The position numbers and the translations under genes were made by a program. From positions 806,001-870,000 of the forward strand of contig NZ_FCOP01000013.1 in NCBI RefSeq assembly GCF_900021175.1: a DNA stretch of 64,000 nucleotides, read 5' to 3'. Under the pieces are notes generated by a model. That model saw only the letters and a list, made by a program, of their open reading frames with translations, had not been told where the DNA came from and ran no database searches. This document shows, one piece after another, positions 1 to 64,000 of this stretch (the first letter of the stretch is position 1; each line of letters begins with the position of its first letter). The DNA comes from Pseudenterobacter timonensis. GTDB lineage: Bacteria; Pseudomonadota; Gammaproteobacteria; Enterobacterales; Enterobacteriaceae.

Positions 1-111
1 GCCATCCCCCGCTGACGTATCATTGCGAAATTCGAGTACCAACAGATCCGGGTTTTCGGTGCTGTAGACGGTTTTCGCTTTGCCACGATACAACTCAGCT
101 TGCTTCTGCAT
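1..111 (-). CDS. purC: PurC (SAICAR synthase), N-terminal fragment
   Basis: Only the first 37 codons are in the window; the gene runs off the left edge. The translation begins [18 protein letters not shown], the characteristic start of enterobacterial phosphoribosylaminoimidazole-succinocarboxamide synthase, the ATP-dependent ligase that joins aspartate to CAIR in purine synthesis. The ATG is preceded by an AGGAGTGAAG Shine-Dalgarno stretch. A PurR box and a -10 element lie just upstream, as expected for a pur regulon gene. Its position upstream of bamC-dapA on the same strand matches E. coli. The rest of the enzyme cannot be judged from this window. Confidence 0.95.
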
Positions 112-155
112 TTTCTTCACTCCTGGTGTGATGATATCTGTTCAAAACTGGCAAT

Positions 156-179
156 ATTATGCCACGCACACGTTTGCGT
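156..179 (-). promoter_or_regulatory. purC promoter with PurR operator
   Basis: Read on the minus strand, ACGCAAACGTGTGCGT (164-179) matches the PurR consensus ACGCAAACGTTTGCGT at 15 of 16 positions. It lies just upstream of a CATAAT -10 hexamer (156-161), so bound PurR with hypoxanthine or guanine would block RNA polymerase. The arrangement matches the known PurR control of E. coli purC. Confidence 0.85.
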
Positions 180-188
180 AGCACGAAA

Positions 189-215
189 ATAAAAAGGGCT
201 GGATAAACCAGCCCT
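189..215 (-). terminator. Intrinsic terminator after bamC
   Basis: Perfect 8-bp stem AGGGCTGG/CCAGCCCT with a 5-nt loop. On the minus strand it is followed by TTTTTATTTT. It ends the dapA-bamC transcript just before the purC promoter. Confidence 0.9.
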
Positions 216-220
216 CGCGT

Positions 221-1255
221 TTATTTGTTAAATGCGGCCTGCAGGACAGCCACCAGCGCATCATTCTGCGACTGGGTCAGCGTGTGACCTTTCGGATCGA
301 TAAACTGCAGGCTGCTGCGGTTATCGAGGTCACCCACCTGGATTTTATAATCGCCGGAAGTCAGGCCCGGATCGCGCACGCCCAGATCCTGCCAGTCGCT
401 GTCGGAGAGCGGCGAGTAGGTCGCCGACATGCTGCCCGTTGAACGGGTACTGTCGCTCACCTTCATGCCTACCTTGCTCAGCACAGCCGGCAGACGCTGC
501 CAGGTCTGGTTAAACGGCGCACGCACGACCAGCATCGGCAGGCCGGTATCATCCGCGCCGCTCTGGACATCATAGGTTACGCCGTTGCGGTTCTGTGCGG
601 AGTTAGCCGCATCGGTCGCGGTTTTATCAAGACCGGCGGCAATCACGTTCAGCAGTTCGGTGCTGTAGCGCTGCAGCGAGGCGGGATCGGCCACCGGCTT
701 GCCCGCCTGCTCCAGATTCAGCAGCTTAACCTGTACGGCCTGCTGGTAGCCCTGCGGCTTAACGGAAACCTGATAGCGACCACGATACTGCTGGTCCTCA
801 TCCAGGCGGTTCCACTCGATCCAGTCGGTGGTCAGCGTCTGGCTGGCGTCATCGCGCTTATCAATCGCATAGTTCTTTGACTGAATCACGCTGACCACCT
901 GCGGCCAGAGGGTGCTGTTACGACCGTTTTCAACCAGCAGCGTGGCGGTATCGCCCGTAAACTGAGTACGCGCGCCGCTCACCAGCGCCAGCGGCTGGGC
1001 TGGCGGGCGAATATCAAGCGCTTTACCTACCGCACCGCTGCCGTTGGTAACCGGAATATTGTAGTCGCCGTTCTGAATCGGCAGGATCAAGCCAGCCGGC
1101 GCATGGAGTTCAGCGAGCGGAGCGGCATCCAGATAGGATTCATCGCCGCTCACCTGGCGCTTGTAGCGTGAATCTGAGCTACAGGCAGCGAGCAGTAAAA
1201 CAAGCGAAACACCCGCAACCTTGGCCAGGCGCGACTTCTGTACTGAGTAAGCCAT
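221..1255 (-). CDS. bamC: BamC, outer-membrane assembly lipoprotein
   Basis: 344 residues, the same length as E. coli BamC (formerly NlpB), a lipoprotein of the beta-barrel assembly machine BamABCDE. The N-terminus is a lipoprotein signal, [19 protein letters not shown], leading to the lipobox LAAC, so the mature protein starts at the Cys near residue 25. A proline-rich unstructured stretch (about 30-90), which in the family wraps around BamD, precedes two helix-grip domains (about 100-215 and 225-340). The ATG at 1255 has AGGGAG four bases upstream; a TTG directly before it would add only one residue. It lies 16 bp downstream of dapA on the same strand, the usual dapA-bamC operon. Confidence 0.97.
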
Positions 1256-1271
1256 CAAATCTCCCTAAACT

Positions 1272-2150
1272 TTACAGCAATCCGGCATGCTTGAGCGCCC
1301 CGGCAACCACGTCACGACCATGGTCGGTGATCGGGGTCATCGGCAGACGCAGCGTGTCGGTCGCCACAAGTCCCAATTCCTTACAGGCCCATTTCACCGG
1401 GATCGGATTGGGTTCGACAAATAATTTATTATGCAGCGGCATCAGGCGCTGGTTAATTACGCGCGCCTCATCATACTGCCCCGCCGCCGCCAGTTTGCAC
1501 ATTTCGGCCATATCCCGCGCCGCGACGTTCGCCGTAACAGAGATCACGCCGTGACCGCCAAGCTGCATAAAGTCCAGCGCGGTCGCGTCGTCGCCGCTCA
1601 GCAGGATAAAGTCGTCTGAAACCAACTCTTTGATCTGATGAACGCGGCTTAAGTTCCCGGTCGCCTCTTTAATTCCGATAATATTTTTGACCTCAGAGAG
1701 GCGGCCAACTGTTTCAGGCAACATATCGCAGCCGGTACGCGACGGCACATTATACAGGATTTGCGGCAGGTCAGTATGTTCAGCGATCGCCCTGAAGTGC
1801 TGGAACAGCCCCTCCTGGGTAGGACGGTTGTAGTAAGGCGTGACCGTCAGGCAGCCCACCACGCCGCTGTTGTTAAAACGCTTCGTAAGGCTGATGGCCT
1901 CGGCGGTAGCGTTGGCGCCCGTTCCGGCGATGACCGGAATACGTCCGTCCGCCAGTTCAAGGGTCATCAACACCACGTCACCATGTTCTTCGTGGCTCAG
2001 GGTGGCAGATTCGCCGGTTGTCCCCACAGAAACGATCGCAGTCGTTCCGTTGGCGACATGGTAATCAATCAATTTTTTCAGGCTTGACCGGCAGACATTA
2101 CCTTTCTCATCCATCGGCGTAACAATCGCAACAATACTTCCCGTGAACAT
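1272..2150 (-). CDS. dapA: DapA, 4-hydroxy-tetrahydrodipicolinate synthase
   Basis: 292 residues, exactly the E. coli length. The enzyme condenses pyruvate with aspartate semialdehyde, the first committed step of lysine and meso-diaminopimelate synthesis. The Schiff-base lysine is K161 in GIKEATGN, the catalytic tyrosine Y133 is in [10 protein letters not shown], and the pyruvate-binding GTTGES motif is at about 43-48. The start chosen is the ATG at 2150, giving [12 protein letters not shown] with AGAGGATGG upstream. A longer reading would add six residues not found in the family. The short intergenic region to divergent gcvR holds both promoters. Confidence 0.98.
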
Positions 2151-2295
2151 GGGCCATCCTCTGTGCAAACAAGATTCTCAATGGTACGTTTGGAACTGTA
2201 ATAAAAGCAAGCGACGCAGCGCCTCCATGCTGTTGTGTGCATGTTTTTTTTATGCTTTCCTTAGGAAGAGTTAACCACGCAAAGGAAGAACAGGT

Positions 2296-2865
2296 TTGAC
2301 AACCTCATCACAACATTACCTGGTTATCACTGCGCTGGGTGCCGACAGAGCGGGGATCGTAAATACCATCACCCGCCACGTGAGCAGCTGCGGCTGTAAT
2401 ATCGAAGACAGCCGTCTGGCGATGCTGGGCGAGGAGTTTACGTTTATTATGCTGCTTTCCGGCTCGTGGAACGCCATTACGCTCATTGAATCAACGCTGC
2501 CGCTCAAGGGCGCGGAGCTGGATTTACTGATTGTGATGAAACGCACCGCCGCTCGCCCTCGCCCCGCCATGCCCGCCACCGTATGGGTGCAGGTTGAGGT
2601 TCCCGATTCACCGCATTTAATCGAGCGTTTTACGGCCCTTTTTGACAGCCATCAGATGAATATCGCCGAGCTGGTCTCCCGCACACAGCCGGGCGACGCC
2701 AGCGCAACCCCGACGCTGTTTATTCAGATCACTGCGCACAGCCCCGCCTCACAGGATGCCTCAAATATCGAGCAAGCCTTTAAAGCACTCTGTACAGAAT
2801 TAAACGCACAGGGCAGTATTAACGTCGTTAATTATTCCCAGCATGAACAGGATGGAGTTAAGTAA
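2296..2865 (+). CDS. gcvR: GcvR, glycine cleavage system regulatory protein (TTG start)
   Basis: 189 residues against 190 in E. coli. GcvR is not itself a DNA-binding protein. It carries two ACT domains (about 8-85 and 95-175) and, when glycine is scarce, binds GcvA to turn it into a repressor of the gcvTHP operon. The motif HYLVITALGADRAGIVNTI marks the first ACT domain. The start is TTG, as in E. coli, with AAGGAAGAACAGG upstream. The stop codon overlaps the bcp start (TAATG), so the two are translationally coupled. Confidence 0.96.
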   Translation: MTTSSQHYLVITALGADRAGIVNTITRHVSSCGCNIEDSRLAMLGEEFTFIMLLSGSWNAITLIESTLPLKGAELDLLIVMKRTAARPRPAMPATVWVQVEVPDSPHLIERFTALFDSHQMNIAELVSRTQPGDASATPTLFIQITAHSPASQDASNIEQAFKALCTELNAQGSINVVNYSQHEQDGVK

Positions 2866-3335
2866 TGAATCCACTGAAAGCCGGTGACATCGCACCGAAA
2901 TTTAGCCTGCCCGATCAAGACGGCGAGCAAGTAAATTTGACCGACTTCCAGGGACAGCGCGTTCTGGTCTACTTCTACCCGAAGGCCATGACGCCGGGCT
3001 GCACCGTTCAGGCCTGCGGCCTGCGCGATAATATGGACGATTTAAAAAAGGCGGGCGTGGAAGTGTTGGGTATCAGCACCGATAAGCCTGAAAAGCTCTC
3101 TCGTTTCGCCGAAAAAGAGCTGCTCAATTTTACCCTGCTCTCCGACGAGGACCACCAGGTCTGCGAGCAATTTGGCGTCTGGGGCGAGAAGTCATTTATG
3201 GGGAAAACCTACGATGGCATTCACCGCATCAGCTTCCTGATTGATGCTAACGGTAAAATTGAACATGTCTTTGACGACTTCAAAACCAGCAATCACCACG
3301 ATGTGGTGCTGAACTGGCTGAAAGAGAGCGCCTGA
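2865..3335 (+). CDS. bcp: Bcp, thiol peroxidase (atypical 2-Cys/1-Cys peroxiredoxin)
   Basis: 156 residues, the E. coli length. A thioredoxin-fold AhpC/TSA peroxiredoxin that reduces peroxides in the cytoplasm. The peroxidatic cysteine is C46 in PGCTVQAC and the resolving cysteine is C51. The start overlaps the gcvR stop by one base. In E. coli the hyf operon follows bcp; here a REP palindrome, a terminator and perM follow directly. Confidence 0.97.
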   Translation: MNPLKAGDIAPKFSLPDQDGEQVNLTDFQGQRVLVYFYPKAMTPGCTVQACGLRDNMDDLKKAGVEVLGISTDKPEKLSRFAEKELLNFTLLSDEDHQVCEQFGVWGEKSFMGKTYDGIHRISFLIDANGKIEHVFDDFKTSNHHDVVLNWLKESA

Positions 3336-3343
3336 GTCGTTTA

Positions 3344-3382
3344 GTGTCGGGTGGCGGCTTCGCCTTACCCGACCTACAAGGC
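3344..3382. repeat. REP palindrome downstream of bcp
   Basis: GTCGGGTGGCGGCTTCGCC pairs with the following TTACCCGAC, a typical enterobacterial REP unit. It sits in the bcp-perM gap where the E. coli hyf operon would be. Confidence 0.8.
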
Positions 3383-3396
3383 TACAAGGTAAATGC

Positions 3397-3423
3397 AAAA
3401 CGGTAACGCATGTTACCGTTTTT
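3397..3423. terminator. Bidirectional terminator between bcp and perM
   Basis: AAAACGGTAAC/GTTACCGTTTT stem with a GCAT loop. The A and T runs on both sides give a U-tract in either direction, which suits two convergent genes. Confidence 0.85.
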
Positions 3424-3467
3424 AGTGTTTATCCGCTCACTCTGAAGGGCATCAGCCCGCACCACAT

Positions 3468-4532
3468 CTACTTCTCTTCCACCACCGGCACATCCGGCCA
3501 CGCGTGGACTACCGCCTTAATCAGCGTCGCCAGCGGAATCGCGAAAAATACCCCCCAGAATCCCCATAGCCCGCCGAAGATCACGACGGAAAGAATAATC
3601 ACCAGCGGATGCAGGTTCACCGCCTCTGAGAAGAGCACCGGCACCAGCAAATTGCCGTCCAGCCCCTGAATAATCAGGTAGACCGCGAAACAACTCCAGA
3701 ACTCAGTGCCGAGGCCGAACTGAAACAGCGCCACGCCCACCACCGGGATGGTCACCACAAAGGCGCCGATATAGGGTATCAGCACAGAGAAGCCCACCAG
3801 CACCGCCAGCAGCAAGGAATAGTTAAGGCCGAAGATGATAAAACCGAGCCAGGTGGCGACCCCCACCACAATCATCTCCAGCACTTTGCCGCGAATATAG
3901 TTGGTAATCTGCTGGTTCATCTCTTTCCAGACCTGACCCGCCAGCCCGCGGTTACGGGGGAGCACGCGACGGACGGCGTTAAGCATCTGCTCTTTATCCT
4001 TTAAGAGGAAAAAGACCATCAGGGGCACCAGCACCAGATAGACCGCCAGCGTCAGCAGCCCCACCAGCGAGGCGAGAGAATATTTTACTACCGAATCGCC
4101 CACGCTCATGATGCGGGTACGCATGTTCTCCGCCATTGCATCGATAATGCCCGCATCCATCAGGGCGGGATAACGGCGCGGCAGCGTGGCGGCAAAGTCG
4201 GAGAGCTTGTTAAGCATGCCAGGCAGATCGCGGATCAGGTAGATCCCCTGCTGCCAGGCTATCGGCATCACCACGAACGCCATTAAGAGCAGAATGCCGA
4301 CAAAGAGGATTAACACTATGCTGGTCGCCCAGCGGCGGGAACAGCCGAGAAGCTCGAGGCGTGCGGTTGGCCACTCCAGCAGATAGGCCAGCACCAGCGC
4401 CACCAGCAGAGGAGCGAGCAGGCCGCTAAAGAAAAAGAGAATACCAAATCCGGCAACCAGAATAACCAGCAGCGCAATGGCCTCCGGGTCGCTGAAGCGC
4501 CGACGATACCACTGCATTAACATTTCAAGCAT
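3468..4532 (-). CDS. perM: PerM, AI-2E family inner-membrane permease
   Basis: 354 residues against 353 in E. coli PerM (YfgO). The AI-2E/UPF0118 family consists of polytopic membrane proteins with about eight transmembrane segments. Here two hydrophobic hairpins lie near residues 15-50 and 65-95, a central soluble stretch at 100-150, and five or more helices between 155 and 340. The family includes the AI-2 exporter TqsA and some Na+/H+ antiporters; the substrate of PerM itself is not settled. The ATG at 4532 has AAGG eight bases upstream. It is divergent from bepA, as in E. coli. Confidence 0.95.
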   Translation of the reverse strand: MLEMLMQWYRRRFSDPEAIALLVILVAGFGILFFFSGLLAPLLVALVLAYLLEWPTARLELLGCSRRWATSIVLILFVGILLLMAFVVMPIAWQQGIYLIRDLPGMLNKLSDFAATLPRRYPALMDAGIIDAMAENMRTRIMSVGDSVVKYSLASLVGLLTLAVYLVLVPLMVFFLLKDKEQMLNAVRRVLPRNRGLAGQVWKEMNQQITNYIRGKVLEMIVVGVATWLGFIIFGLNYSLLLAVLVGFSVLIPYIGAFVVTIPVVGVALFQFGLGTEFWSCFAVYLIIQGLDGNLLVPVLFSEAVNLHPLVIILSVVIFGGLWGFWGVFFAIPLATLIKAVVHAWPDVPVVEEK

Positions 4533-4667
4533 GCAACCTTCCCTGAGCTCATGGCAGGAGTGAAGCGGGAATTGTATCTAATTGTCACAAAAAAGACTTT
4601 CGCTTTTTGCCCCTGCGCCACGTTTCGCAAAAGTCTGAGAACAGATACACTTCCAGGGCAGTGATGG

Positions 4668-4695
4668 TGAACATTATGCGGGTTCGCCGGTCAAA
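4668..4695 (+). promoter_or_regulatory. Candidate sigma-E promoter for bepA
   Basis: TGAACAT (4668-4674), a 16-base spacer and TCAAA (4691-4695) resemble the sigma-E -35 GGAACTT and -10 TCnnA elements. E. coli bepA belongs to the sigma-E envelope stress regulon, so a site here is expected. The match is only moderate. Confidence 0.4.
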
Positions 4696-4725
4696 TTAGC
4701 ACATCCAACATACAGGGCAGAGGTT

Positions 4726-6189
4726 ATGTTCAGGCAGTTGAAAAAAACGCTGGTTGCGACGCTTATCACCGCGCTGACGCTCGGTCAGACGTTACCTGCC
4801 TTCGCCGACTCGGCGGATACGTTGCCGGATATGGGAACCTCGGCAGGAAGCACGCTCTCTATCGGACAAGAGATGCAGATGGGCGACTACTATGTGCGCC
4901 AGCTTCGTGGCAGCGCGCCGCTGATTAACGATCCCCTGCTGGTGCAGTATATCAACACGCTGGGCATGCGCCTTGTCGCCCATGCCAACTCGGTGAAAAC
5001 CCCTTTTCATTTCTTTTTAATTAACAACGACGAAATCAACGCCTTCGCCTTTTTTGGCGGGAATGTCGTTCTGCATTCGGCGCTGTTCCGCTATTCCGAT
5101 AACGAGAGCCAGCTGGCCTCGGTTATGGCGCACGAAATCTCCCACGTTACCCAGCGTCATCTGGCGCGTGCGATGGAAGATCAGAAGCGCAGCGCGCCGC
5201 TGACCTGGGTAGGGGCGCTCGGCTCTATTTTACTGGCGATGGCCAGCCCCCAAGCCGGGATGGCGGCCCTGACCGGTACGCTGGCGGGCACCCGCCAGGG
5301 GATGATCAGCTTTACCCAGCAGAACGAACAAGAAGCGGACCGTATCGGTATTCAGGTGCTGCAGCGCGCGGGCTTCGATCCACAGGCGATGCCCACCTTC
5401 CTTGAGAAGCTGCTTGACCAGGCGCGCTACTCCACCCGCCCGCCGGAAATTTTGCTGACCCACCCGTTGCCGGAAAGCCGCCTCTCGGATGCGCGCAACC
5501 GCGCCAACCAGATGCGCCCGGTGGTGGTACAGTCGTCGCAGGATTTTTATATGGCGAAGGTGCGTACTCTGGGCATGTATAACTCAGGGCGCAACCAGCT
5601 CACCAGCGATCTGCTGGATGCGCTGGCAAAAGGCAACGTCCGCCAGCAGCATGCCGCGCAGTATGGCCGCGCCCTGCAGGCGATGGAAGCCAGCAAATAT
5701 GACGAAGCGCGCAAAGCTCTGCAGCCGCTGCTGGCCGCCGATCCCGGTAACCCCTGGTATCTTGACCTCGCTACCGACATCGATTTAGGGCAGCATAAAG
5801 CGACTGACGCTATCAACCGGCTGAAAGGGGCGCGCGATCTGCGCAACAATCCGGTGCTGCAGCTTAACCTCGCGAATGCCTACCTGCAGGGCGGGCAGCC
5901 GAAAGAGACGGCCGCCCTGCTCAACCGCTACACCTTCAATTATAAAGACGATCCAAACGGCTGGGATCTGCTGGCGCAGGCGGAAGGCCAGCTTGGCAAC
6001 CGCGATCAGGAGCTGGCGGCGCGCGCCGAGGGGCTGGCGCTGGCGGGCCGTCTCGACCAGGCCATCTCGCTGCTCAGCAGCGCAAGCTCGCAGGTGAAGC
6101 TGGGCAGCCTGCAGCAGGCACGTTACGACGCCCGTATCGATCAGCTTCGCGATCTGCAGCAGCGCTTCCGCCCGTATGAAAAGATGTAA
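4726..6189 (+). CDS. bepA: BepA, periplasmic M48 metalloprotease/chaperone
   Basis: 487 residues, identical in length to E. coli BepA (YfgC). After a cleavable signal (cleavage near AFA-DS, about residue 27) comes an M48 zinc-protease domain with HEISH (H136, E137, H140), a third ligand E201 in NEQEAD and regulatory H246. A C-terminal TPR repeat domain (about 310-480) contacts the Bam complex. BepA helps LptD mature and degrades stalled outer-membrane proteins. All active-site residues are present. It is followed 12 bp later by yfgD. Confidence 0.97.
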
Positions 6190-6201
6190 TAAGGAGAACG
6201 C

Positions 6202-6558
6202 ATGACCGACGCGGTAAAAATCTATCATAACCCCCGCTGCTCCAAGAGCCGCGAAACGCTCAACCTGCTGCAGGCGAAGGGCGTTGAGCCTGAAGTGGTG
6301 CTCTACCTGGAGACGCCGCCGGATGCGCAAACTATCCGCCAGCTGCTTACGATGATGGAGATGGGCAGCGCGCGTGAACTGATGCGTCAGAAAGAGGATC
6401 TGTATAAATCACTCAACCTGAACGACACGCATCTTAATGAAGATCGGCTCATTCAGGCCATGGTCGAGAATCCAAAGCTGATTGAGCGCCCGATTGTGGT
6501 GGCGAACGGCAAGGCGCGCATTGGCCGTCCGCCGGAAGATGTGCTTGAGATTATCTAA
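6202..6558 (+). CDS. yfgD: YfgD, ArsC-family thioredoxin-fold protein
   Basis: 118 residues, one fewer than E. coli YfgD. It belongs to the ArsC/Spx family: HNPRCSKSRETLNLL carries the conserved Cys at the end of the first strand, and IERPIVVANGKARIGRPPED is the typical C-terminal signature. A glutaredoxin-coupled arsenate reductase activity is suggested by the family but not established for YfgD. AAGGAG lies five bases before the ATG. It is probably co-transcribed with bepA. Its last four bases overlap the end of the convergent downstream gene. Confidence 0.93.
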   Translation: MTDAVKIYHNPRCSKSRETLNLLQAKGVEPEVVLYLETPPDAQTIRQLLTMMEMGSARELMRQKEDLYKSLNLNDTHLNEDRLIQAMVENPKLIERPIVVANGKARIGRPPEDVLEII

Positions 6559-7379
6559 CTATTACGCCGCAGCGCTTCCAGAAACGCCTGCGGCGTACTC
6601 TCTCCCAGTTTTTTCTGCGCCTTTTCCCGGTTGTAAAACTCACAGAGCTGGATCAACAGCTCGCCCGTCGGCTCACTGTTCAGCCGCGGAATGATTTCGC
6701 GTAACGGCACAGCGACCTGAACGGCACGATATTGCTGCGGATGCACTTTCACACTGACGATGCGCTCCGGCAGTTTCACCTCCAGGCCAAAAGTCTCAAC
6801 AGATTGAATATCAGCCGGGCACGCTTCCAGCAGGTCGTTCGTCCAGTGGGTCAGCAGTTGCGAAGAAATGCCCGCATAAAGCCGGGCATAGCACCAGCCG
6901 CTGACGGGTTCCCGCGCCCAGAGCAGATGCTGCTCCCCGCCATCGTCCATATGCAGCGACAGCGGCTGATGATACAGCAGGAGTTTTTGCGGCACGATGC
7001 CCGCCTTTAGCGCCTTCTTACCCTGCAAAACCGCCCCTTTTTGTTTTACCGATGCCGGTTTAAGGTAGCGGTTGAGGGTTGCGCGGGAAACGGCGATCCC
7101 GAGCCCGTTATTGACCATCAGAAGCAGCTCGTCCAGCGGAGCGCCGGTAACCTCCCGCAGGGCATTTATCAGTGCCGCCTGATCTTGTCTCAACGCTTTG
7201 TGTATCACTTTTGGCGTAGCGTGGTTATCCGAAACCTGTTCGCGGTTGCGCCAGCGCCTGACGGTGGTGACCGAGATCCCCAGCTCAACCGCCAGCTCCC
7301 TGTCGCTTTTCTCTGACTGCTGAAGGTAGCGACGGATACGCGGCGTGGTGGTGGCATTGGCATGGAGTTTAATTTCCAT
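6555..7379 (-). CDS. Transposase-derived HTH protein (IS481-like, DDE triad lost), possible regulator
   Basis: 274 residues. An N-terminal HTH of transposase type is visible at about 8-50 (SDRELAVELGISVTTVRRWRNR). A second helical segment (APLDELLLMVNNGLGIAVSRATLNRYL, about 95-125) resembles the second HTH of IS481-family transposases. The rest keeps the outline of an rve integrase core: LHMDD where the first catalytic Asp belongs, VETFG where the family has TDNG, and the terminal YNREK...LGESTPQAFL matching the usual end. The second Asp is replaced and no catalytic Glu is evident, so transposition activity is unlikely. It is not flanked by obvious terminal inverted repeats. The intact frame and divergent placement next to a PTS operon suggest a domesticated DNA-binding protein; this role is inferred. 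Confidence 0.65.
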   Translation of the reverse strand: MEIKLHANATTTPRIRRYLQQSEKSDRELAVELGISVTTVRRWRNREQVSDNHATPKVIHKALRQDQAALINALREVTGAPLDELLLMVNNGLGIAVSRATLNRYLKPASVKQKGAVLQGKKALKAGIVPQKLLLYHQPLSLHMDDGGEQHLLWAREPVSGWCYARLYAGISSQLLTHWTNDLLEACPADIQSVETFGLEVKLPERIVSVKVHPQQYRAVQVAVPLREIIPRLNSEPTGELLIQLCEFYNREKAQKKLGESTPQAFLEALRRNS

Positions 7380-7434
7380 CGCAAGGATCTCCGGAACTAA
7401 TCTTATGAGATTTATAATGCGGCGGCGATTGCTT

Positions 7435-7484
7435 TGTGACCGATTTCACCTTTCGCTTGCCGCGCTTCACTGATAATCCACAGA
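7435..7484 (+). promoter_or_regulatory. Class II CRP-dependent promoter of the PTS-asparaginase operon
   Basis: TGTGACCGATTTCACC (7435-7450) matches the CRP half-sites TGTGA-N6-TCACA at 9 of 10 positions. A GATAAT -10 element follows at 7472-7477, so the start site is near 7484 and CRP is centred at about -41.5, the class II position. The overlapped -35 (CCTTTC) is poor, as expected for a CRP-activated promoter. Confidence 0.75.
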
Positions 7485-7526
7485 CATAACATAAACAACA
7501 CCCCTCATTCTTGTACGGAGTTCACA

Positions 7527-8846
7527 ATGAACAATGTTCTGGGATTTCTTGAAGCAAAACTGATGCCGCTGGCGGCGAAAACAGCTCAGCAGCGTCATCT
7601 CGGGGCCATTCGCGGGGCCTATGTTTCATTTATGCCGTTTATCATCGTCGGATCCATCCTGCTGGTTATCTCCTCCTTTCCGAATCAGGCCTATCAGCAG
7701 TTTATGTCTCAGGCCTTTGGTGAGAGCTGGAGCGCGATTATCGAGATCCCTTTCAACGCGGTGTTCTCGACCATGTCGCTGTTTATCAGCTTCCTGGTGG
7801 CGTTTCGCCTGGCGGAGCATTATGGCGAGGATCGTATCTCCTGCGGCATCCTGGCGCTGGTCGCCTTCCTGATCCTGACGCCCTTTATCAAAGTGGCGGA
7901 AAACGGCGGCATTACCGTCATACCGGTGGAGTGGATTGGCAGCAAAGGGTTGTTTGTGGCGATGATCGGTTCCCTGCTGTGGACGGAACTGTTCTGCTGG
8001 CTGAAGCGCAAAAAGCTGGTCATCAAAATGCCGGACGGCGTCCCTCCGGCGGTGCAGGAGTCGTTCGCGGCGCTGATCCCGGCCCTGCTGGTGATGATTC
8101 TGGTGCTTATAATTCGTATCGTCTTTGAAAACACCCACTACAACACTATCCATCAGTTTATTTATGAAGTCGTTGCCACGCCGGTGCGTCACTACGGCAC
8201 CTCATACTTCGGCGCGCTGATGACGGTATTCAGCATCACCATTCTGTGGTCGGTAGGTATTAACTCCGGCTCGATGATTAACGGCATCATTCGTCCGCTG
8301 TGGATGGAGAATCAGACCGACAATATCGCCGCGATTCAGGCGGGAACGACGCCCCCACACATTATCACGGAACAGTTTTTTGACATGATCTGGATGGGGG
8401 GCGCGGGGGCCACGCTGTCGCTGGTGATTGCGATGTTGATTTTCGCCCGCAGTAAAAACATGCGCGAAGTGGCGCGTCTCGGCGCCGGAGCATCGGTGTT
8501 TAACATCAATGAACCGATCCTGTTTGGCCTGCCGGTGATCATGAACCCCATCATGCTTATTCCATTCAACCTGGTGCCGCTGGTGCTGGTTACCGTGCAG
8601 TATGCGGCGATGAAAATTGGCGCGGTCGCCGTCACCACCGGGGTCTTTATCCCCTGGACCTTACCGCCGGTTATTAGCGGCTTTATCGTCACCGGGCATC
8701 TGAGCGGTAGCGTAATGCAGCTTATTAACCTGCTGATTGGCGCCATGCTGTACCTGCCTTTTATGCGTATCCTGGATAAACAGTACCGCGCCGCGGAGCT
8801 GACCACGATGACGCAAACCGACACCACCCTTGCAAAACAGGAGTAA
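7527..8846 (+). CDS. PTS sugar transporter subunit IIC, lactose/cellobiose family
   Basis: 439 residues, the size of ChbC-type permease subunits. The family signature NINEPILFGLPVIMNP is present at about 330-345, with about ten hydrophobic segments throughout and SVGINSGSMINGI in the middle. In this family IIC carries the sugar across the inner membrane while a separate IIB phosphorylates it. No IIA or IIB gene is in the window, so this permease must borrow them from elsewhere (for example a chitobiose or cellobiose PTS) or work unusually. GGAG precedes the ATG. It is first of three genes, with a 3-base gap to the next. The substrate is not shown directly; the following hydrolase suggests an N-acetylglucosamine-asparagine-type compound. 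Confidence 0.9.
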   Translation: MNNVLGFLEAKLMPLAAKTAQQRHLGAIRGAYVSFMPFIIVGSILLVISSFPNQAYQQFMSQAFGESWSAIIEIPFNAVFSTMSLFISFLVAFRLAEHYGEDRISCGILALVAFLILTPFIKVAENGGITVIPVEWIGSKGLFVAMIGSLLWTELFCWLKRKKLVIKMPDGVPPAVQESFAALIPALLVMILVLIIRIVFENTHYNTIHQFIYEVVATPVRHYGTSYFGALMTVFSITILWSVGINSGSMINGIIRPLWMENQTDNIAAIQAGTTPPHIITEQFFDMIWMGGAGATLSLVIAMLIFARSKNMREVARLGAGASVFNINEPILFGLPVIMNPIMLIPFNLVPLVLVTVQYAAMKIGAVAVTTGVFIPWTLPPVISGFIVTGHLSGSVMQLINLLIGAMLYLPFMRILDKQYRAAELTTMTQTDTTLAKQE

Positions 8847-8849
8847 AGC

Positions 8850-9794
8850 ATGTGGGGAATTATCGCAACCTGGCGAATGGCGCTTGAAGGGGTAACAGAG
8901 TCTGCGTCTGCCCTGGCGGCGGGAAAACCAGTCGCTGCGGCGGTAGTGGACGCCGTTGCCGCCGTGGAGGACTTCCCGCTGTATAAATCCGTCGGCTACG
9001 GCGGGCTGCCTACCGAGAACGGTGAGGTGGAGCTGGACGCGGCGTATATGGACGGCGACACGCTGGCGTTCGGCGCCGTCGGCAATCTGGTGGATATCGC
9101 CAACCCGGTGCGCGTGGCGCACGCGCTCAGCCGTCAGCGCTACAACAGCCTGCTGGTCGGCCAGGGCGCGCGCGAATGGGCGCTGAGCCAGGGATTTGCC
9201 AACAAAACCATGCTCACGGATCGCGCCATGCAGCACTATCGCAAGCGTTGCCGGGAGACGCTGGATAAGGGGTTAAGCCCCTACGACGGACATGACACGG
9301 TCGGCATTATCGGTCTCGATAAACAGGGCTCGATGAGCGTCGCCACCTCCACCAGCGGCCTCTTTATGAAAAAACGCGGTCGCCTCGGTGACTCGCCGAT
9401 TATCGGCTCCGGCTTTTATTGCGACAGCGAAACCGGCGCAGCCACCGCCACGGGCGTCGGCGAAGATCTGATGAAAGGCTGTACCAGCTACGAAATTGTG
9501 CGTCGGATGGCACAAGGGATGACGCCGCAACAGGCGGCGGATTCGGTGGTGTTCGAGCTGGAAGATAAGCTGATGTCACGCTTTGGTCGCGCGGGCGATC
9601 TCTCGGTCGTGTGCATGAACAACCAGGGTGAATTTGGCGCGGCGACCAACATCAAAACCTTCTCGTTTGTGGTGGCGACGGCTCGCCAGTCCCTCACCGT
9701 TTTCCGTACCGAACGCCTGCGGGAGAAAACGCACTATCACGCGGTGGATGAGGAGTGGATGCAGGCTTATGCCGCGCGGATCCGCGCCCATTGA
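8850..9794 (+). CDS. Glycosylasparaginase (N4-(beta-N-acetylglucosaminyl)-L-asparaginase)
   Basis: 314 residues, an Ntn-hydrolase of the aspartylglucosaminidase family. The pattern GHDTVGIIGLD carries the nucleophile T150, which in the family becomes the N-terminus of the beta chain after self-cleavage at D149-T150. GRLGDSPIIGSGFY and ATATGVGEDLM are the conserved substrate-binding motifs. Known members split GlcNAc-Asn into aspartate and 1-amino-GlcNAc. No signal peptide is visible (it begins MWGIIATWRMALEG), so it should act in the cytoplasm, on material delivered by the PTS permease encoded 3 bp upstream. The exact substrate, possibly phosphorylated, is inferred. Confidence 0.88.
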   Translation: MWGIIATWRMALEGVTESASALAAGKPVAAAVVDAVAAVEDFPLYKSVGYGGLPTENGEVELDAAYMDGDTLAFGAVGNLVDIANPVRVAHALSRQRYNSLLVGQGAREWALSQGFANKTMLTDRAMQHYRKRCRETLDKGLSPYDGHDTVGIIGLDKQGSMSVATSTSGLFMKKRGRLGDSPIIGSGFYCDSETGAATATGVGEDLMKGCTSYEIVRRMAQGMTPQQAADSVVFELEDKLMSRFGRAGDLSVVCMNNQGEFGAATNIKTFSFVVATARQSLTVFRTERLREKTHYHAVDEEWMQAYAARIRAH

Positions 9795-9800
9795 GGAGTC

Positions 9801-11228
9801 ATGATGATCACGTATCAGTTTATCAGCGCGCTTTCAGAGGCAAAGCCGCAAAGCCATTTGATTGCGCCCGCTTCCAGCGCCCATTTACCGCAAAGCGCAC
9901 TTATCGCTGAAATGCGCCAGCAGAACAGCGTCGCGGACGCGCGCTTTGGCTGCGCACCGTTCGCCCGCATCACCCTGCTGCCGGATGCGCTCTGGCATGA
10001 CGCCCTGACCGAAGGGTTGCTTACCGCCCTGCGACCGCTGCTTGCCGCCCCCGTCAGCGCCGATATCGTGCTGGACGTAACGGATATTGATGAGGTGGTG
10101 CTGGCGCAGGTGCTGCGTTTTCTCTTTAACCAGGCACACAGACTGAGTGACCTGAAGCTGAAGAAAATGGAGGAATCAACGGTGCGTCTTACCCGTATCA
10201 CCGCCTTCTGCCTGCCGGAGCAGCAGGCGAAGCTGGAATCTCTCTTCCGCCAGCAGCAGGCCATTGCCCTCGGCATGATCGCGGCGCGTCGTCTGGCGGA
10301 TATCCCATCTGACCGCTGCACACCGCAGTTTATGGTGGAAGAGGCGCAAAAACTGTGTGCCGCGCTCCCTGCCCTGCGGTGTGAAGTGTTAAATGAAAAG
10401 CAGATCGTTGAGCAGGGGCTGGGGCTGCTGCACGCCGTGGGCAAAGGGGCGAGCTGTCCGCCACGTCTGCTGGCTATTCACTATGACGGCGTGTCTGACG
10501 GCCCGGTGCGCTGCTACGTAGGTAAAGGCATTACCTTTGACACCGGCGGCCTGTGGCTGAAAGAGGGCGCGGGCATGTACACCATGAAATATGACATGTG
10601 CGGGGCGGCTAATGTGCTGGGGTTGATGCTCACCGTGGCAGAGCTGGCGTTGCCCGTTCGCATCATGGGCGTGCTGGCTCTGGCAGAAAACGCCATCGGC
10701 CCGGACGCCATGCAGCCCGGCACGGTGGCGACAGCCTGCAACGGCACCACCGTTGAAATAAACAATACCGATGCGGAGGGCCGGCTGGTGCTGGCGGACG
10801 CCATCGCCTGGGCCAGCCAGCAGCACCCGAATGCCCGCTATATCATTGATATGGCAACGTTAACGGGCGCGGTCGTGAAGGCGCTGGGGTATGAACTGAG
10901 CGGGTTAATGACCCAGGATGAGCCGCTGCGGGAGGCGCTGACGCAGGCAGGAAAACGGAGCGGCGACGAGGTGTGGTCGCTGCCGCTGGACGCGCGGCTG
11001 AAAAAACAGACCGACAGCGCCATCGCCGACCTTTGCAACACGCCAGCCAACAATGCGGCAATCAGCGCGTCGGCGGCCTGGCTGTTGCACCATTTCTGTC
11101 CTCCGACGATCCCGTGGGCACATCTGGATATCAGCGGCACGGCGCTGTGGCGGGAGAACGGCAGGAGCGTGGCGTCAGGAAGGCCGATTCCGCTGCTGGT
11201 GGAGCACTTGCTGAGGGATTGTGCCTGA
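9801..11228 (+). CDS. M17 leucyl aminopeptidase-family metallopeptidase
   Basis: 475 residues. The C-terminal catalytic domain is intact: GKGITFDTGG (K242, D247), K254, MKYDMCGAA (D265) and NTDAEGR (D324, E326, R328) supply the two-metal ligands and the catalytic Lys and Arg known from E. coli PepA. The N-terminal domain (1-160) is divergent. It removes N-terminal amino acids from peptides in the cytoplasm. It is last in the PTS-glycosylasparaginase operon (6-base gap), so it may trim amino acids from imported glycopeptide-like substrates. This is a second M17 enzyme in the window besides pepB and is clearly not its recent duplicate. Confidence 0.9.
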   Translation: MMITYQFISALSEAKPQSHLIAPASSAHLPQSALIAEMRQQNSVADARFGCAPFARITLLPDALWHDALTEGLLTALRPLLAAPVSADIVLDVTDIDEVVLAQVLRFLFNQAHRLSDLKLKKMEESTVRLTRITAFCLPEQQAKLESLFRQQQAIALGMIAARRLADIPSDRCTPQFMVEEAQKLCAALPALRCEVLNEKQIVEQGLGLLHAVGKGASCPPRLLAIHYDGVSDGPVRCYVGKGITFDTGGLWLKEGAGMYTMKYDMCGAANVLGLMLTVAELALPVRIMGVLALAENAIGPDAMQPGTVATACNGTTVEINNTDAEGRLVLADAIAWASQQHPNARYIIDMATLTGAVVKALGYELSGLMTQDEPLREALTQAGKRSGDEVWSLPLDARLKKQTDSAIADLCNTPANNAAISASAAWLLHHFCPPTIPWAHLDISGTALWRENGRSVASGRPIPLLVEHLLRDCA

Positions 11229-11231
11229 CTT

Positions 11232-11417
11232 TTTCGCCCGGTGGCGGCTGCGCCTTACCGGGCCTACGAAAACCCACAGGTCCTGCAGGCCGGGTAAGGC
11301 GCAACCGCCACCGGGCCTACGAAAACCCACAGGTCCTGTAGGCCGGGTAAGGCGCAGCCGCCACCCGGCACAATTAACGCCCCTGCAGGCCGGGTAAGGC
11401 ACAGCCGCCACCGGGCA
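11232..11417. repeat. Cluster of four REP units (BIME) before hda
   Basis: Four copies of the GCCGGGTAAGGCGCAGCCGCCACCCGGC-type REP motif, in alternating orientation, are separated by near-identical linkers reading CCTACGAAAACCCACAGGTC and shorter variants. The array fills the gap between the convergent M17 gene and hda. No separate terminator is visible, so the REPs may protect both 3' ends. Confidence 0.9.
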
Positions 11418-11418
11418 A

Positions 11419-12120
11419 TTACAGCTTAAGGGTATCTTTGACGAACGGGATGGTCAGCTTGCGCTGGGCGGTAATGGAGGCGCGATCGAGCTGATCGAGC
11501 GTATCGAAAAGGGTGCGCATTTCACGATCGAGCCGCTTGAGCAGGAAACGGCCCACATCCTCCGGCAGTTCAAAGCCCCGCAGCCGCGCGCGCAGCTGGA
11601 GTGCCTGGAGCTTATCTTCGTCGGAGAGCGGCTGGAGCTTATAAATCTGCCCCCAGTCGAGGCGGGAGGCGAGATCCGGCAGGCCGAGATTGAGCTGGCG
11701 CGGCGGGCGATCGCCGGTGATCAGCAGACGCGTTTTACCCGATTCCAGAATGCGGTTATAGAGGTTGAAGATGGCCATCTCCCACGGCTCATCGCCTGAG
11801 ATACATTCGATATTATCGATGCAGACCAGGGAGAGCTGCTCCATGCCATCCAGCACTTCCGGTACGAACCAGGTGCGTTTATCCAGCGGCACATAGCCTA
11901 CCGCGTCGCCGCGCGCCGAGAGTTCCGCGCAGGCGGCATGCAGCAGGTGACTGCGCCCCGCCCCTTCGCGTGACCAGATATAGATGTATCCGCTGTGCTC
12001 CTGACGCAGCACGTTTTGCAGGGCAGCCAGCAAAGAGGGGTTATCCCCCGGCCAGAAACTGGCAAACGTTTCATCATCAGGAAGATAAAGAGGCAGAGAG
12101 AGCTGTGCCGGTCCGTTCAG
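11419..12120 (-). CDS. hda: Hda, DnaA inactivator (CTG start)
   Basis: 233 residues when read from a CTG codon. Hda is an AAA+ protein that, with DNA-loaded beta clamp, stimulates ATP hydrolysis by DnaA after replication initiation (RIDA). The N-terminal clamp-binding motif QLSLPL comes six residues in. Walker A is degenerate-type (REGAGRSH), the Walker B region reads LVCIDNIE and the arginine finger region is LASRL. The CTG at 12120 follows the Shine-Dalgarno GAGGT by four bases. E. coli Hda is also initiated at CUG and is also 233 residues. Upstream in-frame codons extend the frame but lack a better ribosome site. Confidence 0.93.
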
Positions 12121-12208
12121 AAATACCTCGACCAAGGTCTTACTTAAAATCGGGAAGGAGTTTATCACGGAACCTGCAAGGAGAGAACCGGGCGATCCCT
12201 CGCCCGGT

Positions 12209-12335
12209 TATACACGTCATCCTTCAAGCTGCCTCTGCGTTGGCTGCGTCTGCTCACCCCAGTCACTTACCTGAGTAAGCTCCTGGGGATTCTCAGACCT
12301 GCCGCCTTGATGCATCTTGAATGATTTTGTGTATA
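12209..12335. repeat. ERIC element, 127 bp, complete
   Basis: The ends are inverted (TTATACAC at the left, GTGTATA at the right) and the centre carries the hallmark CCCAGTCACTTAC and GTAAGCTCCTGGGGATTC. Length is exactly the canonical 127 bp. It lies between hda and uraA, five bases after the uraA stop. Confidence 0.93.
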
Positions 12336-12340
12336 TAAGA

Positions 12341-13630
12341 TCAATGTGGCGCTTTTTCGCTATCGTCCGCGTCAAGTACCACCTCTTCCGGGCGGATCAC
12401 CGAGATCAGCTTGAAGATCAGACTCAGGCCGATACCGACGATGGTGGCGAGCGCCATCCCCTTCAGTTCCGCCGCGCCGATATGTACCTTCGCGCCGCTG
12501 ACGCCGATGATCAGGATAACGGAGGTCAGGATCAGGTTCTGCGCTTTGCTGTAATCCACTTTGGATTCAATCAGCACGCGAATACCGGATGCGCCGATCA
12601 CTCCATAGAGCAGCAGCGAAACGCCCCCCATCACCGGCACCGGGATAATCTGGATCGCCGCCGCCAGCTTACCGACGCAGGAGAGCAGAATGGCGATGAT
12701 CGCCGCCCCGCCAATCACCCAGGTGCTGTAGACGCGGGTAATCGCCATCACGCCGATATTTTCACCGTAGGTGGTGTTCGGCGTAGAGCCGAAGAAGCCG
12801 GAGATAATGGTGGAGAGGCCATTGGCAAACATGGAGCGGTGGAGACCCGGGTCGCGAATCAGGTCGCGCTTGACGATATTTGCCGTCACCACCAGGTGGC
12901 CGACGTGCTCGGCAATCACTACCAGCGCCGCCGGCAGGATGGTAAAGATCGCAAACCACTCGAAACGGGGAGTGTAGAAGGTCGGCAGTGCAAACCAGTG
13001 CGCATTCGCGATCGGCGCTGTATCAACCACGCCCATGGCGAAGGAGAGCGCGTAGCCCGCCAGCACGCCGATCAGAATCGGGATAATCGCCAGGAAGCCG
13101 CGGAACAGAACCGAGCCAAAGACCGTCACCGCCAGCGTGACCAGTGAAATAGTGATGGTTTTGGTATCGGGCGCCTGGCCGTCAGCGGGCAGCAGGCCAG
13201 CCATATTCGCCGCCACGCCCGCCAGCTCCAGGCCAATGACCGCCACGATTGCGCCCATCGCCGCAGGCGGGAACATCACATCCAGCCAACCGGTACCCGC
13301 TTTTTTAACAATAAACGAGACCAGACAGAACAGCACGCCGCACATAATAAACCCGCCCAGCGCCACTTCATAACCCAGCGGCAGCAGCAGTAACACCGGC
13401 GAGATAAAGGCGAAGCTTGATCCCAGGTAAGCCGGGATTTTGCCTTTACAGATGAAGAGGTAAAGCAGCGTCCCGATGCCGTTAAACAGCAGGACGGTTG
13501 CCGGGTTAATGTGAAACAGGATTGGCACCAGCACGGTTGCGCCAAACATGGCGAAGAGGTGCTGCAAACTAAGCGGGATTGTCTGTAAAAGTGGCGGTCT
13601 TTCACTCACCCCGATAGCACGGCGCGTCAT
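12341..13630 (-). CDS. uraA: UraA, uracil:H+ symporter
   Basis: 429 residues, the E. coli length. An NCS2/NAT family transporter with 14 membrane segments in two inverted repeats. Family landmarks are visible: AEHVGHLV (the Glu binds uracil) and GENIGVMAITRV. It imports uracil for Upp, whose gene lies directly upstream on the same strand. AGAGG lies eight bases before the ATG. A hairpin in the upp-uraA gap may reduce read-through into uraA. Confidence 0.97.
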   Translation of the reverse strand: MTRRAIGVSERPPLLQTIPLSLQHLFAMFGATVLVPILFHINPATVLLFNGIGTLLYLFICKGKIPAYLGSSFAFISPVLLLLPLGYEVALGGFIMCGVLFCLVSFIVKKAGTGWLDVMFPPAAMGAIVAVIGLELAGVAANMAGLLPADGQAPDTKTITISLVTLAVTVFGSVLFRGFLAIIPILIGVLAGYALSFAMGVVDTAPIANAHWFALPTFYTPRFEWFAIFTILPAALVVIAEHVGHLVVTANIVKRDLIRDPGLHRSMFANGLSTIISGFFGSTPNTTYGENIGVMAITRVYSTWVIGGAAIIAILLSCVGKLAAAIQIIPVPVMGGVSLLLYGVIGASGIRVLIESKVDYSKAQNLILTSVILIIGVSGAKVHIGAAELKGMALATIVGIGLSLIFKLISVIRPEEVVLDADDSEKAPH

Positions 13631-13678
13631 AGTGTTTTCCTCTGAGTATTATTGTTTGTTGGTCTTTTATTCAAAAAA

Positions 13679-13706
13679 AAGCCGACTCTTAAAGTCGGCT
13701 TTTTAT
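13679..13706. terminator. Hairpin between upp and uraA, partial terminator
   Basis: AGCCGACT/AGTCGGCT stem followed on the minus strand by TTTTTTTTG, and by TTTTTATT on the plus strand. Because uraA is transcribed through from upp, it probably attenuates rather than fully stops the message. Confidence 0.8.
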
Positions 13707-13717
13707 TCGTTATCTGA

Positions 13718-14344
13718 TTATTTCGTACCGAAGATCTTATCGCCGGCATCGCCGAGGCCCGGAATAATGTATCCGTGCTCGTTTAATCCCTGATCGATGG
13801 AAGCGGTATAGAGCTCCACATCCGGGTGCGCTTTTTCCAGTGCGGCGATCCCTTCCGGCGCCGCCACCAGAACCAGCACCTTAATGCTGGAGCAGCCCGC
13901 TTTTTTCAGCAGGTCGATAGTGGCGATCATCGAACCACCGGTTGCCAGCATCGGGTCAACCACCAGCGCCATACGCTCGTCGATGTTAGAGACCAGTTTC
14001 TGGAAGTACGGGACCGGCTCGAGGGTCTCTTCGTTACGGTAGATACCTACCACGCTGATGCGCGCGCTCGGCACGTGCTCCAGCACCCCTTCCATCATGC
14101 CCAGGCCCGCGCGCAGAATCGGCACAACGGTAATTTTTTTACCTTTGATCTGTTCAACCTGTACCGGGCCGTTCCAGCCTTCGATGGTCACTTTTTCGGT
14201 TTCAAGGTCGGAGGTTGCTTCGTAGGTCAGTAAGCTGCCAACTTCAGAGGCAAGTTCGCGAAAACGCTTCGTGCTGATGTCATGCTCACGCATCAGGCCC
14301 AGCTTGTGTTTAACGAGTGGGTGTTTCACTTCCACAATCTTCAT
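13718..14344 (-). CDS. upp: Upp, uracil phosphoribosyltransferase
   Basis: 208 residues, the E. coli length. It converts uracil and PRPP to UMP in pyrimidine salvage. The PRPP loop DPMLATGG is at about 130-137 and the uracil-binding C-terminus [13 protein letters not shown] is intact. The ATG at 14344 gives [11 protein letters not shown], the family N-terminus, with GGAGAAAG upstream; an earlier in-frame start would add nine residues. It precedes uraA on the same strand, making an uptake-and-salvage operon. The promoter has a T-tract that suggests UTP-sensitive control. Confidence 0.98.
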
Positions 14345-14370
14345 TTTCTTTCTCCTCGGGGTGGCAACCA

Positions 14371-14414
14371 CAAAAAAATCGCCGGATTATACCGCTTTTT
14401 TGCGATTGCGCCAT
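14371..14414 (-). promoter_or_regulatory. upp promoter with T-tract for UTP-dependent reiterative transcription
   Basis: On the minus strand TATAAT (14386-14391) is followed by CCGGC and then GATTTTTTTG, with the probable start at G14380. E. coli upp has the same start followed by a long T-run, where high UTP causes RNA polymerase to slip and abort, lowering expression. Here the run is seven T. The -35 (ATGGCG) is weak. Confidence 0.75.
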
Positions 14415-14421
14415 ACCTGTC

Positions 14422-14443
14422 TTGCTTGACTACGATCAAGCAA
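14422..14443. promoter_or_regulatory. Perfect inverted repeat upstream of upp
   Basis: TTGCTTGA, six bases, TCAAGCAA. The 8-bp arms match exactly and the centre lies about 52 bp upstream of the upp start site. It has no U-tract, so it looks more like a protein-binding site than a terminator. No binding protein is known to me for it. Confidence 0.45.
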
Positions 14444-14447
14444 AGAC

Positions 14448-14470
14448 AAAAAACCGGAGGCAAGCTCCGG
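14448..14470 (-). terminator. Terminator between the 6-phospho-beta-glucosidase gene and upp
   Basis: CCGGAG/CTCCGG stem with a 5-base loop and, on the minus strand, six T residues after it. It would stop transcripts coming from the upstream bgl-type gene before they enter upp. Confidence 0.8.
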
Positions 14471-14487
14471 CTTTGGTACATGATTTT

Positions 14488-14548
14488 GCCGGGTGGCGCT
14501 AACGCTTACCCGGCCTACCCCCCGGGTCGGTAAGCGCAGCGCCACCGG
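14488..14548. repeat. Pair of inverted REP units
   Basis: GCCGGGTGGCGCTAACGC-TTACCCGGC, then GTCGGTAAGCGCAGCGCCACCGG in the opposite sense: a two-unit BIME next to the end of the phospho-beta-glucosidase gene. Confidence 0.85.
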
Positions 14549-14552
14549 GGAA

Positions 14553-16022
<1,470 letters not shown>

Positions 16023-16027
16023 TTACA

Positions 16028-16096
16028 GAAACCGGTTTCAGTCTGATGATGTGCAAAGCATGCAGGTCATGCAAGCAGAACACCGAAACCGGTTTC
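16028..16096 (-). promoter_or_regulatory. Promoter flanked by two LacI/AscG-type operators
   Basis: Two identical 12-bp palindromes GAAACCGGTTTC (16028-16039 and 16085-16096), 57 bp centre to centre, flank a likely promoter with TTGCAT and CATCAT separated by 17 bases. The E. coli AscG consensus is TGAAACCGGTTTCA. Two sites around a promoter suggest repression by looping. Confidence 0.75.
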
Positions 16097-16172
16097 ATTT
16101 TCGTGAACGGAGTCAAGTTTGCGTCCTGCTTCGGCAGGTGATACGCAGAGAAGCGGCTGATAAAGATTAGGC

Positions 16173-16188
16173 TCGCAAACGTTTGCCT
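16173..16188 (+). promoter_or_regulatory. PurR operator of purMN
   Basis: TCGCAAACGTTTGCCT matches the PurR consensus at 14 of 16 positions and lies 62 bp before the purM start, the expected position for repression of purMN. Confidence 0.85.
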
Positions 16189-16246
16189 GGACTGCTAGAA
16201 TTGCGCCGATTTTTCTTACTTGCTATGCAATCGCGTGGGGACTTGA

Positions 16247-17925
<1,679 letters not shown>

Positions 17926-17933
17926 TTTTGATT

Positions 17934-18002
17934 TGCCCGGCAGCGCTTCGCTTGCGCGGGCTTATGGTATCGCAGGTCGGGTAAGCGCAGCGTCGCCCGA
18001 CC
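17934..18002. repeat. REP pair downstream of purN
   Basis: GCCCGGCAGCGCTTCGCTTGCGCGGGC followed by the inverse copy GTCGGGTAAGCGCAGCGTCGCCCGAC. It occupies most of the purN-ppk gap. Confidence 0.8.
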
Positions 18003-18148
18003 TTCCCTTCCCCAACCCCCTAAAATCTCCCGGAAAAAATAACTGTCATACTTTTCTGGCACTGTTGGACATATCGTGGAAATGCTCGCCATAATAAGGG
18101 CGAGACGGATTTACCACGTCCTGTGATTGAACTGGAGTGTGAGCTGTA

Positions 18149-20209
18149 ATGGGTCAGGAAAAGTTATATATCGAAAAAGAGCTGAGCTGGTTAGCCTTCA
18201 ACGAGCGCGTGCTCCAGGAAGCGGCGGACAAAACCAACCCGCTGATTGAGCGCATGCGCTTTTTAGGGATCTACTCCAATAACCTTGATGAGTTTTATAA
18301 GGTTCGCTTTGCCGAGCTAAAACGCCGGATCATTATCAGTGAAGAGCAAGGGTCGAACGCTCATTCCCGTCACCTGCTGGGCAAAATCCAGTCGCGGGTG
18401 CTGAAAGCCGATCAGGAGTTTGACAGCCTCTATAACGAACTGCTGCTGGAGATGGCGCGCAACCAGATCTTCCTGATTAACGAACGGCAGCTCTCCGTCA
18501 ACCAGCAAAGCTGGCTGCGCCACTACTTTAAACACTATCTGCGCCAGCACATTACCCCGATCCTGATTAACCGTGAAACGGACCTGGTGCAGTTTCTGAA
18601 AGATGATTACACCTATCTGGCGGTGGAGATCATCCGCGGCGATAGCATTAACTACGCCCTGCTGGAAATTCCGTCGGATAAGGTGCCGCGCTTCGTCAAT
18701 CTGCCACCGGAAACCCCAAGACGGCGCAAGCCAATGATTTTGCTGGATAACATCCTGCGCTACTGCCTGGATGATATCTTTAAAGGCTTCTTCGATTACG
18801 ATGCGCTGAACGCCTATTCCATGAAGATGACCCGTGACGCCGAGTACGATCTGGTGCATGAGATGGAAGCCAGCCTCATGGAGCTGATGTCCTCCAGCCT
18901 CAAGCAGCGCCTGACCGCCGAGCCGGTACGCTTTGTCTATCAGCGCGACATGCCGGATGCGATGGTAGAGATGCTGCGGGAAAAACTGACCATCTCCCGC
19001 TACGACTCCATCGTGCCGGGCGGGCGCTATCATAACTTTAAGGATTTTATCGGCTTCCCGAACGTCGGCAAAGCGAACCTGGTTAACAAGCCGCTCCCGC
19101 GCCTGCGCCACGTCTGGTTTGATAAGTTCCGCAATGGCTTTGACGCCATTCGCGAGCGCGACGTGCTGCTCTACTATCCTTATCACACCTTTGAGCACGT
19201 GCTGGAACTGCTGCGTCAGGCGTCGTTCGACCCGAACGTGCTGGCCATCAAGATCAACATCTATCGCGTGGCAAAAGATTCACGCATTATCGACGCGATG
19301 ATCCACGCCGCGCATAACGGCAAGAAAGTGACCGTGGTGGTCGAACTCCAGGCGCGCTTCGATGAAGAGGCCAATATTCACTGGGCGCGACGGCTGACGG
19401 AAGCGGGGGTACACGTTATCTTCTCCGCCCCAGGCCTGAAAATTCACGCCAAGCTGTTTTTGATCTCCCGTAAAGAGGGGGATGACGTGGTGCGTTACGC
19501 CCACATCGGTACCGGCAACTTTAACGAAAAAACCGCCCGTATTTACACCGACTACTCTCTGCTGACCGCCGACGCGCGTATCACCAACGAGGTGCGCCGG
19601 GTCTTTAACTTTATTGAAAACCCCTATCGTCCGGTGAGCTTCGACTATCTGCTGGTATCGCCGCAGAACTCGCGCCGCCTGCTCTACGATATGATCGATA
19701 AAGAGATTGCCGCCGCGCAAAAAGGGGAGCCTTCCGGCATTACCCTCAAGCTCAATAACCTGGTGGATAAAGGGCTGGTGGATCGCCTCTATGCCGCCTC
19801 TGGCTCCGGCGTGCCGGTGAATCTGCTGGTGCGCGGCATGTGCTCGCTGATTCCGGAACTGGAAGGGATCAGCGATAATATCCGCGTCATTAGCATCGTG
19901 GACCGCTATCTGGAGCATGACCGTGTCTATATTTTCGAGAATGGCGGCGATAAACGCGTTTATCTCTCCTCCGCTGACTGGATGACGCGAAATATTGATT
20001 ACCGTATCGAAGTGGCGGCTCCGCTGCTCGATCCGCGTCTGAAGCAGCGGATCCTCGACATTATTGAGATTCTGTTTAGCGATACCGTGAAGGCGCGCTA
20101 CATCGACAAAGAACTGAGTAACCGCTATGTGCCGCGCGGCAACCGTCGTAAGGTGCGCTCACAGCTGGCGATTTACGACTATATCAAATCACTCGAACAA
20201 TCCGATTAA
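18149..20209 (+). CDS. ppk: Ppk, polyphosphate kinase 1
   Basis: 686 residues, E. coli 688. It polymerises the ATP gamma-phosphate into inorganic polyphosphate at the inner membrane. The autophosphorylated histidine is H433 in LKIHAKLFL, with the second essential histidine H452 in [10 protein letters not shown], in the paired phospholipase-D-like C-terminal domains. The N and head domains span about 1-320. The ATG is preceded by GGAGTGTGAGCT. ppx follows three bases after the stop, so synthesis and hydrolysis of polyphosphate are co-expressed. Confidence 0.98.
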
Positions 20210-20212
20210 CCT

Positions 20213-21754
20213 ATGCCGATAAACGATAATTCACCCCGACCGCAGGAGTTTGCTGCGGTTGATTTGGGATCTAACAGTTTCCATATGGTCATTGCCCGCG
20301 AGGTGGATGGTGCCATGCAGATCATTGGCCGCCTGAAACAGCGCGTTCATCTGGCCGACGGGCTGGATGAGAACAACCTGCTCAGCGAAGAGGCGATGGA
20401 GCGTGGCCTGGCCTGCCTGTCGCTTTTTGCGGAACGTCTGCAGGGCTTTTCTCCCTCCAGCGTCTGCATCGTCGGCACCCATACGCTGCGCCAGGCGCTC
20501 AACGCCACCGATTTTCTCAAAAGGGCGGAAAAGGTTATCCCCTACCCTATAGAGATTATTTCGGGCAATGAGGAGGCGCGCCTCATTTTTATGGGTGTGG
20601 AACATACTCAGCCGGAAAAAGGCCGCAAGCTGGTAATTGATATCGGCGGCGGCTCGACGGAGCTGGTCATAGGGGAAGATTTTGAGCCGAAGCTGGTGGA
20701 GAGCCGCCGTATGGGCTGCGTCAGCTTTGCGCAGCTTTACTTCCCCGGCGGCGCGATCACCCGCGAAAACTTTCAGCGCGCGCGCATGGCCGCGGTGCAA
20801 AAGCTGGAGTCGCTGGCGTGGCAGTACCGTATTCAGGGCTGGAACGTGGCGCTGGGCGCCTCCGGCTCCATCAAAGCGGCGCACGAAGTGCTGCTGGCGA
20901 TGGGAGAAAAAGATGGAATCATCACGCCCGAACGCCTGACCCTTCTCAGAGAGGAGGTGCTCAAACACAAGAGCTTTGACGCCCTCAGCCTGCCGGGCCT
21001 TTCGGATGAGCGCAAGGCGGTATTTGTTCCGGGGCTGGCGATACTCTGCGGCGTGTTTGACGCGCTGGCGATTCGTGAGCTGCGCCTCTCTGACGGCGCG
21101 CTGCGCGAAGGGGTGCTTTATGAGATGGAGGGGCGCTTCCGTCATCAGGATATTCGCAGCCGTACCGCGCAAAGTCTGGCCAACCAGTACAATATCGATC
21201 GCGACCAGGCACGCCGGGTACTTGAAACCACCACGCATATTTATGAACAGTGGGAGACGCAAAATCCGAAGCTTGCCCATCCGCAGCTTGCCGCTCTGCT
21301 GAAGTGGGCGGCGATGCTGCATGAGGTGGGGCTGAATATCAACCACAGCGGCATGCACCGCCATTCCGCCTATATTCTGCAGCATAGCGATCTGCCCGGC
21401 TTTAGCCAGGAGCAGCAAAGCATGATGGCGACGCTGGTGCGCAATCACCGCAAAGCGATTAAGCTCGACGACCTGCCGCGCTTTACCCTGTTTAAGAAAA
21501 AACAGTTCCTGCCGCTGATCCAGCTACTGCGGCTGGGCGTCCTGCTGAATAACCAGCGTCAGGCTACCACCACCCCGCCGACGCTGCGGCTGACCACTGA
21601 TGATAACCACTGGACCTTAAGCTTCCCGCACGACTGGTTTAGCCAGAATGCGCTGGTGCTGCTGGATCTGGAAAAAGAGCAGCAGTACTGGGACGCGGTG
21701 ACGGGCTGGAAATTAAAAATCGAGGAGGAGCACTCCCCGGACGTAGCCGCATAA
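20213..21754 (+). CDS. ppx: Ppx, exopolyphosphatase
   Basis: 513 residues, the E. coli length. It releases orthophosphate from the ends of long polyphosphate and belongs to the Ppx/GppA ASKHA fold. The P-loops are [13 protein letters not shown] at the N-terminus and [13 protein letters not shown] at about 143-155; an HD-like helical domain follows from about 310. It forms an operon with ppk and is followed by a clear terminator. Confidence 0.98.
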
Positions 21755-21766
21755 CCGCCCGATGAC

Positions 21767-21791
21767 AAAGGCGCTGTTAAGGCGCCTTTTT
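21767..21791 (+). terminator. Terminator of ppk-ppx
   Basis: AAAGGCGC/GCGCCTTT stem with a TGTTAAG loop, then a run of T. It overlaps the last codons of pdeF on the other strand. Confidence 0.85.
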
Positions 21792-24005
21792 CTCTGACAG
21801 CAAGGCCAGCGGCTCAGGCTCGCCAATCAGATAGCCCTGCAGATAATCGATGCCAAGCGCCATCACCGTTTCGCGGATCTCTTCCGATTCAACATACTCC
21901 GCTACCACCAGCATTTTTTTCATTCTCGCCAGGTGGCATATGGAGGCCACAATCTGATGATCCAGGCTGTTATCGACAATATTGCGGATAAAGCTACCGT
22001 CAATCTTCAGAATATCGGCATCGACGCTTTTTAAGCGAGCATAGCTGGCGTAACCCGTACCAAAATCGTCAATGCCGATACGGCATCCCATCTGCTGCAG
22101 CTGCCTGATCACCTGCGCCGCCAGGTCGATGTTGCCAAAACAGCTACTCTCTGTCACCTCAAATATCAGCTGCCACGCTTCGATCCCGTAGATTTTTAGC
22201 AGGCGCGACACCTCAAGAGGAAACTGCACGCGACAGACAGTGGAAGGGGTAAGGTTAATGGCGAACCGCTGTCCGGGAAGTTGCTTGTGGTGGCTGGCGA
22301 GGAACTGCAAGGTATATTCCAGCACCCAGAGATCGATACGGGAAGAGAGGCCAAACTCCTGCGCTACCGGCAAAAAGCAATCCGGTAAGATCATCTCGCC
22401 ATTTTCATCTGGCATACGCAGCAACACTTCGTGATAGTTATCGCCGCGCACCCCCTGCACCCGCTGCGCCATCAGAACAAACGCATTCTGCTCCAGCGCA
22501 TGCTGCATGCGGTTCATCATCTGCACTTTATCCTTCAGGCCTCGCTGCAGCGACATCGCTCCGCGCTGCTGAAGATTTTCTGGCTGGCTGGTGGCCAGGG
22601 AGTGATCGGCAATCACGCTCAGCTCCCCCAGTACCAGGTAAAGATGGTTAACCGGCGCACGCACGGCGCAGTAGCTGAATCCCACCTGCGGCTGCAACGG
22701 CATGCCATCCCAGAAAAAGCGAAAACGCTTGATATGCTCGTGAAGCGCCATAATCCGCGCTTCATGCGACTCGGTATTAAGCCGAATGGCGAGATCGTAT
22801 CCGGAGAGGTGATACACATTCTCGTTCGGCTGTAGCCAGCCGTTGAGCCACTCAGCCAGCCTCTGCTTGTACTGAATACGCAGCAATACGCCGTAATTGC
22901 GTCCCAACAGCTCCAGCTCCGGGATGCGCATCATGCAGAGCGTCGACCAGGGCGTTTTTGCCAGCGCGCGCGAAAGCGCCCGCAGGTTGGGAATATTGAC
23001 CACCGGATCAAGGAAAGCGAGGCGACGTGCCCGGGCATTGATCACTCGCTGGCGGGTTGCCAGCATGGCCAGGTAGATAACCACGAAGGAAAAGACGACA
23101 TAGCTTGAAGAGGTGATCGCCAGCTGGATATCGTAACTTTGGATAAAGGGGATATAGCGGTAGAAGTAGTGAATAATCACTATCAGCACAGGCGTCCAGA
23201 TGAGGGACATCAGTTTATAGCCATACCGCATCGCGCCCCACAGCATCACCGGCATCACCAGCAGCAGCGTGTAGCTAGTACTGAAGATTGAGTTGTTTTC
23301 GCTAAAGGGAACAAGCAACAGCCCCAGCAGACATCCCAGCACTGCAATCCAGATCGCAAACTCCAGCAGGGTCGCCTTTTTGTCGATTTGCGAACGAATC
23401 TGCGAAACCAGCCCTCTGATATAAAAAGGGTTACGTATCAGGCGTATCGCCAGATAGCTAATCGGCACCCCGGTCAGCCCGCTGACCAGCAGCCCCTGAT
23501 AGCTAATCAGCATGCGAATCGAGGCGGGGCTGAAGCCGGTGAGGCTATGGCGGCTTTCATAAATCCCTACATAGACTGCGCACTGAAACAGAAACAGAAA
23601 GAGCGTGGCAGGACAGATCACCTGCCAGAATATGCGCTGCCCCATCAAATGCACATCGCCGTAAGCCACCATATTACGCCGGGGCGCAAACACCCGATAG
23701 CCACCCCAGCTCAACACCAGAGGCACCAGAAAATGCACGTTAACGGCTATCGTCTCATAGAGCGTGACGGAGAAGTAGTAGCGAAGAAAGAGCGCCACCA
23801 CGATCCCCGGAACGGCCATCAGGCCATAAAAGAGCATTAAAGCCAGGCAGAACGACAGGGGCATATAGTAGAGCACAACCATGCCACCGTTCAGCTCGGT
23901 GTAAGTAGAGGCGAGGCTAAATACAGGTAACAAAAAAATGGGCAGAAGAAGCGGCAGTGCCCACCAGCGATCTTTGTAACGATTGAATAAGGCGAGGATA
24001 GTCAT
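21777..24005 (-). CDS. pdeF: PdeF (YfgF), MASE1-GGDEF-EAL cyclic-di-GMP phosphodiesterase
   Basis: 742 residues from the ATG at 24005; E. coli PdeF has 747. An N-terminal MASE1-type membrane sensor of about eight to ten helices spans roughly 1-310. A degenerate GGDEF domain follows: the signature region reads HLSGYDLAIRL, so no cyclase activity is expected. The EAL domain (about 500-735) keeps EVLLRM at the EAL position and IDDFGTGYAS, consistent with an active phosphodiesterase. A TTG nine codons upstream is an alternative start; neither has a strong ribosome site. The E. coli enzyme is known as an anaerobically expressed, FNR-dependent phosphodiesterase. A perfect FNR box lies upstream here too. 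Confidence 0.93.
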   Translation of the reverse strand: MTILALFNRYKDRWWALPLLLPIFLLPVFSLASTYTELNGGMVVLYYMPLSFCLALMLFYGLMAVPGIVVALFLRYYFSVTLYETIAVNVHFLVPLVLSWGGYRVFAPRRNMVAYGDVHLMGQRIFWQVICPATLFLFLFQCAVYVGIYESRHSLTGFSPASIRMLISYQGLLVSGLTGVPISYLAIRLIRNPFYIRGLVSQIRSQIDKKATLLEFAIWIAVLGCLLGLLLVPFSENNSIFSTSYTLLLVMPVMLWGAMRYGYKLMSLIWTPVLIVIIHYFYRYIPFIQSYDIQLAITSSSYVVFSFVVIYLAMLATRQRVINARARRLAFLDPVVNIPNLRALSRALAKTPWSTLCMMRIPELELLGRNYGVLLRIQYKQRLAEWLNGWLQPNENVYHLSGYDLAIRLNTESHEARIMALHEHIKRFRFFWDGMPLQPQVGFSYCAVRAPVNHLYLVLGELSVIADHSLATSQPENLQQRGAMSLQRGLKDKVQMMNRMQHALEQNAFVLMAQRVQGVRGDNYHEVLLRMPDENGEMILPDCFLPVAQEFGLSSRIDLWVLEYTLQFLASHHKQLPGQRFAINLTPSTVCRVQFPLEVSRLLKIYGIEAWQLIFEVTESSCFGNIDLAAQVIRQLQQMGCRIGIDDFGTGYASYARLKSVDADILKIDGSFIRNIVDNSLDHQIVASICHLARMKKMLVVAEYVESEEIRETVMALGIDYLQGYLIGEPEPLALLSEKKAP

Positions 24006-24107
24006 AGATGCCCAGTACGACCCTTGATCCAACGGGTAAGTTTAGACAGGCATCCAACCTGACACCATGCCGAACAAACGAGTCTGAACGGACGCTTCGG
24101 AGAAAGA

Positions 24108-24148
24108 ATTTTAATTAGGCTCGGTAAGTTACGATTGATTTAAATCAA
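24108..24148 (-). promoter_or_regulatory. FNR-activated class II promoter of pdeF
   Basis: TTGATTTAAATCAA (24135-24148) is a perfect FNR box. On the minus strand a TAAAAT -10 hexamer follows at 24108-24113, placing the start near 24101 and FNR at about -41. This fits oxygen-regulated expression of pdeF. Confidence 0.8.
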
Positions 24149-24352
24149 GTTACATTGCGCCAATAATATTTTCTTACGTTTCGTGCAGCTCTTTTTCCTA
24201 TTTATATCAATACTGTAAATACTTCAAATCCAATTCATAACAATATTTGATTTTCACGTTGACATAATTTTACATAAGCCCGAATTGACCCTGCGTTATC
24301 CCTGTGCCTTAATACCCCTATCGCCCGAAAGGGTCTATCCAGGAAAACCAAC
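24149..24352. other. AT-rich intergenic region upstream of yfgG
   Basis: The upper part of the 347-bp gap between pdeF and yfgG. It is clearly richer in A and T than its surroundings. A likely yfgG promoter is TTGACA (24260-24265) followed by AT-rich sequence. GCCCGAAAGGGTC just before the yfgG ribosome site can form a small hairpin. I see no coding frame or repeat. Confidence 0.5.
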
Positions 24353-24553
24353 GTGAGTCAGGCCACGCGAATGCACAGACGATCCCGCTTTAACACCCGT
24401 ATGACCCGTATCGTCCTGCTTATCAGCTTCCTCTTCTTCTTTGGCCGCTTTGTCTATTCGTCGATTGGTGCATGGCACCACCATCAGGATAAAATCCAGT
24501 CGCAGCAATCCTCTCTCTCTGTCGAAACGTCCGCCGGTAAAGCGCTTAACTGA
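24353..24553 (+). CDS. yfgG: YfgG, small inner-membrane protein (GTG start)
   Basis: 66 residues; E. coli YfgG has 63 and the same N-terminal pattern MSQATxMxxRxRFNxRMTRIV. A basic N-terminus leads into one transmembrane helix (about 19-38, IVLLISFLFFFGRFVYSSI), then a His- and Gln-rich tail with HHH at 42-44. E. coli YfgG has been linked to nickel and cobalt tolerance; the histidine cluster would suit metal contact, but function here is inferred. AGGA lies eight bases before the GTG. Confidence 0.88.
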   Translation: MSQATRMHRRSRFNTRMTRIVLLISFLFFFGRFVYSSIGAWHHHQDKIQSQQSSLSVETSAGKALN

Positions 24554-24652
24554 TTCTCATCAGGCTATCCCGCACCTTCGGGCTGAATAACGCCCCTGCT
24601 GAAAATCATACCCTGGTAAAGCGCTCCAGACGTCAGGCGTTATCAAATAAAA

Positions 24653-25873
24653 TTATCTCCGCTGGCACCGCTGGCGTTGGCTGTAGAGCCCTGCTCCGGC
24701 TAATGTCAGCAACGGAATGCCGTGAAAAATAACTATCACCAGCGCGGGGGCAAACCAGACGTAAAAAGGGGCAACAATTAACATTCCGACCCCAAATCCT
24801 GTCATTTGCAGAAGCGTCATCAGGCTAAACACCGGCAGGCGCAACCGTTCTGGCTCACTCTGGATACGGGAAATCAGGCTCACATCCGCCAGGCCATCCC
24901 CTACCCCGGCAAAGGCGATAAAGATCAGCGCCAGCGGGACGCCATGCTGCTGAAAGGTGAAAATAAAGCCCAGGGACATTAACGCTACGCCGCCAAAAAA
25001 GAGGCGTTCCGTGCCTGTTACGCCCTGAAGCAACAGGTAATTCGCTATCCGCGCGCCGAGAAACTTCCCGCCAGCCCAGACGGCGAGCAGCAGCCCCATC
25101 GTTTTCCCGGCCGTCGCTGGCGTCAGCCATTCAGACAGGATGGGAAAGCCCACGTTATGGGCAGCGCTTCCCAGCGTATCCGCCATCGTTACCAGCAACA
25201 TTCCAGCCAGCACCGGCGTCGCGCGTAGTCCTGAAATGAGGTTACGCCACTCTTTACGATGTGGTTCAGCCTCCCCCACAGCCGGATAAAAGAGAAAGCG
25301 TAATGGCATAATCGCTAAGCCAGCCAGCAGGTATGTCACGATATTCATGGCAAATACCAGCTGATAGCCGCTGGCGGCCAGCAAAATACCCGATACCAGA
25401 CTTCCTGTGACCGCCCCGGTCGCGGAGGCCGAGGTCAGCCAGGCGTTGGTAGAAACCCGCCGGGATTCGTCTACCCACCGGGGTAACTGGCTGTTAAGTC
25501 CTATCGCGAACATCGAATTTCCGATGCCAATTCCCAGGGCGATAAAAGGCAGGATATAAAGCTGCGCCGCCGGAGGAAAAATCAGCAGCAACGACAGCAG
25601 AGCGGCGCGGATAATATCAAATATCACCAGAGGCAGACGTCCATGAAAACGCCGAAAGAAAGGAACGCCGGCTACGCTGGCCAGAATGCCGCCACCAACA
25701 CGGCAGGCCAGAAAAATACTGACATGCATAACGCTCTGACTCAGCAAATAGACATAGGTGGAGAGCGCCACCATATTAAGAAACGCGCCAAAATCAGAGA
25801 TAAACCGCGCGGTAATGATTAACCAGCTATTTCTGGCGGAACGCGTCATACCGTCCTGCGATACATCAGTCAT
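24653..25873 (-). CDS. MFS transporter (EntS/MFS_3-like)
   Basis: 406 residues with twelve predicted membrane segments. A short basic N-terminus leads to SWLIITARFISDFGAF, and the loop between helices 2 and 3 reads RVGGGILASVAGVPFFRRFHGRL. The layout resembles the MFS_3 group that includes the enterobactin exporter EntS, but nothing in the neighbourhood indicates a substrate. AAGGA lies eight bases before the ATG. In E. coli this position holds yfgH and yfgI, which are absent. It is a single-gene accessory insertion ending before yfgG. Confidence 0.85.
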   Translation of the reverse strand: MTDVSQDGMTRSARNSWLIITARFISDFGAFLNMVALSTYVYLLSQSVMHVSIFLACRVGGGILASVAGVPFFRRFHGRLPLVIFDIIRAALLSLLLIFPPAAQLYILPFIALGIGIGNSMFAIGLNSQLPRWVDESRRVSTNAWLTSASATGAVTGSLVSGILLAASGYQLVFAMNIVTYLLAGLAIMPLRFLFYPAVGEAEPHRKEWRNLISGLRATPVLAGMLLVTMADTLGSAAHNVGFPILSEWLTPATAGKTMGLLLAVWAGGKFLGARIANYLLLQGVTGTERLFFGGVALMSLGFIFTFQQHGVPLALIFIAFAGVGDGLADVSLISRIQSEPERLRLPVFSLMTLLQMTGFGVGMLIVAPFYVWFAPALVIVIFHGIPLLTLAGAGLYSQRQRCQRR

Positions 25874-26083
25874 ACAGACATTCCTTATGGAATCAGCGAC
25901 AGGTGAAAATCTCGCAGGCGGGAAGGCTATCCTGCGTTCTGACGGGTGAAGAACGATGCCGTTGCGATAAAAGTTACCGGTACAGAAGAACTTTTACACT
26001 ACCGGACCGAAAGAAGCGTATATCGCGCTAACGATACCGTGAGAACCAGAGTTAAAAAGTGTGAACCCGGATAGGTTAGATAT
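25874..26083. other. Upstream region of the MFS gene with an inverted repeat
   Basis: This gap separates the MFS gene from the guaA terminator. It contains AAAAGTT (25969-25975) and AACTTTT (25989-25995) as 7-bp inverted arms 13 bases apart, inside a pair of ACCGG direct repeats. The symmetry could be an operator for the transporter gene. No coding frame is supported. Confidence 0.4.
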
Positions 26084-26109
26084 AAAAAACCCTCTGTAAA
26101 AACAGAGGG
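26084..26109 (-). terminator. Terminator of the guaBA operon
   Basis: CCCTCTGT/ACAGAGGG perfect 8-bp stem, AAAA loop, and six T on the minus strand after it. It lies 48 bp after the guaA stop. Confidence 0.93.
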
Positions 26110-26156
26110 CTGATTTCAGTTTTGCTTTTCAGCAACGGGCAGGAAGGGTTACCGGC

Positions 26157-27734
26157 TTATTCCCACTCAATCGTCGCTGGTGGCTTGCCGCTGATGTCAT
26201 ACACCACGCGGGAAATACCGTTCACTTCGTTGATGATGCGGTTAGAGACGCGGCCCAGGAAGTCATACGGCAGATGCGCCCAGTGCGCGGTCATAAAGTC
26301 GATGGTTTCTACCGCACGCAGGGAGACAACCCAGTCGTACTTGCGGCCATCGCCCATGACGCCGACGGAACGTACCGGCAGGAAGACGGTAAATGCCTGG
26401 CTTACCTTGTTATAGAGGTCCGCCTTGCGCAGCTCTTCGATAAAGATAGCGTCGGCGCGGCGCAGCAGGTCGCAGTACTCTTTCTTCACTTCGCCCAGCA
26501 CGCGTACGCCGAGACCCGGCCCCGGGAACGGGTGGCGGTAGAGCATATCGTACGGCAGACCCAGCTCCAGACCGATCTTACGCACTTCGTCTTTGAACAG
26601 CTCGCGCAGCGGCTCAACCAGCCCCATCTTCATCTCTTTCGGCAGGCCGCCCACGTTGTGGTGAGATTTGATGACGTGCGCTTTACCGGTGGCGGAAGCC
26701 GCAGACTCGATCACGTCAGGGTAGATGGTGCCCTGCGCCAGCCATTTCACATCTTCCAGCTTCAGCGCCTCTTCGTCGAACACTTCCACGAAGACGCGGC
26801 CGATGATTTTACGCTTCGCTTCCGGGTCGTTTTCGCCCGCCAGCGCATCGAGGAAACGCTGCTCGCCTTCCACGTGAACGATGTTCAGACCGAAGTGGTC
26901 GCCGAACATATCCATTACCTGCTGGGCTTCATTCAGACGCAGCAGGCCGTTATCCACAAATACGCAGGTCAGGTTTTTGCCGATCGCGCGGTGCAGCAGC
27001 ATCGCGGTAACGGAAGAGTCAACGCCGCCGGAGAGGCCCAGAATCACTTTATCGTCGCCCACTTGCTGGCGAATACGCTCTACGGCATCGTCGATGATTT
27101 TTGCCGGGGTCCACAGGGCTTCACACTGGCAGATATCGCGCACGAAGCGCTCCAGCATACGCATCCCCTGGCGAGTATGGGTCACTTCCGGGTGGAACTG
27201 CACGCCATAGAAGCGTTTTTCCTCGTTTGCCATAATGGCGAACGGGCAGGACTCGGTGCTGGCGACGGTAACGAAGTCGGCCGGAATCGCAGTGACTTTG
27301 TCGCCGTGGCTCATCCAGACGTCGAGTAGCGGTTTACCGTCGGCGGTCAGGGAATCTTCAATACCGCGCACCAGGGCGCTGTCATTGACCACTTCTACCT
27401 GCGCATAGCCAAACTCACGCTCGTTTGAGCCTTCAACGTGACCGCCCAGCTGCATTGCCATCGTCTGCATGCCGTAGCAAACGCCGAATACCGGCACGCC
27501 AGCTTCAAACACATACTGCGGCGCGCGCGGGCTGTTCTCTTCGGTGGTGCTTTCCGGGCCACCGGAGAGGATAATCCCGCTGGGATTAAATTCGCGAATC
27601 TGTGCTTCCGTGACATCCCACGCCCAGAGCTCACAATAAACGCCGAGTTCACGCACGCGGCGTGCAACCAGCTGAGTGTACTGGGAACCAAAATCCAGGA
27701 TGAGAATGCGGTGTTTATGAATGTTTTCCGTCAT
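26157..27734 (-). CDS. guaA: GuaA, GMP synthase (glutamine-hydrolysing)
   Basis: 525 residues, the E. coli length. It makes GMP from XMP, ATP and glutamine. The N-terminal class I amidotransferase domain has nucleophile Cys in FGVCYGMQ (about 86) and the His/Glu pair in FHPEVTHT. The ATP-pyrophosphatase domain carries the P-loop LSGGVDSSV (about 234-242). The C-terminal dimerisation domain ends in the family tail PPATIEWE. It is second in the guaBA operon. Confidence 0.98.
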
Positions 27735-27773
27735 TGACGCTAATTCCGAGGCAAGTGAAACAGATTAAATAAA

Positions 27774-27796
27774 TCGCCCGACACAAGGTCGGGCGA
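27774..27796 (-). other. Intercistronic hairpin between guaB and guaA
   Basis: TCGCCCGAC/GTCGGGCGA perfect 9-bp stem, 5-base loop, followed on the minus strand by TTTATTT. It sits five bases after the guaB stop. It could lower downstream expression or stabilise the guaB 3' end. Confidence 0.65.
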
Positions 27797-27801
27797 GAAA
27801 A

Positions 27802-29268
27802 TCAGGAGCCCAGACGGTAGTTCGGGGACTCTTTAGTGATTGTCACGTCATGAACGTGGCTTTCCTGAATACCGGCACCGCTGATACGGACAAACTCGGC
27901 TTTCGTGCGCAGCTCGTCGATCGTACCACAGCCGGTCAGACCCATACAGGAGCGCAGGCCGCCCATCTGCTGGTGGATAATCTCTTTCAGGCGACCTTTA
28001 TAAGCCACACGGCCTTCGATTCCTTCCGGCACCAGCTTGTCAGCGGCGTTATCGCTCTGGAAGTAACGGTCGGAGGAGCCTTTGGACATCGCCCCCAGGG
28101 AGCCCATGCCGCGGTAGGATTTGTAAGAGCGGCCCTGGTAGAGTTCGATTTCACCCGGGGACTCTTCAGTACCCGCCAGCATGGAGCCAACCATGACGGC
28201 AGCAGCGCCCGCGGCGATCGCTTTGGCGATGTCGCCGGAGAAGCGGATACCGCCGTCAGCGATAACCGGAATACCGGTCCCTTCCAGCGCTTCCACCGCG
28301 TCGGAGACTGCGGTGATCTGCGGTACGCCCACGCCGGTGACGATACGGGTAGTACAGATAGAGCCCGGGCCGATACCCACTTTCACTGCGCTTACGCCCG
28401 CTTCCGCCAGCGCACGTGCGCCGGCACCGGTCGCCACGTTGCCACCGATGATCTGCAGGTCAGGATATTTAGCGCGCGTTTCACGAATGCGCTGCAGAAC
28501 CCCTTCGGAGTGGCCGTGAGAGGAGTCGATCAGCAGGACGTCAACGCCTGCGGCAACCAGCGCGTCAACGCGCTCTTCGTTACCCGCGCCCGCGCCAACC
28601 GCCGCGCCCACGCGCAGACGGCCATGCTCGTCTTTACAGGCGTTTGGTTTACGTTCTGCTTTCTGGAAATCTTTAACGGTGATCATGCCGCGCAGGTGGA
28701 ACTGCGCGTCCACCACCAGCGCTTTCTCAACGCGTTTTTCATGCATTTTTGCCAGCACCACGTCGCGCGTTTCACCTTCACGCACGGTAACCAGACGCTC
28801 TTTCGGGGTCATATAGACGCTGACCGGCTGATTGAGATCGGTAACGAAACGGACGTCACGGCCGGTGACGATCCCTACCAGCTCGTTCTCTTCGGTGACA
28901 ACAGGGTAGCCCGCAAAGCCGTTACGCTCGGTCAGGGCTTTCACTTCGTGCAGGGTGGTGGTCGGCAGAACGGTTTGCGGATCGGTCACGATACCGGATT
29001 CATGTTTTTTCACGCGGCGAACTTCTTCGGCCTGACGCTCAATAGACATGTTTTTATGAATAAAGCCAATGCCGCCTTCCTGTGCCAGGGCGATTGCCAG
29101 GCGCGCTTCCGTCACGGTGTCCATTGCCGCGGAGAGCATAGGAATGTTCAGACGAATGGTCTTGGTTAACTGCGTGCTGAGGTCGGCAGTATTCGGCAGA
29201 ACGGTGGAATGAGCGGGAACGAGGAGGACGTCGTCAAACGTCAGGGCTTCTTTAGCGATACGTAGCAT
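27802..29268 (-). CDS. guaB: GuaB, IMP dehydrogenase
   Basis: 488 residues from the ATG at 29268, the E. coli length. It oxidises IMP to XMP with NAD+, the rate-limiting step to guanine nucleotides. A TIM barrel carries the catalytic Cys in [11 protein letters not shown] (about 305) and is interrupted by a two-CBS regulatory domain (about 93-200, with [10 protein letters not shown]). The mobile flap has the RGMGSLGAM region. An in-frame ATG two codons earlier was not chosen because family members start MLRIAKEAL. Confidence 0.98.
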
Positions 29269-29319
29269 GGGCAATATCTCTGACCTGGGTGGTTAAATAT
29301 TGCCGTGGCATTATACAGA

Positions 29320-29335
29320 GCGTAACCGATTGCAT
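29320..29335 (-). promoter_or_regulatory. Candidate PurR box of guaBA
   Basis: Read on the minus strand ATGCAATCGGTTACGC matches 11 of 16 PurR consensus positions. It lies 52 bp upstream of the guaB start. E. coli guaBA is PurR-regulated. The match is weaker than at purC and purM. Confidence 0.55.
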
Positions 29336-29427
29336 CTACACTTTTTTGCAAAAAATGCTTGCGATCCCCCCGAAGCGGGTTACTATCGACTGAATAACCT
29401 GCTGATTTAGAATTTGATCCCGCTCAC

Positions 29428-30801
29428 ATGTTATCCGCTCATTCCCCCTCAATTTTTACCGTAAGCCGCCTCAATCAAACGGTTCGTTTGCTGCTTGAGC
29501 AGGAAATGGGTCAGGTCTGGATCAGCGGCGAGATCTCCAATTTTACCCAGCCCGCCTCTGGCCACTGGTACTTTACGCTGAAGGATGATGGCGCCCAGGT
29601 GCGTTGCGCGATGTTCCGCAACAGCAACCGTCGGGTGACCTTCCGCCCGCAGCACGGCCAGCAGGTTCTGGTATGCGCTAACATCACCCTGTACGAGCCG
29701 CGTGGCGACTATCAGATTATCGTCGAAAGCATGCAGCCAGCAGGCGAAGGGCTGTTGCAGCAGAAATATGAACAGCTGAAAGCGAAGCTCTCGGCGGAAG
29801 GACTGTTCGATCAGCAGTGGAAAAAGCCACTCCCCTCCCCCGCCCACTGCGTGGGCGTTATCACCTCGAAAACCGGCGCCGCGCTGCACGATATTTTGCA
29901 TGTGCTGAAGCGCCGCGATCCCTCCCTGCCGGTCATGATCTACCCCACCGCTGTACAGGGCGACGACGCTCCGGCGCAGATTGTGCGCGCCATTGCGCTT
30001 GCCAACGCCCGTCAGGAGTGCGACGTGCTTATCGTCGGGCGCGGAGGCGGCTCGCTGGAGGATCTCTGGAGCTTTAACGATGAACGCGTGGCGCGGGCAA
30101 TTTTCGCCAGCCGCATCCCGGTGGTGAGCGCCGTCGGACACGAGACGGATGTTACCATCGCTGACTTTGTCGCCGATCTGCGCGCTCCTACGCCGTCGGC
30201 GGCAGCGGAACTGGTCAGCCGTAACCAGCTGGAGCTGCTGCGGCAAATCCAGTCGGCCCAGCAGCGGCTGGAAATGGCGATGGATTACTTCCTCGCAAAC
30301 CGCAACCGCCGCTTTACCCAGGCCTTTCACCGCCTGCAACAGCAGCATCCGCAGCTACGCCTGGCGCGTCAGCAGACCTTGCTGGAACGGTTACGCCAGC
30401 GGATGAATTTCGCTCTGGATAACCAGGTGAAACAGGCGGCGCAGCGCCAGCAGCGGGCCATGCGGCGTCTCAGTCAGCAAAATCCGCAGCCACGCATCCT
30501 GCGTGCGCAAACGCGTATACAGCAACTCGAATACCGGCTGGCGCAGAACCTGCGTGCCCGCCTCAGCACCACGCGCGAGCGCTTTGGCAACGCGGTAACG
30601 CATCTGGAAGCGGTTAGCCCCCTCTCAACTCTGGCGCGTGGCTACAGCGTGACCACGGCGACCGACGGCAAGGTGCTGAAACAGACTAAGCAGGTGAAAG
30701 CGGGCGATCTGCTCACCACCCGCCTGGCGGACGGCTGGGTGGAGAGCGAAGTAAAAGGGGTAACGCCCGCGAAAAAAACGCGTTCGCGCAAAAAGGAATA
30801 A
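29428..30801 (+). CDS. xseA: XseA, exonuclease VII large subunit
   Basis: 457 residues, E. coli 456. It is the catalytic subunit of the single-strand-specific exonuclease VII. An N-terminal OB-fold (about 1-105, with [10 protein letters not shown]) binds DNA. The catalytic region has [30 protein letters not shown] and [15 protein letters not shown] long coiled-coil segment (about 280-400, Gln- and Arg-rich) is where XseB subunits bind. The tail is very basic. It is divergent from guaB, as in E. coli. Confidence 0.97.
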
Positions 30802-30873
30802 TTCTTCGCCGTTTACCCACTATACTGCTGCTATTGCTTTTTATTCGGCCTTGCCAGAACGAAGGAGAGCAGC

Positions 30874-31893
30874 ATGTCCCATACCCGTAGCGTTATCCCG
30901 CCCTACATACTCCGCCGCATTATTGAAAGCGGCTCCGAACCGCAGCAGCGCTGCGCCCGCCAGACCTTAACCCACGTCCAGACGCTGATGGCGCACATGC
31001 CGGGTAAACCCGCCGCGCCGCATGTGAACAAACCCGGCCAGCTGGAGCGTGACATTTACGATGCCCGAAATACCCAGGATCTGCCAGGCACCCAGGTGCG
31101 CTATGAAGGCCAGCTTTCGAACGGAGATGTGGCGGTGGATGAAGCCTACGACTATTTAGGCATCACCCATGATTTCTTCTGGAAACAATACCAGCGTGAT
31201 TCCCTCGATAATAAGGGGCTGATTCTCACCGGCACCGTTCACTATGGCCGGGAATATCAGAACGCCTTCTGGAATGGTCAGCAGATGGTCTTCGGGGATG
31301 GCGATGGGGAAATCTTCAATCGCTTTACCGTTGCCATTGACGTGGTCGCGCACGAGCTGAGCCACGGGATAACCGAAACCGAGGCGGGGCTCATCTATTT
31401 TGAACAGTCGGGGGCGCTGAACGAGTCCCTCTCCGACGTGTTTGGCTCGCTGGTAAAGCAATACCATCTTAAGCAGACGGCAGAGAGTGCCGACTGGCTG
31501 ATTGGCGAAGGGCTGCTGGCGGAAGGGATCAACGGCAAAGGGCTGCGATCCATGTCCGCCCCCGGCACCGCCTATGACGATCCCCTGCTCGGCAAAGATC
31601 CGCAGCCTGCGCACATGAACGATTTTATCAGGACGCGCGAGGATAACGGCGGCGTACACCTTAACTCCGGCATTCCCAACCGCGCCTTTTATCTGGCCGC
31701 GACCGCGATTGGCGGCTATGCCTGGGAAAAGGCGGGTTACGCCTGGTACGATACGGTGTGCGATCGCGCTCTGGCGCAGAATGCGGATTTTGCGGCATTC
31801 GCCAGGCTGACCATCGCCCATGGCGAAAAACGCTCCGGAAGCGACGTCGCGGCGGCCATTGAGCGGGCGTGGGAAGAGACAGGAGTATTGTAA
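30874..31893 (+). CDS. Protealysin-like M4 (thermolysin family) metalloprotease
   Basis: 339 residues, close to protealysin of Serratia (341). The zinc site is H160, H164 (HELSH) with E161 as base, and the third ligand is E184 in NESLSD; the transition-state histidine is H262 in GGVHLNSG. The N-terminus has no signal peptide but carries VIPPYILRRI, the short protealysin propeptide that is removed by self-cleavage. Proteases of this group are cytoplasmic or exported without a Sec signal and have been reported to cut actin and aid invasion. The next gene starts directly after the stop and encodes its likely inhibitor. It is absent from the E. coli xseA-yfgJ gap. Confidence 0.9.
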   Translation: MSHTRSVIPPYILRRIIESGSEPQQRCARQTLTHVQTLMAHMPGKPAAPHVNKPGQLERDIYDARNTQDLPGTQVRYEGQLSNGDVAVDEAYDYLGITHDFFWKQYQRDSLDNKGLILTGTVHYGREYQNAFWNGQQMVFGDGDGEIFNRFTVAIDVVAHELSHGITETEAGLIYFEQSGALNESLSDVFGSLVKQYHLKQTAESADWLIGEGLLAEGINGKGLRSMSAPGTAYDDPLLGKDPQPAHMNDFIRTREDNGGVHLNSGIPNRAFYLAATAIGGYAWEKAGYAWYDTVCDRALAQNADFAAFARLTIAHGEKRSGSDVAAAIERAWEETGVL

Positions 31894-32244
31894 ATGCAAA
31901 TCCCGGAACTGACGGATGACGCCGTAGTGGAGCTGGCCCGCGAGGGCGGTGTCGCCTTTATTCCGAAGCTGAGCGGGCAGCGCACCATTGCGCTCTCCTC
32001 GCTCAACGAAGCGCAGCGCCAGCGGGTAGTGAGCATACTGGAGCAGGCGTTTCCCCGCGGCCAGCCGCCGGGAGAGACCACTTCACCGGGGCGCGGCGAT
32101 CAGCGCTATTTTCGCATCCAGATAATCTGGACCCGTCACAATCAGGCGCAGTATACCGATATGATTGTGCTGGTACCCGAGCAGGAAGCGCCGGAGTCGC
32201 TGATCGAGCTGTGGCAAAAAGGAGAAGGCTGCGTCTGCGATTAA
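31894..32244 (+). CDS. Emfourin-like inhibitor of the M4 protease
   Basis: 116 residues, no signal peptide. The size, the position immediately after a protealysin gene (no gap between TAA and ATG), and the pattern with VELAREGGVAFIPKL near the N-terminus and a central RYFRIQIIW strand fit emfourin, the proteinaceous inhibitor of protealysin described in Serratia proteamaculans. Co-production would keep the protease silent inside the cell. The identification rests mainly on context and recalled family features. The stop overlaps the convergent yfgJ stop by three bases. Confidence 0.75.
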   Translation: MQIPELTDDAVVELAREGGVAFIPKLSGQRTIALSSLNEAQRQRVVSILEQAFPRGQPPGETTSPGRGDQRYFRIQIIWTRHNQAQYTDMIVLVPEQEAPESLIELWQKGEGCVCD

Positions 32245-32462
32245 GCCGAAACGCTGACAAACTCGACGCGTTTTTTGGAGATTAAACCGTGGCCGTTCTG
32301 GCAGAAATAGTCCACCGCGCCACACGCTTTTAATACCTGGAGCGGCTGATGGCACTCCGGGCAGCGGGCTTCTAACGCAACATCTTTATGGCAGTTATCG
32401 CAGTGCGCCACGCCGTTTTGTTGTTCCAGCTCAGCATGACAATCGGGACAGGTAATGGACAT
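32241..32462 (-). CDS. yfgJ: YfgJ, zinc-ribbon protein
   Basis: 73 residues, E. coli YfgJ about 71. It has two zinc-ribbon modules: CPDC...CDNC at about 5-21 and CPEC at about 34-37 paired with a later Cys pair. The C-terminal half, CHQPLQVLKACGAVDYF then GHGLISKKRVEF, is the conserved family signature. Function is unknown; it may bind zinc and a partner protein or nucleic acid. It lies convergent to the protease-inhibitor pair, showing that pair was inserted between xseA and yfgJ. Confidence 0.9.
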   Translation of the reverse strand: MSITCPDCHAELEQQNGVAHCDNCHKDVALEARCPECHQPLQVLKACGAVDYFCQNGHGLISKKRVEFVSVSA

Positions 32463-32509
32463 AGGGCCTCCTGAGGCTTAAGTTCTGCAGTAATTTTAAC
32501 ACGAGGCGC

Positions 32510-33544
32510 TCAGTGGGGGCCACGTAGCTGTTGCTGCAGGGTCAGCAGCAGCTCGACCTCCGCAATCCTGCGCTGCGTCGTGCGGCTCACCGCCTGCGGA
32601 TCGCGCTCAAAGAGGCTTTTCGCGCCCAGTATCTGTTCCGCCAGGCAGCGCGCGTAAAGGGTGCCTGTGATAGTGAAGCGCTGAACTTCATCGCCATCAA
32701 TACACTCCACCACATCCTCTGCGCCGCATCGGTCGTAGCTGACTATTCTCCCGTCGCCCAGATAGAGCCGTAAACCTTTTTGCCCGCCGGCTGGGCCTGC
32801 GTATTTATTCAGCCAGATATCCACCGGGATACCGCTCACCTGCCCCTTAAGATGTGCCTCGCCTTCGGCGGTGATCAGATCGCCTCTGGCAATATCGCGT
32901 CCCAGACGATCCCGGGCGTCTGCAACCGCGAGTGCCATCTCGTCGTTGCCCCCCAGATAACGCACCGTTTCACGCAGCATCGCCAGCACATGCGTGCCGA
33001 TATCCAGGATCACGCCGTCAGGATGACGCAAGGTTCGCGTATCCGGCTCGCCGGTGGCAAAGTTGAGCGCAACCGGCTCTCCTGCGGCGTTAAAACCGCT
33101 CGGCTCCTGAAGAAAGCCTTCGATGCGGACAATGTCAGAAAAGTCACCGATCTCTGCAAGCTGTTCCGGTGCGAGACGGGTCATCCAGTGGTCGAGCGCC
33201 AGCACGCGGTCCGCGGCACCGGGCTGCGTCAACAGCGTTTTTAGCTTTTCGATCTGGGGGAGCGTGGCGACAATCGGCTTTTCCACCACGATACGGGGCA
33301 CCGAAGATGCCAGCGCCTGCTCAAGCACCGCAAGATGTTGCAGAGACGCCGTGGTGATAAACAGGGTATCGGGAGGCTCTGCAAGCAGCGCGGCCAGCGA
33401 GTCGCAGCGTGTTATTCCCTGAAGCGTTCTGGCGGGATTGAGATCAAAGCCTCTACAACGTAAGGCCGCCCCAAAAAGCGTTTTTAATGCGGGGAGATAG
33501 GCCGTTTCAACCACGGCCCCCAGACCAACAAACCCTAATCTCAT
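32510..33544 (-). CDS. Gfo/Idh/MocA-family oxidoreductase
   Basis: 344 residues. The N-terminal Rossmann fold starts LGFVGLGAVVETAYLPAL, and the family motif VEKPIVA with its conserved Lys is at about 97-103. The C-terminal alpha/beta domain contains the usual dehydratase-like face (IGTHVLAM). These enzymes act on sugars, inositols or related polyols with NAD(P)H; the substrate here is unknown. GAGGTGATGAG precedes the ATG. It lies 56 bp downstream of the POT transporter gene on the same strand, so a shared transcript is possible. Confidence 0.85.
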   Translation of the reverse strand: MRLGFVGLGAVVETAYLPALKTLFGAALRCRGFDLNPARTLQGITRCDSLAALLAEPPDTLFITTASLQHLAVLEQALASSVPRIVVEKPIVATLPQIEKLKTLLTQPGAADRVLALDHWMTRLAPEQLAEIGDFSDIVRIEGFLQEPSGFNAAGEPVALNFATGEPDTRTLRHPDGVILDIGTHVLAMLRETVRYLGGNDEMALAVADARDRLGRDIARGDLITAEGEAHLKGQVSGIPVDIWLNKYAGPAGGQKGLRLYLGDGRIVSYDRCGAEDVVECIDGDEVQRFTITGTLYARCLAEQILGAKSLFERDPQAVSRTTQRRIAEVELLLTLQQQLRGPH

Positions 33545-33600
33545 CTCATCACCTCGTCATTGAATTGCCGGAGCATAACCGCCCCGGCAATGACGGAGGG

Positions 33601-35145
33601 TTATAAGGCGCTGGTCGCCGGTTTAGTCTGCACATTCTCCAGCATGCGACGTACCGGAACAATGAGTACGATCAGCACCGCAGCGCAAATCAGCAGCGCG
33701 ATGGAACAACGTGCGAAGAGATCCGGCAGCATATCGAGCTGATCGGCCTTCACGTGGCCGCCAATCAGACCAGCGGCAAGGTTACCCAGGGCGCTGGCGC
33801 AGAACCACAGCCCCATCATCTGGCCGCGCATTCTCTCCGGCGCCAGCAGCGTCATCGTCGCCAGACCAATCGGGCTCAGGCACAGCTCGCCCAGCGTTAA
33901 CATCAGAATACTGCCCACCAGCCAGAACGGGGAAACACCCGCGCCACCGTTGCTCAGCACGTTCTGCGCCGCCAGCATCATCAACCCGAAGCCTGCCGCG
34001 GCAAAGAGAATGCCAATCACAAACTTGGTGATGCTGCCCGGGCGGATATTCTTGCTCGCAAGCTTCGGCCACGCCCAGCTAAAGACCGGTGCCAGCAGAA
34101 TAATAAACAGCGCGTTAATCGACTGGAACCAGACGGCGGGGATCTCAAAATCGCCGATCATGCGGTTGGTGTAGTCATTAGCAAAGAGGTTAAACGAGGT
34201 CGGCTTCTGCTCGAAGGCTGACCAGAAAAAGGCGGCGGAGATAAGCAGGATCAGGCAGACCAGCAGCCTGGCGCGCTCTTTGCGGCTCAGCCCGGCAAAT
34301 GCGAAAAGCCAGATAAAATACAGGGCAACAGAGGCGGCAATGACATACACCAGCACGCTGGCTACCGCTACCGGGTTAATCACAATCACCCCCTGCGCGA
34401 TAAGCGTAACGATCGCCGCGATACCCACCGCCAGCGCCAGCAGCCATGCGCCCACGCCGTTTCTCTTCACCACCGGGCTGTTCCAGGTGGAGTCCAGCCC
34501 CACTTCGCTGTCGTAGCGCTTCATCGCCGGGACGGCAAAGAGACGGAAGATAATCAGCGCCACCAGCATCCCGAGGCCACCGATACCAAAGCCCCAGTGC
34601 CAGCCGTGGGATTTAATCAGCCAGCCGGAGATCAGCGGCGCGATAAACGAGCCCATGTTGATACCCATATAAAAAAGCGAAAAACCGCCGTCACGACGCG
34701 CGTCGCCTTTTTTATAGAGCGTACCGACCATCACCGAAATACAGGTTTTGAACAGACCAGAGCCGAGCACGATAAACATCAGCCCGATGAAGAAGAGACT
34801 GTCACCCATCCAGGCGGAGAGCGCGATCGACAAATGGCCGAGCGCAATCAGAATCGAGCCGTACCAGACGGCCCGCTGCTGGCCGAGCCAGTTATCAGCC
34901 AGCCAGCCCCCCGGCAGCGCCGCCAGATACATGGTTCCGGCAAAAATACCGACAATCGCTGAGGCATTTTCGCGCGCCAGCCCCATCCCGCCCTCATAAA
35001 CGGTGGCGGCCATAAACAGGATCAGCAGCGGGCGAATGCCGTAAAACGAAAAACGCTCCCACATCTCGGTGAAGAAGAGTGAGCCCAGCGGATAAGGATG
35101 GCCGAAAAATGTCCGGCTTTCATTGTTATTAACAGAAGATTGCAT
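33601..35145 (-). CDS. POT/PTR2-family proton-dependent oligopeptide transporter
   Basis: 514 residues from the ATG at 35145 (GGGAG upstream). The E-x-x-E-R-F signature is EMWERFSFYG, and the second conserved region reads PGGWLADNWLGQQRAVWYG. About 14 membrane segments are visible. The family couples proton entry to uptake of di- and tripeptides, and E. coli has four members (DtpA-D). This one belongs to the group but is at a locus with no E. coli counterpart, so I do not assign a letter. The neighbouring M4 protease and M17 peptidases make peptide use a theme in the window, though no link is shown. Confidence 0.9.
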   Translation of the reverse strand: MQSSVNNNESRTFFGHPYPLGSLFFTEMWERFSFYGIRPLLILFMAATVYEGGMGLARENASAIVGIFAGTMYLAALPGGWLADNWLGQQRAVWYGSILIALGHLSIALSAWMGDSLFFIGLMFIVLGSGLFKTCISVMVGTLYKKGDARRDGGFSLFYMGINMGSFIAPLISGWLIKSHGWHWGFGIGGLGMLVALIIFRLFAVPAMKRYDSEVGLDSTWNSPVVKRNGVGAWLLALAVGIAAIVTLIAQGVIVINPVAVASVLVYVIAASVALYFIWLFAFAGLSRKERARLLVCLILLISAAFFWSAFEQKPTSFNLFANDYTNRMIGDFEIPAVWFQSINALFIILLAPVFSWAWPKLASKNIRPGSITKFVIGILFAAAGFGLMMLAAQNVLSNGGAGVSPFWLVGSILMLTLGELCLSPIGLATMTLLAPERMRGQMMGLWFCASALGNLAAGLIGGHVKADQLDMLPDLFARCSIALLICAAVLIVLIVPVRRMLENVQTKPATSAL

Positions 35146-35157
35146 AACTTCTCCCAA

Positions 35158-35389
35158 AAGGTGTGTTGTCGCGTTTAATCAATCCGACAGGTGCAGCGGC
35201 TCTTGCTGGTCGTTCTTACCCTGTCGGTAAAATTTATTTAACCCTATGATAACCTGACGCCAGTATTCTCTGGCATAAGCGGCAACACTTTAAGATGAAA
35301 ACTCGACAAATGTCTATTTTATTAGATTTAATGTTCGACAAAAGCGAATAATGATTGACACCGGGGGAAGCGCTAAGGTGCGGTTAAAC
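35158..35389. other. Upstream region of the POT transporter gene
   Basis: This gap to der is AT-rich in its right part. It has two CGACAAA direct repeats near 35305 and 35337 separated by TATTTTATTAGATTTAATG, which resembles an operator region but matches no consensus I recognise. No coding frame is supported. Confidence 0.4.
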
Positions 35390-35416
35390 AAAAAAAGGCC
35401 CGCATGTGCGGGCCTT
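35390..35416 (-). terminator. Terminator of der
   Basis: AAGGCCCGCA/TGCGGGCCTT: a 10-bp perfect palindrome with almost no loop, then T residues on the minus strand. It lies 16 bp after the der stop. Confidence 0.92.
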
Positions 35417-35432
35417 ACAGAGAAGGGATTGC

Positions 35433-36905
35433 TTACTTACTTTTCTTGATGTGCTTGATAAGGCGCTTACGTTTACGCATCTGGTTTGGCGTCAGGGTGT
35501 TACGCTTGTTGGCGTACGGGTTCTCCCCCTCCTTGAACTGGATGCGAATCGGCGTACCCATGACGTCCAGCGACTTACGGAAGTAGTTCATTAGGTAGCG
35601 CTTATAGGAGTCAGGCAGATCCTTAACCTGGTTCCCGTGGATCACCACAATCGGCGGGTTATAACCACCGGCGTGGGCATATTTCAGCTTCACGCGACGA
35701 CCGCGCACCAGCGGCGGCTGATGGTCTTCTGCCGCCATATTCATGATGCGGGTCAGCATCGCAGTACTCACGCGACGGGTGGAGCTGTCGTAGGCTTCCC
35801 GTACCGACTCAAACAGGTTGCCGACGCCGCTGCCGTGCAGGGCAGAGATAAAATGCACGCGGGCAAAGTCGATAAAGCCCAGGCGGTAGTCGAGCGTCTC
35901 TTTCACCTGCTCTTTCACTTCCTGGCTCAGACCATCCCATTTGTTAACCACAATCACCAGCGAGCGGCCGCTGTTGAGGATAAAGCCCAGCAGCGACAGG
36001 TCCTGATCGGAGATCCCTTCGCGTGCATCAATGACCAGCATTACGACGTTGGCATCTTCAATCGCCTGCAGCGTTTTGATAACCGAGAACTTCTCCACCA
36101 CGTCGGTGATTTTGCCGCGCTTGCGCACCCCGGCGGTGTCGATGAGAACATATTCCCGCTCGTCACGCTCCATGGGGATATAGATACTGTCGCGCGTGGT
36201 GCCCGGCATGTCGTAGACCACCACGCGATCTTCGCCCAGAATACGGTTGGTCAGGGTCGATTTGCCGACGTTCGGACGACCAACGATAGCCAGCTTGATC
36301 GGCAGATCCTGCGGGTTAAAGTCATCTTCCGGCTCCTCTTCACCCTGCTCGTTCGCTTCGAACTGCGCCCAGTACTCTGCATCTTCATCCACCTCTTCCG
36401 GCGGGTTCACTTCATCAACGAAGGGGAGCAGCACCGTTTCGAGCAGGCTGGTCACGCCGCGACCGTGAGAAGCGGCGATCGGGTAGATATCGCCCAGGCC
36501 CAGCGACCAGAAATCAGCCATCGCCTGATCGACATCGATACCGTCGGTTTTGTTCGCGACCAGGAAGGTCGGTTTTTCACGGGAACGCAGATGTTTGGCA
36601 ATCGCCGAATCAGCAGGCATCAGCCCCGCGCGGGCGTCAACCATGAACAGCACCACGTCCGCCTCTTCGATAGCCAGCAGGGACTGCTCCGCCATGCGGG
36701 TTTCTACACCCTCTTCCGTACCGTCGATACCGCCCGTATCAATACAGATAAACTCACGGCCTTCCACTTCGGCACGACCGTACTTACGGTCACGAGTCAG
36801 CCCCGGGAAATCCGCTACCAGCGCATCTCGGGTGCGTGTTAAACGGTTAAAAAGAGTGGATTTTCCAACGTTAGGGCGCCCGACAAGCGCGACCACAGGT
36901 ACCAT
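35433..36905 (-). CDS. der: Der (EngA), double-domain ribosome assembly GTPase
   Basis: 490 residues from the ATG at 36905, the E. coli length. Two Era-like G domains each carry [10 protein letters not shown]-loops (about 9-17 and 210-218), switch motifs DTGG and DTAG, and NKTD/NKWD specificity loops. A C-terminal KH-like domain precedes the basic tail [13 protein letters not shown]. It is needed for 50S subunit assembly. The start MVPVVALVG is that of the family; in-frame upstream sequence (20 codons) is not conserved. bamB lies 110 bp upstream on the same strand. Confidence 0.98.
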
Positions 36906-37015
36906 GTTTGAAGCCTCATAAAATTTACTGTAACGCCGCAGATGCGTCGTTTTCAAAAAAGTCAAAACGGCCCCTGAATGAACAGGAGCCGTTTATTATA
37001 CTACAGCCGCACTGA

Positions 37016-38194
37016 TTAACGCGTAATTGCGTACAGCGTACCGTCTTTCGCCTGAATCAGCAGCTTACCGTCAGCCACGACCGGCTCGGTCAGGAAGCCG
37101 GAGCTGTCAACCTCCTGCTGGGCGACAAAGCGGCCATTCTCAGGATCGATCCAGTGCATGTAACCTTCGCTGTCCCCGACCACCAGGCTGCCGTTATAGA
37201 GTACCGGCGCGGTCAGCAGACGGTGCAGCAGGTCGCTTTGCGTCCACAGAGTGACGCCGCCCTCGGTGCTCAGCGCCAGCAGTCGATCGCTCTGATCCAC
37301 CAGGTAGATACGGTTACCGTCCACGATGAAATCGTTCACCGAACCAAGCTCGCGTTTCCACATAATCTGACCGCTGCGCAGATCCAGCGCCGTCATGTTG
37401 CCGTTATAGGCCGGCGCATAGACCACACCATCGACGATTACCGGAGTGGTATCCACATCGCTCAGGCGATCGATCTCCGTCGGGCCGGTCGCCTGGGAGA
37501 TACGCTGCTGCCAGATCATCTGACCCTGCTGCATCAGCACGGCGCTGACGCGGCCGTTATCACCCCCGACGATAGCGGCGCCAAAGGCGCTGGCCGGAGC
37601 GGATTCACCGCGCAGGGAGAGCGCTGGCATATCCAGGTTTACGGTCCATTTCACCGCGCCGTCAGCTTCGTTCAGCGCCTGCAGCTGTCCGTTGCTGGTA
37701 TGGATCAGCACCATGCCGTCGCTCACTACCGGGCGAGAGAGCGCTTCGCCCGCCACGCGCGACTGCCACGCCACGGAGCCATCGCTGGTATTAAGCGCGT
37801 AGACCTGCGCTTTTTCACTACCGATGTAGACATGGCCACCGGCAACGGTCACGCCGCCAGAGAGCAGCGCAGGATTGCGGGAGAACCAGCCATCTTTTTC
37901 CGCAAGATCAACAGACCATACTTCTTTGCCATCGTCTGCATTAAAGGCGCGCACCGTACCCTTACGATCCGCCGCGTAGACCACGCTGTCGGCATAGGCC
38001 GGATGCAGGTTGGAGTAGAAATCGCCAATCCCGTCGCCCACGGAGGAGCTCCAGGCGGTGGACGGGGTGAACTGGTTTTCAACCGTCGGCAGCGGTGACA
38101 TTTTGACTACATCTTCTTCGCCGCTGAACAGTGAACAGCCGCTCAATAACGTAACGGAAAGCAGTCCTGGCAGAAGTAATTTACGCAATTGCAT
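37016..38194 (-). CDS. bamB: BamB, outer-membrane assembly lipoprotein
   Basis: 392 residues, the E. coli length. A lipoprotein signal with lipobox LSGC (Cys about 20) is followed by an eight-bladed PQQ-type beta-propeller; repeats such as GTVRAFNADDGKEVW and VYALNTSDGSVAW show the blades. In the Bam complex it contacts BamA and helps substrate delivery. It is the third member of a yfgM-bamB-der cluster read from the upstream hisS side. Sigma-E control is known in E. coli. Confidence 0.97.
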   Translation of the reverse strand: MQLRKLLLPGLLSVTLLSGCSLFSGEEDVVKMSPLPTVENQFTPSTAWSSSVGDGIGDFYSNLHPAYADSVVYAADRKGTVRAFNADDGKEVWSVDLAEKDGWFSRNPALLSGGVTVAGGHVYIGSEKAQVYALNTSDGSVAWQSRVAGEALSRPVVSDGMVLIHTSNGQLQALNEADGAVKWTVNLDMPALSLRGESAPASAFGAAIVGGDNGRVSAVLMQQGQMIWQQRISQATGPTEIDRLSDVDTTPVIVDGVVYAPAYNGNMTALDLRSGQIMWKRELGSVNDFIVDGNRIYLVDQSDRLLALSTEGGVTLWTQSDLLHRLLTAPVLYNGSLVVGDSEGYMHWIDPENGRFVAQQEVDSSGFLTEPVVADGKLLIQAKDGTLYAITR

Positions 38195-38204
38195 CGGGTC
38201 CCTC

Positions 38205-38825
38205 TCAGACGGACAAATTATTTATTTTCATCTGCATCATTTCACTCAGCGCAGGAGAAGCTTTGCTCTCTACGCCAGCTTGCCACGCGCTACGCGCGCC
38301 CTTTTTGTCGCCCTTACTCAGCAGCGCTTCGCCGCGCAGGTCGGCGACGATGGCCGCAAAGCCTTCACCTTTTACGGTGTCGAGCGTTTTCAGCGCCTCG
38401 TCAGCTTTTTTCTGCTGCACCTGGATACGGGCGAGACGCAGATTAATCAGCGCCTTCAGATTATCATCGTCTGCCGCCGCAATAGCCTGGGTCAGCTGCG
38501 ACGCGGCTTTATCCAGCTCATTTTTATCCACGTACTGCTGAGCGACTTCAAGCGCAGTCATTGCACCGTAGATGTTTTTGTTGTCTGCCGCAAATTTCTC
38601 CGCAGTGGAGATCGTTTGCGGCTGGTCAGGCGCGATAGCCCTTACCGTATTCTCATACGACTGGGAGACCCCGCGCGCCGATTCAACCTGATGGCTGTTC
38701 CAGTAACGCCAGCCAATCAGCGCGCCAACGCCCAGAATGACCCCAACAGCCAGCGCTTTGCCGTTCTCAGTAAAGAAGCGTTTAATCGCATCGACCTGAT
38801 CGTGTTCGTTCTCGTAAATTTCCAC
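38205..38825 (-). CDS. yfgM: YfgM, Sec-translocon-associated TPR protein (GTG start)
   Basis: 206 residues from the GTG at 38825, the E. coli length. A single transmembrane helix (about 24-42, LAVGVILGVGALIGWRYW) anchors a periplasmic TPR domain. YfgM is a partner of PpiD at the SecYEG translocon and helps hand over periplasmic and outer-membrane proteins. The GTG is preceded by AAGGAGAAGGA. It sits 13 bp after hisS and 10 bp before bamB. Confidence 0.96.
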   Translation of the reverse strand: MEIYENEHDQVDAIKRFFTENGKALAVGVILGVGALIGWRYWNSHQVESARGVSQSYENTVRAIAPDQPQTISTAEKFAADNKNIYGAMTALEVAQQYVDKNELDKAASQLTQAIAAADDDNLKALINLRLARIQVQQKKADEALKTLDTVKGEGFAAIVADLRGEALLSKGDKKGARSAWQAGVESKASPALSEMMQMKINNLSV

Positions 38826-38838
38826 GCAGTCCTTCTCC

Positions 38839-40113
38839 TTAGCCCAATAAAGTGCGCAAGTGCGCCGCAACGCCATCCTGCGTTACCGTGGTTTGCTCAC
38901 CTGAGCGCAGATCTTTCACGACCACTTCACCTGCGGCAACTTCAGACTCGCCCAGCACCAGTGCGATACTTGCACCCCATTTATCGGCACGCGCAAACTG
39001 TTTTTTAAAGTTGCCGCCGCCGTGGTTGGTCATCAGCTTAACCGCTGGCAGCGCATCGCGCACCCGTTCGGCAAGCTGCATTGCCGCAGACTGCGTATCC
39101 GCGCCTGAGGCCACCAGGTATATATCGACAACAGAATCTGCTTTAAATTCAGGATTAACTGCCTGAACCAATAAAACAAGTCGCTCCAGCCCCATGGCGA
39201 AACCCACGGCAGGTGCCGCGCGGCCGCCAAGCTGCTCCACCAGACCATCGTAACGCCCGCCAGCGCAAACGGTGCCCTGTGAACCCAGGCTTGAGGTGAC
39301 CCATTCGAAAACGGTGCGGTTGTAGTAGTCCAGACCGCGCACCAGGCGCTGATTAACGGTGTAATTGATCCCCGCCGCCTCCAGCAGTTTGCAAAGCCCG
39401 GCAAAGTGTTCGCGCGACTCCTCATCGAGATAGTCGCCGAGCGCAGGCGCGTCGTTCAGGAGTGCCTGAACCTCCGGATTTTTGGAATCCAGCACGCGCA
39501 GCGGGTTGCTGTACATACGGCGTTTGCAATCGTCGTCGAGCTGCTCTTTGTGCTGCTCCAGGAACGCCACCAGCGCATCGCGATAGTTTGCGCGCGCCTC
39601 CAGCGAACCGATAGAGTTCAGCTCCAGGGAAACGTGCTCAGAAATACCGAGCGCGCGCCACCAGCGGGCCGTCAGCATGATAAGCTCGGCGTCGATATCT
39701 GGCCCCTGCAGACCAAAGACCTCTACGCCCAGCTGGTTAAACTGACGATAGCGGCCTTTCTGAGGACGTTCATGACGGAACATCGGGCCGATATACCACA
39801 GGCGCTGCTCCTGATTGTACAGGAGACCATGTTCGATGCCGGCGCGAACGCAGCCCGCCGTCCCTTCAGGACGCAGGGTCAGGCTGTCGCCGTTGCGATC
39901 CTCAAAGGTATACATCTCTTTTTCAACCACGTCGGTCACTTCGCCGATCGCGCGTTTGAATAACGGGGTCTGCTCTACAATCGGCAAACGGATTTCGCTG
40001 TAACCGTAGCTACCGAGCACCTGTTTCAGTGTGCCTTCAATGCGCTGCCAGATGGCGGTTTCGCCAGGCAGGTAATCGTTCATGCCGCGGATGGCTTGAA
40101 TGTTTTTTGCCAC
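38839..40113 (-). CDS. hisS: HisS, histidyl-tRNA synthetase (GTG start)
   Basis: 424 residues from the GTG at 40113, the E. coli length. A class II synthetase: motif 2 includes [15 protein letters not shown], and the histidine-specific motifs [15 protein letters not shown] and [14 protein letters not shown] are present, followed by motif 3 GFAMGLERL. The C-terminal anticodon-binding domain spans about 330-424. The reading frame extends 16 codons upstream but that stretch overlaps the terminator-like hairpin and has no ribosome site. Confidence 0.98.
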
Positions 40114-40133
40114 GTTTATTCTCTTTCTATATA

Positions 40134-40222
40134 CAAAAAAGAACCCAAAGAATGGGTTCAATCATACACGGGAAGCGCTACCCGTCATACTGCTGGTTGC
40201 AGGCGGGCAGGCTTCCCATCAC
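40134..40222 (-). ncRNA. sroE: SroE-like small RNA between ispG and hisS
   Basis: E. coli encodes the roughly 90-nt RNA SroE exactly here, in the ispG-hisS gap and on the same strand. The region here is the right size and highly structured: GGGAAGC near its 5' end pairs with GCTTCCC further on, and it ends in GAACCCATTCTTTGGGTTC followed by six T, an intrinsic terminator (40135-40159). It probably arises from the ispG 3' end. The function of SroE is unknown. The alternative is that it is only the hisS leader. Confidence 0.65.
40135..40159 (-). terminator. Terminator at the 3' end of the SroE-like RNA
   Basis: GAACCCA/TGGGTTC 7-bp stem, TTCTT loop, six T on the minus strand. A possible hisS promoter (ATGACG, 16 bases, TATGAT) lies just upstream, so the hisS transcript would begin close to this hairpin. 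Confidence 0.8.
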
Positions 40223-40223
40223 G

Positions 40224-41342
40224 TTATTTTTCAACCTGCTGAACGCTGATTCGCTGCGCCTCATCCAGCATGGCGGCTTTCGCGCGGATGCGGGCTTCGA
40301 GCTGGTCGATCATGTCGCTATTATCCAGACGATCTTTACGAACGCCATCTTCATAGAGACCGCTTTTCTTGTTGCCGCCGGTCACGCCCAGGGTTGACAC
40401 CAGCGCTTCGCCTGGTCCGTTTACCACGCAGCCGATGATAGAGACATCCATCGGAGTGATAATATCTTCCAGACGCTGCTCCAGCGCGTTGACCGTGCCG
40501 ATCACATCAAATTCCTGACGCGAGCAGGTTGGACAGGCGATAAAGTTAATGCCGCGTGCACGAATGCGCAGGGACTTAAGAATATCAAAGCCAACCTTGA
40601 TCTCTTCTACCGGGTCGGCCGCCAGCGAGACGCGCAGCGTATCGCCAATCCCTTCTGAGAGCAGCAGCCCCAGCCCGATCGCGGACTTCACCGCGCCGCT
40701 GCGCGCGCCGCCCGCTTCGGTGATCCCCAGGTGCAACGGCTGATCGATCTGCTTCGCCAGCAGGCGATAGGATTCTACAGCCAGGAAAACGTCAGAGGCT
40801 TTTACGCTGACCTTAAATTGATCGAAGTTGAGACGATCGAGGTGATCCACATGACGCATAGCGGATTCCAGCAGCGCCTGCGGCGTCGGCTCGCCATACT
40901 TTTCCTGCAGATCTTTTTCCAGCGATCCGGCGTTAACGCCGATACGGATAGGGATATTTTTGTCACGCGCGCAGTCCACTACCATGCGGATGCGCTCTTC
41001 GTTGCCGATGTTGCCCGGGTTGATACGCAGGCAATCCACGCCATATTCCGCCACCTTCAGGGCGATGCGGTAATCAAAGTGGATATCTGCTACCAGCGGG
41101 ACGCTGACCTGCTGTTTAATCAACTTAAAGGCTTCGGCAGCATCCATGGTCGGTACGGAGACGCGAACGATGTCGGCTCCAACACGTTCCAGCGCTTTGA
41201 TCTGATTGACCGTCGCCTCCACATCGGTGGTGCGCGTATTGGTCATCGACTGAACGGCGATGGGGGCGCCATCGCCAATCGGCACATTCCCAACGTAAAT
41301 CCGTTTTGACTTTCTACGTTGAATCGGAGCCTGGTTATGCAT
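40224..41342 (-). CDS. ispG: IspG (GcpE), HMBPP synthase
   Basis: 372 residues, the E. coli length. It converts methylerythritol cyclodiphosphate to HMBPP in the non-mevalonate isoprenoid pathway using a [4Fe-4S] cluster. Cluster cysteines are in [10 protein letters not shown] (about 270) and GCVVNGPGE (about 305). The TIM-barrel N-terminus starts with the conserved [20 protein letters not shown]. rodZ lies immediately upstream on the same strand, 26 bp away. Confidence 0.98.
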
Positions 41343-41368
41343 GTAAAATCTCCCGCGTTGCCCGCCCT

Positions 41369-42388
41369 TTACTGTGCTGCTGATTGTTCGGCATTGAGGG
41401 TCAGGCGCGCAACCTGGTTAGTTCTGATAAAACGGCTCAGATCCACCGGCTTCCCTTGAAACTGGATCTGAACTGCTGCCGGAGCGCCAATTTTAAGCTT
41501 ATAAGGCGTCTGGCCGGTAAGGTTTAAATTACCATCTTTACGCTGCAGGCCGCTGAAGAGCTTTTTGCCCGTCGCATCGGTCACTTCCAGCCAGCAGTCG
41601 GCGGTAAAGGTCATCACCAGCGCGTTCGCATCAACCGCCGGCGTTACTACGCCCGCCTGATCGGTCGGCAGCGGCGCTGCGGTGCTGGTGTTATCAGCAG
41701 TCGGCGTGGTGGTTGCAGGAACATTTGCGGCCGTATCAACGTTCGCCTGGGAGGGAGAGACAACGGCGTTCTGGTCAGGAGCGGTGGTAGTCGGCGCTGG
41801 CGCCGTAGCCGTCTGTGCCGGCGCGTCGGTCTGCGCAGCCGTTGCGGCTGGCTGCGGCTCGCTGGCGGTTGCCGCGCTGTCGGTATTGAGCGGCACGCTC
41901 TGCGCGTCACTGTTCCCGGCCTGGCTCAGCTCGGCGGAAGATTGATCGGCCATGGTGGTGATCTCCTCCTGCTGAGCTTTATGGTTTTGCCACCACCATG
42001 CCCCGGTCAGGCCTACCACCACAAACAGGACCAGCCAGGTAAAGGTCATAAGCCAGCCGTCGCGTTTTTTACGGCGTTTGCCGAGCGCGTAAGATTGCAT
42101 CGGCTCGACCCTGGCGGCTCTGACTGGAGCCTGCTTTTCCATCATCGGCAGCAGCTCGTTTTCAGGGATATGCACCAGTTTTGCATAAGAGCGGATATAA
42201 CCACGCAGAAACGTTGAAGCCAGATCGGCAGGCGCCTTATCTTCTTCAATATCGCGAACCGTGGATACCTTCAAGCACAGGCGTTCCGCCACCGCTTGCT
42301 GGCTGAGTCCGAGTTGTTCACGGGCGTTGCGAAGACGAACGCCAGTGGAGAGTGCTGCATTTTGGTCGTGAGTGGCTTCAGTATTCAT
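41369..42388 (-). CDS. rodZ: RodZ, cytoskeletal protein for rod shape
   Basis: 339 residues, E. coli 337. The N-terminal HTH domain (about 17-80, [19 protein letters not shown]) binds MreB. A basic juxtamembrane stretch (GKRRKKRDG, about 103-111) precedes a single transmembrane helix (about 113-132). The periplasmic part is a long Thr/Ala/Pro-rich linker (about 145-245), and a C-terminal beta-rich DUF4115 domain (about 255-335). The linker is low-complexity and is the region most likely to vary between strains. Confidence 0.97.
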
Positions 42389-42630
42389 TCGCTACAACTA
42401 CTGGTACGTGTAAATGAGAATTCAGGCGCCGGTGAGTCACAATGCCACCCGCACCGCGAAACTTCTGGTCAGTTAACCTTAGCCAGACAGGGTTCACCTG
42501 TCAGATCGTGAATACTACAGGCCAGGCTAAACGTTTGTTGCATCGTTACATACTGCCTTAAAGCGCAAAAAAACGCACCGTAATTATTACGCCGGCGCAA
42601 AGCTATGGCTGAATATTCATTCATATAGCT
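42389..42630. other. rodZ promoter region without a gene
   Basis: No frame in this gap is supported. It contains the near-palindrome CAGGGTTCACCTGTCAG near 42490 and an AT-rich part at 42595-42630. It should hold the rodZ-ispG promoter. Nothing else is recognisable. Confidence 0.4.
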
Positions 42631-42659
42631 GATAGCGGCGCAGATCGTGCGCCGCTATC
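42631..42659 (-). other. Strong hairpin downstream of rlmN
   Basis: GATAGCGGCGCA/TGCGCCGCTATC: 12-bp perfect arms with a 5-base loop, 8 bp after the rlmN stop. It lacks a U-tract, so it is more likely a 3'-end stabiliser or part of a Rho-dependent end than a classical terminator. Confidence 0.7.
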
Positions 42660-42667
42660 GGGCGCCG

Positions 42668-43834
42668 TTATACCGCTTTTACGGCAATGCTTTCGCCCTG
42701 CATGCGCTTACGCAGCGTACGTTTGGTACGGTCAATCACGTCACCCGCCAGCTGACCGCAGGCGGCATCGATATCATCCCCGCGGGTTTTACGCACGATG
42801 GTGGTAAAACCATACTCCATCAGCACCTTGGAGAAACGATCGATACGGCTGTTGGAGCTACGGCCATACGGCGCGCCCGGGAACGGGTTCCACGGAATCA
42901 GGTTGATCTTGCACGGCGTATCTTTCAGAAGCTCCGCCAGCTGATGCGCATGTTCCGTTCCGTCGTTCACGTGATCCAGCATCACATACTCGATCGTCAC
43001 GCGGCCCTGGTTGGCGTTGGACTTCTCAAGGTAGCGACGCACGGCGGCGAGGAACGTTTCGATATTGTACTTTTTGTTGATCGGCACAATTTCGTCACGA
43101 ATCTCATCGTTTGGCGCGTGCAGGGAGATAGCCAGCGCCACGTCGATCATATCGCCCAGCTTGTCCAGAGCGGGCACAACGCCGGAGGTGGAGAGCGTGA
43201 CACGGCGTTTGGAGAGCCCAAAACCGAAGTCGTCCAGCATGATCTCCATGGCCGGTACCACGTTGGTCAGGTTCAGCAGCGGCTCGCCCATCCCCATCAT
43301 CACCACGTTGGTAATCGGACGGGTGCCGGTCACTTTGGCCGCCCCGACGATTTTCGCCGCGCGCCAGACCTGGCCGATGATTTCAGAGACGCGCAGGTTA
43401 CGGTTGAAGCCCTGCTGTGCGGTCGAGCAGAATTTACATTCCAGCGCACAACCTACCTGAGAAGAGACGCACAGCGTGGCGCGGTCATCTTCCGGGATAT
43501 AGACCGTTTCAACGCGCTGATCGCCAACCGCAATCGCCCATTTTATCGTGCCGTCAGAGGAGCGTTGTTCCTCCACCACTTCCGGCGCCCGAATTTCGGC
43601 AACCTCTTTCAGCTTACCGCGCAGCACCTTGTTGATGTCGGTCATCTCATCAAAGTTATCGCAGCAGTAGTGATACATCCATTTCATGACCTGATCGGCA
43701 CGAAATGGCTTCTCGCCCATCTCTTTAAAAAATTCGCGCATCTGCTGACGGTTCAGATCCAGCAGGTTAATTTTTCCGTTTTTATTGGGAACCGCGGCAA
43801 TGGCGACTTCAGACGTGTTAACTAATTCAGACAT
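42668..43834 (-). CDS. rlmN: RlmN, 23S rRNA/tRNA adenine-C2 methyltransferase
   Basis: 388 residues, E. coli 384; the four extra residues are in the N-terminal region. A radical SAM enzyme that methylates A2503 of 23S rRNA and A37 of several tRNAs. The cluster motif is C129-x3-C133-x2-C136 in [16 protein letters not shown]. The GMGEPLLNL motif binds SAM and the C-terminal Cys in DIDAACGQL is the methyl-transfer resolving residue region. It is between rodZ and ndk as in E. coli. Confidence 0.97.
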
Positions 43835-43886
43835 AATATTTTCCGGCCTCGTTGTTACACGTTATGGCCCGTGGTGGGTTGAAAAG

Positions 43887-43923
43887 AAACGCCCCGGCAA
43901 GCGTGCGGCTTCTCCGGGGCGTT
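43887..43923 (-). terminator. Terminator of ndk
   Basis: AACGCCCCGG/CCGGGGCGTT 10-bp arms, 16-base loop, followed on the minus strand by TCTTTTC. It is in the ndk-rlmN gap. Confidence 0.75.
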
Positions 43924-44024
43924 GCATTGTACAAAGTCTGACGCAGGGATGCCAGTTTGCACACGGCATTTACGAAATAAAATCGCAGAAAACGGCTTTT
44001 ACCTGCGGCAGATGCACGCCGGTA

Positions 44025-44456
44025 TTAGCGGGTACGCGGGCACACTTCGCCTTCGCCGAAGAAAAAGGCGATTTCACGCTGGGCAGATTCTACGGAGTCG
44101 GAACCGTGGGTGCCGTTCTCGGTGAAGCTGTCGGCGTAGTCTGCGCGCAGGGTGCCTGCCAGCGCGTTCGCCGGATTGGTGGCGCCCAGCAGATCGCGGT
44201 GACGCTGTACCGCGTTTTCGCCTTCCAGTACGGAAACTACGATCGGGCCAGAGGTCATGAACTCAACCAGACCGTCGAAGAATGGACGACCTTCATGCTC
44301 AGCATAGAAACCGCGAGCCTGTTCAACGGTCAGATGCAGCATTTTAGTACCCACGATCTTGAACCCTGCTGATTCAAAGCGCGAAAAAATGCTGCCAATA
44401 ACGTTTTTTGCCACCGCGTTTGGTTTGATGATGGAAAAAGTACGTTCAATAGCCAT
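44025..44456 (-). CDS. ndk: Ndk, nucleoside diphosphate kinase
   Basis: 143 residues, the E. coli length. It transfers the gamma phosphate between nucleoside triphosphates and diphosphates through a phospho-histidine, H117 in ENGTHGSD. The N-terminal [14 protein letters not shown] and the C-terminal [13 protein letters not shown] are the family ends. It is upstream of rlmN. Confidence 0.98.
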
Positions 44457-44512
44457 GATTACCTCTGTGAATTGTTCTGTTGTTTTGCATACCGGAATAG
44501 GATGTGGCGCGG

Positions 44513-44541
44513 ATTATAATGACCATTAGCGCCCTTGCCTA
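44513..44541 (-). promoter_or_regulatory. ndk promoter
   Basis: On the minus strand TAGGCA (44536-44541), 17 bases, TATAAT (44513-44518). The perfect -10 lies about 57 bp before the ndk start. Confidence 0.6.
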
Positions 44542-44591
44542 TGGATTCACATAACATTTTTTTAAAATGAGATGAATATTAGCAACAGCCC

Positions 44592-45452
44592 TTAGCGTCG
44601 CATACCGTGCCGATGATTAACGCAAAGAGAACATAGCTTTTCTTGTGGCGTAAAGGTCCAGAAAGGACGCGCGCAGCTCTGGCAGGTGGCGTGATACGCG
44701 GCATGGTGCGACACTTGCGCCTCTTCCATCGTCTCTGAAAGCTGTAGCGCCTGCGTCTGACAAACCGCCGTACAGGCGCCACACCCGGTACAGCGGGCTG
44801 GCTCTGTCACCAGCGCAGCGACATCAAAGCGAATCGCTTTCTCCGTACAGCTGCGCCAGCAGGCGCCGCACAGCAGACAGCGCTGCGTATCAAGGATAAG
44901 TTTATAGTCGCTGAAGCGCGGAAAAGCCTGCCGTAGCTGACGTTTGCCCGGCACCACCGCCTGTGCCGCGATCGCCTCGCGTGGGACGTGAAGCCAGGCC
45001 CGCCGGGCGCTGTTGATTTCGTTTTCCGGGAATCGCTTAAACCTCCAGACAGGCTCGCCCAGACGCCGGAGCGCCAGATTCAGTCCCGCCAGCGCCATCA
45101 TCCACGCGGCGGACTGTTCTGCTTCGATACTGATAAAACGTACGCCCCGCTGATGGTGCCAGAGCAGCAGCTCCTGCACGGAGGGCGGACGCAGGGAGAA
45201 TGGCTCCACCAGCGTCGCTTCGCGAACAAAACGCCGCATCGGCGCCACGCCAGTGATGGCGTCAGAAGGGCAGACAAAGAGGCAATCGCCGCACTCGATG
45301 CAGCGCGACGCGTCGACGGAAATCTCCCCGTTGACCAGCGAAAATGCCTGCGCCGGACAGATCCCGGCGCAGGCAGTACAGGAGGCATAACGAAAACGGC
45401 GGCGGACGCACGCCTGCGTTATCTCTACGCCCTGCGCAATAGCGATCGTCAT
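44592..45452 (-). CDS. Polyferredoxin (multi-[4Fe-4S] protein) of the DMSO reductase-like operon
   Basis: 286 residues. Cys motifs typical of ferredoxins appear in two pairs: CTACAGICP and CIECGDCLFVCP near the N-terminus, and CLLCGACWRSC with CTGCGACTAVC in the C-terminal half. A further CQSCARPFW...CSLC at the end could form a zinc ribbon. No signal or membrane segment is seen, so it is likely cytoplasmic. A similar gene ends the ndk-pbpC dms-like cluster in Salmonella (recalled as the STM2527-2530 region). Its role may be electron transfer or cofactor assembly. Its ATG overlaps the stop of the membrane-subunit gene. Confidence 0.8.
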   Translation of the reverse strand: MTIAIAQGVEITQACVRRRFRYASCTACAGICPAQAFSLVNGEISVDASRCIECGDCLFVCPSDAITGVAPMRRFVREATLVEPFSLRPPSVQELLLWHHQRGVRFISIEAEQSAAWMMALAGLNLALRRLGEPVWRFKRFPENEINSARRAWLHVPREAIAAQAVVPGKRQLRQAFPRFSDYKLILDTQRCLLCGACWRSCTEKAIRFDVAALVTEPARCTGCGACTAVCQTQALQLSETMEEAQVSHHAAYHATCQSCARPFWTFTPQEKLCSLCVNHRHGMRR

Positions 45453-46255
45453 CAGCCGATGCTAAAAAAGACAAAGCGCAGCATCAGCTCACCGATAATC
45501 AGCAGCACGCTGCCCGAGAGCAATAGCCCTCTGGCTCTTTTCAGGCCGCCTGCGGCAAAACAGACCATTCCCGCCACCGATACGCACCAGCTCAGCAGAT
45601 AGATATCACGCAGTTGCGCCAGCATCTGAAGCGGCTGATGGGGGAAGGTCACCACGCTGGTATCCGCCGCGGCGATGTCCGCCATCCAGACGGGCTGCAT
45701 CACCAGGCGCAGCAACACCAGCAGGGAAACCAGCGCCACGGCGAGGCGCACGCCGTTTCTGCTCTGCGAGCCCGCCATGACGCAGGCGGACCCGATGATG
45801 CCAACTGATCCGAAGAAGAGCACCAGCGTATTGGCATGCTGCCAGGTGACAACCGAAGCGTGCATGTAAATCTGCGCCATACAAAAGACATCCACCAGGC
45901 CGATCGCGCCTGCCAGCACCAGCAGCGCTTTCCAGCCCGGCTTTTTAGCAAACAGCAGCAGAATAGCCAGGCCCAGCGCTGCCAGATAGAGGCTGGCAAA
46001 GACGATTTCACGGCTTAGCCAGGAGCTGGCGACGTGGCGCAAAGCGTTAAAAGCATTGAGGGGATAACCCATATGCAACGCAGAGGCGAGCAGCCCGAGC
46101 GAGGCCAGTATGAACGCGCCGGCTGCGGCAGGCAGGAGATGACGACGCGGATCGGGTGTCCCCATCGCGTTGATACGTCCCAACCCTGTCCAGAGGGTGA
46201 TGCCCACCGAGCCCTGCACAAAGAGAGTAAAAATAAGCAGCGGTAACTCATGCAT
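45452..46255 (-). CDS. DmsC-like membrane anchor subunit
   Basis: 267 residues with about eight hydrophobic segments, starting MHELPLLIFTLFVQGSVG, which is the typical N-terminus of DmsC. In the family this subunit anchors the catalytic dimer in the inner membrane and oxidises menaquinol. The frame overlaps dmsB by eight bases and the polyferredoxin gene by two. It is shorter than E. coli DmsC (287). Assigned by operon and hydropathy. Confidence 0.85.
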   Translation of the reverse strand: MHELPLLIFTLFVQGSVGITLWTGLGRINAMGTPDPRRHLLPAAAGAFILASLGLLASALHMGYPLNAFNALRHVASSWLSREIVFASLYLAALGLAILLLFAKKPGWKALLVLAGAIGLVDVFCMAQIYMHASVVTWQHANTLVLFFGSVGIIGSACVMAGSQSRNGVRLAVALVSLLVLLRLVMQPVWMADIAAADTSVVTFPHQPLQMLAQLRDIYLLSWCVSVAGMVCFAAGGLKRARGLLLSGSVLLIIGELMLRFVFFSIG

Positions 46256-46877
46256 GGGGATTTCCCTCCTTTTCGGCGCCCTGATGCGCTTTGATCACCA
46301 GACTGGGGCGGGTGATAGACGAATCTGGCAACCCTTTGACGTCGCAGACGGAGCCATACTTAGCCCGCAGCTCATCGACAGGGCCGAATTTAATCGCCTC
46401 CAGCGGACAGGTCGCCACGCAGACAGGCTGCTCGCCCTTCGCCTGTAAATCCACGCAGAAATCGCATTTCGACATCTGCCCGGTCTGCTCGTTAAGCTGC
46501 GGCGCGCCGTAAGGACATGACCAGGCGCAGTAGCCGCACCCGACGCATTTGTCGGTGTCCACGCGCACGATGCCATCTCCCGGCCGCTTGTGCATGGCGG
46601 TTGTCGGGCAGTTTTTAGTGCAGATCGGGTCCGCGCAGTGGTTACAGGAGATAGAGAGGGTATAGGCAAAGACGTTATTGCTCACGCCTCCCTGTCCGGT
46701 CGGAATAAAACCGCCGCCGTTAACCTCATAAACGCGCCGGAAGCGCCGTCCCACCTCAAGATTATTCTTATCCTTGCAGGCCACCTGGCAGGCCTTACAG
46801 CCCGAGCAGCGGGAAGAGTCGATAAAAAAGCCCAGCTGCTTGTCGCTCACCGGCCCGTAGTGTTTAAACTGACTCAT
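46248..46877 (-). CDS. DmsB-like iron-sulfur electron-transfer subunit
   Basis: 209 residues, E. coli DmsB 205. Four [4Fe-4S] motifs: CSGCKACQVAC, CNHCADPICTKNCP, CVGCGYCAWSCPYG and CDFCVDLQ...CVATCP. The protein passes electrons from the membrane subunit to the molybdenum site. The ATG overlaps the stop of the catalytic subunit gene (ATGA), so the three subunits are translated together. Confidence 0.93.
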   Translation of the reverse strand: MSQFKHYGPVSDKQLGFFIDSSRCSGCKACQVACKDKNNLEVGRRFRRVYEVNGGGFIPTGQGGVSNNVFAYTLSISCNHCADPICTKNCPTTAMHKRPGDGIVRVDTDKCVGCGYCAWSCPYGAPQLNEQTGQMSKCDFCVDLQAKGEQPVCVATCPLEAIKFGPVDELRAKYGSVCDVKGLPDSSITRPSLVIKAHQGAEKEGNPHA

Positions 46878-49252
46878 GCTTTTGCTACCTCCACCAGCAT
46901 GGTTTGATGTGAATTCCCTTTCGCAAGCGCGGTAATCCGGGCCGAACTCAGCACGTTCGCGCAGCCGCCCTTATCCACGCCTCGCTCATCCGGCTGCCAC
47001 CAGGCACCTGCCTGCATCGCCACCACGCCTGGAATGACGCGCGGCGTCACCTCAGCCGGGATTTCGCAGACACCGCGCCCGTTATGGATGCGTACCAGGT
47101 CGCCCTGCGTAATACCGCGCGTTTGCGCATCCTGGGGGTTGATCCACAGCTTCTGCTGCTGCACTTCAATAAGCCACGGGTTAGCGTACTGGGTTGAGTT
47201 AGCGCGATTTTTGCCTTTCCAGGTAATAAGCTGGAGCGGATAGCGCTGCGACAGCGGATCTTCCGGCCCTTCATGAGCGGGCACATAGTGTGACAGCGCC
47301 GGGATTTCCGGGTGCTGCATGTCGTAGAGACGTTTTGAGAAGATCTCAATCTTCCCGGAAGGCGTAGGGAAAGGATGATTTTCCGGATCGCGGATATTCT
47401 CTTCGAATGCAACAAAAGGCGCGCTTTTAAAGAGATGCTGACGACTTTTTTGCAGCGTGGCGAAGTCCGGCAAATTTTCCTCCGGCATCGCCAGACGGGT
47501 TTGCTCCCAGATATGCTCTATCCAGGCCTTTTCATCGCGCCCCTGGCTGAACTCGTTTTCAATCCCCAGCTTTTTCGCCACATCGCGCAGCCACTCATAG
47601 TCAGAGCGACGTTCAAACTCTGGTTCAATCAGCTTCTCAGAGAGAATGAGATAGTTAGCGGTACCCCAGGTTTCGCCGATATTCCAGCGCTCCATAAAGC
47701 TGGTTTCCGGCAGCAGCAGATCGGCATATTTCGCGCTCGGCGTCATAAAGAGATCGCTTGCGACAATAAACTGGATCTTCGATTCATCCTCCAGAACGCG
47801 GGTAGCCTGATGCAGATCGGGGTTCTGGTTAGCCAGATAGTTGCCCGCCAGAGAGAAAAGGATGCGGATATTACTCTCCAGCTTGTCGGCATCTTTTAAA
47901 CCGACGTCGGCCGTTACCTGCGAGGCATCATCAGCCGCCTGCACCCAGTTCATCACCGAAATTTTGGCCTTCACCGGGTTGTCCGGCATCTCCGGGCCAG
48001 CGGCGAACTTACGGTTAGGACAGCCGCCATAGCCCGCCGCCCAGCCGCCCTTGACCCCGACGTTGCCGGTAATCGTCGCCAGCAGCGTGGAACCGCGCGC
48101 GGTACGTTCCCCGCAGTTATGACGCTGCGGCCCCCACCCCTGGATCAGCGCCGCCGGTTTGGTGGTCGCGTAGTCGCGCGCCAGTTGACGAATCGTCTGC
48201 GCCGGGACATGGGTGATTTTCTCTGCCCATTCCGGGGTTTTCGCCACGCCATCTTTCGCACCGGTCAGATAAGCGACCAGCGACTCATTCGCCGGCACCC
48301 CTTCCGGCATGGAGGCTTCGTCAAAACCCAGCGTGTAGCGCTGAATAAAGGCGGCGTCATGGAGATTCTCGCTCACGATGACATACATCATCGCATCCAT
48401 TAGCGCGTTATCAGTGGTGGGCAGCAGGGGAACCCACTGGTCGGCGAGAGAAGAGACCGTATCGGAATACCGCGGATCAACGACGATAAAGCGAGTGCCG
48501 TTTTGCTTCATCTTCTGAAAGAAGTAATTGGTGTGACCGAAAATGGTCTCCGTAGGGTTATGGCCCCAGAGGATCACCAGTCTGGTATCCAGAAGCGTAT
48601 CCAGGGAACTGCCGCTGGCGGCGGTGCCATAGGTGTAAGGGGTTGCCGCCGCCGTATTGCCCATGCTGACCGAGTGGTAGCTTTCCAGGTAACCGCCGGT
48701 CAGATTAAGCAGACGGCGCACCATTTTATCGCCGGAAAAGGTGCCGCCAGAAACCGCAGTGCCAACATGAACATAGCGCGACGCGGCGCCATATTTTTCA
48801 GTAATAGTTTTTAAATTATTTGCGATAAGGGTTGTCGCCTCATCCCAGGAAATACGTTCAAACTTTCCCTCGCCCCGTTTACCCACGCGTTTCATGGGAT
48901 ATTTAAGCCGGTCTGGATGATAAACAAATTTACGATAAGAACGGCCACGGACGCAGGCGCGCATAATCGGCATCTGTGGATCCAGTTCATTATCTGGCCG
49001 CGTTGAGATACGCGTTACCACACCGTCGCTTACATGGGCACGAATATCGCATTTTCCGCCGCAGTCAAAGGTGCTGCACGTCTGTACGACCTTCTCCTCC
49101 GGGCTTTTATCTGCCACCACGGGGGTGCTTGCCAGCGCTTTTCCGGAAGTAGAAACAAACGGGAGCGCCACCAGCGCTGACCCTGCTTGTATAAATGTGC
49201 GTCGGGAGACAGAGGGAATAACGCCCTCTCCCTGGCATTTTATTTTTTCCAT
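46874..49252 (-). CDS. DmsA-like molybdopterin oxidoreductase, catalytic subunit
   Basis: 792 residues from the ATG at 49252 (AAGGA nine bases upstream). The N-terminus carries a twin-arginine signal, VSRRTFIQAGSALVAL, ending near KALA. The DMSO reductase family core follows: an N-terminal Fe-S region with FDCGGKCD and a later RAC, GGYLESYHSVSMGN where the molybdenum-ligating Ser is expected, and WGHNPTETIFG. The C-terminal MopB_CT domain spans about 660-790. The physiological acceptor is unknown; DMSO, TMAO or another S- or N-oxide are candidates. No dmsD-type chaperone is next to it. A perfect FNR box lies upstream. Confidence 0.9.
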   Translation of the reverse strand: MEKIKCQGEGVIPSVSRRTFIQAGSALVALPFVSTSGKALASTPVVADKSPEEKVVQTCSTFDCGGKCDIRAHVSDGVVTRISTRPDNELDPQMPIMRACVRGRSYRKFVYHPDRLKYPMKRVGKRGEGKFERISWDEATTLIANNLKTITEKYGAASRYVHVGTAVSGGTFSGDKMVRRLLNLTGGYLESYHSVSMGNTAAATPYTYGTAASGSSLDTLLDTRLVILWGHNPTETIFGHTNYFFQKMKQNGTRFIVVDPRYSDTVSSLADQWVPLLPTTDNALMDAMMYVIVSENLHDAAFIQRYTLGFDEASMPEGVPANESLVAYLTGAKDGVAKTPEWAEKITHVPAQTIRQLARDYATTKPAALIQGWGPQRHNCGERTARGSTLLATITGNVGVKGGWAAGYGGCPNRKFAAGPEMPDNPVKAKISVMNWVQAADDASQVTADVGLKDADKLESNIRILFSLAGNYLANQNPDLHQATRVLEDESKIQFIVASDLFMTPSAKYADLLLPETSFMERWNIGETWGTANYLILSEKLIEPEFERRSDYEWLRDVAKKLGIENEFSQGRDEKAWIEHIWEQTRLAMPEENLPDFATLQKSRQHLFKSAPFVAFEENIRDPENHPFPTPSGKIEIFSKRLYDMQHPEIPALSHYVPAHEGPEDPLSQRYPLQLITWKGKNRANSTQYANPWLIEVQQQKLWINPQDAQTRGITQGDLVRIHNGRGVCEIPAEVTPRVIPGVVAMQAGAWWQPDERGVDKGGCANVLSSARITALAKGNSHQTMLVEVAKA

Positions 49253-49277
49253 TGTTCGATCCTTCAAATAAAAAGCT

Positions 49278-49319
49278 ATTTTCACGTATTTGAAGGAGTG
49301 CGCATTTGATAAGCATCAA
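49278..49319 (-). promoter_or_regulatory. FNR-activated promoter of the DMSO reductase-like operon
   Basis: TTGATAAGCATCAA (49306-49319) is a perfect FNR box. A GAAAAT hexamer follows at 49278-49283 on the minus strand, giving a start near 49271 and FNR at about -41. This fits expression only without oxygen. Confidence 0.8.
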
Positions 49320-49409
49320 GCTAATCCGTTCGAGGTACCCCTTTGATTTTGTAATGGGAATTATTAACATCTAAATATATATAAATTGTTCCTTAGTTGT
49401 ATAAATAAT

Positions 49410-51731
49410 TTAAATAAGCAATTCAAATTTCACCGCCGCGGTTTGCCCGGTTTGATCTATTACGACCAGCTGATATTCACCCGGTTTATTAATTTGTAAT
49501 AAAAGGCTCTTATTTCCATCAACAGGTTGACCATTTAAAAACCACCAGCGCTGCCCTTCCCCGCCCGTGGCCGTCACCGGAATGGCCAGCGAGCTCTGCC
49601 CGGGCGCCCTTCTCATCACCGCCCCGTCTCTGATCCCCGTTAATATCAACGGCGCCGCATTATTTTCAAGCGGTGGGCAAAGGGGCGAGGCGGCAGGCAG
49701 CCGGGCGCCTCTTTTTTCCTGGGGCGGCAGCCACGGCTCCAGCGGCAGCGGCCAGACGTCCACAACTTTTTCCACCGCCCCCGGGCAATCTGCCGCGACG
49801 CGCTTGCCCTCTTTATCCAGCCAGACAGGAAAGCGAATCCCACGCATCCCCTCCTGCTCAGGCAGCAGCAGCGTGGGAGGCTGACTGTCATCGAGCAGCC
49901 ATGTCGCCAGCCGACGCCGGCAATTGTCGCTCCCCTCTGGCAACTCCTGCCCCCCCGGCCAGCAGATGGTGCCGCGGCTAACCGAGGCCGGACGCGGATC
50001 GCGCGGCAAGCGGGACGCTTCCAGCGTCGAGCGGGCCTGAAGCAGATTATTGACCTGGTTCAGCAGCGGCACGGCGCTGGCGAAACCAAATTGCCCGGCA
50101 ACCGGCGTACCGTCCGGGCGTCCCGTCCAGATGCCGATAAGGTAGCGCGCATTAAGGCCAATAGCCCAGGCATCGCGGTAGCCGTAGCTGGTGCCGGTTT
50201 TCCATGCCAGCGGCGCAACCTGCGGCAGGGCGCTATCCGGCAGCGGCTGGGCCTCATTCGCCAGGATGCGACGGATAATCCACGCAGCGCCGGGCGAGAG
50301 CAGCGGACGCTCCACCAGCGGATCGCCGGGCTGCAGGCGCAGCCTTGCCGCCCTCCCCTGCCGGGCAAAAGCGCTGTAGGCGGCGGTGATCTCTTCCAGC
50401 CGCGCGCCTGCGCCGCCAAGGATCAGCGACAGATTAGGCTGCGCGCCGTGAGGCAGCAGCAGCGGCAGCCCCGCGTTGCTTAACTTCCCGGCAAAGCGTT
50501 TCGGACCATAGGCTTCCAGCACCTGAACCGCCGGAAGGTTTAACGAGCGAATCAGCGCATCGCTCATGCTGACGGGGCCATGAAATCCGCTGTCAAAGTT
50601 ACCGGGCCGGTAGTCCCCGGTACGACGGGGAACATCCTGCAGGAGCGATGCCGGATGAATGAGACCTTCGTCCAGTGCCATGCCGTAGACAAAGGGTTTG
50701 AGTACCGATCCCGGCGATCGGATCGCCGCGATCATATCCACGTGCCCGAAACGGCTGTCGTCATTGATATCAACCGATCCTACCCAGCCGCGAACCTTCA
50801 TGGTGGTGTGATCGACCACCAGCATCGCCAGCGAACTGCGCGGCGGCAGACGCGGCTTCCAGTTCATCGCCAGCTCTTCCAGCTGGCGCTGGAGCGCGGC
50901 ATCAAGGGTGGTAACAATCTTCGTCTCCCGGCTCCTGGTAAGCATCATGCGGGAGAAGAGCGGCGCCAGCTGCGGCATCTGCCGGGGAGCCAGCCAGACC
51001 GGCTCCTCGCGTGACTCCTTCACCTGACGGGCGGACCAGCCCCCCTGCGTCGCCATGCGGTCCAGCACCTTGTTACGCGCCGCTTCGGCGCGGGCTGGCC
51101 AGCGATCCGGACGCAGGCGGCTCGGTGCCTGGGGAAGTACCGCCAGCAGGGCGGCTTCGGAATAGCTCAGCTGCGAGGGTGGCTTGCCGAGGTAGGCCCA
51201 GCTGGCGGCACCCACTCCCTGCAGCGTACCGCCAAACGGGGCCCGGTTGAGGTAGAGCGTCAGGATCTGGCGTTTGGAAAGGTGCCACTCCAGCTGCAGC
51301 GCCCGCCAGAGCTGACGAATTTTGCCGCCAAAGGTGCGAGAGTGCGGTTCGAGCAACCGCGCCACCTGCATGGTCAGGGTGCTCCCCCCGGAAACCACCC
51401 GGCCTGCCCGCAGATCCTGCCAGGCGGCACGGATCACCGAGAGCGGATTCACGCCAGGATGCTCCCAGAACCAGCGATCCTCATACTGGATCAGAGCCTC
51501 CAGATAGCGGGGAGAGACCTCTTCAATGGTGACCGGATAGCGCCAGATCCCTTCGCTATCGGCAAAACGCCAGAGCGGGACGCCCTGCTCATCCACAACC
51601 ACTCGCGCAGGATTGACCTCTTTCAGGGGCAACGGCCACAGGCGGTCAGCGACAACAGTCAGCCCCCCTAAAACGAGAAGCGCTCCCGCCAGCCACAGCC
51701 AGCGGGAGCGAATCAGGCGTGCTATCTGCAT
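49410..51731 (-). CDS. pbpC: PbpC, penicillin-binding protein 1C
   Basis: 773 residues from the ATG at 51731, E. coli 770. A membrane anchor (about 10-30) leads to a GT51 glycosyltransferase domain (YEDRWFWEHPGVNP with the catalytic Glu, and GGSTLTMQVARLL) and a transpeptidase domain with S342 in SPGSVLKPF, SLN and KTGT. The C-terminal BiPBP_C domain (about 690-770) is specific to 1C enzymes. It is one base after the yfhM stop, so the two are co-translated. YfhM is a bacterial alpha-2-macroglobulin usually paired with PbpC. Confidence 0.97.
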   Translation of the reverse strand: MQIARLIRSRWLWLAGALLVLGGLTVVADRLWPLPLKEVNPARVVVDEQGVPLWRFADSEGIWRYPVTIEEVSPRYLEALIQYEDRWFWEHPGVNPLSVIRAAWQDLRAGRVVSGGSTLTMQVARLLEPHSRTFGGKIRQLWRALQLEWHLSKRQILTLYLNRAPFGGTLQGVGAASWAYLGKPPSQLSYSEAALLAVLPQAPSRLRPDRWPARAEAARNKVLDRMATQGGWSARQVKESREEPVWLAPRQMPQLAPLFSRMMLTRSRETKIVTTLDAALQRQLEELAMNWKPRLPPRSSLAMLVVDHTTMKVRGWVGSVDINDDSRFGHVDMIAAIRSPGSVLKPFVYGMALDEGLIHPASLLQDVPRRTGDYRPGNFDSGFHGPVSMSDALIRSLNLPAVQVLEAYGPKRFAGKLSNAGLPLLLPHGAQPNLSLILGGAGARLEEITAAYSAFARQGRAARLRLQPGDPLVERPLLSPGAAWIIRRILANEAQPLPDSALPQVAPLAWKTGTSYGYRDAWAIGLNARYLIGIWTGRPDGTPVAGQFGFASAVPLLNQVNNLLQARSTLEASRLPRDPRPASVSRGTICWPGGQELPEGSDNCRRRLATWLLDDSQPPTLLLPEQEGMRGIRFPVWLDKEGKRVAADCPGAVEKVVDVWPLPLEPWLPPQEKRGARLPAASPLCPPLENNAAPLILTGIRDGAVMRRAPGQSSLAIPVTATGGEGQRWWFLNGQPVDGNKSLLLQINKPGEYQLVVIDQTGQTAAVKFELLI

Positions 51732-51732
51732 C

Positions 51733-54700
51733 TTACGGAACAACGATCAGCGGGCCACTGGCCGCCCCCGTTGCTCGCCACTGAGGAACGTACATGGATT
51801 CCACCATCGGAACAGGCACCTGATAGGTTCCCGGCGTAACGGCACGGGCCAGGTAAACCAGCGTGACCGGCTGACCTTCATTTACCGGCACAGCGGCCAC
51901 AAAACGATCGTCGCGGAACTCCATGTGCTGGATATCCGCCTGCTGCATCTGATTCAGCAGATTCTGCACCTCACTGCCGCTCTGCTGAAGGCTGGCGCTG
52001 CTGCTGGCCAGGTTCTGGTTTTCCAGCTCCAGACCCGCCGGGAGCAGATCCACTACCAGCGCATCCGGCACGTTCTGACTGGCCTTCACTTCCAGCCACA
52101 CCAGCACCAGCTCGCCGCTCTTCAGCGAAGAGAGCGACTTGCTGCTGCCGTCTGTCGCCAGAATATGACGTTCAATCTGCAGTACGTTAGACGATGGCTG
52201 AGGCGCATACTCCGGATAGCCCGTAGTGTCCAGTCGTATCCACAGCGGCGTAGTGCCGGTATTGGTCACCTGCAACGCATTGAGCTGGTTACCGTTCAGG
52301 TTTTCTACCAACGCTTTGTCACTGCTCTGGGCCTGTTCAGAGAGGCTCGTTGTTGCCTGCCATGCGCCTGACAGCGTTTGCAGCGAACGTCCGGCCAGGA
52401 AGAGCGCGTTGCTCTCCTGGGTTGAGAGCCAGCGCTGGCTGAATGCCTCTTCAGATAAGGTGTTCAGCAGCCTGTTTTGCGCATCCGGCAGCAGCTTGTA
52501 CTCTTCCAGAAGGGAGAGCATCAGCGCATTGTCACGCAGCTGGCTGCCGTAATCCGCCATCCAGTTTCGGCTGTCGTTACGGGGGGTTTTGAGAGCCAGA
52601 TCCAGCGCCTGCTGGCTGCGCGGAGCATCTCCCATCAGTTTGAGCGCCATGCCCAGCTGCATCAATGGCAGACCGGAAGCAGCCTGAGTGTGACGATCCC
52701 AGATTTCACGCAGCGCACCGAGCGGCGCTTTTTGCTGACGTGCCAGCACCAGCGAAGCGTAAGCCTGGACAGCAAATTTGCTGGCCTGGGTGTCGTCGCT
52801 GTAGCGGATGGACATCATGCCCGGATCCTGTAGATAGCGCAGCAGACGATTGTTGGCGTTATTCACTGCATCAGCAGGTACGCTGTAACCCTGCTCCCCT
52901 GCCCGCACCAGGAAGTCAGTGACATACGCGGTAAGCCAGTACTCTTCCGGGCCGTTTTTATCCCATAAGGCAAAACCGCCATCGTCACGCTGCATTTGCA
53001 GCAGTCGGGAGATCCCTGTATCAATGGCAGCACGGCGTTTATCGTCGGTATCGCCTTTAATGCCCAGTGCCGTGAGCTGTGCCGCGTTGGTGTAGAGTGA
53101 CGGGAAGAGACCACTGGTGGTTTGCTCCAGACACCCGTACGGATAAGCCTGCAGTTCACGGATGTAGCGCGCCAGATTCAGCGGCGGTTTTCCGCTGAGT
53201 AAGAGCTGCCCCTGTAGCGTGGCTGGCGAGAAAGCGTCGATATGCTGTGCTGGCGCGCGCCAGGATTCACCAGGATTCAGCATCGCGCCCGTATTCACCG
53301 TTTGTGCCGGGAATGCGGGACGCACGCCAATTTTCCAGCTCTTCTGCTGCGGCGCAAATGTCTCGCCCGGAAGCTGAAGCCCCGTCACCTGAGCAGTCAC
53401 TTCACCATCCCCATAGCCCTCCAGCGCTCGCACCGGAATAAACAGAGTGCTACGTGCGCCAGGTGGCAACTGAACGGGTTGTGGCTGTGCGCCTTCCAGC
53501 GACAGCTTGCCGGTTGCGGTTAACGCAATGTTCAGCGTTTGGGGCTGGTCAGTGAGGTTAGTCAGATCCAGCGTCAGGCGGGAAGTGTCACCACTTGCCA
53601 GAAAACGCGGCGTATTAAGCTCGGTGATGATCAGAGCCGCCACAATGATTTTGCTTTCACTGCTGCCGAAATCCTCTTCCGTCCAGGCCTGGGCCATCAG
53701 ACGCAGCTCGCCGTTGAAATCACCGATCGGCAGCGTGATTGTGCCTTCACCGTTGGCATCAAGCGTAACCGGCTGCGCCTGCTGGGCAATAATAGTGACA
53801 TGGTTCACGGGTGGCTTACCGCCGCGTTTCAGTTCATCGCCATCCCCCCCAAAGCGCAGTGCGGCCATACGTCCCTGCCCTTCAATTACCTGGCCATATA
53901 CATCATAGATATCCGCGCCATACCGCTTCTGGCCGAAGAAGGCTTCCCACGGATCCGGCGTGACATAGTCGGTAATGTTCAGCACGCCGCTATCAACTGC
54001 AGAGACCAGCACGTTCACCTTCTGTGGCACAGTTCCCTCTTTCACGCTGGCTTTCACTTTCACAGAAAGCGTCTGGTTCGGGCGCATTTTTTGCGGGTTA
54101 TCCAGCGCGATATTCAGGCGGCGATTCTCATCGCCCATTGGCAGATGAAGCAGGCCAACCGCGCGTTTTGGCGTGGCGGATTTGGATTTATCCCCCGGGC
54201 GAACCACCAGCGTGCTGAGGTAGAGATCGTGACGTTTCCAGGCCTTATCCACCGGAATGGAGAGATCCAGCCCGTTTGCCGGCACGTCAATCTCTTTCCA
54301 CCATAGCGGCCCTTCGCTGGATTCGATCATCGCATAGCCTTTCCCGGCGGCAGGTGCGGCAATGTGTAGCTTGATGGTGTCACCCGGCTGGTAAGAAGGC
54401 TTATCCAGCTTAAGCGTCACGCGGTCTGGGCGCGCGGCACCCGTACCGTCGCTGTTATCCTGCCAGCTGTACCCCGCCCAGAAGCGCACGCTGCTGACCA
54501 TGTCATCAGGGGCTTTCACTTCCAGACGGTATGAGCCCCACTCCACCGGGAAGGTCACTTTACCGGTTTCATCGGCCTTGAGGTTAAGCTCCTGCTCGCC
54601 CTCCACCAGATCTTTTTGATCAAACTGAGACTGCCAGCCCTCACTTTCGGACCAGTTCCAGAAGTAGTCGCGACGCTCACGGATCAGACGCACCTGCAAA

Positions 54701-56676
54701 CCGGATACTGCTTTTTTCGCCCCGCTGGCGTCGGCATAGACAATGTCAAAGCTGGCGTTGCCATTTTCATCGACAATCGGCTGATTGACGGTGGTATCGG
54801 TACGGTAGTCATAAACGGCCTTGCTGGCGAACTGCGGGCGGATCCCCGGAAGTTCAGCCGCGGGCCAGATAGCCTGCTCAGCGCGGCGGGTCACCGGACG
54901 CCCGCCTGATTCCAGCAGGCTGGCCTGCAAAATCAGCTGCAGCGGCGAATGCGCCTCTTTCCACTGACTTTCGGTGGTCACCTGCCCGCGACCCTGTTCG
55001 TCCAGCGTAAGCTGCACTTCATCGAGGCTGCGGCTGAGATTTTCTTCAGCTATATCACCGAACTGGAAGCCAGGCAGTGCAGGCACCGCGTCACGTAGCG
55101 GACGCAGGAAAAGCTGGCCTTGCAAAGAATTGCCGTTAGCCGGTGCGCCATACAGGTAATAGCCCGCTACGTTAAAGTCCACATCATCCTGCGGGGAAAC
55201 CGGCGTTTTTTGCCCCGTCAGATTCAGCGCCATACGCTCAGGCATAAAATCTTCGACGTGGAAATCCCACATGCGCTGCTGGTTATCGCCCGTATTCGCG
55301 CGAATATGCCACATGCCGGTCTGGGCGCCGCTATCAAGCGAGTAGTTGAAGCGATAGAGGCCGTTATCGGGTTGCACAACGACAGTACGTGCTACCTGTC
55401 CGTCCGGACGCAGCACATCAAGTTTTACTGGCCGATCGGGAAGCGGTTTTCCGTCGCTATCGCGCAGCAGGCCGTTAAGGATCACCGTTTCACCCGGACG
55501 ATAGAGATCGCGCGGGCCAAACATAAAGAACTGCGTGCTGTAACCCGGCTTACCGGCAATATCAAACTCCGCCAGATCCAGCGCCGGAAGTTTAAGATCA
55601 AGAAGCGTGGTCTGGCCGTCTTTACTGGCCAGGATCAGCGCGGCTTCTTTATCGGTTGCCAGTTTCGCATGACCATCGGCGTCGCTGTTCGCCTCGGCGA
55701 GAGTCTGCCCTTTATCGTTGAGAAGGGTAATGGTCACGCCTGACTGCGCCGCACCGTTTTCAAGACTCTGGGTGAAGATATCCAGCCGGTTATGGTAACG
55801 GTGAGCGGACAGCCCAATATCACTTAAGGTAAAGAGCGTGGCGGCGTTGCTGTAGTTATAGTGACCGGCCTGGTTCATCACGGCGATATAGACGCCAGAC
55901 TGCTGGAGCGGCTTGATATCGCGCAGCGGCAGCAGCAGTTTTTCCCGCGTATTGCGCGCCGGGTTAAGGTCGAAACGGCCGGTATAGACCAGATCGGCCA
56001 TCTTCAGAAGCGTATCCGATTCCCAGTTAGTCAGCGAGTTACGGTACTCCCACTGGCTGACAAACGCGGCGAGGGACTCCGGCTTCACGCGATAGAAGTT
56101 GACGTCAACGTTGTTGACGTTTAGCGCCATCACTGGCAACCCTTCCACCACTTTTCCGGGCAGTAACGACCCGCGGCTGGCAAAACCAACGCTGGGTTCA
56201 ATCTCCCTGGTGGCGATCGCTTTTTCATAATCAATGCCGAACGTCGCTTTGTTCAGCGCTTGCAAATCACGTTCAACGGTGACGACCAGATTGCGGTTCG
56301 GTTCAAGATGGCGCAGCCGCAGCTCTTTCAGATTGGGGGCCAGCTCCCAGGCGCCGTCGACTTTGCCGCTTTTCTTATCCACCACATGCACCGTTTTAGC
56401 AAAATCCTGGCTGGGATCCAGCGGTACAGAGAAGGTCAGAACCAGCGTCGCGGCGCCGTCGAGCTGCACTTCCGAGGCATCCAGCAGCGTCAATGCCTTA
56501 CCCTGGCTCTGGGCGGCAAGCTTAGCCAGCTTTCCAGGATCGGGCTTTTCCGGCGTTTTCTGTTCTGATGCAGTAGACGCAGCAGCCTGGGGTTTGTCGT
56601 CGCTGTTATCACAGCCGACAAGCGTAAACGTGGTGAGAAGCGCGAGTGAGAGCGCGGCTAAGCGAAACGGTTTCAT
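51733..56676 (-). CDS. yfhM: YfhM, bacterial alpha-2-macroglobulin lipoprotein
   Basis: 1647 residues from the ATG at 56676, E. coli 1653. The signal MKPFRLAALSLALLTTFTLVGC ends in a lipobox. Multiple macroglobulin-like beta domains fill about 60-900. The thioester motif CLEQ is intact (C1182 in YPYGCLEQTTSG), in an alpha-6/alpha-6 barrel domain. Like the human protein it should trap attacking proteases in the periplasm, possibly guarding peptidoglycan repair by PbpC. Upstream in-frame codons do not form a signal and were not used. pbpC is coupled to it. Confidence 0.97.
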   Translation of the reverse strand: MKPFRLAALSLALLTTFTLVGCDNSDDKPQAAASTASEQKTPEKPDPGKLAKLAAQSQGKALTLLDASEVQLDGAATLVLTFSVPLDPSQDFAKTVHVVDKKSGKVDGAWELAPNLKELRLRHLEPNRNLVVTVERDLQALNKATFGIDYEKAIATREIEPSVGFASRGSLLPGKVVEGLPVMALNVNNVDVNFYRVKPESLAAFVSQWEYRNSLTNWESDTLLKMADLVYTGRFDLNPARNTREKLLLPLRDIKPLQQSGVYIAVMNQAGHYNYSNAATLFTLSDIGLSAHRYHNRLDIFTQSLENGAAQSGVTITLLNDKGQTLAEANSDADGHAKLATDKEAALILASKDGQTTLLDLKLPALDLAEFDIAGKPGYSTQFFMFGPRDLYRPGETVILNGLLRDSDGKPLPDRPVKLDVLRPDGQVARTVVVQPDNGLYRFNYSLDSGAQTGMWHIRANTGDNQQRMWDFHVEDFMPERMALNLTGQKTPVSPQDDVDFNVAGYYLYGAPANGNSLQGQLFLRPLRDAVPALPGFQFGDIAEENLSRSLDEVQLTLDEQGRGQVTTESQWKEAHSPLQLILQASLLESGGRPVTRRAEQAIWPAAELPGIRPQFASKAVYDYRTDTTVNQPIVDENGNASFDIVYADASGAKKAVSGLQVRLIRERRDYFWNWSESEGWQSQFDQKDLVEGEQELNLKADETGKVTFPVEWGSYRLEVKAPDDMVSSVRFWAGYSWQDNSDGTGAARPDRVTLKLDKPSYQPGDTIKLHIAAPAAGKGYAMIESSEGPLWWKEIDVPANGLDLSIPVDKAWKRHDLYLSTLVVRPGDKSKSATPKRAVGLLHLPMGDENRRLNIALDNPQKMRPNQTLSVKVKASVKEGTVPQKVNVLVSAVDSGVLNITDYVTPDPWEAFFGQKRYGADIYDVYGQVIEGQGRMAALRFGGDGDELKRGGKPPVNHVTIIAQQAQPVTLDANGEGTITLPIGDFNGELRLMAQAWTEEDFGSSESKIIVAALIITELNTPRFLASGDTSRLTLDLTNLTDQPQTLNIALTATGKLSLEGAQPQPVQLPPGARSTLFIPVRALEGYGDGEVTAQVTGLQLPGETFAPQQKSWKIGVRPAFPAQTVNTGAMLNPGESWRAPAQHIDAFSPATLQGQLLLSGKPPLNLARYIRELQAYPYGCLEQTTSGLFPSLYTNAAQLTALGIKGDTDDKRRAAIDTGISRLLQMQRDDGGFALWDKNGPEEYWLTAYVTDFLVRAGEQGYSVPADAVNNANNRLLRYLQDPGMMSIRYSDDTQASKFAVQAYASLVLARQQKAPLGALREIWDRHTQAASGLPLMQLGMALKLMGDAPRSQQALDLALKTPRNDSRNWMADYGSQLRDNALMLSLLEEYKLLPDAQNRLLNTLSEEAFSQRWLSTQESNALFLAGRSLQTLSGAWQATTSLSEQAQSSDKALVENLNGNQLNALQVTNTGTTPLWIRLDTTGYPEYAPQPSSNVLQIERHILATDGSSKSLSSLKSGELVLVWLEVKASQNVPDALVVDLLPAGLELENQNLASSSASLQQSGSEVQNLLNQMQQADIQHMEFRDDRFVAAVPVNEGQPVTLVYLARAVTPGTYQVPVPMVESMYVPQWRATGAASGPLIVVP

Positions 56677-56960
56677 CCTATGTCCCTGGCCTGAGGGGGC
56701 CTGCTGGTCGTCCGGATAAGTATTATCCTCAAGTTTCGTTAATACAAAAAGTCCAATTTCATAATCTGGAAAGCGCCTCGCAGAATGGCATCGCGCTGCC
56801 ATGCAGGGGTGGAACCGCGATCACACAGCGTTACGTAACATGTAACCTTTCACGTCATTTGTTTTTAAAACAAGTAGATAGCTGGATAAGCCCACGCACA
56901 GCCTGCTAGCTTTATGTACTTGACGCACGCCGAGTGCGCGGTTCAATAAGAGAGAAAGCC
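56677..56960. other. Divergent control region between yfhM and the alpha-glucoside PTS genes
   Basis: The gap carries GTTACGTAAC (56830-56839), a 10-bp palindrome followed by ATGTAAC, and the 15-bp palindrome TTGTTTTTAAAACAA (56859-56873). Both lie in the part nearer the PTS gene and could bind its regulator. TTGACG with CAATAA near 56919-56947 lies too close to the start codon to be a usual promoter. No coding frame is supported. Confidence 0.5.
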
Positions 56961-58505
56961 ATGAAACGAGCCGTGAACGCCCTACAGAATTTCGGAAAAT
57001 CACTTTACGGACCTGTACTTATCTTACCTATCGTCGGTTTGTTTATCGCCTTTGGGAATGTGCTGGGTAACGGCAATCTGGCCGAGTATCTGCCGTTTCT
57101 TGGTCATCCTCTGATTCAAAATATCGGCCAGCTGATCGCTAAGTCTGCCGTATCGGTGCTGGTTAATCTGGCGCTGGTATTTGCCGTGGGGATCCCCATT
57201 GGCCTGGCCACGCGGGACAAAGGCTACGCGGCGCTCATCGGCCTGGTGACTTTCGTGGTGTTTATCAACGCCATGAACGTGACGTTGCAGCTGCAAGGTG
57301 AGCTGGCGCCTGCAGATCAGCTGAAAGCCGCCGGACAAAGCATGGTGCTGGGCGTCCAGGTGCTGGAGATGGGCGTATTCGCCGGGATCCTGACCGGGAC
57401 GCTGTCGGGATATCTGTACAATAAATATTCCGGCGTACAGTTTAACGGCGCAATGGCGATTTACTCCGGCCACTGCTTTGTCGCGATAGTTATGCTCCCT
57501 GTCTCTATGCTGCTTGGCGTGGTAATGAGCGAACTCTGGCCGTACGCGCAGCACGGGATAAGCGCCATGGCGCTGGCCATCAAAGGTTCCGGCCCGTTCG
57601 GCGTGGCGATCTACGGTTTCCTTGAGCGCATTCTGGTGCCGACAGGCCTGCATCATCTGGTTTATACGCCGTTCCTCTATACCGAACTGGGCGGTACGCA
57701 GGAGGTGTGCGGCACAACCTATCAGGGTGCGCGCAATATTTACTTCGCTGAGATGGCCTGTCCGGAGGTGAAGCAGCTCAGCAGCACCGTGGTGTGGGAT
57801 GCGCGCGGCATCAGCAAGATGTTCGGTCTGCCCGCCGCCGCGCTGGCAATGTACATGACCGCGAAGCCAGAGCGTAAAGCGATTGCGAAAGCCATTCTGA
57901 TCCCGGCGGCGTTGACCTCGCTGCTGGTCGGCGTGACCGAGCCGATTGAGTTCTCCTTCCTGTTCGTCGCCCCGCTGCTGTTCGTGGTGCATGCGGTGCT
58001 GACCGGCATCGGCATGATGCTGTTCTCGATGCTGGGCGTTCACGCCATCGGCGCCAACGGGATTATCGATTTCATCCTCTACAACCTGCCACTCGGCACG
58101 GAGAAGTCCAACTGGCCAATGTACATCCTGGTCGGACTGATCATGTTCGCCCTCTACTTCGTGGTGTTCCGCCTCCTGATCCTGCGTTTCAACATGAAAA
58201 CGCCGGGCCGTGAAGATGACGATCAGGAGACGCGTCTTTACAGCAAGCAGGAATACCATGCGAAGGGCAATAACGACGGGCTGGGCGAGTCAATCGTGGC
58301 AGGTCTCGGCGGCAGGGAAAACATTGAAGTGGTGGATAACTGCTATACCCGCTTACGCGTCACGGTGAAGGACGTCGCCATTATCGACGAGCCACGCCTG
58401 AAGGCGACCGGCGCGAAAGGGATTATCAAACAAGGTAACAACGTTCAGGTGGTCTACGGGCTGCATGTCAAAAAAATGCGAGAAGCCGTTGAGACGTTTC
58501 TCTGA
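56961..58505 (+). CDS. aglA: Alpha-glucoside PTS EIICB (AglA-like)
   Basis: 514 residues. The N-terminal IIC domain (about 1-420) has about ten membrane segments and the glucose-family motif GVTEPIEFSFLF. A C-terminal IIB domain carries the phosphocysteine C461 in VVDNCYTRLRV. This pattern matches AglA of Klebsiella, which imports alpha-glucosides such as the sucrose isomers, maltulose and isomaltulose, with phosphorylation. IIA must come from the general glucose IIA (Crr). The ATG follows AGAGAAAG. A GH4 hydrolase gene is 12 bp downstream. Confidence 0.88.
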   Translation: MKRAVNALQNFGKSLYGPVLILPIVGLFIAFGNVLGNGNLAEYLPFLGHPLIQNIGQLIAKSAVSVLVNLALVFAVGIPIGLATRDKGYAALIGLVTFVVFINAMNVTLQLQGELAPADQLKAAGQSMVLGVQVLEMGVFAGILTGTLSGYLYNKYSGVQFNGAMAIYSGHCFVAIVMLPVSMLLGVVMSELWPYAQHGISAMALAIKGSGPFGVAIYGFLERILVPTGLHHLVYTPFLYTELGGTQEVCGTTYQGARNIYFAEMACPEVKQLSSTVVWDARGISKMFGLPAAALAMYMTAKPERKAIAKAILIPAALTSLLVGVTEPIEFSFLFVAPLLFVVHAVLTGIGMMLFSMLGVHAIGANGIIDFILYNLPLGTEKSNWPMYILVGLIMFALYFVVFRLLILRFNMKTPGREDDDQETRLYSKQEYHAKGNNDGLGESIVAGLGGRENIEVVDNCYTRLRVTVKDVAIIDEPRLKATGAKGIIKQGNNVQVVYGLHVKKMREAVETFL

Positions 58506-58517
58506 AAGGAGCTAAAG

Positions 58518-59885
58518 ATGTTTACACCCCCGTTCATTCTGTCGATTGCTGGCGGCGGTAGTACCTACACGCCGGGTATTGTGAAAAGTCTGATGGTACG
58601 CCTGCACGATTTCCCGCTGGCTGAGATCCGTCTGTATGACATCGACGAGGCGCGTCAGAACACCATTGCGCCCGTGGTGGAGAAGGTCATTCGCGACCAC
58701 AGCCAGAGCATCAAATTTACCGTCACCAGCGACCCGGAAGTAGCTTTCAGCGGCGCGCATTTTGTTTTTGCCCAGATGCGCGTCGGACAGTACAAAATGC
58801 GCGAGCAGGATGAGAAAATTCCGCTGCGCCACGGCGTGGTCGGCCAGGAGACCTGCGGACCCGGCGGGCTGGCGTATGGCCTGCGCACGATCCTGCCGAT
58901 GGTAGAGCTGATTGATCGGGTGGAACGCTACGCGCATGAGAAAGCGTGGATCGTGAACTACTCCAACCCGGCGGCGATCGTTGCGGAAGGCGTGCGTCGC
59001 CTGCGGCCCAACGCACGTGTGCTGAATATCTGCGATATGCCGGTTGCCGCGATGCGCAATATGGGCGCCATTCTGGGCGTAGATCGCCATAAACTGGAGG
59101 TGGACTATTTTGGCCTCAACCACTTCGGCTGGTTTACCCGCGTGCTGGTGGACGGCGAGGACAAGCTGCCGGAGCTGCGTAAACATATCGCGAAGTTTGG
59201 CCTGCTGACGGAAGATGCGGCCAAAACCGACCCGCAGCACTCGGATCCGTCGTGGGTGAAAACCTGGCGCAACATCAAGCCGATTATGGATAACTTCCCG
59301 GAATATCTGCCGAACCCGTATCTGCAGTACTATCTGATGCCAAACCAGATTGTGGAGCATCAAAACCCGGAGTATACCCGCGCCAACGAAGTGATGAACG
59401 GGCGTGAGAAAAAACTCTTTGCCGCCGCCGAAGAATACCAGCGCAGCGGGATTTTACCGGATGCCTTCCATGTTGGCGTCCACGGCGAGTTTATCGTCGA
59501 TGTCGCCTGCTCGCTGGCGTTCAACCTGCGGAGCCGTCATCTGGTGATGGTGGAAAACCGCGGGGCGATTACCAACCTGCCGTACGATGCGGTGGTGGAA
59601 GTGCCTGCCTATATCACCTCCGAAGGGCCAGAGCCCGTTCGCGTAGGCCGGGTGCCGCTGTTCCACCAGACGCTGCTGCAACAACAGTTGGCCTCTGAAC
59701 AATTGCTGGTTGAAGCAACCATTGAAGGGAGCTATGAGAAAGCTCTGCAGGCGTTCACCCTGAACCGCACCGTGCCAACCATGGAACACGCGAAAGCGAT
59801 CCTGGATGAGATGATCGAAGCCAACCGCGACTACTGGCCTGCCCTGCAAAAGGCCTGGCAGGACGGCGAAACAGTGAAAAAATAG
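58518..59885 (+). CDS. aglB: 6-phospho-alpha-glucosidase, GH4 (AglB-like)
   Basis: 455 residues. A NAD+- and Mn2+-dependent GH4 enzyme. The Rossmann nucleotide site is SIAGGGSTYTPGI, the metal ligands are C172 in NICDMP and H202 in NHFGWF, and QTYR-like substrate contacts follow. It splits the 6-phospho-alpha-glucosides made by the upstream PTS. GH4 also includes 6-phospho-beta-glucosidases, but pairing with an AglA-type EIICB favours alpha. AAAGGAG precedes the ATG. Confidence 0.87.
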   Translation: MFTPPFILSIAGGGSTYTPGIVKSLMVRLHDFPLAEIRLYDIDEARQNTIAPVVEKVIRDHSQSIKFTVTSDPEVAFSGAHFVFAQMRVGQYKMREQDEKIPLRHGVVGQETCGPGGLAYGLRTILPMVELIDRVERYAHEKAWIVNYSNPAAIVAEGVRRLRPNARVLNICDMPVAAMRNMGAILGVDRHKLEVDYFGLNHFGWFTRVLVDGEDKLPELRKHIAKFGLLTEDAAKTDPQHSDPSWVKTWRNIKPIMDNFPEYLPNPYLQYYLMPNQIVEHQNPEYTRANEVMNGREKKLFAAAEEYQRSGILPDAFHVGVHGEFIVDVACSLAFNLRSRHLVMVENRGAITNLPYDAVVEVPAYITSEGPEPVRVGRVPLFHQTLLQQQLASEQLLVEATIEGSYEKALQAFTLNRTVPTMEHAKAILDEMIEANRDYWPALQKAWQDGETVKK

Positions 59886-59915
59886 GGGCTTGCTCGCGAG
59901 TTGAACGTGGTTAGC

Positions 59916-59952
59916 TTGTCGGTGTCAGAAAAAACACCGACAATCCTTTTTT
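59916..59952 (+). terminator. Terminator after aglB, close before sseA
   Basis: TTGTCGGTGT/ACACCGACAA 10-bp perfect stem, 8-base loop, then TCCTTTTTT. Only 22 bases separate it from the sseA ATG. Confidence 0.9.
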
Positions 59953-59974
59953 ACGGAAAAGAATGGAGGCAACC

Positions 59975-60820
59975 ATGTCTACCTCATATTTTGTCGCCGC
60001 CGACTGGCTGATTGAGCACGGTGACGACCCGGAAGTTCAGATTATTGATGCGCGCATGGCCCCTCCGGGCCAGGAGCATCGTGACGTTCCCGGTGAATAT
60101 CGCGCGGGGCATCTGCCTGGCGCGGTATTTTTTGATATCGAAGCGCTCTCCGATCACACCTCTCCCCTGCCGCACATGCTGCCGCGCCCGGAAGCCTTTT
60201 CCGTGGCGATGCGCGAGCTGGGCGTCAGCAAAGATAAACACCTTGTCGTTTACGATGAAGGTAATCTCTTCTCCGCGCCGCGCGCGTGGTGGATGCTGAA
60301 AAACTTCGGTGTGGAAAAAGTGTCGATTCTGGCAGGTGGGCTTGCGGGCTGGAAACGTGATGAACTGCCGCTCCAGCAGGGTGACGTCACGCTGCCGGAA
60401 GGGGATTTCGACGCCACGTTTGACGCAAAAGTGGTGAAGCGTCTGACCGACGTCCTGGTAGTAAGCCACGAAAAGGGGGCGCAAATTGTTGATGCGCGTC
60501 CTGCACCCCGTTTCAACGCAGAAGCGGATGAACCGCGTCCGGGGCTGAAACGCGGACATATTCCGGGTGCGCTGAACGTGCCGTGGGGCGACCTGGTGTT
60601 CGAGGGCGAGCTGAAAACCACCGATGAATTGCATGCCATTTTTGAACGTCAGGGTGTGGATTTGCATCGTCCGATTATTGCCAGCTGTGGCTCCGGCGTA
60701 ACGGCCTGCGTGGTGATTCTGGCGCTGGCAACCCTTGGCGCGAATGATGTAACCCTGTATGACGGCTCCTGGAGCGAATGGGGTGCACGGGACGATCTGC
60801 CGGTTGAACCGGCGACATAA
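59975..60820 (+). CDS. sseA: SseA, 3-mercaptopyruvate sulfurtransferase
   Basis: 281 residues from the ATG at 59975 (GGAGG upstream), the E. coli length. Two rhodanese domains: the N-terminal one is inactive, the C-terminal one has the active Cys in the loop CGSGVTA (about 238), the signature of mercaptopyruvate rather than thiosulfate transferases. It yields sulfane sulfur and pyruvate. Its stop overlaps the start of the downstream RpiR-type regulator (TAATG), so the two are coupled. In E. coli sseA stands alone between yfhM and sseB. Confidence 0.97.
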   Translation: MSTSYFVAADWLIEHGDDPEVQIIDARMAPPGQEHRDVPGEYRAGHLPGAVFFDIEALSDHTSPLPHMLPRPEAFSVAMRELGVSKDKHLVVYDEGNLFSAPRAWWMLKNFGVEKVSILAGGLAGWKRDELPLQQGDVTLPEGDFDATFDAKVVKRLTDVLVVSHEKGAQIVDARPAPRFNAEADEPRPGLKRGHIPGALNVPWGDLVFEGELKTTDELHAIFERQGVDLHRPIIASCGSGVTACVVILALATLGANDVTLYDGSWSEWGARDDLPVEPAT

Positions 60821-61590
60821 TGGATAACCGCCTGGCCACGCTGTTGATGCGCGGGGCGTCGCTGACCCGCGCGGAGTATCGCGTCCTCGCCCACCTCACG
60901 GAGCATCCGCTGCTGGTGGGCAACATCACGGTGCGCGAGCTGGCGCAGGCGACGTTTGTCTCCACCGCGACGATTATGCGGCTGTGCCAGAAGCTGGGGT
61001 TCAGCGGTTTTAGCGAGTTTATCTGGCACTGCAAAAAGCTGCTTTCTGATACGCCGCATATCGCCGCGCAGCCTGAGCAGCATGCAGAATTGCCCGCGCT
61101 GTTTAATCAGTTTATCGCTAACTATCAGCACACCTTTCAGTGGGTCACACAGGACAAACGCCAGCAGTTTGCCAGCCTGCTGCGCCAGAAAGAGAGCTTC
61201 TTTCTTTATGGGGCCGGGTTTTCCTATCTCTTTGCCGAGTACCTGACCAAGAAATTGCAGGTGCTGGGTAAAACAGCGTTTATCTCCGGTCCGGGCGACA
61301 GCCGGAATATTTTTCTCAGCAACGCCGCACGCTATCAGGTGTTTATTGCCGTCTCCCGCAGCGGCGAAACGGAGCAGGTGCTGGATAAAGCGCGGATTGC
61401 CAAAAACGTCGGGATGACGGTTGTCGCCTTTACCCGTGCCTCTGCTAATACGCTGGCGGGAATGGCGGATCTGCATTTCGCGCTCTATGACGAAGCGGTG
61501 CACTTCGCTGCCGAAGCCGCGAGGGTGACGTCGTTTGAGTCGAATCTGGTATTGCTGATGGATTTACTGCTGCTGGAAGCAACGGGGTGA
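60820..61590 (+). CDS. RpiR/MurR family regulator, probably of the alpha-glucoside genes
   Basis: 256 residues. The N-terminal HTH_6 domain (about 1-75) contains the second helix VRELAQATFVSTATIMRLCQKLG. A C-terminal SIS sugar-phosphate-binding domain (about 100-245) carries SRSGETEQVLDKARIAK. RpiR regulators sense phosphosugars, so a product of the aglAB pathway is a natural ligand. The gene is separated from aglAB only by sseA. Its start overlaps the sseA stop by one base. Its target is inferred. Confidence 0.85.
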   Translation: MDNRLATLLMRGASLTRAEYRVLAHLTEHPLLVGNITVRELAQATFVSTATIMRLCQKLGFSGFSEFIWHCKKLLSDTPHIAAQPEQHAELPALFNQFIANYQHTFQWVTQDKRQQFASLLRQKESFFLYGAGFSYLFAEYLTKKLQVLGKTAFISGPGDSRNIFLSNAARYQVFIAVSRSGETEQVLDKARIAKNVGMTVVAFTRASANTLAGMADLHFALYDEAVHFAAEAARVTSFESNLVLLMDLLLLEATG

Positions 61591-61607
61591 AGCTCACCCC
61601 GCCGTAA

Positions 61608-62384
61608 TCAGATAATGCGGTTGGTCTTGAGATCGCGCAGGAAGCCGCCCCAGCGACGCTCGTAGAACGGGGTGATGTGCTCGGTAATAAAATGGCTGAT
61701 GCCCTTCTCACCTTTCTTCACCTGGCAGATATCAATCGGCTCATCGCCCGGAAGCGTGTCGGTGGCTACGCTTCCCGCCGCCTGAATGATCTCCTCCATA
61801 TCGCCGTCCGCTTCAATACCAATCAGCAATACCGGCTGTTCGTCAGCGCTCTCTTTGATGGAGCAGAGGAACGCGCGTTTCACCGGCTTGATGGTTTTGA
61901 ACAGCGTGGTCAGGGAGTCAATCATCTGCGCGGGCGGCTCGGCCACTTCAGACAGCAGCAGCGTTTCGCCCCCTTCCAGCACCTCCTGGGTGCTGAGCGG
62001 ATTGCCCTCTTTACCAATCAGGTGGCTGATTTCGCGCGGGGTGAACTCTTTCCCTGTCGGCAGTTTGGCGTTGAGGAACAGCGTCTGTCCCAGCGTCATT
62101 TCGAACAACGTGCGCACCGGCATCACCACGAACGCCTGTTCGTCTTCTACCGCTTCCTGCAAGGCTTCCAGTGAGGTAAAGAACGGGATCACCGAGGTGC
62201 CGTCATCTTTCTCCCAGTGCAGCAGATCCAGCGCGCTCTCTTCGACAACCTGCTCCCCTTCTGCCGCCATTCCCGGCACCCAGACGGTGGATTCCAGCAG
62301 CGTGCGGAAAAAGGCCGGACGGTGGGCGGGCTCGGTCGCCGCCTGCTCCAGCAGGGTTTCTAATTCATTTTTGGTTTCGGACAT
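61608..62384 (-). CDS. sseB: SseB, serine sensitivity enhancing protein
   Basis: 258 residues, the E. coli length. It has an N-terminal SseB domain (about 10-130) and a C-terminal second domain, with no signal or membrane segment. The biochemical role is unknown; the name comes from an effect on serine tolerance in E. coli. It lies convergent to the RpiR-type gene, 17 bp apart, and upstream of pepB as in E. coli. Confidence 0.95.
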   Translation of the reverse strand: MSETKNELETLLEQAATEPAHRPAFFRTLLESTVWVPGMAAEGEQVVEESALDLLHWEKDDGTSVIPFFTSLEALQEAVEDEQAFVVMPVRTLFEMTLGQTLFLNAKLPTGKEFTPREISHLIGKEGNPLSTQEVLEGGETLLLSEVAEPPAQMIDSLTTLFKTIKPVKRAFLCSIKESADEQPVLLIGIEADGDMEEIIQAAGSVATDTLPGDEPIDICQVKKGEKGISHFITEHITPFYERRWGGFLRDLKTNRII

Positions 62385-62402
62385 AGTTTGGCTACTTCAA
62401 AA

Positions 62403-62518
62403 ACGCCGGGTGGCGCTTCACTTACCCGGCCTACAAAACCGTAGGCCCGTGCAAGCGCAGCGCCGCCGGGCAATATGATGACTCCGAAGGCGCGCGCAAG
62501 CGCAGCGCCACCCGGCAA
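62403..62518. repeat. Three REP units between sseB and pepB
   Basis: GCCGGGTGGCGCTTCACTTACCCGGC, then CGTGCAAGCGCAGCGCCGCCGGGC and GCGCGCAAGCGCAGCGCCACCCGGC. The units fill the gap after the pepB stop. Confidence 0.88.
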
Positions 62519-62524
62519 AAAAGA

Positions 62525-63811
62525 TTACTCAGCCGTCAGCAGGTTCGCAATGGTGCGCACGCCAAGGCCTGTCGCGCCTGCGGCCCACTGTTCAACCGCT
62601 GCCTTGCGGTAGGTAGCGGAACAGTCGATGTGCAGCCAGCCTTCGCGGTAGTTCTCCACAAAGTGGGAGAGGAAGCCTGCCGCCGTGCTTGCACCCGCCG
62701 GGTACGCCGCGCTGGCGGTGTTGTTCAGTTCCGCGAAATTAGAGGGCAGCTGGCTGCGGTGGAACTCGGCCAGCGGCAGGCGCCAGAAAGGTTCGTTTTC
62801 CGCAGCAGCGCTCGCCAGCAGGCGAGCAGCCAGCTTGTCATCAAAGCTGAACAGCGCATGGTAATCATTACCCAGCGCCGTTTTCGCCGCGCCGGTCAGG
62901 GTTGCCATATCGATGATCAGCTCCGGTTTCTGGGCAGAAGCATCGATCAGGCCATCGGCCAGCACCAGGCGTCCTTCCGCGTCGGTATTCATCACTTCGA
63001 CGTTTTTACCGTTGCGGTAGCGAATAATGTCGCCCAGCTTGAAGGCGTTGCCGCTCACCATGTTATCTGCGCAGCAGAGGTAAAGCTTCACGCGCTTGTT
63101 CAGACCACGGGTGATAGCGAACGCCAGCGCGCCGGTGATGGTTGCCGCACCGCCCATATCAGACTTCATGGAGTCCATAAACGCGCTCTGTTTCAGGCTG
63201 TAGCCGCCGGAATCAAAGGTAATGCCTTTCCCCACCAGGCAGGCATAGACCGGAGCGTCTTTGTCGCCGGTCGGGTTGTAGTCCAGCGCCAGCAGTACAG
63301 GAGCGCGCTCGGAGCCCCGCCCCACGGTGTGAATGCCCATATAATTCTGCTCGCGCAGATCTTCGCCTTTGGTAATGCGATACGACATGCTGTCGCCCGC
63401 CACGCCGCCAATCAGATCGACCGCGCGCTGCGCCAGCTGTTCCGGGCCAAGCTCTTCCGCCGGCGCGTTGATAGTGTCGCGCACCCAGTCGATAATATTG
63501 AGACGGTTTTCCAGCTCTTTTTGCGCCGCCTCATCAAGGCTCGCCCACTCGATTTTGCGGGTGCCTTTCGGGCCTTTGTAACCAGCCCAGAACGCCCAGC
63601 TGCGTTCGGTATCCCAGCCTTCCCCCTCGAGCATCACATGTTTGATGCCCAGGCCGTCGATCTTGCGCGCCGCGCGCTGGATAAGTCCTGAATCATCTTT
63701 GCCGGTAAGGTGCAGGGTAATACCGTCGTTATTGATACTGTACGTGGCTTTTTCACCCCAGCGCGCGTCGGCGGGCTGAGTGGAGAGCGTAATCTTCATC
63801 GCTTCGGTCAT
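62525..63811 (-). CDS. pepB: PepB, aminopeptidase B (M17)
   Basis: 428 residues from the ATG at 63811, E. coli 427. The M17 active site is complete: [22 protein letters not shown] and [12 protein letters not shown]. It is a broad cytoplasmic exopeptidase with preference for acidic N-terminal residues. The start giving [10 protein letters not shown] is that of the family; an earlier in-frame start was rejected. iscX is immediately upstream, as at the end of the E. coli isc cluster. Confidence 0.98.
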
Positions 63812-63864
63812 TTTATTTATCCTTATTAGCAAACGGGCCGCCTGAAGGCAGCCCGTTAAATTAT

Positions 63865-64000
63865 CTACTCTGCTTCATCTAACCAGACTAACAGAATCGC
63901 CTCCAGAATTTTTTCACTGGATGCGTTGGGATCGTCATCAAAATCTTCTAACTCGCAGATCCACTGATGCATATCGGTAAATCTGACGGTTTTCGGATCG
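63865..64000 (-). CDS. iscX: IscX, C-terminal part
   Basis: The last 44 codons of IscX are present and the gene runs off the right edge. The translation contains [22 protein letters not shown] and ends [10 protein letters not shown], matching the 66-residue E. coli protein. IscX is an acidic partner of the cysteine desulfurase IscS and an iron-dependent regulator of Fe-S assembly. The start is outside the window. Confidence 0.95.

Follow-up and report, generated by a model that had tools for sequence, protein, structure and literature searches.

A predicted CRP-activated Enterobacterales operon probably devoted to scavenging the sugar-asparagine stub of N-glycoproteins

Lactic acid bacteria and enterococci are already known to scavenge glycoprotein stubs. 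In Enterococcus faecalis, the ega locus (Combret et al., 2024, via PMC11160706) brings together, in the excerpts consulted, a glycosylasparaginase, the EIIB and EIIC components of a lactose/cellobiose-type PTS, a GntR regulator and a dipeptidase, and the title of that paper refers to the use of GlcNAc-Asn. In Lactobacillus casei, the consulted parts of PMC6960285 present AsnA2, from the alf-2 cluster, as a cytoplasmic enzyme cleaving GlcNAc-Asn, within a pathway where PepV is dispensable for growth and uptake is carried out by an MFS permease, not by a PTS. We analyse here an operon found in a stretch of 64,000 nucleotides of Pseudenterobacter timonensis, which we will refer to as the window. 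Judging from its sequence, we consider it likely that this operon constitutes a CRP-activated system for scavenging the sugar-asparagine stub of N-glycoproteins, the substrates being most likely GlcNAc-Asn and short peptides bearing it. The pathway proposed in the initial annotation was largely right as to gene linkage, enzyme type and PTS uptake with peptide trimming; its remark that this gene set is without counterpart among characterised pathways does not stand, since the ega locus, as excerpted in the source, follows the same logic, and the proposal is not unprecedented in this sense. Among the titles retrieved in literature searches on the pathway and its Enterobacterales version, largely from freely accessible papers, none concerns the Enterobacterales operon.

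The three genes lie on the forward strand between 7527 and 11228, and encode a PTS lactose/cellobiose-family IIC (7527..8846, 439 aa), an asparaginase (8850..9794, 314 aa) and a peptidase of the M17, or leucyl aminopeptidase, family (9801..11228, 475 aa), with gaps of 3 bp and then 6 bp that are exact in an open reading frame check. Upstream, on the same strand, a predicted CRP site, TGTGACCGATTTCACC (7435..7450), precedes the -10 hexamer GATAAT (7472..7477); the start is predicted 7 nt past this hexamer, near 7484, which places the centre of the CRP site at -41.5, the arrangement of a class II promoter. Comparing 49 upstream regions (the window plus 48 Enterobacterales loci), the arms TGTGA-N6-TCACC match exactly in 47, with a variable 6-base spacer, the exceptions being L035 (one mismatch) and the Providencia locus L062 (a poor match only); a NATAAT hexamer at equal spacing from the CRP site is found in all 49, with L034 and L035 re-read. 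Within the 64 kb window the arm pattern occurs only once without mismatch, while its frequency with up to one mismatch is not above chance. A simple sigma-70 scan of 7300-11500 found no -35/-10 pair, and an Rfam search of 6000-12000 gave no match. The class II CRP promoter and the tight gene spacing reported from the letters alone are thus sustained, the transcription start being a predicted one.

The linkage of these genes extends well beyond the window. With the asparaginase alone as query, 48 Enterobacterales loci were retrieved, and IIC, asparaginase, M17 peptidase and a divergently oriented neighbour occur together in 48/48, a count that exaggerates the number of independent events because the loci are related; 42 of them sit at bepA/arsC-hda and 6 elsewhere. 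Moreover, IIC and asparaginase are present in an identical set of 25 of the 246 genomes of the family. The expectation that the genes would stay together as one functional unit is borne out by this genome search. No match was obtained, at megablast level, among 5,426 complete genomes of E. coli relatives. In Bacillota, the surroundings of 32 loci with an asparaginase of the same clade contain a lac-family IIC in 19, IIB in 20, IIA in 19 and an M20 peptidase in 26, in a set where several loci end at contig ends and four (L065-L068) are copies from one strain; IIC is not seen in the available stretch at 13 of the 32. The asparaginase-PTS link crosses phyla, and glycoprotein-stub scavenging would be extended to relatives of Enterobacter, Klebsiella, Kluyvera, Citrobacter, Serratia and Providencia. 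As a separate observation, CutC, a family long classed under copper homeostasis, is a recurrent neighbour of glycosylasparaginase, including at loci with no PTS gene in the short flanks examined; this repeated adjacency offers a direct test of the reaction of the CutC family.

The asparaginase belongs to the Asparaginase_2 family (PF01112), and its closest solved structure is the glycosylasparaginase 1p4k (E 1e-54), the next group of solved structures following at 3.4e-34. It is best described as a cytoplasmic Ntn hydrolase of the N4-(beta-N-acetylglucosaminyl)-L-asparaginase type. Because query residue 150 aligns with the first residue of the beta chain in the solved structure 1ayy, T150 (codon 9297..9299, forward strand) is the expected nucleophile, D149-T150 being the predicted D-T self-cleavage site and all 72 members of the family alignment having Thr at this position; the match to the mature enzyme begins at residue 4, so there is no room for a signal peptide. 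An intact T150 nucleophile and the lack of a signal peptide had both been noticed beforehand, and both withstand this comparison. In the family alignment the protein retains the sugar-side W8 together with the catalytic T150, T168, R178, D181 and G202, and therefore carries the sugar-side Trp plus the Asp-binding Arg (R178) and Asp (D181) by which glycosylasparaginases are recognised; roles for the equivalent residues, including W11, R180 and D183, are given in the consulted part of PMC13204146.

We regard as highly improbable that the enzyme is rather a beta-aspartyl (isoaspartyl) peptidase or a general asparaginase, in an operon treating damaged peptides whose IIC moves an unrelated sugar. 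The fold is common to both types, the best NCBIfam match is the beta-aspartyl-peptidase PRK10226 and the annotation of the protein goes no further than its family; nonetheless, that match reaches 116 bits under a cut-off of 567, the protein falls outside the IaaA branch in the tree, the position of W8 is Leu or Ile in 9/9 isoaspartyl peptidases, and the host genome already carries a distinct isoaspartyl-peptidase-like gene, 36% identical to the asparaginase. The gap in E-value between the two groups of solved structures and a PTS link that crosses phyla also speak against it. The tree and the retained W8, T150, R178 and D181 point instead to the glycosylasparaginase type that had been proposed.

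The PTS-linked asparaginases, that of the window among them, form a single tree group (support 100/99), separate from the exported ones and shared with Bacillota; this group retains the catalytic residues and has gained several invariant basic ones. R9 is found in 44 of the 44 members having a residue there and in 0/18 classic enzymes; K46 in 45/45, the classic enzymes having Lys in 0/18 and Arg in 3; R125 in 45/45 vs 4/18; and Lys or Arg at 175 in 45/45 vs 1/18, although also in 5/9 isoaspartyl peptidases; confined to one clade, these residues count as one evolutionary event. They suggest a phosphorylated substrate, which indirectly favours the 6-phosphate option raised in the initial annotation, and the extension of the pathway to Enterobacterales carries in this way a testable prediction on substrate phosphorylation.

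Phosphorylation depends in turn on the PTS. The IIC (PF02378, PTS_EIIC) scores 441 bits against TIGR00410 (lactose/cellobiose IIC), above the cut-off of 236, and it is 34-35% identical to three other lac-family IICs of the same genome. No IIB or IIA is present among the window genes, and both are missing from the operon in the window and in 46/48 Enterobacterales loci; both must therefore act in trans, and phosphorylation hinges on such a trans-acting partner. IIB lies within the operon in L060, L062, L102-L104 and L140-L142, and the complete arrangement IIC-AGA-M17-IIB-IIA exists in seven relatives (L060, L062, L103, L104, L140, L141 and L142). In the window operon, a PTS permease has persisted after the loss of the IIB and IIA that belonged to it. 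This loss could mean that the same substrate is taken up without phosphorylation, IIC acting as a facilitator and the asparaginase cleaving free GlcNAc-Asn as L. casei AsnA2 does, an enzyme that works on the unphosphorylated compound according to the consulted parts of PMC6960285. We find this rather unlikely, as the clade-specific basic residues are equally conserved in the window group and in relatives with a complete PTS, three other lac-family IIB/IIA pairs exist in the genome, and IIC remains strongly constrained (3.9% second-position vs 36.5% third-position differences relative to L045).

As for the partner that phosphorylation of the substrate would need, one IIB-IIA pair stands alone in the genome (G000:C7:257160-257765), flanked by rpoC on one side and a GGDEF gene on the other. 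Its IIB, at 86% identity or more, occurs in 22/25 asparaginase genomes vs 30/221 others; the three asparaginase genomes without it (G455, G552 and G495) are precisely genomes whose operon includes IIB and IIA, and among the 48 Enterobacterales genomes the pair is present in 45, the exceptions being L060 and L062, with complete operons, and L048, with 2.8 Mb of sequence, a pattern that is confounded by kinship. The pair was considered as a dedicated partner of the window IIC and rejected: a control IIC likewise devoid of its own IIB/IIA (G000:C11:390161-391504) is found in 51/246 genomes with the orphan pair in all 51, the sole orphan-pair genome without it being 49% complete, and is therefore the better cognate. 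For the IIBs encoded in the operons of L060, L062 and L102-L104, identity is 47-49% both with the orphan IIB and with ChbB, and no partner stands out by this measure; in the tree, the orphan comes nearest (93/82). Sharing of the orphan pair by this IIC is only possible.

The M17 protein scores 349 bits against PF00883 (Peptidase_M17; cut-off 25) and aligns, at E 2e-84, with cytosol aminopeptidases of solved structure. In this alignment KGITFDTGG, MKYDMCGA and NTDAEGR are unaltered at the positions taken to be the metal ligands, in agreement with the initial claim that all of them are present. Within the proposed pathway, IIC, with IIB and IIA from elsewhere in the genome, would import the sugar-asparagine compound, the sugar probably being phosphorylated at C6 on entry. 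The M17 peptidase would remove extra residues where present, a step envisaged because the alpha-amino and alpha-carboxyl groups have to be free for a glycosylasparaginase to act. After its own cleavage before T150, the asparaginase would then cut the amide to give aspartate and 1-amino-GlcNAc(-6-P), which would lose ammonia and, as GlcNAc-6-P, enter the ordinary nag pathway. For PTS uptake of a sugar-asparagine with peptidase trimming, as first suggested for this locus, an analogous explanation is printed for the L. casei cluster in the consulted parts of PMC6960285.

Lac-family IICs generally transport disaccharide-sized sugars, and fructose-asparagine is not an N4 amide. The first of these points would suit another glycosyl-asparagine, such as chitobiosyl-Asn or fucosylated GlcNAc-Asn, as the substrate, and AsnA2 weakly cleaves fucosyl-GlcNAc-Asn (PMC6960285, consulted parts). 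Such alternatives, fructose-asparagine included, seem unlikely to us: the operon has no fucosidase or glycosidase gene, and the 6-phospho-beta-glucosidase at 14553-16016 is set apart by hda, uraA and upp, and also adjoins upp wherever it was called in other genomes. Nothing was found in favour of fructose-asparagine, which had initially been put forward as a test substrate.

The divergent gene (6555..7379, reverse strand, 274 aa), a candidate regulator which, like the absence of IIB and IIA from the operon, went unmentioned in the initial annotation, combines a helix-turn-helix N-terminus with a degenerate body resembling IS481 transposases. It adjoins the operon in 48/48 Enterobacterales loci and likewise in L102-L104 and L140-L144. 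All 21 family members examined match the NCBIfam IS481 profile (best E 2.1e-21), the window protein reaching 39 bits against a curated cut-off of 224, and so it is a homologous remnant, not a transposase. The family has an invariant N-terminal MxIKLHxNATTTP, while in its alignment a DNG- or ERxxxT-like block is not retained at the sites taken to be those of the catalytic acidic triad. Its profile matched no solved structure up to E 0.1. A more ambitious and tentative reading, possible in our opinion, would join these elements: the PTS-linked asparaginases would represent a new specificity, 6-phospho-glycosylasparaginases cleaving GlcNAc-6-P-Asn and marked by the invariant R9, M10, K46, R125 and K/R175; CutC would act on the unstable glycosylamine that they release, either 1-amino-GlcNAc or its 6-phosphate; and in Enterobacterales the system would have been rewired, M17 taking the place of M20, a transposase being captured to serve as regulator and another PTS lending its IIB/IIA.

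Regarding the known systems, the operon and ega, as excerpted in PMC11160706, share a glycosylasparaginase with a lactose/cellobiose-family EIIC, plus a peptidase, and the regulator of ega has a candidate counterpart in the window; the asparaginase-IIC link is that of the 48/48 loci. For its part, ega has the GntR regulator, an M20-type dipeptidase, a selenoprotein-B-like putative oxidoreductase and an EIIB in the locus, whereas the window has the M17 peptidase, the IS481-like neighbour and the predicted class II CRP promoter, with no GrdB-like gene and no IIB/IIA. With alf-2, in the consulted parts of its description, the operon has in common a cytoplasmic self-processing glycosylasparaginase (predicted in the window) and a peptidase proposed to trim glycopeptides; alf-2 differs in its MFS permease and the alpha-fucosidase AlfC, both missing from the window operon, as well as in its aspartate decarboxylase, sugar kinase and core-fucosylated substrate. 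The exported glycosylasparaginases (Elizabethkingia, the classic group) have the same fold, nucleophile and catalytic residues and are 34-40% identical, but bear export-signal-like N-terminal extensions that the window clade lacks, are devoid of PTS genes in the short flanks examined, and contrast with a clade that has R9, M10, K46, R125 and K/R175. Escherichia coli-type IaaA shares the Asparaginase_2 fold, and differs by the absence of W8 and its separate deep branch. Thus, the operon is most likely a distinct proteobacterial version of a pathway related to the Enterococcus one, and what is new here is the M17 peptidase replacing the M20 dipeptidase, the IS481-derived candidate regulator, the loss of IIB/IIA and the recurrent CutC-glycosylasparaginase linkage.

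The three plus-strand genes that the initial annotation had assigned to a PTS IIC (7527-8846), an asparaginase (8850-9794) and an M17 peptidase (9801-11228) were all reproduced by an ORF check and family searches, which also gave the same 3-bp and 6-bp gaps and the same family assignments. The host genome measures 4.2 Mb in 13 contigs, and the nearest named loci belong to Enterobacter, the asparaginase sharing 99% identity with its E. hormaechei counterpart (among the best 80 of 200 relatives). That finding did not include a divergent minus-strand gene of 274 aa (6555-7379). On the 3' side, REP-like repeats (11236-11416; three direct copies of ~50 nt with inverted arms) lie between M17 and hda. 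The CRP class II promoter proposed for the operon also holds: the predicted CRP site TGTGACCGATTTCACC (7435-7450) is centred at -41.5, given a transcription start 7 nt past the -10 hexamer GATAAT (7472-7477). Across the 49 upstream regions (the window and 48 Enterobacterales loci), the CRP arms are exact in 47, with variable spacer bases, and a NATAAT hexamer stands at constant spacing from the site in all; the exceptions in the arms are L035 (one mismatch) and the Providencia locus L062 (a poor match). A promoter scan detected no -35/-10 pair of ordinary type in the operon region, which fits activator dependence.

When 84,980 species genomes were scanned using only the asparaginase as query, 200 relatives were detected, the best 80 of which were used; 48 of these are Enterobacterales-type loci, counting L064, whose assembly is labelled Chryseobacterium yet has Enterobacterales neighbours. 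IIC, M17 and the divergent gene adjoin the asparaginase in 48/48 of them, the unit being housed at the bepA/arsC-hda site in 42 and at other sites in six (L040, L043, L049, L060, L062, L063). Of 246 evenly drawn family genomes, the identical 25 carry both IIC and asparaginase, and the other 221 have neither. The genes thus stay together in other genomes, a check that had been named at the outset. The asparaginase occurred in 8 of 345 genomes of the order (earlier draw), and 5,426 complete E. coli genomes gave no match at megablast level. Some copies are decaying: in L055 the divergent gene and M17 are each split in two, and the IIC matches of genomes G463 and G495 contain one stop.

The IS481 transposase model is matched by all 21 aligned members of the divergent gene (39 bits for the window copy, against a cut-off of 224), and helix-turn-helix families by 18 to 21 of them. 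The gene diverges faster than IIC and asparaginase, and its N-terminal stretch is invariant; we infer that it is probably a captured transposase serving as operon regulator. Every Enterobacterales locus examined conserves this IS481-derived sequence as one gene flanking a metabolic operon.

In a tree of 66 asparaginase family members, the 45 PTS-linked enzymes form one group (100/99), separate from exported glycosylasparaginases and from isoaspartyl peptidases, and the Enterobacterales enzymes nest in this otherwise Bacillota clade. The window enzyme shares 57-62% identity with Bacillota members (among the best 80 of 200 relatives) but 34-40% with exported enzymes from the phylum it belongs to, which suggests acquisition by horizontal transfer. 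Members of the PTS clade retain W8, T150, T168 (Ser in one), R178, D181 and G202 in the alignment, and the available part of a study on the Elizabethkingia enzyme describes their equivalents as substrate-binding or activity-determining (PMC13204146). With ORF starts set mechanically, 10-18 residues precede the TW motif in five PTS-type enzymes compared, and many exported ones have N-terminal extensions of at least 35. Four basic positions mark the PTS clade against an exported set of 18, which includes one enzyme treeing with isoaspartyl peptidases (L126): R9 (44/44 vs 0/18), K46 (45/45 vs 0/18 with Lys), R125 (45/45 vs 4/18) and K/R175 (45/45 vs 1/18). The sugar-side Trp is immediately followed by R9 and M10. 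A phosphate on the substrate sugar would be the simplest reason for these basic residues, although they mark a single clade.

The window operon has IIC, and IIB and IIA adjoin M17 in L060 (Serratia), L062 (Providencia), two small genomes of the order (L103, L104) and three family genomes (L140, L141, L142); L102 has IIB without IIA, and L143 and L144 are without either. These complete operons indicate a full set of PTS components in the ancestral operon, IIB and IIA having been lost in the window lineage. Three lac-family IIB/IIA pairs occur in the window genome: ChbB/ChbA, a pair on contig C12 with its own IIC, and an orphan IIB-IIA operon near rpoC (L098:8140-8766; G000:C7:257140-257766), 5' of whose IIB lies a CRP-like TGTGATGCCTGGCACA. 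The orphan pair was rejected as the dedicated partner of the window IIC, since in a control search it accompanied another IIC, near rsmC (L101:5162-6508; G000:C11:390161-391504), in 51/51 family genomes, together making a split PTS; it could be shared between the two IICs.

Among the 32 Bacillota loci (four of them copies from one strain, and several on contigs that stop close to the gene), the stretches examined hold a lac-family IIC in 19, IIB in 20, IIA in 19, an M20 peptidase in 26, a GrdB-like protein in 18 and CutC in 21. Nine carry a regulator resembling the one in L089, whose domains are PRD and PTS_EIIA_2. The gene row reads GntR, dipeptidase, asparaginase, IIB, IIC, IIA in Enterococcus gilvus and asparaginase, GntR, GrdB-like, IIC, dipeptidase in Latilactobacillus curvatus. 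The GrdB-like protein of these operons (173 aa; L089:7441-7962, L073:7425-7946, L136:8695-9219) matches glycine-reductase selenoprotein B (GRDB) only in the first half of that protein. The Enterobacterales M17 occupies the slot of the unrelated M20 peptidase, and the recruitment of two unrelated peptidases argues that peptide trimming matters. In the part of PMC6960285 available, the authors propose that PepV of L. casei releases GlcNAc-Asn from glycopeptides, and a pepV mutant retained growth on the free glycoamino acid.

CutC is encoded at most 1.5 kb away from the asparaginase, in same-strand orientation, in 21/32 Bacillota loci (18/29 with the repeated strain counted once; e.g., L089:10074-10817). 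It also occurs in 8/17 exported-type loci, seven of them same-strand, with flanks mostly of only ~1.5 kb. It adjoins the complete operon of L103 (6679-7416), sits between asparaginase and nagB in Hymenobacter, and stands beside the glycosylasparaginase also in L138 (3777-4493), L110, L111, L113, L115, L116, L117 and L124; the single CutC of the window genome is away from the operon. The adjacency recurs in Bacillota, Bacteroidota and Pseudomonadota, with a PTS in view or not. Clostridium sp. KNHs214 has one and the same asparaginase gene, with CutC and IIA nearby, on four contigs (L065, L066, L067, L068), either true duplicates or assembly copies. The product of the L. casei enzyme AsnA2, 1-amino-GlcNAc, is described in the same portion of PMC6960285 as not metabolisable and decaying at acidic pH. 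CutC, a candidate by gene position, may act on this glycosylamine.

The literature searched, mostly open-access papers, contained no description of the Enterobacterales operon. The initial annotation's idea of sugar-asparagine scavenging was essentially right, its novelty having been overstated. Judged from the portions of the sources consulted, the nearest known system is the glycosylasparaginase locus ega of Enterococcus faecalis (a passage in PMC11160706), and the nearest with published biochemistry is the alf-2 cluster of L. casei (PMC6960285); the window operon is a variant of this already known type of pathway.
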